34,329 nucleotides of DNA. It comes from Actinomycetota bacterium (GTDB lineage Bacteria; Actinomycetota; Acidimicrobiia; Acidimicrobiales; Ilumatobacteraceae). Below, piece after piece: positions 1 to 34,329 of the stretch. How positions within the stretch are numbered: the stretch's first letter is position 1; each line of letters begins with the position of its first letter. The DNA lies in contig JAFMJD010000009.1 in the NCBI GenBank assembly GCA_017853685.1, positions 1-34,329 of the forward strand. Direction: 5' to 3'. Below the pieces are notes generated by a model. That model made no database searches. It was not told the origin of the DNA and saw nothing but the letters and a program-made list of their open reading frames with translations. Position numbers and translations under genes: made by a program.

Positions 1-36
1 TGGGCCTATTTTCCCTGCTCGGGGACACCAAACACG

Positions 37-330
37 ATGGGGGAAATCGTGGAACGAATGCTGCTGGTCGCTCGCGACGCAGACGACCGACCCTGGCTGC
101 GCGCCGCCGCATGCCGTGGTCGGGAGCAGGCGACGGCCTTCTACCCGCCCATGCATCACGAGACGCGTGACGAACGGTCCGACCGTGAGCGGCGTGCCAA
201 GGAGATCTGCACCACCTGTGCGGTGCAGAGCGCCTGTCTGGACTACGCCCTCGGGGTACGCGAGCCCTTCGGCATCTGGGGTGGGATGACCGAGTACGAA
301 CGCAAGGCGATGCTCGCAACCGCAAGCTGA
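37..330 (+). CDS. WhiB-family Fe-S transcriptional regulator
   Basis: 97 aa ORF with AACRG...ICTTCAVQSACLDYAL (C..C.....C pattern) followed by GIWGGMTEYER, the WhiB G[VI]WGG signature. The start could also be the internal ATG at 'MLLVARD'. Confidence 0.92.
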   Translation: MGEIVERMLLVARDADDRPWLRAAACRGREQATAFYPPMHHETRDERSDRERRAKEICTTCAVQSACLDYALGVREPFGIWGGMTEYERKAMLATAS

Positions 331-368
331 TCGTCCGAACCGATCGTCGCCGGAACGACGCTGCCCAA

Positions 369-2126
369 TCAGGCCGTCGGCAGACGCGGGCCGCCGATGC
401 GCAGATCGTCTCGACGCCGGGTCACGCCGCGCGCATCGAGTTCACCCACTAGCGGCAACACATATTTTCGGGACGCGCCCGTGGCATCTCGAAATTGCGC
501 CACGGTGAATCCCCCGGGGTGCTCGCGCAACAGGTCGGCTGCGATCCGTGATGCGGTGTCGATCGCATCAATGTGAAAGAAGATTCCGTCTCGCTCCACG
601 AGCATCCCGCGCCGCACCAGTGCGCGTAGCACACCGCGATCGATGCCCTCGGGTGCCGGGGGAGCGAACCCGCCCGAGCGAGCGGCCGCAATGAACGGAT
701 GGTCAGCCAGTTCGTCACGTTCGGCTACCGGGCGTACGTACCCATCGGCCACCTCGAGCGATGTTGCGAGGGCCAGAGCGGCGCGCTGGCGCTCGTCGAG
801 TGCAGCGAGGTCGAGGCCCGGCGCCGGCGCTGCTGTTACCCGGGCGACGAGCGCTGCCACGACGTCGTCCACCTCGCCGGGTGCCGTCACCCACGATCCG
901 AGCGTGGGAGTCCGGCGTTCACCCGTGAGTGCCTCGAGTTCGTCCACGTGCACCCAGCGTCGTTCGGCGATCACCCGGTCCACCGAGCGATCGGGCCGCG
1001 CCCGTGCGGCGGAGCGAATAGGGGCAACATCGAGGATCTCGCCGCCACCGACGGTTTCGTTGCGGCCGGACTCGCGCAGCACGAAACGATCACCGGGCAG
1101 CAACGCCACCTCGCGGGAGAGATGCAGTCGCACATTCCCGGTGGAAGCCGGAGTGATTGCATCAGGGCCCAGCACGCGCAGTCGAACCGGAAACTCACCC
1201 GAACCGATGTAGGCCACGTAGGCCCCACGGCGCGAAACATCATGATCGACCGAAGCCAACACCGTGAGCGACGCGTCCACACGCCGCGATGGACGCCAGC
1301 GCGCGTGCACGATCACGACATCACCGCGCGCGAGATCGCTGTGCTCCACCCCCGACAGATTGAGTGCCACGCGGTGGCCGGGTCCGATCTCGTTCACCGC
1401 GCGCCCCAAGGTCTGTATTGCCCGCACGCGGACCGGCAGGACGCCGCGCTCGGTGAGTACCTCTACCTGATCGCCCGATGCCAAGGGCCCGCCGGTGAGT
1501 GTTCCCGTCACCACGGTGCCGGACCCGCGTGCGGCAAAGACGCGGTCGATCCACAGGCGGGGACGTGCGTTGTCTGCTGGTGACGGCGCAGCACGCAGCA
1601 TCGACGCCAACTCGTTGCGCAACGCCTCCAGGCCCGCGCCGGTCACCGACGACACCGCAATCAACGGTGCAGCCTCGAGAAAGGTGCCCGAGACACGATC
1701 AGCGATCTCGAGTTCCACGATCTCGCGCCATTCGTCGTCCACGAGATCGGACTTGGTGAGCGCAATCACGCCGTGGCGTATTCCGAGCAATTCGAGAATC
1801 CGGAGATGTTCCTCGGTCTGGGGCTTCCATCCCTCGGTAGCGGCGACCACGAACAGGCAGGTCTCCACCGCACCGACACCTGCAAGCATGTTGCGCACGA
1901 ATCGCGTGTGACCGGGCACATCGACGAACGAGACGCCAACATCATCGGCAAGCAAGGTGTGGGCAAATCCGAGATCGATCGTGAGACCGCGTCGCTTCTC
2001 CTCCTCGAAACGATCGGGATCCGTCCCGGTGAGCGCTCGCACCAGCGACGACTTTCCGTGGTCGACATGACCCGCCGTGGCGACCACCCGGGTCATCACA
2101 TCATCGGCATGCTCGGCGTTGCTCAT
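369..2126 (-). CDS. selB: Selenocysteine-specific translation elongation factor SelB
   Basis: 585 aa; [51 protein letters not shown] GTPase motifs; long C-terminal extension as in SelB; adjacent to selA. Confidence 0.95.
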
Positions 2127-2145
2127 CGCATCGACCCGCCAGACC

Positions 2146-3402
2146 TCACGCTGCGAGTGAGCCGAGTGCAGCCGCTACCACGGCATCATCGATCGGATCG
2201 ACCGTTCGCAGATCCACATACGTGACCTGATCACGCACCCGCGTAACCACGGGCACGGTGTGGCGACGCAGCACGGCTGCGTGATCACCGTCGATGGCAA
2301 GACCGAACGAGGGCATCGTGATGCCGGGCAGCGACCCAGCACCGGGCAACGCCTCGAGATCCACCGGCCGACCGATGCCGATGGCATGCGCCCGCTCGCG
2401 CAGCGTTGCGACCGGAGTCGTGGCCATGGTCCAGAACGGCACCGACTCGGTAACAGTCCTGCGCAGATACGCCATTGCCACCTCGTGCAACGACGACAAC
2501 ACCAGAGCCCCGGGGCGCAGTGCTCGCATCAGCGGATGGCGTGCGCAACGCTCGACCAGTTCGCTGCTCCCTGCGATCACACCGGCCTGCGGACCACCGA
2601 ACAACTTGTCGGTGCTGAAGGTCACGAGGGAGGCGCCCTCGGCGAGTGTCTGTCGAGCCGCAGGCTCACCCTGCAGCCATGCAGGCGGTCCGGCAGGAAG
2701 CCACGGGCACGCCGCATCGAGGAGACCCGATCCGATATCGGCCACCACAGGGATGCCGAGTGAGGCCAATTCGGACACCGGGGTGTCCTCGACAAAACCC
2801 TCGACGCGGTAGTTCGAGGGATGGATCTTGAAGATGAGTGACGTGGCCGGTGAGATCACCCGTCGATAGTCGTCGAGTCGGGTGCGATTGGTGGTGCCGA
2901 CATCGACGAGGCGCGCACCGGACTGCTCCATCACCTCGGGCACGCGGAAACCGCCACCGATCTCCACGCTCTCACCGCGTGCCACCGGAACATCGCCGCC
3001 GGATGCGAGTGCACTCAACACGAGCAGCACCGCCGCTGCGTTGTTGTTCACCACTATTGCCGACTCGGCGCCGCACAGACGGGCGAGCAGACCGCCCACT
3101 GCGTGCTGACGAGACCCACGTCGGCCGCTCTCGAGGTCGATCTCCAGGTTCACTGCACGGGCGTCACGCGCGATGCGCATGGGTGCCCGACCGAGGTTGG
3201 TGTGCAGCAGGACGCCGGTTGCGTTCACCACTGGTTGCAGGAGGGTGCGCGCAAAGTGCTCGGCGTCGTTCGTCGCTTGCTGCCATTCGCCGCGGCCGAT
3301 GGCTGCACGCGCGATCTCCACCAGGATCGGATGCGGAAGCCCCGATGGTGCAAGCGAACGAGCGAGCGCGTCGACCGACGGTGGACGAGAGGTGCTGCTC
3401 AC
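2146..3402 (-). CDS. selA: L-seryl-tRNA(Sec) selenium transferase SelA
   Basis: NATGVLLHTNLGRAP, ESAIVVNNNAAAVLLVLSALA, VDVGTTNRTRLDDY, FSTDKLFGGPQAG (PLP lysine region). The track ORF extends to 3654 but overlaps the upstream gene; the GTG at 3402 (VSSTSRPPSVDAL) is the likely start. Confidence 0.93.
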   Translation of the reverse strand: MSSTSRPPSVDALARSLAPSGLPHPILVEIARAAIGRGEWQQATNDAEHFARTLLQPVVNATGVLLHTNLGRAPMRIARDARAVNLEIDLESGRRGSRQHAVGGLLARLCGAESAIVVNNNAAAVLLVLSALASGGDVPVARGESVEIGGGFRVPEVMEQSGARLVDVGTTNRTRLDDYRRVISPATSLIFKIHPSNYRVEGFVEDTPVSELASLGIPVVADIGSGLLDAACPWLPAGPPAWLQGEPAARQTLAEGASLVTFSTDKLFGGPQAGVIAGSSELVERCARHPLMRALRPGALVLSSLHEVAMAYLRRTVTESVPFWTMATTPVATLRERAHAIGIGRPVDLEALPGAGSLPGITMPSFGLAIDGDHAAVLRRHTVPVVTRVRDQVTYVDLRTVDPIDDAVVAAALGSLAA

Positions 3403-3424
3403 CGATGGCCCCTGTGCATGGCGG

Positions 3425-4765
3425 TCAGTCTGTCGCGTTGTTGTCCGGCGTGTCGGGGCGACGACGCTCGCGGTAGTCACGGGCACCGCCGGACTCGGGC
3501 TCCACCTGAAGCGTGACGCCATCGATGGCCACCACGCGAACACGGTCGCCGCGACCGATCGGCGTTGCGCGATTGGTGCGTGCCCGCCACTGAGCCCCGC
3601 GCACCTCCACCACACCTTCGGGATCGACCGCGAGCAGCGCCTCGCCGAACTCACCGATCATCCATTCGCGTCCGATGGTGGGTGTCGCAAATCGTGTTCG
3701 CACCATCGACGGCATACCGACGATGAATGCGAGCGCAATGCCGAGCATGCCCACCACCAGCGTCACCCACGAGAGCGAGAAACCATCGCGGAAGAGCCAG
3801 AGCGCGCCCACCAAATTGCCGAACAGACCGACACCGGTCCAAAAACGCGGTATTCCCACCTGCACATCGACCGCACAGGCGAGCATCGACGCAATGATGA
3901 CGCCGAGCGCCCAGTTGCGCAGCGGTAGGACTCCGAAGCCGTAACAGGCAAGCACCAGACAGCCCGCCCCGATCACGCCCGCCAGACCGACACCAGCGGT
4001 GTAGAACTCGAAGATGAGCAGTGCGAGCGCGGTGATGAACAACAGGTAGGCGATCGGGGGGCTCGCCACCGTGTGGAATACGCGATCGGCAAGTCCAAGA
4101 TCCGTGAACCGAGCAGCAGTGAGCTGTTGTTGCGGTGTTCCGTTCTTGATCGTTTCGGACGCGGTGTCGAGGGTCTTGCCGTTGTAGACGAGACCGTCGA
4201 GTCCGGCGATCATGTTCTTCACGATCTCGATCGTGGGGTCCTTGCTCTCGATGCGCACCAACCCGAGCAGCCGGGCGTCTTGGGCACCCACTGTGCGCGA
4301 GCGAAGCTCTTCGGCCGCATCGCCCAGTTGCATCGTGACGCCTTCGGGTGTGAGCGGCGCTCCGAAATCGCCGATCTTGGTCTTTCCGGCCATGCCGGTG
4401 GCTGCTGCTGCACCCAACAACTGCCCGGACATCCCGAGAGCACGAGAACCCGACGGACCGACCCAGATCGCAACGGGAATCGGCGACTCTGCGATGCGCT
4501 GGGCGAGTCGCTCCATGCGCTCACGGCTCACCACCGCGCCCCTGCTGTTCATCTGCAGTACGAGCGCCTGCGAACCGTTGTCGACCGCCCGGTCGATTGC
4601 TCGCTCGATGCCATTTGCCAGCACGGGGTCGATGAGACCCGTGACCTTGAACACATCGACGGGAGCCGACGCAGGTCCGGCGGTGGCGCCGGCATCCTGT
4701 GCGAAGGCCTGCGCCGCCGGACCGACCATCGCGGCCACAAAGATGACGATGGCTAACCTGCGCAC
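3425..4765 (-). CDS. NfeD-family membrane-bound ClpP-class protease-like protein
   Basis: Signal peptide VRRLAIVIFVAAMVGPAAQAFA; ClpP-like N-terminal half (VDVFKVTGLIDPVLANGIERAIDRAVDNGSQALVLQMNSRGAVVS); several TM segments; C-terminal OB-like NfeD domain (IGEFGEALLAVDPEGVVEVRGAQWRARTN...GDRVRVVAIDGVTLQVEP). Start set to the GTG at 4765, preceded by an SD. Confidence 0.85.
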   Translation of the reverse strand: MRRLAIVIFVAAMVGPAAQAFAQDAGATAGPASAPVDVFKVTGLIDPVLANGIERAIDRAVDNGSQALVLQMNSRGAVVSRERMERLAQRIAESPIPVAIWVGPSGSRALGMSGQLLGAAAATGMAGKTKIGDFGAPLTPEGVTMQLGDAAEELRSRTVGAQDARLLGLVRIESKDPTIEIVKNMIAGLDGLVYNGKTLDTASETIKNGTPQQQLTAARFTDLGLADRVFHTVASPPIAYLLFITALALLIFEFYTAGVGLAGVIGAGCLVLACYGFGVLPLRNWALGVIIASMLACAVDVQVGIPRFWTGVGLFGNLVGALWLFRDGFSLSWVTLVVGMLGIALAFIVGMPSMVRTRFATPTIGREWMIGEFGEALLAVDPEGVVEVRGAQWRARTNRATPIGRGDRVRVVAIDGVTLQVEPESGGARDYRERRRPDTPDNNATD

Positions 4766-4784
4766 AAGTTCCTCCGGAGGGAGT

Positions 4785-5762
4785 GTGGTCCAACTGCAGT
4801 CGTTCACCGCCTCCCGCCTGGCGATCGTCGCTGGCAAGGGTGGAGTCGGCAAGACCACGGTAACGGCCGCGCTCGCCAGAGCGGCAGCCGAACAGGGTCT
4901 CCGGGTGCTGGTCATCGAGATGGACGGCCGACCGGGACTCGCCGAACTCATCGGCGGTGAACGCGCGGTCTCCCCACTCGGCTACGACGAGCAGGTGCTG
5001 CTCGAGGGCTGCGGCCCCGACAGCACCGGTCGGGTGAGTGCCCGGAGTCTGTCTGCTGCTGCCGCTCTCGTGGAATACCTCGACGAGCACGGCATGCGCC
5101 GGATCTCGCGGCGCCTCGTGTCGTCGGGCGTGGTGGACGTGGTCTCCACCGCAGCCCCGGGACTGCCGGACCTGCTGGTGCTCGGAAAGATCAAACAACT
5201 CGAACGCAGCGGCACTGCAGACCTCATGATTGTGGACGGACCGGCCGCGGGTCACGCCATCACGTTTCTCATGGCTGCGGCCGGCTTGAGCGAGGCGGTC
5301 TCGAGCGGCCCCATCCACACACAGGCAAACGATGTGTTGTCGATGCTGCGTGACCCAGCACGTTGCCAGGTGGTGCTGGTGACGATCCCCGAGGAGACTC
5401 CCATCAACGAAACCATCGAGACGGCGTTCGCCCTCGAGGATCGCGTGGGCGTGCAGCTCGGTCCGGTTGTGGTGAACGGATTCGACTCTGCAGGCCTCGC
5501 CGTGCCGGATCCGTCCACGATCGACCCGACGATGCTGGACTCCGAGCCACGCATCAACACACTGGGTGTGCGTGAAGCGCTCATGAGTGCCGCACGATTT
5601 CGCCGTGGGCGCGCCGCCGACCAAGCGGTTCAGGTGGAGCGGCTTGCTTCGGCGCTCCCGCTCCCGCAGGTTCACCTGCCCGCGCTGTTCGACGCGGCAA
5701 TCGACCACTCACACGTGGCAGAACTCGCCCACGCGCTCACGGCCACCGGTGAACGAGCATGA
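4785..5762 (+). CDS. ArsA/Get3-like ATPase, subunit 1
   Basis: SRLAIVAGKGGVGKTTVTAALARAAAEQGLRVLVIEMDGRPGLAELIGG: ArsA-type deviant Walker A with signature lysine; DLMIVDGPAAGHAITFL. GTG at 4785 preceded by ggaggg. Confidence 0.88.
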   Translation: MVQLQSFTASRLAIVAGKGGVGKTTVTAALARAAAEQGLRVLVIEMDGRPGLAELIGGERAVSPLGYDEQVLLEGCGPDSTGRVSARSLSAAAALVEYLDEHGMRRISRRLVSSGVVDVVSTAAPGLPDLLVLGKIKQLERSGTADLMIVDGPAAGHAITFLMAAAGLSEAVSSGPIHTQANDVLSMLRDPARCQVVLVTIPEETPINETIETAFALEDRVGVQLGPVVVNGFDSAGLAVPDPSTIDPTMLDSEPRINTLGVREALMSAARFRRGRAADQAVQVERLASALPLPQVHLPALFDAAIDHSHVAELAHALTATGERA

Positions 5763-6871
5763 ACCCGCCGTTCGCCTCGTTGCTCGATACTGCATCGGTA
5801 CTCATCTGTGCCGGAGCGGGCGGCGTGGGCAAGACCACGACCTCGGCTGCGATCGCCCTTGCGGCAGCGCGACGCGGGCGCCGGGTGGTTGTGGTCACCA
5901 TCGATCCGGCGCGGCGACTCGCCGATGCGATCGGCGTGACGCTCTCGCACCAACCCGAACAGGTGCAGGCAGTGGGCCCCGGCGAGTTGTGGGCCGTGAT
6001 GCTCGATACCGGCGCAACCTTCGACGGTCTGGTTCGCACCTACTCGAAGGATCCGTCTCAGGCCGAGAACATCCTGCAGAACCGCTTCTACCGCAACATG
6101 GCCGACTCGCTGTCGGGCACCCAGGAGTTCATGGCCGCCGAGAAACTCCACGAACTGCACCACGACACGCGTTTCGACCTCGTCGTGGTGGATACACCGC
6201 CCACGCGCAACGCACTCGACTTCCTCGAGGCACCCAAACAATTGGTGCACTTCCTCGATCATCGGCTGTACCGCGTGCTGGTGGCACCCACGCGCCTCGG
6301 CATGCGCGTGGCGAGCGCTGCAGCGCAACCATTCGTGAAGATGATGTCGAAGGTGGTGGGTGGCGACGCCCTCGGCGAGGCGATCGCGTTCTTCCAGGCC
6401 TTCGATGGCATGGAGCCGGGGTTCCGTGAGCGAGCGGCAGCCGTGATGGAACTGCTCGCTCATCCCGGAACCGGGTACGTCCTCGTCACATCCCCGCGGC
6501 GCGCCGCGGTCGACGAGACCGTGTTCTTCGCCTCGGAACTGCACCGCCAACAGCTGGCTGTATCGGCATTGGTGGCCAACCGGGTGCACCCCGAGTTCGC
6601 CCCGCTGCTCGGCGATTCGGATCTCCACGATGCCACCGTGTCCACGGCGGGCACGACGATCGGGGGTCTCTGGGACAACCTGCTCACGCTGCGGCGCGCA
6701 GTCCGCAGCGAGACCGCCGTGATCGACGGACTCCTCGACTCCACCGGACTCGACCAGACGGTCGCACGAGCCTCGGTCCCGCTGCTCGATCACGATGTTC
6801 ATGACCTCGACTCGCTGCAGATCGTGGCCGAACACCTCGTGGGTCTGCCTCGATCGGGTGCGCTCGGGTAG
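5759..6871 (+). CDS. ArsA/Get3-like ATPase, subunit 2
   Basis: SVLICAGAGGVGKTTTSAAIALAAARRGRRVVVVTIDPARRLADAIG; DLVVVDTPPTRNALDFLEAPKQLVHFLDHRLYR. Start overlaps the upstream stop (ATGA at 5759-5762). Confidence 0.92.
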   Translation: MNPPFASLLDTASVLICAGAGGVGKTTTSAAIALAAARRGRRVVVVTIDPARRLADAIGVTLSHQPEQVQAVGPGELWAVMLDTGATFDGLVRTYSKDPSQAENILQNRFYRNMADSLSGTQEFMAAEKLHELHHDTRFDLVVVDTPPTRNALDFLEAPKQLVHFLDHRLYRVLVAPTRLGMRVASAAAQPFVKMMSKVVGGDALGEAIAFFQAFDGMEPGFRERAAAVMELLAHPGTGYVLVTSPRRAAVDETVFFASELHRQQLAVSALVANRVHPEFAPLLGDSDLHDATVSTAGTTIGGLWDNLLTLRRAVRSETAVIDGLLDSTGLDQTVARASVPLLDHDVHDLDSLQIVAEHLVGLPRSGALG

Positions 6872-6882
6872 GGTCAGTAGCC

Positions 6883-7284
6883 GTGCATGTACTCATCGCC
6901 ACCGACGCCACCTGGGTGCTCGACGAGGTCAAGGCTGCGCTCGAGGCCCCCGGTACCACCTTCACCGTCTGTCGCAACGGCCGCGAGGTCTCGCCGGCAG
7001 TACGGGCGTCGATGCCCGATGTGGCAATCCTCGACCTGCAGATCGGATCGATGGGCGGCATGGCCGTCACCATGGCCCTGCGACTCGACGAATCCGCCGG
7101 TGCGCTCGACCACGTGCCCGTGGTGATGTTGCTGGACCGCACCGCCGATGTTCACCTCGCCCGACGCAGCGGCGCCGAGTCGTGGCTCGTCAAACCCTTG
7201 GACCCCATCCGCATTCGACAGGCGGTGGGTTGCGCACTCCACCCATCGGCGGCTCCCGATGGAGAACCCGCCGTCTCTGGCTAG
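6883..7284 (+). CDS. Stand-alone response-regulator receiver (CheY-like) domain protein
   Basis: 133 aa; MPDVAILDLQIGSMGGMAVTMALR (phospho-acceptor Asp) and GAESWLVKPLDP (KP motif). No output domain. Confidence 0.8.
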   Translation: MHVLIATDATWVLDEVKAALEAPGTTFTVCRNGREVSPAVRASMPDVAILDLQIGSMGGMAVTMALRLDESAGALDHVPVVMLLDRTADVHLARRSGAESWLVKPLDPIRIRQAVGCALHPSAAPDGEPAVSG

Positions 7285-7303
7285 AGTTCCTCTCTCCAAT
7301 GAC

Positions 7304-7378
7304 CGGGGTGTAGCGCAGCTTGGTTAGCGCGCCACGTTCGGGACGTGGAGGCCGGGAGTTCGAATCTCCCCACCCCGA
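7304..7378 (+). tRNA. tRNA-Pro (anticodon CGG)
   Basis: Cloverleaf folded by eye: acceptor CGGGGTG/CACCCCG, D stem GCGC/GCGC, anticodon stem CCACG/CGTGG with loop TTCGGGA, T arm GGGAG-TTCGAAT-CTCCC, discriminator A; CCA not encoded. Confidence 0.96.
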
Positions 7379-7443
7379 CGGTCAGGTATCCGGGTCGGCC
7401 CGCACGGGTCGGCCCGGTTCCCGTTTTCGGCCAGACTGACCCC

Positions 7444-8748
7444 GTGCCCGGGCCGACCTTCCACAACATGGCCGACGCCGTGGCTGCCATTGGCCAGGCC
7501 GACACCCTGGCACTCCCGCTCGGGCCAGGGGTGCCCGGTGGCTTTCTGCATGCGCTCGGCGAGCGCGACGACTTCACTGCGCTCGAGGTGTTCGGCGCGC
7601 TGCTGCCCGACCTCTACCAACTCTTCATGCGCAGTGGCGTGCGCTACCGCAGTGGCTTCTTCGGACCCGCCGAACGCTTCCTGCGGGATTCGGGCGCCGA
7701 CATCGACTTCGTGCCCGCTGATTTCCGACGCTTCGAACCCATCCTCCAACACCTGCGCCCACGCGTCATGGCCACCGCCGGGGCGATGCCGGTGGACGGG
7801 TGGGTGAGCCTCTCGCTCCATGCCGGTGCGACCGTGGACGAGTTGCACCGTGCTGCCGCCGACCCCAGTCGCATCGTGGTGGTGGAGGTGAGCGAGCACT
7901 TCCCGCGCACACTGGGTGTGGAGCCCGACCACCCACATCGACTGCACGTCAGTGAGATCGACTTCTTGGTGGAGACCGACCGCAAACCGCTCGATCTCGC
8001 CGACACCGAACCCACCGATGCCGAGCGAGCGATCGCCGAGCACGCCATGCGTTTCTTCCACGACGGCTGCACGGTGCAGACCGGGATCGGCGGTATCCCG
8101 AACCAGATCGCTACACAGCTGGCGCTCGGTCCGTACAGCGATCTCGGCGTGCATTCCGAGATGTTCACCACCGGTCTCATGCGACTGCACCAGTCGGGAA
8201 AGGTCTCGAACCGCAAGAACAGCGAGTTCGACGGTTTCACTCCCACCACGTTCGCAGCGGGGATTCCCGATCTGTACCGATGGCTGCACAACAACACCGA
8301 CGTGCGCTTCCTGCCGGTTCGTCTGGTGAACTCACCCGAACGAATTGCGCGCAACCGCAACATGGTCTCCATCAACGGTGCGATGGCGGTGGACCTCTCG
8401 GGGCAGATCGTGGCGGACTCGGTGCTCGGCAAACAGTTCAGCGGAGTCGGTGGCCACGAAGATTTCGTGTCGGGTCCCGGACTGTCGGCGAGTGGTCGCA
8501 GTCTCATCTGCCTGCCGTCCACCACCGCCGTGGGCGGCACCGTGGTTTCGCGCATTGTCACCGAACTACCCACCGGCAGCGTGGTGTCCACTCCACGACA
8601 CCAGGTGGATGTGGTCATCACCGAGTTCGGTGCCGCAGAACTGCATGGACGCACGATCCGCGAACGCGCACGTGCACTTGCAGAGATCGGTCACCCAGAT
8701 TTTCGCGACGCCCTGCGCGCACGGGCCGAGCAGTGGCCCTCGGACTGA
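7444..8748 (+). CDS. Acetyl-CoA hydrolase / 4-hydroxybutyrate CoA-transferase family protein
   Basis: DGCTVQTGIGGIPNQIATQLALGPYSDLGVHSEMFTTGLMRLHQSGKVSN; MVSINGAMAVDLSGQIVADSVLGKQFSGVGGHEDFVSG. Start reset to the GTG at 7444, since the track ORF start lies in the tRNA. Confidence 0.9.
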   Translation: MPGPTFHNMADAVAAIGQADTLALPLGPGVPGGFLHALGERDDFTALEVFGALLPDLYQLFMRSGVRYRSGFFGPAERFLRDSGADIDFVPADFRRFEPILQHLRPRVMATAGAMPVDGWVSLSLHAGATVDELHRAAADPSRIVVVEVSEHFPRTLGVEPDHPHRLHVSEIDFLVETDRKPLDLADTEPTDAERAIAEHAMRFFHDGCTVQTGIGGIPNQIATQLALGPYSDLGVHSEMFTTGLMRLHQSGKVSNRKNSEFDGFTPTTFAAGIPDLYRWLHNNTDVRFLPVRLVNSPERIARNRNMVSINGAMAVDLSGQIVADSVLGKQFSGVGGHEDFVSGPGLSASGRSLICLPSTTAVGGTVVSRIVTELPTGSVVSTPRHQVDVVITEFGAAELHGRTIRERARALAEIGHPDFRDALRARAEQWPSD

Positions 8749-8766
8749 CGCTGCCGCTACTCGCTG

Positions 8767-9642
8767 CTACTGCACGCGCCGGATGACGCGCTCGGCGAAC
8801 TGCTCCATTGCTTCGGTGGGCGAGGGCTTCATCATCGTGAATGCCGGAACGATGATGCGTCCGACCCCGATCGATGCCATCTCCTGCACCGCACCCACCG
8901 GATCGTCGCCGAAGATGCCGGGATGTCCAGCAGAGAACTCGATCGCCGACGGATCACGGCCTGCCGCTGCCGCTGTCTGACGAACAATGTCGAAACTCTC
9001 GGCGAGCTCCGCAGGAGAGCCGCGCCCGGGGAAGAACCCATCACCGAGTCGACCGGCGCGCTCGGCCGCCGCGCGCGAGTGACCACCCACGACGATCGGC
9101 ACCGACGACTGCGCAGGTTTCGGATTGCTGGACACATTGGTGAAGCTGGCGAACCGTCCGCTGTACGACGCGTGATCACGCGCCCAGAGCGAACGAAGCA
9201 CCTCGATGTACTCATCGGTGCGCTGGCCCCGCGCATCCCACGGAACCCCGAGAGCGTCGAATTCCTCCTTGAGCCAACCCACACCGATGCCGAGCTCCAC
9301 TCGACCACCCGACAGATGGTCGAGGGTGGCCACCTCCTTCGCGAGCACCAACGGATTGCGCTGCGGGAGGATGAGGATCCCCGTGGCGAGGCGCAGCGTG
9401 GTGGTCACTGCAGCCACGTACGAGAGCCAGATCAGCGGATCGGGTATCGGGGTGGAGGGAGCAGCGGGCATCTTGCCGGTCGGGCTGTACGGATACGCAG
9501 ACTGGTAGCCGTCGGGGAAGATCACGTGTTCCACGGTCCAGAACGACTCGAATCCCGCCGCCTCGGCGGCACGAGCCGCCTCCACCGCGCCAGCCGGTTC
9601 GGACCAGCCCATCGTGTTTGCGAACACCACGCCGAATTTCAT
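8767..9642 (-). CDS. LLM-class (probably F420-dependent) oxidoreductase
   Basis: MKFGVVFANT...ARAAEAAGFESFWTVEHVIFPDGY; ATGILILPQRNPLVLAKEVATLDHLSGGRVELGIGVGWLKEEFDALG; PIVVGGHSRAAAERAGRLGDGFFPG: luciferase-like monooxygenase motifs. Confidence 0.93.
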   Translation of the reverse strand: MKFGVVFANTMGWSEPAGAVEAARAAEAAGFESFWTVEHVIFPDGYQSAYPYSPTGKMPAAPSTPIPDPLIWLSYVAAVTTTLRLATGILILPQRNPLVLAKEVATLDHLSGGRVELGIGVGWLKEEFDALGVPWDARGQRTDEYIEVLRSLWARDHASYSGRFASFTNVSSNPKPAQSSVPIVVGGHSRAAAERAGRLGDGFFPGRGSPAELAESFDIVRQTAAAAGRDPSAIEFSAGHPGIFGDDPVGAVQEMASIGVGRIIVPAFTMMKPSPTEAMEQFAERVIRRVQ

Positions 9643-9700
9643 GCGGGGAACGTAGTGCATCGTGAAACGCTGCGCGCGTGAGTCTCGTACGCTGGGCCGC

Positions 9701-11140
9701 ATGGAGCCGCGGCGCAGGACCTCGACATCGAACTTCGGTGTCGGCGCCCGCGAGAGCCACGATGCGTCGGCGTTCTACGGACGATTCCGTCCTCCGAATC
9801 TGTCCGATGACAACACCGTGCTGCCACCACATCCCGTGGACCAGCCGTTCGTGTGCGGCGATGCCCGACGTATGGACACCGTGGACGATGGCAGTGTGGC
9901 GCTCGTGGTGACCTCGCCTCCCTATTTCGCCGGCAAGCAGTACGAGGAAGAACTCGAACGCGACGGCGTGCCCGCTACGTACCTCGAGTATCTGCAACTG
10001 CTCACCGATGTCTTTGCCGAGTGCGTTCGGAAACTCGAGCCCGGCGGCCGTCTCGCCGTGAATGTGGCCAACCTCGGGCGCAAGCCCTACCGAAGCCTCG
10101 CCGCCGACGTGATCCACATCCTCGAACACGATCTCGGTCTGCTGCTGCGCGGTGAACTGGTGTGGCAGAAGGGTGAGGGTGCGAGTGGTTCGTGCGCGTG
10201 GGGTTCGTTCCGCAGTCCGTCGAATCCGGTGCTGCGTGACCTCACCGAGCGCGTCATCATCGCAAGCAAGGGGCGCTTCGATCGCGCCCGCTCAGTGTCC
10301 CAGCGCGCCAAAGAGGGTTTGCCGCACGAAGCGTCGATGACCACCGACGATTTCCTCGCGCTCACACTCGATGTGTGGTCGCTGCCGCCCGAGAGCGCCC
10401 GCAGAGTGGGCCACCCCGCACCTTTCCCGGTGGAACTCCCCGAACAACTCATCCGGCTCTACACCTTCGTGGACGACCTCGTGCTCGACCCGTTCATGGG
10501 GAGCGGCAGCACGCTTGCTGCAGCCGCCCGACTCGGACGCCGCTACGTGGGATACGACCTCGATCCCTCGTACGTGGAACTGGCTCGTCAGCGCGTGACC
10601 TCGACAATCGAGGCGAGCGCGCCGGACTCGAATGACACCCCCATCACCAACATCGCGAACGTGGGCGACGCCACCGACATGGACGACCCAGTGGACGCGC
10701 TCGGCGCTGGCAAGTCAGCAGCCAACGTGGCCGAGGCGGTGCTCACATCGCTCGGTGTCACCATCGAACGCGCCAATGTGCGCGTGCCGCGCAGCGGCGT
10801 GGTGATGTCGTTCCACGGGCTGGACCGCCTCGGTCGACCTTGGTACTTCGATGTGGTGGGGCCGTACACGAGTCTGCGGGGCGGCATGTCCCGGACCGAG
10901 ACAGTGTGGCGCGCCGTCGGTCGGGCGACGGCCGTGCGCGCCAGCGCGCCCGACGTGCCCGTGGTACTGCTCACCACCGAACTCCCTCGACCGGGCAGTG
11001 ACGCCGATCAAGCCCTGCGTGCTGCACTCCCCGAACCGGTCACCGATGTGGTGAACCTCACCGACCGCGCAGACCGGAGCCGACTCTCGGTGCTGCTGGG
11101 CGGATCGGCCCCCGCACCTGGTGAGGCCGGTCACCGGTAA
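9701..11140 (+). CDS. DNA methyltransferase (N6-adenine/N4-cytosine type) with C-terminal extension
   Basis: VVTSPPYFAGKQYEEE (catalytic SPPY) precedes LDPFMGSGSTLAAAARLGRRYVGYDLDPSYVELARQRV (AdoMet motif), i.e. beta-class motif order. About 145 C-terminal residues lie outside the catalytic core. Confidence 0.9.
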   Translation: MEPRRRTSTSNFGVGARESHDASAFYGRFRPPNLSDDNTVLPPHPVDQPFVCGDARRMDTVDDGSVALVVTSPPYFAGKQYEEELERDGVPATYLEYLQLLTDVFAECVRKLEPGGRLAVNVANLGRKPYRSLAADVIHILEHDLGLLLRGELVWQKGEGASGSCAWGSFRSPSNPVLRDLTERVIIASKGRFDRARSVSQRAKEGLPHEASMTTDDFLALTLDVWSLPPESARRVGHPAPFPVELPEQLIRLYTFVDDLVLDPFMGSGSTLAAAARLGRRYVGYDLDPSYVELARQRVTSTIEASAPDSNDTPITNIANVGDATDMDDPVDALGAGKSAANVAEAVLTSLGVTIERANVRVPRSGVVMSFHGLDRLGRPWYFDVVGPYTSLRGGMSRTETVWRAVGRATAVRASAPDVPVVLLTTELPRPGSDADQALRAALPEPVTDVVNLTDRADRSRLSVLLGGSAPAPGEAGHR

Positions 11141-11229
11141 GCCCGACATCCACGGATTTTTCCGTCATGTAACCGAAATATTGCGGCGAACCGTGGTGGA
11201 CTCGTTGCTCGTTGTGGGAAAATGGCCGG

Positions 11230-13242
11230 ATGCTGCAGCGGCCCGCCCCCCGCCTCCGTCGGCGCGCGGCGACCGGGGTGGCAGTCGGACTGCTGGTCAC
11301 CATGGGGACGATGTGGGCGCCCCACACCCCCGGCGTGCCCGCCGCCGATGCCAGCACGGTGGAGCCCGGATCCGCAATGTCGGCCATCACCTCGGCGCCG
11401 GTTCGCCCGCCGTTGTGCACCGAGGAGCAGATCGCCGCAGTGGACTTCGACAACTGCGCGCTCATGTTCGATGGCAATCCCACCGATCATGGCTTTCCCG
11501 CTCCGCCCTTCCCGGGGAACCAGTTCATCATCACGCCAGTCACCGCCGACGAGTGGACACCGCTCACCGTCGGCGCAAGCGGTCCCATCGTCACCGTGCT
11601 GCAGGAAAAATTGAAAGCGACGACTCCGCTCATCACCCAGGACGGCAAGTTCGGCTCGCAGACAGCGACAGCGGTGAAGAAAGCCCAGGAGACCCTCAGC
11701 CTCCCCCAGACCGGCGTGGTCGATGCCGCCACGGCAGCAGCACTCGACATGCTCGTGCGCGCCGAACTCGGTGCCTACCCGCCGCCGGGATTCGTCTGGA
11801 CCGGGAACGACTACAACAATTCACCGGCGCTCGCCGAGTGGGAGAAGCGACTCGTACGCGGCACGGTGCGCACCGACCCCATCGCCTCCGCGTTGTTCGA
11901 GGGGTTCTTGGCTGACCTGCGTCGTGGAACGTTCCGCCTCGATCAGGCGGGTACGTACTCGTTCCGGTGCACTGCCACCACGGTGCGCAACTGCAAGGGC
12001 ATCGGCATGTCGAGCCTCTCGTACCACGCCTGGGGACTCGCCGTCGACGTGAACTACACGGCTAATCCGCTGCAGCAGGTGTATCACTCCACCGATGCAT
12101 GCGCCGCAAACGTGAAGATGAACATTCCTGATTGGGTGCTCAAGACAGCGCAGCACTGGGGAATGTTCTGGGGCGGTTGGTATTCGTGTCCGAAGGCGGG
12201 CCAACGCTCTGTTTTCAAAGATCCGCACCACTTCGAGTTCCGTGGTACGCCGGCAACTGCGGCCGCGATCATTGCGAAGAACTCTGCGGAGGGCGCAGCG
12301 CGCGCTTGGGTTCCCGAACTCGAGGACCTGTTGCTGAGTTGTGGTGACCGAGGTGCTTCGGTGCTGCGTATCCGAGAACTCCTCCCCGCCGACTACCGGC
12401 CCACCGAAGTCGCATCGGCCCAAACGACGTTCACCGCAACGCTCGCAGCGTCGATTGCCAAGTGGCAGGCGGACAACAACCTTCCCGCAACCGGTGCGTT
12501 CGATGCCGCAACTGCCACTGCGCTCGGCCTGACCGTTCGGCACACCGAGGTGTTCCCGGTGCTGCACCTCAACTCGTGCGGCGACGCCGTCAAGGCGCTG
12601 CAGACCAAACTCGGCCTCACGGTGACGGGCACCTTCGGCACCACCACCATGAACACGCTGCGTTCATGGCAACTCTCCAACCGACTCCCACCCACTGGCG
12701 TGACCGACACCCGAACGTCGCGGGCACTCGGTCTGGCGCTCGCCACACCCGAACCCCCACCGAGTACCACGGTGCCGGTCTCCTCGGGCGACCCACCGAC
12801 TGACTCCACCGGCCCACCGATCTTGCGAGCGGCAATCCCGCTGTCGTTCGGTGCCCGCAATGCTTCGGTCTCGGCCCTCCAGCGTGCGCTGACAGCAGCC
12901 GGGTACGTCACCCCGGTGACGGGACGATTCGGCACCACCACGCTGCGAAACCTGCGGGCGTTCCAGGCAGCGAACAAGTTGCGGCTCAGCTCGACGGTGT
13001 CACTGGGTGCAGCGCAATTGCTCGGCTTGACGCCCACTCCGAAACTGCCGGTGCGGTACGGCCAAACCGGTGACCAGGTACGACTCGTGCAGCGGGCGCT
13101 GCGAGACCGGGGAGTGAACCTGCGCGTCGACGGGCGCTTCGGCTGGGCCACCCGGCGAGCAGTCATTGCCTTCCAGCGATCGGCCGGCATCAAGGTGACC
13201 GCCATCGTGGACTCGGCCACCGCCCGGGCCCTCGGCTGGTGA
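11230..13242 (+). CDS. Secreted M15-type (D-alanyl-D-alanine carboxypeptidase-like) peptidase with multiple peptidoglycan-binding domains
   Basis: Signal/TM MLQRPAPRLRRRAATGVAVGLLVTMGTMW; SYHAWGLAVDVNY and DPHHFEF metallopeptidase motifs; PG_binding_1-like repeats such as KALQTKLGLTVTGTFGTTTMNTLRSWQLSNRLPPTGVTDTRTSRALGL. Confidence 0.88.
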   Translation: MLQRPAPRLRRRAATGVAVGLLVTMGTMWAPHTPGVPAADASTVEPGSAMSAITSAPVRPPLCTEEQIAAVDFDNCALMFDGNPTDHGFPAPPFPGNQFIITPVTADEWTPLTVGASGPIVTVLQEKLKATTPLITQDGKFGSQTATAVKKAQETLSLPQTGVVDAATAAALDMLVRAELGAYPPPGFVWTGNDYNNSPALAEWEKRLVRGTVRTDPIASALFEGFLADLRRGTFRLDQAGTYSFRCTATTVRNCKGIGMSSLSYHAWGLAVDVNYTANPLQQVYHSTDACAANVKMNIPDWVLKTAQHWGMFWGGWYSCPKAGQRSVFKDPHHFEFRGTPATAAAIIAKNSAEGAARAWVPELEDLLLSCGDRGASVLRIRELLPADYRPTEVASAQTTFTATLAASIAKWQADNNLPATGAFDAATATALGLTVRHTEVFPVLHLNSCGDAVKALQTKLGLTVTGTFGTTTMNTLRSWQLSNRLPPTGVTDTRTSRALGLALATPEPPPSTTVPVSSGDPPTDSTGPPILRAAIPLSFGARNASVSALQRALTAAGYVTPVTGRFGTTTLRNLRAFQAANKLRLSSTVSLGAAQLLGLTPTPKLPVRYGQTGDQVRLVQRALRDRGVNLRVDGRFGWATRRAVIAFQRSAGIKVTAIVDSATARALGW

Positions 13243-13302
13243 CCGGCGGCCCGTCGGGCTGTCATGAAATTGGGTACAGGGATCTACAGATTGCTGCGGT
13301 AG

Positions 13303-13318
13303 GGCGACATTTGTCGCC
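13303..13318. promoter_or_regulatory. Candidate TetR operator upstream of the TetR gene at 13351
   Basis: Perfect inverted repeat GGCGACA-TT-TGTCGCC, ending 32 bp before the start codon. Confidence 0.55.
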
Positions 13319-13350
13319 TTATCCTGACTGGCTGAGCCTCCGAGGTGCCC

Positions 13351-13983
13351 ATGTTGGTCAAACGTCGCTCCCCGCGTCAGGAAACATCCATTCACCCGAC
13401 CAAGACCGCGCTGATCGCCACCGTGGTGTCCATGCTCGACGCCATGTCGGTCGAAGAGATCACGTGCGATGCCGTACTGGCAGCATCGGGAATCTCTCGG
13501 GGATCGCTCTACTACCACTTCTCCGACTTCAGCGATCTGGTGGAACACGCACTAGCTGTTCGCTTCCGGTCGGCAGCGGATGTGTCGATCGCTGCCATGG
13601 CAACGGCGGTGAACCAGTCCGGGTCACGGGAAGACTTCCGTGACCGGCTGCTCGAGGTGGCCCATTCCATCGGCGCGACGATTCCATCGGCAGACCATCT
13701 CGAGCGTGCCGTTCCGTTCGCGGCCGCGGCGAGCAGCGAACGATTCCGCGTCACGCTCAGCGCGGAACAACAACGCTTGACCGACGCATACACCGACGCC
13801 ATCAGTGCTGCACAGGAACGCGGGTGGGTCTCACGTGAGGTGCACGCCCGAACGGTGGCGGTGCTGATACAGGCAGTCGGTCTCGGACGAGTGGTGGACG
13901 CCGTGTCACCCAACCCCATGGCCATCGTCGAGTGGGATCGGCTGATACGGCGCGTCTTCGACAGCGCAATCACGAACGACTAG
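13351..13983 (+). CDS. TetR/AcrR-family transcriptional regulator
   Basis: ALIATVVSMLDAMSVEEITCDAVLAASGISRGSLYYHFSDFSDLVEHAL: TetR HTH (GISRGSLYYHFSD). Confidence 0.9.
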   Translation: MLVKRRSPRQETSIHPTKTALIATVVSMLDAMSVEEITCDAVLAASGISRGSLYYHFSDFSDLVEHALAVRFRSAADVSIAAMATAVNQSGSREDFRDRLLEVAHSIGATIPSADHLERAVPFAAAASSERFRVTLSAEQQRLTDAYTDAISAAQERGWVSREVHARTVAVLIQAVGLGRVVDAVSPNPMAIVEWDRLIRRVFDSAITND

Positions 13984-14045
13984 CACGCTACGCACCGAGG
14001 TCCGGGCGTCGGCAGGTAAACGCTGCATCGCAGTACCCTCCAGAC

Positions 14046-15464
14046 GTGGCGAAGCGACGACGGAGATCCCTCAGCCCCACCGCATGGTGGGGAGCGCCGA
14101 TAGTCGCTTCGGTGTTCGTCGTGGTGTTCGCGTTGCTGAACAACGGCCGGCACTCCATGTGGTTCGACGAGACCTACTCGGTGTCGTTCGCCGAGCGCGC
14201 GATCAAACCACTGTTGTACGAATTGGCCAACGACGAGGCCAACATGGGGCCCTATTACCTCACGCTCTGGGCCTGGCGACATCTCGGCACGAGCGACGTG
14301 TGGCTGCGGAGCCTGTCGATGGTGTGGACCGTGGCTGCGCTCTGGATCGTATGGGGCATCACACGGCGCTGGGCGAACAACCCAACAGCGGCCGTCGCTG
14401 TGGGCATGTTGGCACTGAACCCGTTCATGCTGTCGTGGACGGTTCAGGCGCGCGGATACACCATGGTGGTTGCCCTCAGTGCAACAAGCCTGTGGCTTGC
14501 CGACCGTGTACGCACGACAACCTCGGTGCCGTATTCGGTGGCATTCGGTCTCACCGCTGCCATTCTCGTGGCCACCAATCTGGCTGCGCTCTTCATCGTC
14601 GTGGCCGAAGTGTGTTGTTTGCTCGCATTCGGCAACCGCAAGCGGCTCGTCTTCCCGCTCGGGGTCGGTGCGCTGGTGAGCGCGGTGCTCTTTGCCCCGT
14701 TCGGCTATTCGTTCCTCACCAATCGCAGACAGGTTCGCTGGATCCCGGAACTGTCGTGGCACTCGTTCGGGGCATCGACCACCCGGGCGATGGGCGGACC
14801 GCTGGCAGCCACGGCCATTGCGCTCGGTTTGGTGGCGCTCGCGACATCCATGCGCTCACCGGCACAGCGACCCCGTGGCGCGATGATCCTCGCCTCGGTG
14901 ATTGTGGGTCTACTGGGCGTCGCCCTCTTCAGCCTCGTGATCCAACCCCTCTACATCCATCGTTATCTCATCGGCGTGCTGCCGATCGCCACAGTGGGTT
15001 CCGCCATGGGCTTGCACGCAATGAGCGGTCAACGCATGCGTCACATCGGCCTGGTGCTGCTCCCCACGCTCGTACTCGTCGGTGCCGTCGTCGATCCATC
15101 GGCTACCACACAGTCAACGCTCGAGGACTTCCGGCGTGCGGCTCGCCTCGTCGATGCGCGAATCGCCGAGGGTGACTCGGTCATCGATGTAGACGGTCAC
15201 ACAGAGATCACCCTCGGGCGTTACCTCGAACCGCGCACGTCCGTCGTGCCGATCCTGCCGACCGGCGACCCGCAACAGCCATACGGACTCGGAGGGATCG
15301 ATACCGAACCAAGTCGGGTGTGGTTGGTGCTGCGTGACGCAAGCTTCGACACCGACGCTGCCGCACGTGAACGACTCGCGTGGATCACTGCGCTGTATCC
15401 CGCAGTTTCGCAACGGTGGGAACTGACGGGCATCAACCTCGAGCTACGTCGCCGCGAGCGCTGA
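14046..15464 (+). CDS. Multi-pass membrane glycosyltransferase-like protein (GT39/PMT-like)
   Basis: Polytopic hydrophobic protein with SMWFDETYSVSFAERAIKPLLYELANDEANMGPYYLTLWAWRHLGTSDVWLRSLS (WxDE-type loop after TM1) and repeated TM helices; GTG start at 14046. Confidence 0.75.
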   Translation: MAKRRRRSLSPTAWWGAPIVASVFVVVFALLNNGRHSMWFDETYSVSFAERAIKPLLYELANDEANMGPYYLTLWAWRHLGTSDVWLRSLSMVWTVAALWIVWGITRRWANNPTAAVAVGMLALNPFMLSWTVQARGYTMVVALSATSLWLADRVRTTTSVPYSVAFGLTAAILVATNLAALFIVVAEVCCLLAFGNRKRLVFPLGVGALVSAVLFAPFGYSFLTNRRQVRWIPELSWHSFGASTTRAMGGPLAATAIALGLVALATSMRSPAQRPRGAMILASVIVGLLGVALFSLVIQPLYIHRYLIGVLPIATVGSAMGLHAMSGQRMRHIGLVLLPTLVLVGAVVDPSATTQSTLEDFRRAARLVDARIAEGDSVIDVDGHTEITLGRYLEPRTSVVPILPTGDPQQPYGLGGIDTEPSRVWLVLRDASFDTDAAARERLAWITALYPAVSQRWELTGINLELRRRER

Positions 15465-15506
15465 ACCGCGAAACGTCTCGAACGGAACGCACCGTCCTGA
15501 TGGACA

Positions 15507-18500
15507 TCACGTCACGAGATAGGTATCCATGAATACGAGGCGACGCCGGTACCCGAGCGATGGTGTGAACACCGACCCGGCGAGCTGCAGCAACGAACGC
15601 GAGTCTCGCTCGAACTCCCGGATGACCAGCCGAACCTGCATCGCGGCCTGTTCGGCGTTCGGCGACACCACATTCACTCCGGACACCACGAAACGGCCGA
15701 TGCCATTGAGATTCGTCCCGGGCGCCGGCGACATCGTGTACCGACGAACTGCGTCGTTGTCCACGATGTCCTCCCAGCCGAGTGAGTCGGCGTCGTCCTT
15801 CGACGCATATGACGCAGGCCGATGCTGCACCGTGATCTCGAAACTCGGGGGAACCGTTGCCTGCGGGACGTCGCCCGACACGCTGCCGGCCAGTCTGGGG
15901 ACACCGGTGGTGGCAGACCCGTACATGGGCCCGGTCACCGAGACCGAACGCAGGCTGGTGAGGCCCGACACGGTGAGCGTGCGCGTCGGAGACAATTGCG
16001 CCGCGTCTACCAACACGGGTGCCGACAAGAAGCAATCCGGCAACGAGTAGGGCTGGAAACGCGCAAGCGCGAGACGGATGAAGGGGCGATACGCATCGCC
16101 CAGATCCACCTCGATGTCGCTGTACCAGAGTTGCTGTTCTTCGTCGTACTTCACGGCGTGCGGTACCGCAGTGACCTTGGTGTTCGTACCGGGAACCGAC
16201 AGACCCTGTACCCACTTGGTGGAGTGCGACGGGCTCGTGGCCGCCAGCGGGAAGTTCGCGACGTTCAACTCGGTGCGCGCCGGTGATCCGACACGCAGCG
16301 GATCACGTCCCCACGCACTGCTGTACAACTGCTGCGGTGCCTTCGGCAGACCGGTACCCGGCGGTGCGGCGACAATGCCCGGTTTGAGTGCCGCTTTGGA
16401 GAGCGGCTTGGGCAGGAGCAACACCGCAAGCATCTCGTCGTCGCCGCTCGAGAACCACGGCCGCTCGAGGTACACGCGCAGAATGCGACCCTTGCGGGTA
16501 CGACGCCTTCCGGTGAGGAGGAACCCGGTCTTCACCGGTGCCCACCCCGTATCGGCAAATGCGGGGACGACATCGCGCACCACCGGCGGAGCCGGACGTG
16601 CCGTAGACGGCACATGCCGGTACCGCGCGTTTGCGTCGGTGGTCTGGCGCGTCACGGTGTCGGGTACGAAGTCGATGTCGACGGCTTTGCCGAGGTACGC
16701 GCCCGAGAGCATGGTGAGCGTCCCGGTGGCGTAGTTGATCGAGTAATCGACAGCGCGCGACAACACGGCTCCGGTGACTTTCACCACCACTCGTTCGCTG
16801 AGGGGTTGCACCGCCGACGTGGTGAAGTCGAGTGTGGAGCCCAGTCCACCGAGTACATAACTGACGGTCTCGGTGAAGTACTTCGCATATCGACTGGTGC
16901 CGGTGACCCGGAATCGCACCCATCGGTGCTTGGTATCCCCAAACTCGAAACTCACACCGCTCAACGCAACGAAACTCGGTCGCACACCGGGAGTGGGGTA
17001 GTTGACGATGAACGGCTGGGTGGTTCCTTCTCCGGGTGTCTCGACCGGGACGGTCGGTCCCCGATCGTTCCACTCGGTCCAGTCGAGTCGAAGGTCCAAC
17101 TGGCTCGTGCTCTGAGGGTGACACAACACGCGCGTGCCGAACGATGCCGACGTGCCACCGGCCTGACGAAACGTCGAGATCGGGAGGGGGCGGGGTTCTG
17201 CAAGCGGCTTGCGCACTGCGTGCACCACGGTGAGCACAGTGGGCGGCGTCACCAAACGGTTCAACCCCTGCACCACCCGCGTCACACGACTACTGAGCGA
17301 TACGGGCACAGGCGTACGGGTCTTGAGCAGATGGACGATGCCGAAATGACCTGCGAACGAGGGTGTGAGCAGCGAGGACAGCGAGATCGTGAACTGCTCG
17401 CCCTTGGCGACCCTCACGCGGAATCGACGAGTCGTCGTTACGCCTCCGGCGAGCGCGGCGTCCTCGAGATCGAGCGCCGATGGTGCATTCACACCCAGCC
17501 CCGACAGGGTGACTTGTGACGATCGGGCATCCGCCCAGCCGAGCGCACCCCTCGAGTACTTGGTCGCCTCGGTTCCCATCTCGGGGCCCACGATGCGCAG
17601 TCCGTATGCAGCCGGATCCACGAGCCACGGTGGCTGCGGCAGATCGCCGTCCACCACCGGACTCTGCGCCGAGCCAGAACCCGGATCTGCTGCTGCAAAA
17701 CCGTACGTCTGATACCCGGGCTCGCTCATCCACGACGGTGCATCGGTGTCGCCGATCAACTTCGCACCCTCGCGGTCCGACAACAACTTGTAGGCGACCG
17801 TTGGTGCCAACGAATCGAGTGAGCCGTGCAGTTCCACCAGGTGTGCATTCGCCCCGGGCGGCAGCAGATGGCGTGAGGTCCGACCGGCAGCAGCCACTGG
17901 ACTGAATTCGTCCTCGCTGTAGATCACGAGATTGGTGAGCGACTCACCCCGGGCGAGACGCTGAGTCTGCACGATGGTCGGCGGGGGAACCGGCTCGTAG
18001 CGCAGATAGGGCGCCGCTACGCTCGGCGTACCTGCAGACTCCAACAGCGAGCCCGTGCTCTGCAGCGAAGGACCGAAGCCGGCGAGATTCGCCGAGCGGA
18101 GACGGAACCGATAGGTGCGGCCGTAGCGAAGGCGTGGAAGCGATCCCGGGGTTACCGAGGTGACGATCTGTAGGCCAAGTTGTTCGTTGTACGGAGTGGT
18201 CTGGTCCACGGGCTGATTGGTGGTTGCTGCAAGCGTCCGGCCCGGCCGTGGTGCAACGAGACTCCACCCGGTCCACTCGAGAACCTGCTCCTGCACGAAG
18301 GTGTCGGCATCGGTCTTTCCCGGCTCGGCGCTCGCGGTTACACCGAGCGAGATCACGCCCTCGGTGAGATACAGCGGTCGTTCACCGGGAAGCCAGCCGT
18401 CAACGATGTTGTCGGGCACCGAGTACACCGCCTGGGCACTCACACTGCTGGGGAACAGGTTCACGGTGTAGTCCTGATCACGCTTGGTGATCGATCGCCA

Positions 18501-19853
18501 CTTGCCCTCTGCGGAGTCCCAGACGTCCACTCGCCAACCACGGATGAGGTCTTCAGCGTAGAGCTCGACCCCATCACCCGACCCATCTGCTGCACCACCC
18601 GGAGCGCTCGCACCCTCCAGCAACGCTGCAGACCGCTTGAAATCGGCAACCACATCCAACGCGCGTCCGGCGCGCACGAGCGACAGTCCTCCCGAACGTG
18701 GGGCAGGCACATCCACCGTCGCCGGCGCGTTTCCCGGTGCCTCCTTGGCCACGATGCTGGCGGCGCGCGCAACCGAGTCGGCCAGACCCATGGCTTTGAG
18801 CGCAGTGCCCTCGACGTCGAGCGAGATCACCTGCCAGCCCTTCCCCGATGTCGGGTTGTAGGCGGATCGCAGATCGAGCGAGCCCGACACGCTGAGACGC
18901 TTGGTGTCCTTCGGCGCGGCGAGGAAGGAAGCGGCGTTCAGGCGGGTTCGGGGAAATGACTTCGTGCCGCTCACTTCGCCCACCCAGCCATCGGTTGCGT
19001 CCAGTTGGACGAATGACGAGTCGGCGAAGTTGCCCGATTCGAGAACGTCGGCCGCAGCCACCTCGTAGTCCATCACGAGCCCGAGGCGGCGCATGAGGTA
19101 CGGATGATCCGCAAGCATCGCGAGGATTCGATGGAAGTCCAGACGCGGCGGGGTGATATCTGGGTTCGACAACATGTAGGCCACGCTCGTGCGCGGCTCC
19201 ATGAACCGCTGCAACTGCATGTGATCGCCCAACGGACTCTCACCCGTGGCACTCGCATCAGGCCGCGATGAGCCATGCGGAATCACCTTGCTGAAGGGTG
19301 CTGATTCACCGGAGTTGAATCCCGCCGTGAAAAGCTTGTTGACCCGATCACGCGCCTGGGCATCGTTGATGCCGGTGAGCGACTTGAGCTTTCCGACGAG
19401 CACCGCCGGACTCGGTGAACGTGTCTCGTGCGACTGCGCAAGCTCGAAGAACAACTTGCTGTGGAACTCATGAAGCGGCACGACGGGATACGAGTGGAAA
19501 CGCGAGGTCGCAAAGCGTGCAGCGAATGCCGAGCGAACGAATGCATCCACCGGGAGCGACCCCGGACTGCTGAACAGTTGTGTCCAGAGCTCGAGATCCG
19601 GGTCGGCCGAGATTCGAGTAGCCGAGACGTTCGAGAGCACCGAATACGCAGGACCGGCGGTCAGCGCCTTGAGCCGGACCGTCTTCATCTGCGCGGCGAT
19701 GGTGGGCCACTCCACGAAGTCCGAGAACGACGAGAGATAGCTGCCCCCGCTCAGTCGAGGCGCCACGTGCACCGAGAAGCGGCGAGTGACACCTCCCGTG
19801 CCGGCGCGGCCAGCGGGCAGAACGGTGAAGACGACGGTTTGTGTGGTGGGCAT
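15507..19853 (-). CDS. Giant uncharacterised protein (about 1448 aa), partner of the upstream Tat protein; contains Fn3/Ig-like beta segments
   Basis: Long uninterrupted ORF; ATG at 19853 (MPTTQTVVFTVLPAGRAG) preceded by gagga on the minus strand; segments such as LRYGRTYRFRLRSANLAGFG resemble Fn3-like strands; no signal peptide visible. Confidence 0.85.
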   Translation of the reverse strand: MPTTQTVVFTVLPAGRAGTGGVTRRFSVHVAPRLSGGSYLSSFSDFVEWPTIAAQMKTVRLKALTAGPAYSVLSNVSATRISADPDLELWTQLFSSPGSLPVDAFVRSAFAARFATSRFHSYPVVPLHEFHSKLFFELAQSHETRSPSPAVLVGKLKSLTGINDAQARDRVNKLFTAGFNSGESAPFSKVIPHGSSRPDASATGESPLGDHMQLQRFMEPRTSVAYMLSNPDITPPRLDFHRILAMLADHPYLMRRLGLVMDYEVAAADVLESGNFADSSFVQLDATDGWVGEVSGTKSFPRTRLNAASFLAAPKDTKRLSVSGSLDLRSAYNPTSGKGWQVISLDVEGTALKAMGLADSVARAASIVAKEAPGNAPATVDVPAPRSGGLSLVRAGRALDVVADFKRSAALLEGASAPGGAADGSGDGVELYAEDLIRGWRVDVWDSAEGKWRSITKRDQDYTVNLFPSSVSAQAVYSVPDNIVDGWLPGERPLYLTEGVISLGVTASAEPGKTDADTFVQEQVLEWTGWSLVAPRPGRTLAATTNQPVDQTTPYNEQLGLQIVTSVTPGSLPRLRYGRTYRFRLRSANLAGFGPSLQSTGSLLESAGTPSVAAPYLRYEPVPPPTIVQTQRLARGESLTNLVIYSEDEFSPVAAAGRTSRHLLPPGANAHLVELHGSLDSLAPTVAYKLLSDREGAKLIGDTDAPSWMSEPGYQTYGFAAADPGSGSAQSPVVDGDLPQPPWLVDPAAYGLRIVGPEMGTEATKYSRGALGWADARSSQVTLSGLGVNAPSALDLEDAALAGGVTTTRRFRVRVAKGEQFTISLSSLLTPSFAGHFGIVHLLKTRTPVPVSLSSRVTRVVQGLNRLVTPPTVLTVVHAVRKPLAEPRPLPISTFRQAGGTSASFGTRVLCHPQSTSQLDLRLDWTEWNDRGPTVPVETPGEGTTQPFIVNYPTPGVRPSFVALSGVSFEFGDTKHRWVRFRVTGTSRYAKYFTETVSYVLGGLGSTLDFTTSAVQPLSERVVVKVTGAVLSRAVDYSINYATGTLTMLSGAYLGKAVDIDFVPDTVTRQTTDANARYRHVPSTARPAPPVVRDVVPAFADTGWAPVKTGFLLTGRRRTRKGRILRVYLERPWFSSGDDEMLAVLLLPKPLSKAALKPGIVAAPPGTGLPKAPQQLYSSAWGRDPLRVGSPARTELNVANFPLAATSPSHSTKWVQGLSVPGTNTKVTAVPHAVKYDEEQQLWYSDIEVDLGDAYRPFIRLALARFQPYSLPDCFLSAPVLVDAAQLSPTRTLTVSGLTSLRSVSVTGPMYGSATTGVPRLAGSVSGDVPQATVPPSFEITVQHRPASYASKDDADSLGWEDIVDNDAVRRYTMSPAPGTNLNGIGRFVVSGVNVVSPNAEQAAMQVRLVIREFERDSRSLLQLAGSVFTPSLGYRRRLVFMDTYLVT

Positions 19854-19881
19854 GTGGATTCCTCGTCGCTCGCTCTGCCGC

Positions 19882-22800
19882 TCAGGCAAACGCCCCGACG
19901 TAGTCGTCGTAGTTCGTCTGCGACATCAAGTCGGCGTATCGGACCGGGCCGCCGGGAGCGGCGAGGGCCGAGGCCGATTTTCCGACTGACGCTCCCGTGC
20001 TGTTCCCCCCGAACTCTTTTTCGACGGTCATGGTGACGTCTTTCGAGAAGAAGGCGACCTCGACCGTCACGGTGAGTTCGGCCCGACCCTTCGCCACGCC
20101 GGGGGGCTTCACGTACGAAAGGGTGAGCAGGAACTCGATAGAGATCGTGATGATGCACAGCACCTCGACCCGGCCATTGAGACGCACGAAACCCGAGAGC
20201 TCGAGTTGCTCATCCGGATCGGTTCGCATACCGAAGTAGATGCCCGCCATCACGCTCACGCTGCCGCTGGCGATACCGATGTCGAACTGTGCTGCTGCAC
20301 CGAACTCGAGGGAGATCTCGAGCGAACGAATGCCGTTGAGGCCCAACTCGATTCCGAAGAACCCGCTGCCACCGAAGATTCCGACGGTGAGGAGGAACGG
20401 ACGGTCCTTGCGACTGACGTTGAACTTGGCCGTCATCGGATCCGAGTTGAACGGCAGCGTGATCAGCATGCCCACTTCGAGGTTGGACAGCGAGAACACG
20501 CCCACGGCCAATGTGGGCAGACCGAGCGTGAATCCGACGGCCACCTTGCTGGAGGACACATCGAAGATCGGGTTGAACTGGAGGCCCGAATCCTCGAGCG
20601 GCACCACATCGCCACCACTCGCGCTCGGGAGACTGTTGAACAATCCGCTCTCGGGTGCGAGGTACCGGCGCAACTCCATGATGTATTCGAGCGCGCCCTT
20701 GAACTCCACGTTCGCCAGGTTCGGTTCCACCTTGGCACCCGCGCCCGTCTTGGCCGAGAACGTGAGCGACGAGAACTGCAGGGTGATAAAGCCGAACTCG
20801 TCGATGCCAATGAGATTCACCCGGAAGTTCTTCAACTCGGCCCGGGCCTCGGCCTTGGTCTCGAGCTTGGACAGACTCGGCGACGACGTGAAGTCCGACG
20901 CACTCACGTCGTACTTCACCGTGGCCTCTGCGGCGATGATCAGTTCCGAGTTCGGACCCTCATCGGTGAAACTGTTCTGGAAGATGTCGAGCGGCGAGTT
21001 CTTGAGATTGGTTGTCGACCACCGATACTTGATGGTCATGCCGATCGGGATCTTCTGACTCTTCCCCAGAACCGTGACGGTCTTGTAGATGATCTCGGTG
21101 GTGAGACCAGGAATCTTGGGCTGTTCGAGATCGATGCTCGGCAGACTCGAACCACCACTGAACGCGCCCAGGATGTCGGGGAGTTCGATGCCGCCGAGGA
21201 TCTTCGGGAATCCGGAGAACCAATCGGCCGGATTGAAGTTCAACTTGCCGCCCACACCGCTGATGAGATCGGGCAACGACCCGAGGCTCGGCCAATTCCC
21301 CCCGAAGGTTCCGAGTACCGCCGAGAGTCCCGTGAGGCTGAAGTTCGGCGAGATCAATCCGCCGATCTGGCTGAGATCGGGAAACTCGATGTCGAGACCG
21401 GCGATGCTGGGCAGATCGAGGGACGGAATCGAACCGAGGTCGAACATTCGGGCGAAGACCTTGCCCACGGCATTCAGGTCCCCGAATCCCGAGCCGAGGT
21501 ACACGTCGGGGAAGCGGAAACCGAACACGCCACCGATACCCGCAAGATCGCCGAGGCCATCGAGTTTGATGGCGGCGAAATCCATCGCGGGGAACGAGAG
21601 ACCCTCGCCGAGGAGATCGCCGAGCAAATCGCCGAGTTGGCCGAGATTCAAGAGCCCCTTGAACGAGATGCCGAATGTAGGGAAGCTCGTCTTGCCCACG
21701 GTGTCCTCGCCGAACTCCGGCGCAAAGCCGATTCGCAACCCGTCGAGTTTGATGAGTCGGAAGTTGGCGTTCGGGTAGGCGTCGTAGGCATTGGCGAGCG
21801 CATTCCTGTTGGCCAACGACGGATCGACATACGTCGCCCGGGCAAACGCCAGTGGGATCTGGACCTGATGCTGTTGGCCCAACTGGTCGGTGACCGTGCA
21901 TGACCACCGAAACACCTCACCGCCGATCGTGGGGAAGTACGCGCTGGGTTGTACTGCGGTTCCACCAATGTCGGTCTTGGCGATGGGCGGTGTGCTCTCG
22001 GTGTCGATCGTGATGGTGGTGAAGGGGAATCGGCGACCGAACTCGTCGTCACCGCCGTAGGTGCGGTGCTTCTCCTTCACGACGATGAAGGTGTACGTGT
22101 GCAGGTACGCCACCGGTCCAGTCGATGCGCCAGTGCCCGTCGGTGTGATGAACACTCGCTCGGACACCGTGACTTCGGCGGCACGATGCAACGTGGGGTA
22201 CAGATACCCCTCGTACACGACCTTCACGAAGTAGTCGCGACCCGCAAAGGCCCGGTGCACGTAATTGATCAGGCCGAGGTTGTAACCGTTGCCGATGTGC
22301 TTCTCGAAGTCGCCCGACATGTCCACGGTGGCGCCGATACTCGACATGCGGAACCGTTTGGCCCGCAGCGCAGGCGGAGTGGGTGCGTACGGGTTCGGCT
22401 TGTAGGTGGTCTGCCCGACGAGTTGCCAACGGTCGTACGAGCCGGGCAGCGTGACGAATCCGAGATCGGGTGAGGCGATCGGTGGCGACGTCTCCTCCGG
22501 AGCGTTGAGCGGGTCGTAGTCGGGTGAGTTCGTCCACACGGCACGCAGGTCCGCGTCGCCGTACCCAGACCATGAGTCGTAGTCGAGATCGTTCGGTGTA
22601 ACACGATCAGCGCCGAAATCGACAAAGCGAAGGTTCACATCGCGCAGGGCCGATGACCACACTTCGGTTCGCCCGCCGTGGGTCACCGGAGTGAGCGAGT
22701 GCAACCACCGTCCGAACGATGTGGGCGTAAGGATCAGCCCATAGGGAAACTCGATCGCGGTTTCGGGCGCGTGATCGCCCACGAGTAGCGAATAGGACGC

Positions 22801-23493
22801 TCCTGCTCTCGGCTCGGCAAGCGGCTTCACTGACGGACCGGCCACGACTCCCGGTGTCCACACCCGACCGACGTCGGCTTCGGCCACCAGTGCAGGAGTG
22901 AACGCTCGGCTCGTCCAGTTGAGCAAGCCCGATTCGGTGAAGGGCACATCTGCCGCCGTGGGGTCGATCTCGAAGGCAAGACGACTCGGCGACCCGATGC
23001 GTGAGCGCAATGGCAACGCACGGTGCCAGCGCTTCGTGGCTCCGCTCCCGGTGGCGTACGGCACGCCGGCTTTCGGTGCAGCCGGACTGCCATCGGGATA
23101 ATCGCTTCCGGCTGGATCCTGGAAGTGCAGTGCCTCTTCGGCCACGTGCTGGGGAGGGAACTCCACCACGATGTACGCGGCACGACTTCCGTACTCCTTG
23201 GTGAGTCGTTCGGGCGACCCGGTCACCTGCAGGTTGTAGAAGGTGAAACGGAGATCGATGAGATCTGCGGCGCGCGAGAACGTGAACGTCCATGACGTCG
23301 GATTGTCGAACAGCGGCAGAGCGGGGCCGACGCTGCGAGCCGGTTCGCGTGCTGCCGCAGCAGCCAGTTCTGCCGGCGAGATGATGGTGGCTCCGGCGCC
23401 ACCGGCCATCAACGCGAGGAATCTGCGTCGTGACTGGGGCGCGACGAACTCATTCGGCTCGGCCTCGGGCCGATCGGCATCTCCACCTGCCAT
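19882..23493 (-). CDS. Giant Tat-exported uncharacterised protein (1203 aa) with Gly/Leu/Ile/Pro-rich middle and beta-rich C-terminus
   Basis: N-terminal QSRRRFLALMAGGAGATIISPAELAAAAA (twin-arginine S-R-R-x-F-L plus hydrophobic core); SD aggggag upstream; repeated [FL]P[DS][LI] motifs; C-terminal alternating beta-strand pattern (FLLTVGIFGGSGFFGIELGLNGIRSLEISLEFGAAAQFDIGIASGSVSVMAGIYFGM). Confidence 0.88.
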   Translation of the reverse strand: MAGGDADRPEAEPNEFVAPQSRRRFLALMAGGAGATIISPAELAAAAAREPARSVGPALPLFDNPTSWTFTFSRAADLIDLRFTFYNLQVTGSPERLTKEYGSRAAYIVVEFPPQHVAEEALHFQDPAGSDYPDGSPAAPKAGVPYATGSGATKRWHRALPLRSRIGSPSRLAFEIDPTAADVPFTESGLLNWTSRAFTPALVAEADVGRVWTPGVVAGPSVKPLAEPRAGASYSLLVGDHAPETAIEFPYGLILTPTSFGRWLHSLTPVTHGGRTEVWSSALRDVNLRFVDFGADRVTPNDLDYDSWSGYGDADLRAVWTNSPDYDPLNAPEETSPPIASPDLGFVTLPGSYDRWQLVGQTTYKPNPYAPTPPALRAKRFRMSSIGATVDMSGDFEKHIGNGYNLGLINYVHRAFAGRDYFVKVVYEGYLYPTLHRAAEVTVSERVFITPTGTGASTGPVAYLHTYTFIVVKEKHRTYGGDDEFGRRFPFTTITIDTESTPPIAKTDIGGTAVQPSAYFPTIGGEVFRWSCTVTDQLGQQHQVQIPLAFARATYVDPSLANRNALANAYDAYPNANFRLIKLDGLRIGFAPEFGEDTVGKTSFPTFGISFKGLLNLGQLGDLLGDLLGEGLSFPAMDFAAIKLDGLGDLAGIGGVFGFRFPDVYLGSGFGDLNAVGKVFARMFDLGSIPSLDLPSIAGLDIEFPDLSQIGGLISPNFSLTGLSAVLGTFGGNWPSLGSLPDLISGVGGKLNFNPADWFSGFPKILGGIELPDILGAFSGGSSLPSIDLEQPKIPGLTTEIIYKTVTVLGKSQKIPIGMTIKYRWSTTNLKNSPLDIFQNSFTDEGPNSELIIAAEATVKYDVSASDFTSSPSLSKLETKAEARAELKNFRVNLIGIDEFGFITLQFSSLTFSAKTGAGAKVEPNLANVEFKGALEYIMELRRYLAPESGLFNSLPSASGGDVVPLEDSGLQFNPIFDVSSSKVAVGFTLGLPTLAVGVFSLSNLEVGMLITLPFNSDPMTAKFNVSRKDRPFLLTVGIFGGSGFFGIELGLNGIRSLEISLEFGAAAQFDIGIASGSVSVMAGIYFGMRTDPDEQLELSGFVRLNGRVEVLCIITISIEFLLTLSYVKPPGVAKGRAELTVTVEVAFFSKDVTMTVEKEFGGNSTGASVGKSASALAAPGGPVRYADLMSQTNYDDYVGAFA

Positions 23494-23635
23494 CGTGTCC
23501 AGCTCCCCTCGCTGACGCTGCCATCACCCTAATTCACCGGCGACGACGGTGCGTCGGACGACGGGCGACGGGCGACGAAGCGGCGCAGCTCAGCACCGAT
23601 CACAGTTCGACCCGTCGGTTGCGTTGGAACGCCTC

Positions 23636-25075
23636 ATGACGACCACACCCGACTTCCCCATCTCCATCGAGCACCGCCACAAACCCTCCCGGCCCGACGT
23701 CGTTCGGGCCATGGGAGCGGTGGTGGGTGCTGCGGTGGGCGACGCGCTCGGAGCACCCTTCGAGTTCGCGATGGCGGGTGAGTTCGGCCGACGCTTTGCT
23801 GCGCCGGTGATCGGCGGTACCGGCGAGATGGTGGGCGGCGGCGTGTTCGGCTGGGCTCCCGGTGAGTTCACCGACGACACCCAGATGGCGATCGCCCTCG
23901 CCGAGGCACTGTTGGCGCACGGCGGATATGACCCTGACCGGGTATGGGAATGGTTCCGCACGTGGGTGGAGACCGCCCGTGACGTCGGCACCCGAACCGG
24001 TGCCTCGCTCGCCCACGCCGATTGGCGTTCGGTGCCCCGGAACACCTCGCACAGTGCGGGCAACGGAGCGCTGATGCGCGCCTTCCCGCTGGCGCTGGCC
24101 TTCGGTGGGGCCGACCGGGAAACCACCCGGGCGGTGGTGCTCCACCAAGCGGCGCTCACCCACCCCGACGAATCCGCCGGGTGGGGAGCATGGATCGCCG
24201 TCGAGATGATCCGTTCGGCGATCCGGGGCGGCGACGCGCTCGCCGAGATCGATGGACTGCTCGACGACATGCCCGATGAGCTGTCGGCGCAGTTCGCTGC
24301 ACTGCTCAGCCCGCGCTGGAAGCCGGGCGACTCCGCTCCCTCGAACGGGTCGGTGTGGGGATGCCTTGCCGAGGCCGTGTGGGCAGTGCGCTCCACCGAC
24401 TCCTACGAGGCCGCCATCACCGCAGCGATCGATCTCGGTGGCGACACCGACACGGTGGCGTGTGTGGTGGGCGCCATCGCCGGAGCGATGTACGGCATGC
24501 AGGCGATCCCGTCTCGCTGGGCCACCTATGTGCACGGGTCGCTCGACACTCCCACCGGGCGTCGCTCCTACTCGCTGTTCGACCTCCAGAACCTCGCCCG
24601 ACGACTCATGGGATTGGCCGTCAAGCCCGATACGCCTCCCGAGACACCGGCGGGGCCGATGGAGGTGGCTCCTTCGCTGCATGCAGCGGACCTCTTGGGT
24701 GCGGCGAGTGTGCCCACCGACTGGGCCGTGGTGTCACTGTGCCGAACCGGCGACCACTTCACTGCACACCCGGTGCGCCGCAACATCTACCTCATCGACG
24801 AAGAGGGCGACCACAACCTGTCGATCGGTGATGCAGTGCGCGACGCCGTGGATGCCATCGATGCGTTCTTGGCCGAGGGGCGCAACGTGGTTGTGCACTG
24901 CCACGGTGGGCGCAGCCGCACCGGGCTCGCGCTGAAGGCCTGGGCGATGCGCGCGTTCGGATACGACGAGCGTGCCGCACACGAGTGGCTCGAGGCCGCG
25001 TGGCACCGCTATCAGGACTACAACCGTGACTTCCTCGATTTCCTCCACTCGGAGTGGACGCCACAGGTCGGCTAG
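23636..25075 (+). CDS. ADP-ribosylglycohydrolase (DraG-like) fused to a C-terminal tyrosine/dual-specificity phosphatase-like domain
   Basis: AMGAVVGAAVGDALGAPFEF, FTDDTQMAIALAEALL, DLGGDTDTVACVVGAIAGAMYG (ARG metal-binding motifs); C-terminal NVVVHCHGGRSRTGLALKAW (HCx5R phosphatase loop). ATG at 23636. Confidence 0.9.
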   Translation: MTTTPDFPISIEHRHKPSRPDVVRAMGAVVGAAVGDALGAPFEFAMAGEFGRRFAAPVIGGTGEMVGGGVFGWAPGEFTDDTQMAIALAEALLAHGGYDPDRVWEWFRTWVETARDVGTRTGASLAHADWRSVPRNTSHSAGNGALMRAFPLALAFGGADRETTRAVVLHQAALTHPDESAGWGAWIAVEMIRSAIRGGDALAEIDGLLDDMPDELSAQFAALLSPRWKPGDSAPSNGSVWGCLAEAVWAVRSTDSYEAAITAAIDLGGDTDTVACVVGAIAGAMYGMQAIPSRWATYVHGSLDTPTGRRSYSLFDLQNLARRLMGLAVKPDTPPETPAGPMEVAPSLHAADLLGAASVPTDWAVVSLCRTGDHFTAHPVRRNIYLIDEEGDHNLSIGDAVRDAVDAIDAFLAEGRNVVVHCHGGRSRTGLALKAWAMRAFGYDERAAHEWLEAAWHRYQDYNRDFLDFLHSEWTPQVG

Positions 25076-25971
25076 CCAGCGGCGCGCTTGCGTGGATCGG
25101 CCGGGAACGCCGGCGCGGCAACCAGACGCTCGCTGATGCGCGCACAGCTCTCCACCAACTCCTCGAGTTGTGAACCGAGGCTGCGCACGAGACCGGCTTG
25201 CCCGTCGTCGGTGACGGCTTCGAGTCGTTCGCGCGCTACGCGCCCCGACTCGGTCAACATGCCATCGCGTACCCAACCACGCTCACCGAGCGATGCCGCA
25301 GCGGCTGCGATGCGCTCGGGTGCGAACCCCCGCGTGCCGCTGTACTCGCCGAGCGGGTAACCGAGCCAGAGCTCGGTGAACACGTTCATCTCCACGGCGT
25401 CGAGTCCCCACGAGACTCCCGCCGCGAGGTGCACATCGCCGCGGTGTTCGCGCACCAGCTCGGCCGCTCGCCACAGCCGACCCGCCGGTGTCTCGGGCCG
25501 CGGCAGTGAACGCAGTGCCGCGAACAACGGCCGGCCCATCGGATCGAGACCATCGATCGCTGCGAGCAATGCATCGGCGAGTGGTGCCGCTTCGGCATCG
25601 GTGACGTACTGCCCAAGACTCTCGCTCGCGCCCAGTGCACGTGCATGCAGCACGTCGTCACGCGATGCTGCGGCCACACCCTGCTCGTACACCGCGGTGA
25701 GCAGACCCGGCTCGAACACCCCGAAGGTGGCGACCACTACTGACGCCGACGGTGTTCCGAGTGCTGCTGCTCGTCCCCACACGTACGCATCGAAGAAGCC
25801 GAGTCCGAGCCCTGCGAGCCGCTCCATGGGCGGTCGTGACCACCAGCCGTGGGTTGCGATGGGCTCGAGCGCGTCGCGCAAGCGTCGGGCCACAGTTGCG
25901 GGCACCACGGGCTCGGGGATCGGTTCGGCGGCGGGGACGAAGAACACCGCCACGACATCGTCGTAGGTCAT
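25072..25971 (-). CDS. SCO6745-like helix-rich actinobacterial protein
   Basis: RRLRDALEPIATHGWWSRPPMERLAGLGLGFFDAYVWGRAAALGTPSASVVVATFGVFEPGLL: pattern recalled for SCO6745-type proteins; not verified by search. Confidence 0.65.
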   Translation of the reverse strand: MTYDDVVAVFFVPAAEPIPEPVVPATVARRLRDALEPIATHGWWSRPPMERLAGLGLGFFDAYVWGRAAALGTPSASVVVATFGVFEPGLLTAVYEQGVAAASRDDVLHARALGASESLGQYVTDAEAAPLADALLAAIDGLDPMGRPLFAALRSLPRPETPAGRLWRAAELVREHRGDVHLAAGVSWGLDAVEMNVFTELWLGYPLGEYSGTRGFAPERIAAAAASLGERGWVRDGMLTESGRVARERLEAVTDDGQAGLVRSLGSQLEELVESCARISERLVAAPAFPADPRKRAAG

Positions 25972-26022
25972 GCAGCGATCCTGCCAGAGCGCAACACGCC
26001 GCGCTCCGGTCGACGCTCTTCG

Positions 26023-27675
26023 TTACTTGTCGCGCAATTCGCGCCGAAGGATCTTGCCGGTAGTGGTCTTGGGCAACTCGTCGACGATCTCGACCTGACG
26101 CGGATACTTGTAGGCAGCCATACGTTCCTTGCAGAACGCGATGATCTCCTCGGGTGTTGCCGTGGTGCCCGGCTTGAGCGACACGAACGCCTTCACGGAC
26201 TCGCCTCGGTACTCGTCGGGCACACCGATCACCGCAGCCTCACGCACCGACGCGTGACCGTACAGAACGTCTTCCACTTCGCGGGGCCACACCTTGTAGC
26301 CCGAGGCGTTGATCATGTCCTTCTTGCGATCGACGATGTAGAACCAGCCGTTCGCGTCCATGAATCCCACGTCGCCGGTGTAGAGGCGACCGTTGGGGAT
26401 GGACTTCTGGGTCTCCTCGGGCTTGTTCCAGTAGCCGGCCACCACCTGGGGCCCCTCGGTGACGATCTCGCCGATCTCGCCGGTCGGCATCTCCTGGCCG
26501 TCCTCGCCGATGATGCGCACCACTGTGTTGAAGATCGGTACTCCCACCGAGAGCGCACCCGAGGTGGGATCCACCGGGGTCTCGGCGTACAACGGCACGC
26601 CGTGCGACGGCGATGTGGTCTCGGTGAGTCCGTAGATGTTGTGGATCTGATGACCGAATCGCTGCTTGAACGCATCGGCGATCGCCGGTGCGATGGGTGC
26701 GCCACCCGAATAGATCTTGTGGAGCGACGCCAGGTCCTCCGGGGTGACACCGGGAGTGTTCGACAAGGCGATGAACACTGTGATGGCACCCACCGTGAAG
26801 GTGGGGCGATGTTCGCGGATGGCATCGAGCATCACATTGGGCTCGAACCGGTACGCCAACACGAGTGTGGCGGGCAACAGGAACGAGATCGTGATGTGGG
26901 CGATGAGCCCGGTGATGTGGAACAGCGGTGCCACGCCGAGCACGACCTCGTCGGAGGTGAGACTGATCCAGTCCCGATAGGCCTGCGAGTTGAACACCAC
27001 GTTGCCGTGGGTGTTCATGGCTCCCTTCGGGACACCCGTGGTTCCCGACGTGTACGTGAGGAACGCAACATCACTCGGTGCGAGCGACACCGCCGGGTTG
27101 GTTGCCCCGCGGTGCGCCTCGATGAGACCGAGCATGTCGATGGTTCCGTCGTGACGCTCACGATGCACATCTTTGAACAGTCGGGCATCGTTGCGCGTCT
27201 GGTACTCCAACTCCGATGTGGTGATCACCGTGCGCACCGCGGTGCCGGGAATCACCTCACGCGCCACCTGCCCGTACAGGCTCTCGAGGCACACCAACAC
27301 CGTTGCGCCCGAGTCCTTGAGCATGTAGTCCAGTTCGCGTTGACGGTTCATCGGGTTTACCGACACCATCACACCGCCCGCTTTCCAGGTGCCGAGCATG
27401 GCGATGAGGAACTGCGGGATGTTCTGCAAGTAGACGGCAAGCCGATCGCCGGCACGAAAACCGTTCGACAGCAACCCGGCCGCGAATGCGGTGCTCTGTG
27501 CATCGAGATCGGCCACGGTGAGCGTGGCATCGAAATACTTGATGGCGATGTGTTCGGGCTTGCGCTGTGCCGCAGCCCGGAACATGTCCAGTGCATTCGT
27601 GAACTCGGGTGTGATGTCCGTGGGTGTCCCGGCTCGGTAGCTGCGGAGCCAGGGGCGATCGGCTGCCGTCGTCAT
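26023..27675 (-). CDS. AMP-dependent synthetase / long-chain acyl-CoA ligase
   Basis: VAFLTYTSGTTGVPKGAMNTHGN; IYGLTETTSPSHG; GRLYTGDVGFMDANGWFYIVDRKKDMINASGYKVWPREVEDVL; PKTTTGKILRRELRDK: full ANL motifs. SD gaggag upstream. Confidence 0.97.
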   Translation of the reverse strand: MTTAADRPWLRSYRAGTPTDITPEFTNALDMFRAAAQRKPEHIAIKYFDATLTVADLDAQSTAFAAGLLSNGFRAGDRLAVYLQNIPQFLIAMLGTWKAGGVMVSVNPMNRQRELDYMLKDSGATVLVCLESLYGQVAREVIPGTAVRTVITTSELEYQTRNDARLFKDVHRERHDGTIDMLGLIEAHRGATNPAVSLAPSDVAFLTYTSGTTGVPKGAMNTHGNVVFNSQAYRDWISLTSDEVVLGVAPLFHITGLIAHITISFLLPATLVLAYRFEPNVMLDAIREHRPTFTVGAITVFIALSNTPGVTPEDLASLHKIYSGGAPIAPAIADAFKQRFGHQIHNIYGLTETTSPSHGVPLYAETPVDPTSGALSVGVPIFNTVVRIIGEDGQEMPTGEIGEIVTEGPQVVAGYWNKPEETQKSIPNGRLYTGDVGFMDANGWFYIVDRKKDMINASGYKVWPREVEDVLYGHASVREAAVIGVPDEYRGESVKAFVSLKPGTTATPEEIIAFCKERMAAYKYPRQVEIVDELPKTTTGKILRRELRDK

Positions 27676-27723
27676 TGCAGTTCTCCTCTGCGTGCTGATG
27701 GAAGTGGTCGTGGTTTAGAGTCG

Positions 27724-28680
27724 CTACTTGATGGTGATCGGATTCACCGGCGCACCGGTTCCGCTCACCACCTTGAGCGGGGCTGCTGCGTACAGGAAGG
27801 TGTACTGCTTGTCCTGCGCGCAATCCTCGCCGAGCGGGTCGAGGTCGACGATTTCGGTGAAAAGCACCCCGAGATTGCGCATGAGCGCGCAGTGCAGCGG
27901 GAGCGCAACACCGCTTGCGGGATCGTAGGTGACCTCGTTGGCGATGGTGTCGGTGACGAGATTCGGGATCTCCATGTCCTGGAACCACTTCACCAACTCG
28001 GCGCTGTGCGTGAGTCCCGGCTCGACGAAGTCCTGGTAGAATTTCTCGCGGCCGTACTTATAGAACGTGCTGATGAACCCGGTGCGGATGAGCAGCACGT
28101 CGCGCTTCTCGATCTCGGTTCCCTGCGCACGAGCACACGCCATGAGGTCTTCGTGCGTGAAGGTCTCTCCCTTGTCGAGTGCCTCCTTGCCGCGGAAACG
28201 CGCCATGTCCAACAGGATCCCGCGACCCACCACACCTTTCTCGGCGATCGGGAGCACCGACGCCTTCGTGAGGCCACCGATGGTGGAGTTGGCGTCGTAG
28301 CCGTTGTAGATGACGCCGTCGTACCAGACGTGCCCAAGTGCGTCGTACTGCGTGGATCCCTGCAGGAACGCCGTGATGAAGTCGTCGGCATAGTGCAGTC
28401 CGCCCGGGAACTGGGGGGCCTTGTCGCCATGCCACGATCCCTCGTCGAACACCATCAGTCGTTCGGCACCGCGCCGGCCGGGCCACACGGGGTCACCCGC
28501 CGGATCACACATGCGCACCTGCAGGGTGTGCACCTTGCCCTGCTTCACGTGGCGAATGCCGCGCATCACCTGGGCGGCATCGAGGTAGTTCAGCGCACCG
28601 ATCTCGTCGTCGGGCCCCCACTTGCCCCAGTTCTTCGGCGAATCCTTGAGCAGTTCGCCCATCGACGGCACAACAGTCAT
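27724..28680 (-). CDS. Cyclase family protein (kynurenine formamidase-like)
   Basis: NWGKWGPDDEIGALNYLDAAQVM; ITAFLQGSTQYDALGHVWYDGVIYNGY; LLIRTGF; HCALMRNLGVLFTEIVDLDPL: putative cyclase (PF04199-type) pattern. Confidence 0.9.
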   Translation of the reverse strand: MTVVPSMGELLKDSPKNWGKWGPDDEIGALNYLDAAQVMRGIRHVKQGKVHTLQVRMCDPAGDPVWPGRRGAERLMVFDEGSWHGDKAPQFPGGLHYADDFITAFLQGSTQYDALGHVWYDGVIYNGYDANSTIGGLTKASVLPIAEKGVVGRGILLDMARFRGKEALDKGETFTHEDLMACARAQGTEIEKRDVLLIRTGFISTFYKYGREKFYQDFVEPGLTHSAELVKWFQDMEIPNLVTDTIANEVTYDPASGVALPLHCALMRNLGVLFTEIVDLDPLGEDCAQDKQYTFLYAAAPLKVVSGTGAPVNPITIK

Positions 28681-28701
28681 CGGTCAACCCTTTCGGTTCA
28701 G

Positions 28702-28721
28702 TACCGAACGATCGCTCGGTA
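28702..28721. promoter_or_regulatory. Candidate TetR operator upstream of the cyclase/acyl-CoA ligase genes
   Basis: TACCGAACGATCGCTCGGTA: 20-bp palindrome broken by one symmetric mismatch pair; 21 bp upstream of the cyclase ATG and beside a TetR gene. Confidence 0.65.
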
Positions 28722-28761
28722 GACCGGGACGATACGATGCCTTTCCCGCGATCGTCAAGGG

Positions 28762-29376
28762 TCAGCGCCGCGTGAGGGCCGGACCGTCGTATCCCATCAG
28801 GCCCAGGGCGAACCCGACGTAGCGACGAGCCACTTCCTCGGGTGAAGACGAATGGCCAGGGCGGTACCACTGCGGAATCGCCACGCACATCGTGGTGACG
28901 GCTCGCGAGGCATCGTGGGCGTGCGATACCCGGAAACTGCCGGCCTCGACGGCGGCGTCCACCTCGGCATCCACCATGCGCTGCTGGGTGGTTCGCAGCC
29001 GCACGATGCGGGTCCGGTTGTCGGGCTCGAGGCTGCGCATCTCGCTCGCCCCGATGAAGGCGAGGTCACGGCGGTGGCAGTGATACAGCACCAGACACTC
29101 GATGAGCAGTGAAAACGCCCGCACGGGGTCGCCGGCGCCTTCGTGGCGGGCGGCCTGACTGCGCCACAGGAGGTCGTCCATGGTCACATCCAAGAGGCCC
29201 ACCAACATGTCCTGCTTGGTGGCGAAGTGGTGGTACATGCCCGGCACCGACAGCCCTGCCCGCCGGGCGATATCCCGCACGGTGGCACCGTGGTACCCGG
29301 TCTCGACAAAGGCGCCAGCCGCAGCAGCAAGTACTGGGTCCAGCTCGACTTCGCCGTATTCACGCCAGTCCGCCAC
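28762..29376 (-). CDS. TetR-family transcriptional regulator
   Basis: ELDPVLAAAAGAFVETGYHGATVRDIARRAGLSVPGMYHHFATKQDMLVGLL: classic TetR HTH. GTG at 29376 with upstream ggggg; the track ORF start at 29589 looks too long. Confidence 0.93.
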   Translation of the reverse strand: MADWREYGEVELDPVLAAAAGAFVETGYHGATVRDIARRAGLSVPGMYHHFATKQDMLVGLLDVTMDDLLWRSQAARHEGAGDPVRAFSLLIECLVLYHCHRRDLAFIGASEMRSLEPDNRTRIVRLRTTQQRMVDAEVDAAVEAGSFRVSHAHDASRAVTTMCVAIPQWYRPGHSSSPEEVARRYVGFALGLMGYDGPALTRR

Positions 29377-29463
29377 GGAGTCCCCCGCCTGTTGTTGCCG
29401 CCCGCCCGTTGCCGCAGGATCCCCCCCGTGCGACCCGCAGCACCATAGCAGCACCAGCGACCT

Positions 29464-29492
29464 ATCGCTCGGTCGGCGAGCGACCGATCGGT
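29464..29492. promoter_or_regulatory. Candidate composite TetR operator between the divergent TetR and sigma-like genes
   Basis: Contains ATCGCTCGGT (identical 10-mer to 28711-28720), inverted repeat TCGGTCG-gcgag-CGACCGA, and the perfect palindrome ACCGATCGGT. Confidence 0.55.
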
Positions 29493-29689
29493 GAACTCTG
29501 TTCAGAGTAGCCCGACGGACTCGCCCCGGCACCTTTTGCGCCGTCGGGCACCGCACGGCACATCGCTCGACAACCACGTGTCCTGTCACAAAGTGCGCGA
29601 ACGGGAGTCGATTTCACTGAATGGCCACTCCATCGATCCCCGTATTGTCGGAAAGACAACGCCCGCGCATGAGCCGAAAGGGGGCCGTC

Positions 29690-30331
29690 ATGGACGAGCA
29701 GCCTGACGCGCTCTCCGAGTTTGCCCGAGCGGCGTTCGCCTGGCTCGACACACCCGCCGCAACGCGACTCGCGAACAGGCTCATCCATCGCTACAGGCTC
29801 TTTCTCGAACCCGACGATGTGCTGAACGAGGCACGATTGCGCGTCTGGCGACGGACCGCAACTGAGCACGCCGACCTCGTGAATGCGCCGGCGTATTGCA
29901 GCACGGTGATTGCAAACATCGTGAAGAAGATCGAACGCGGTGCCGAACCGAGAGACGTCGATGAGGAGCTCGTGTGGCAGCCGGGACCCGGCGCCGCCGT
30001 GCCGCAGGAGTCCGACTCCGCCGAGTTTCTCGATGACCTGCGGGCCGGTGTGGAGACAAGCGGTGAGCAACCATGGGTGGTGTCCGGTGCACTGACCGCC
30101 ATCACCCTCACCCTCTACGACACATGCGACCTGCGCGGTGTCCCCCAGCCGGCCGGAAGGGCGCAGCAGGCGCGGATGTGGGCGGGACTGTGGTTCTCGG
30201 GCAAACGCGACGGATTCTTCGCGAATCAACAGGCGGATCACCCACGCATCCGACAGGCAAGAGCGCGTGCATGTTCACGGATCGCCGACCTCTTGGATCG
30301 CGTCACGCTGACGATGCGGGGGCAGCGATGA
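29690..30331 (+). CDS. Divergent sigma-70/ECF-like protein
   Basis: LEPDDVLNEARLRVWRR...APAYCSTVIANIVKKIER resembles sigma region 2; HPRIRQARARACSRIADLL resembles a region-4 recognition helix. ATG at 29690 with SD aaaggggg. Confidence 0.6.
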   Translation: MDEQPDALSEFARAAFAWLDTPAATRLANRLIHRYRLFLEPDDVLNEARLRVWRRTATEHADLVNAPAYCSTVIANIVKKIERGAEPRDVDEELVWQPGPGAAVPQESDSAEFLDDLRAGVETSGEQPWVVSGALTAITLTLYDTCDLRGVPQPAGRAQQARMWAGLWFSGKRDGFFANQQADHPRIRQARARACSRIADLLDRVTLTMRGQR

Positions 30332-31584
30332 ACCTCGCACTCTTCGACAACGCGCTCACCGTCCACGGCGGCACCGATGAATACGACGTCGTTGCACAAC
30401 CATCCGGCCCTGCGGGCGTAAACGTGTTGCCGCTGCAACATCTGCGCATCCGATTCGACGCGGCTGATCCGCTGCTGATGTGCGGCCTCGACGTGAGTGC
30501 CTCCATCAGCATCAAGACTCTGGGGTACTTCATCGGTTTGGATCGCGCTGAACAGGTGCTCGAGCGTCGCCCCACGCCGTCGATGCGATCAAGGAACATC
30601 GATGCGCTCCAGCCCACCCCACGATCACTCCGGACCGGGGTACGAGAGGTGATCAGCGATCTGTCATTCGCCGCAGCACTGCACTCGCACAGTGAGGACA
30701 CGGCGCTATCCGACCTCACGCGCGCTGCGGCAGCACTCGAGCTCGCAGTGACCTGTAGTCGCCTGGACGACTTCGGTGTTCCGGGCCTGATCGACACGCG
30801 GAGCGACGCCGTGTCGCGTGCAGCGGAGATGCTGCGGGCCTCCGGGGACGAGATCGACACCCTGGTGGAGGATGCGCCCGACTTCGCGCGACGTCTGGCG
30901 CAGCTGTGCCGGGCGATGGGCCTGAGCGACCGAGTATTCGCACGTACCGCCGAGTACGTCGAGCAGGCGTTGCGACCCGACGACGACTGGTACGAGTTCG
31001 GTGCCGACGCCTCGAGGGCGAACATCGCGTTGAGCTCGATGCCGGACACCCCGATGCTCGCGGCCCGCATGGCTGCTCCCTCCGAGCGCGCCAGATCAGT
31101 ATCTGATCTGCATCTCGTCCAACCTGCAGTGGAACTGTTGCGCGGCGGACGCCTCGTGGTGCGACCCGAGAACGAACGCATCACCTCCGATGCCTGCTGG
31201 GTGCGCGTACTGCGCGGCGGCACCTTGTCGGTGCTTGCGCTCGCTCCTGCGCGCCGTGTAGCCGGCGGTTGGCTCGCCGAGGCTCTGGTCGAACCGGGTC
31301 TCACGCTGGACGATCTCGAGATCGATGTGGTGGAGCGCCCGGTTCTGCCGGAGTCGTCGTTGACACGTGCGCGGCGGGCGGTGGCGCTCGGTCGAGAGGC
31401 GGTTGCGCTGGCGGTGCTCGACGAATCGCCGGCGGCACGAGACCTGTGGCGCGAGTGCGCACACGCATGGGACGAACTCGGCGACCGCCAACGCACACGG
31501 CGCGCGATGGCCTATGCACAGAGCTCGATGCCCCAGCGCACTGCGGCACTCGCTGAGTACATCGCCTACGCCAGCGATCTCTGA
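30328..31584 (+). CDS. Uncharacterised helix-rich protein, possibly TPR-like C-terminus
   Basis: ATG overlaps the upstream stop (ATGA at 30328-30331). C-terminal ALGREAVALAVLDESPAARDLWRECAHAWDELGDRQRTRRAMAYAQ looks like paired helices. No family recognised. Confidence 0.75.
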   Translation: MNLALFDNALTVHGGTDEYDVVAQPSGPAGVNVLPLQHLRIRFDAADPLLMCGLDVSASISIKTLGYFIGLDRAEQVLERRPTPSMRSRNIDALQPTPRSLRTGVREVISDLSFAAALHSHSEDTALSDLTRAAAALELAVTCSRLDDFGVPGLIDTRSDAVSRAAEMLRASGDEIDTLVEDAPDFARRLAQLCRAMGLSDRVFARTAEYVEQALRPDDDWYEFGADASRANIALSSMPDTPMLAARMAAPSERARSVSDLHLVQPAVELLRGGRLVVRPENERITSDACWVRVLRGGTLSVLALAPARRVAGGWLAEALVEPGLTLDDLEIDVVERPVLPESSLTRARRAVALGREAVALAVLDESPAARDLWRECAHAWDELGDRQRTRRAMAYAQSSMPQRTAALAEYIAYASDL

Positions 31585-31719
31585 TCCGTTCGCGCGCAAC
31601 GCTCTGCGAGCGAGAGCTCTGCCATCCATCGGGGGCACCCATCACACCGTGCGCCATTGCGTGCGTTGTCGTCCTCAGAACACGAACCATGCCCAGTTGG
31701 GCTCACGAAAGGAACCACC

Positions 31720-32628
31720 ATGAACGCTCTTTCCCTCCTCGAGAACGCATCGATCGGCTACCCCATCACCCGAGGGGGTGTCTCACTGTTTCCGGTCTAC
31801 ATCCGCATCAAGGACGCACTCATCACCACCGGACCGGCCACGGGCGTCATCATCACCGAGCGCCCCGACGCATCCGTGCCCTCGCTGGTGGTGCACAACC
31901 CCACGGGTTCACCGGTGCTGCTTCTCGAGGGTGAGACCGTGTCAGGCGGACGACAGAACCGCGTGCTCAACGTGAGCGTGCTCGTGCCGGCCGGGGCAAC
32001 CGTGGACATCCCGGTGTCCTGCGTGGAGCAGGGCCGGTGGGGCGGTGGCCGCGAGTTCGACCGCAGCCCGTCGCTCGCACCGCGTCGCGTTCGTCGGGAG
32101 AAACTCCACGGCGTCAATCGGCACGTGGCCGAGGGCGGACACAAGTTCTCGGACCAGGGCGCCGTGTGGCACGTGGTGAACAACGAGTTGAACCGACTGG
32201 GAGTGAACAACGACACCCACTCCCTGCTCGACACCGAGCACGTGATCCAGCAGCGACACGACATCGCGGCCGCAGTGGATGCGTTGGTGCAGTGCGGTCC
32301 GCTCCCCGGACAGTGCGGGGTGATTGTTGCCCACGCTGGTCGCATCGTGAGTGCGGACGTCTTTGCGAATCCCGACCTGCTGGCATGCCAGTGGTCGGCC
32401 ATCGTGCAGGCTGCCATGCTCGATGCACCGGGCCCCGAGGTGCACGGACGGCCCTCGGCCAGCAAGGCGTTGTCGTTCCTCCGCAAGTTCTGCAGTGGTG
32501 AGGCACGGCTGGCCCCGGGCGTGGGCCTCGGCCGTGAGCATCACGTAGCGGCGAAGCGTCTCGTCGGCCAGGCACTCGTGTGGGACGACGTCTTGGTGCA
32601 TGCCAGCGCATTTGCGAGCGCAGCGTGA
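31720..32628 (+). CDS. ARPP-1/DUF6569-like domain protein
   Basis: PSLVVHNPTGSPVLLLEGETVSGGRQNRVLNVSVLVPAGATVDIPVSCVEQGRWGGG matches my recollection of the ARPP-1 pattern (V.N....PVLLL.GE...G..QNR.LN....VPA.....IPVSCVE.GRW). ATG at 31720 with SD aaagga. Confidence 0.8.
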   Translation: MNALSLLENASIGYPITRGGVSLFPVYIRIKDALITTGPATGVIITERPDASVPSLVVHNPTGSPVLLLEGETVSGGRQNRVLNVSVLVPAGATVDIPVSCVEQGRWGGGREFDRSPSLAPRRVRREKLHGVNRHVAEGGHKFSDQGAVWHVVNNELNRLGVNNDTHSLLDTEHVIQQRHDIAAAVDALVQCGPLPGQCGVIVAHAGRIVSADVFANPDLLACQWSAIVQAAMLDAPGPEVHGRPSASKALSFLRKFCSGEARLAPGVGLGREHHVAAKRLVGQALVWDDVLVHASAFASAA

Positions 32629-33542
32629 CCAAGCGCAAGACCAACGCGGTGAGTCGCGTCTTCTTCAACGACACGTACACGGCCTGCGCGTACCGGTGGG
32701 ATACCACGCGCAAGTCGGCATGGATTGCCGAGGCCCTGCGGGTCCGGCCGATCGACGGTGTCGTCCTCGACGATCCCTCATCGTTCACGGACACCGCAGA
32801 GGCCATCGTTCGACGAGTGCACGAGTCGACATACGTGGATGCCGTCCGCTCCGGCGAGCCGGCTGACCTTGCGGCGTCGCAAGGCTTCACGTGGGATGCG
32901 GGCTTGTACCCCACGGCGATCGCCCACTCGGCCGGGCTCGTGGCTGCAACCGAACGCGTGCTGCGACACGGCGATCCCTGGGCTGGAAGTCTGTCGTCGG
33001 GCCTGCACCACGCGTCGTTCGAACGCGGCAAGGGGTTCTGCACCTTCAACGGCCTTGCGGTTGCCGCACAACATGCATACGACCTCGGTGCACGACGCAT
33101 CCTGGTGATCGACTTCGATGCGCACTGCGGTGGCGGCACGTACTCCACCACGCGACACCTCCCGGTCACCCAGATCGATGTGTCATGCGAGTCATACGAC
33201 CGTTGGCGACCCGTCGACACGGACCTGAGCAGCGAGCTCATGGATGCTCAGGTGGACAACTACCTCGACACGATCCGCAGAGCGCTCGAGCGCGCAACGA
33301 CCCTCGGGCCCTGGGACTTCGTGATCTACAACGCAGGCATGGACCCCCGGAACTCCGGGGTGCCGGCCGAGCAACTGGCCGAGCGTGAGCGACTCGTTGC
33401 GCAGTGGTGCACCGCACCCACCATCGTCACTCTGGCCGGTGGGTACACATCGAACATCTCGGAGCACCACCTCGTGTCATTGCACCGGAGCACCTTCGAG
33501 GCATTCGCGACACATGCGTCGAGGGGCTGCACCGTGGCGTGA
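32625..33542 (+). CDS. Histone deacetylase-like (arginase-fold) Zn amidohydrolase
   Basis: SSGLHHASFERGKGFCTFNGLAVAAQHA (HH dyad, GFC.FN), LVIDFDAHCGGGT (DxH metal ligands), YNAGMDP (Asp ligand), LAGGYTSN (GGY). GTG overlaps the upstream TGA at 32625-32628. Confidence 0.9.
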   Translation: MTKRKTNAVSRVFFNDTYTACAYRWDTTRKSAWIAEALRVRPIDGVVLDDPSSFTDTAEAIVRRVHESTYVDAVRSGEPADLAASQGFTWDAGLYPTAIAHSAGLVAATERVLRHGDPWAGSLSSGLHHASFERGKGFCTFNGLAVAAQHAYDLGARRILVIDFDAHCGGGTYSTTRHLPVTQIDVSCESYDRWRPVDTDLSSELMDAQVDNYLDTIRRALERATTLGPWDFVIYNAGMDPRNSGVPAEQLAERERLVAQWCTAPTIVTLAGGYTSNISEHHLVSLHRSTFEAFATHASRGCTVA

Positions 33543-33560
33543 CGCCCGTCCCCGCACGCG

Positions 33561-33592
33561 CAGCACCCCGGGTCCACCGACCCGGGGTGCTG
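33561..33592. terminator. Bidirectional terminator-like hairpin between convergent genes
   Basis: cagcaccccgggtc-cacc-gacccggggtgctg: 14-bp perfect stem with a 4-nt loop, in the gap between the deacetylase stop (33542) and the collagen-like gene stop (33627). No clear T-tract. Confidence 0.8.
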
Positions 33593-33626
33593 ACTCGTTA
33601 CTCGACGCTGCGGACGAAGGTGCTGA

Positions 33627-34329
<703 letters not shown>

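Follow-up and report, generated by a model that had tools for sequence, protein, structure and literature searches.

The window, by which is meant the whole stretch of 34,329 nucleotides that was analysed, carries two giant genes in tandem on its minus strand, referred to here as A and B. The features of the locus are as follows, each with the evidence it draws on in brackets.

19882..23493, minus strand: gene A, 1203 aa from an ATG start, predicted to be beta-rich and with an N-terminal twin-arginine motif (open reading frame and translation, family profile, AlphaFold2 model)
15507..19853, minus strand: gene B, 1448 aa, signal-less, a predicted Ig/Fn3-like beta-sandwich array (open reading frame, family profile, AlphaFold2 model of a relative, Foldseek)
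23350..23433, minus strand: Tat-like signal SRRRFLALMAGGAGATIISPAELAAAAA, residues 21-48 of A (sequence; recurrence at the N-terminus of 34 of 60 A relatives; TatC in the genome)
23503..23510, minus strand: Shine-Dalgarno-like GAGGGGAG, 9 nt 5' of the ATG of A (sequence)
19854..19881, minus strand: gap of 28 nt between A and B, with a Shine-Dalgarno-like GAGGA at 19860-19864 (sequence)
19885..19911, minus strand: C-terminal peptide of A, YDDYVGAFA (family consensus WxxYCxAFA), following a low-confidence linker, a possible docking tag (conservation, pLDDT)

These coordinates, and the GAGGA placed 6 nt ahead of the ATG of B at 19853 (its stop is at 15507), agree with the initial annotation, which had described two tandem minus-strand genes separated by 28 nt, the second with a start preceded by a Shine-Dalgarno sequence. 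Judged by their sequences, both open frames are real genes, since both reading frames are conserved across phyla. The contig around the pair is chromosomal-looking, with SelB, ArsA-type ATPases, a methylase and a peptidase with peptidoglycan-binding domains. An M15-type peptidase of 676 aa with five peptidoglycan-binding domain matches lies at 11212-13242 (plus strand), and the divergent neighbour of the pair at 23549-25075 (plus strand) encodes an ADP-ribosylglycohydrolase fused to a dual-specificity phosphatase-like domain. The SelB-like selenocysteine elongation factor at 369-2126 (minus strand) suggests that this genome produces selenoproteins.

Neither A nor B of the window matched anything in Pfam, NCBIfam, PHROGs, PADLOC or the PDB sequences above threshold, the sub-threshold matches being to the fn3 domain of 2crz and to tail-tube and SprA models around residues 1006-1075 of B. 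Profiles built from 64 and 70 relatives likewise found nothing in the PDB, and no catalytic family or fold was recognised in either protein by sequence or structure searches, as the initial annotation had anticipated when it could name an enzyme family for neither. A literature search returned no description of the pair, which is a thin test given that the families are unnamed. The pair is an unannotated two-gene system, for which the libraries searched contain neither a name nor a profile or structure.

The AlphaFold2 model of A in the window (residues 60-1203; pLDDT 77, pTM 0.67) consists largely of beta structure, and its C-terminal half has strands 12-19 residues long that form extended beta-meanders. 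These are followed by a linker with pLDDT below 50 and then by a short helix carrying WxxYxxAFA, the columns of which are 94-95% conserved across the family at the extreme C-terminus of A. As modelled, this end of the protein looks like a docking peptide, because a conserved helix is tethered by a variable linker, and B would be the partner on which it docks. For B, residues 1-1200 of a relative were modelled with a pLDDT of 89.9 and a pTM of 0.74 (locus L105). The likenesses returned by Foldseek were generic, A resembling outer-membrane barrels at a TM of no more than 0.32 and B resembling Ig/Fn3/MG arrays at no more than 0.24. B always begins at a conserved first strand, MxxQTIxWTALPNG...LSVxVSPRL, and holds several residues that are invariant in the family, the conserved ones being mostly Trp, Gly, Pro, Arg and Asp. 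In the window A and B are oppositely charged (pI 4.9 and 9.1), a feature that was considered and set aside, as the family at large does not share it. In a Chloroflexota bin, A carries an N-terminal beta-propeller-like extension with a weak Lactonase match (L144:2444-3433).

The two proteins are very large. Mature A (124 kDa) and B (155 kDa) of the window add up to about 279 kDa, and the pair on plasmid pC of Sinorhizobium meliloti, with a Tat-bearing A of 3052 aa (331 kDa) and a B of 1766 aa (192 kDa), to about 520 kDa. Frames of 2155-3045 aa that could have been read as A-B fusion polypeptides proved to be B frames over-extended upstream into A.

Homologues of the two genes were not found apart. 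Every one of the 102 loci that extend 5' of B has A immediately before it on that strand; at least five are second copies within the same genome, and the set covers isolates and plasmids from Cupriavidus, Rhizobium, Diaphorobacter, Sinorhizobium and Streptomyces. Typically the genes overlap by a few nucleotides or have a few tens between them, and the median distance to the conserved B start is 16.5 nt. Amongst 397 sampled genomes, each of the 12 that have B also has A, and a search of the same genomes starting from A returned these 12 together with two weak partial matches (G481 and G642), in the first of which a remote B adjoins the weak A match (hhalign 93.7%, E 1.9e-7). This very distant pair (L168:4458-13295) has an A homologue that is split over two frames. 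The pairing is far stronger than the initial annotation, made from a single locus, could have known. Trees of A and B built from 60 pairs resemble one another closely (Mantel r 0.84, against a permutation maximum of 0.27; 34 of 57 splits in common), and neither tracks phyla. With the linkage invariant and the trees agreeing with each other but not with phyla, these comparisons indicate that the pair is inherited as one unit and has apparently been transferred as one. There is no family-wide conserved third gene around the pair, the conserved neighbours being lineage-specific.

The two genes are uncommon in the window's own family and order. Out of 347 genomes from the order 9 have B, as do 12 out of 397 from the phylum, and it was absent from both genomes of the same genus (n = 2). 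A scan of genome contigs with the B sequence alone gave no match; when 84,980 species were scanned with an eight-row alignment of B, 378 relatives emerged, of which 80 loci were retrieved. By record title the relatives span at least 12 phyla, although many are metagenome bins of which the taxonomy may be wrong. Isolates with the pair belong to the Actinomycetota, Bacillota (Paenibacillus), Pseudomonadota (Rhodoblastus, Roseovarius) and Bacteroidota (Prolixibacter), and plasmid records with relatives come from Cupriavidus, Rhizobium, Diaphorobacter, Sinorhizobium, Agrobacterium, Ruegeria and Streptomyces. The distribution is very sporadic and cassette-like, with what looks like transfer between phyla. 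No B was found in the 50,697 phage records searched. One contig of a viral collection (L079; IMGVR_UViG_3300004093_000021) holds a complete A-B pair and may be misfiled bacterial DNA.

The twin-arginine signal that the initial annotation had read on A is borne out by relatives in which it recurs in the same position. Of 60 A relatives, 34 have an N-terminal RR motif and, after it, a hydrophobic stretch free of charged residues, against 9.4% of 702 flanking open reading frames that were positive under the same lenient script rule; three script calls were rejected by eye as non-terminal or atypical (L117, L120 and L128) and one that the script had missed was accepted (L153). These Tat-bearing A proteins come from the Actinomycetota, Chloroflexota, Bacillota, Aminicenantota, Armatimonadota, Bacteroidota and Balneolota and from alphaproteobacterial plasmids, and some have an extra domain of about 400 aa between the signal and the core. 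The Tat models of Pfam and NCBIfam are silent on A of the window, so that the call there rests on the motif together with its recurrence. TatC is present in the genome of the window and in 11 of 11 other genomes tested.

The remaining 26 of the 60 A relatives lack the motif, often starting at the core with no room for any signal. The Tat label changes about 7-8 times on the trees, compared with 20 in shuffles. Tat export is therefore a property of part of the family, the member in the window included, and not of the family as a whole. On B, no signal peptide was seen in 80 relatives, in line with the initial annotation, and a Tat motif was absent in 79 of the 80, the lone exception being an over-extended open reading frame. 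Cysteine makes up 0.30-0.43% of A and B and about 0.95% of flanking open reading frames, being 2-3 times rarer in the pair; it is low in both the Tat-bearing and the signal-less groups and so does not separate them.

Whether B leaves the cell as well can be approached through the domains fused to it. In one genome (G624), a signal-less B of 1851 aa ends in three CWB2 domains, which bind the cell wall (E 1.8e-46; a single case), and the A that adjoins it has the Tat signal GRRRLLQGGLVLFSATML. With 163 CWB2 matches in its genome, CWB2 is the ordinary surface anchor of this bacterium. Sec-type signals begin four further CWB2 proteins with readable starts, from this genome and a sister genome, by a rough choice of frame. 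About 160 CWB2 matches in each of two related genomes (G624 and G545) is an unusually large set. CWB2 without a signal is known also from phage endolysins (PMC9045149). Elsewhere, B ends in two fn3 domains (5.5e-18) beside a Tat-bearing A (G044), and in an Ig-like Big_3_5 domain beside an A that is nevertheless signal-less (L092), meaning either that another export route exists or that such domains do not prove export. CWB2 (PF04122) had no match in A or B of the window, nor in its whole genome.

Lineage-specific neighbours offer a second line of evidence. In seven Actinomycetota loci a third gene, T1, follows 10-43 nt 3' of B (the distance at L097 is blurred by an over-extended frame). At six of these A has the Tat signal and T1 a Sec-type signal, and at the seventh (L101, a single case) A lacks the Tat motif and T1 lacks a signal; this copy may be damaged or misassembled, since its A is split by a frame break. 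A wider search for T1 returned only a shared Ig-like domain and no plasmid match. In the Balneolota, Rhodothermota and relatives, two exported proteins are encoded near the pair, one of them beta-barrel-like, about 640 aa long and exported by Sec, the other Ig/Fn3-like. Beside one pair is an exported protein with an Ig/Fn3-like domain fused to RCC1-like repeats (WSWGxNxxGQLG; L124:2111-4366). On pC of S. meliloti, a conjugative plasmid, B is followed after 50 nt by a gene for a TatA-like protein of 55 aa (PF02416, E 2.4e-9; L076:18386-18553).

Taken together, the fused extracellular or wall domains and the signals of T1 lend indirect support to the export of B. The initial annotation had proposed that B leaves the cell together with A; the CWB2, fn3 and Big_3_5 fusions, and the signal that is missing from T1 where it is missing from A, favour this, whilst its generality is not supported, as 26 of 60 A relatives have no Tat motif. 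Two of the observations that it had named as speaking against the idea, homologues of the genes usually lying apart and a signal peptide on B, were looked for and not found. The reading that we prefer, with a probability of roughly 55%, is that A and B are the two obligate parts of a single giant complex, beta-rich and probably without a cofactor, that is exported through Tat by hitchhiking and acts at the surface or outside the cell. The two proteins would fold and assemble into a complex in the cytoplasm, perhaps by way of the C-terminal WxxYxxAFA of A, and in Tat-bearing lineages the signal of A would then carry the complex, of about 279 kDa in the window, through TatABC with B as the hitchhiker. 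Once outside, the Ig/Fn3-like array of B, with an anchor such as CWB2 where there is one, would hold or display the complex on the surface, and the type of fold and the fused domains suggest a binding, adhesive or structural assembly. The signal-less versions of A imply a second mode, cytoplasmic or by another route, or a role that does not need export everywhere.

That last group is also what an opposing account would build on, namely that the pair forms a cytoplasmic or lysis-released complex in which the Tat-like motif is secondary or non-functional and export is not the general mode. The signal-less state of every B and of 26 of 60 A, the low cysteine that is seen in the signal-less group as well and the silence of the Tat profiles on A of the window all fit this. 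We consider it unlikely, however, as the RR motif and hydrophobic stretch recur at the N-terminus of A in distant phyla at well over the control rate, B is found fused to anchor domains, and T1 genes with Sec signals adjoin Tat-bearing A. Another account would have A alone exported and B staying inside as its dedicated chaperone for folding or proofreading, retaining A until folding is complete. Dedicated chaperones are common amongst Tat substrates (PMC4273604), B is always signal-less and its linkage to A is strict; but the C-terminal CWB2, fn3 and Big_3_5 domains of B relatives are hard to reconcile with a cytoplasmic chaperone, B is bigger than A and made of Ig/Fn3-like sandwiches, and it is kept where A has no Tat signal, making this rather less likely again.

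A secreted enzyme or effector of two subunits, its active site having escaped recognition, would suit the sporadic, cassette-like spread with its apparent transfer between phyla, as well as the several invariant residues of B. This seems improbable, given that neither sequence nor structure searches point to a catalytic family or fold and that the conserved residues of B are of the kind that fit the turns of beta-sandwiches. That the pair belongs to a phage tail or contractile injection particle, as the very weak tail-tube and distal-tail profile matches at residues 1006-1075 of B and the pair on one IMG/VR contig might hint, is scarcely credible when there is no match among the 50,697 phage records, no tail, sheath or baseplate family conserved around the pair, no match of A to viral structures with E below 0.001, and Tat signals are not expected for tail proteins.

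Returning to the complex exported by hitchhiking, the pair may further represent a new class of extracellular machine, in which two giant subunits come together in the cytoplasm beforehand and pass through Tat intact, at sizes reaching about 520 kDa in Sinorhizobium, and which moves between phyla as a two-gene cassette, its Tat signal being gained or lost together with the signals of accessory proteins; this wider proposal is put forward tentatively. If B does leave on the signal of A, the upper size limit of the Tat translocase, an open question, becomes directly testable. The natural Tat-plus and Tat-minus versions of the pair are a ready comparison.

Amongst known systems, the outer-membrane barrels BtuB, LptD and FhaC and the porins are the best Foldseek matches of the long beta-meanders of A, but the TM-scores do not exceed 0.32 and there is no sequence similarity; A has a Tat-type signal and occurs in monoderms (Actinomycetota, Paenibacillus), unlike such barrels, which take the Sec/BAM route. 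The best Foldseek matches of B are likewise beta-sandwich arrays, those of alpha-2-macroglobulin, complement C3 and the insulin receptor Fn3 pairs, though this is a generic likeness of fold at a TM of 0.24 or lower without sequence similarity, and with alpha-2-macroglobulin itself there is no Pfam match at E up to 5 and a TM-score below 0.12 to its structures. Phage tails and contractile injection systems differ in that no conserved tail-gene neighbourhood was found for the pair, nor any homologue in the phage records searched. CWB2-anchored surface and S-layer proteins (PF04122) share the three terminal CWB2 repeats with the B of one genome (G624), whereas the B of the window and almost all B scanned have no CWB2, and B is without a signal of its own. 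The closest parallel is with Tat hitchhiking, an established principle in the HybOC hydrogenase and the PaoABC aldehyde oxidoreductase of E. coli (PMC4273604), where likewise a single operon encodes a subunit that bears a Tat signal and, next to it, a partner that bears none, with co-export proposed. The A-B pair has the same marks, with a Tat signal on one partner, none on the other, adjacency and co-occurrence; it differs in that no cofactor or redox domain was found and in that part of the A family has no Tat signal. PaoABC, at 135 kDa, is named among the largest Tat-exported structures (PMC4273604), and if B does ride out on the signal of A, the pair in the window, at about 279 kDa, would be a natural and apparently cofactor-free Tat hitchhiker of about twice that size.
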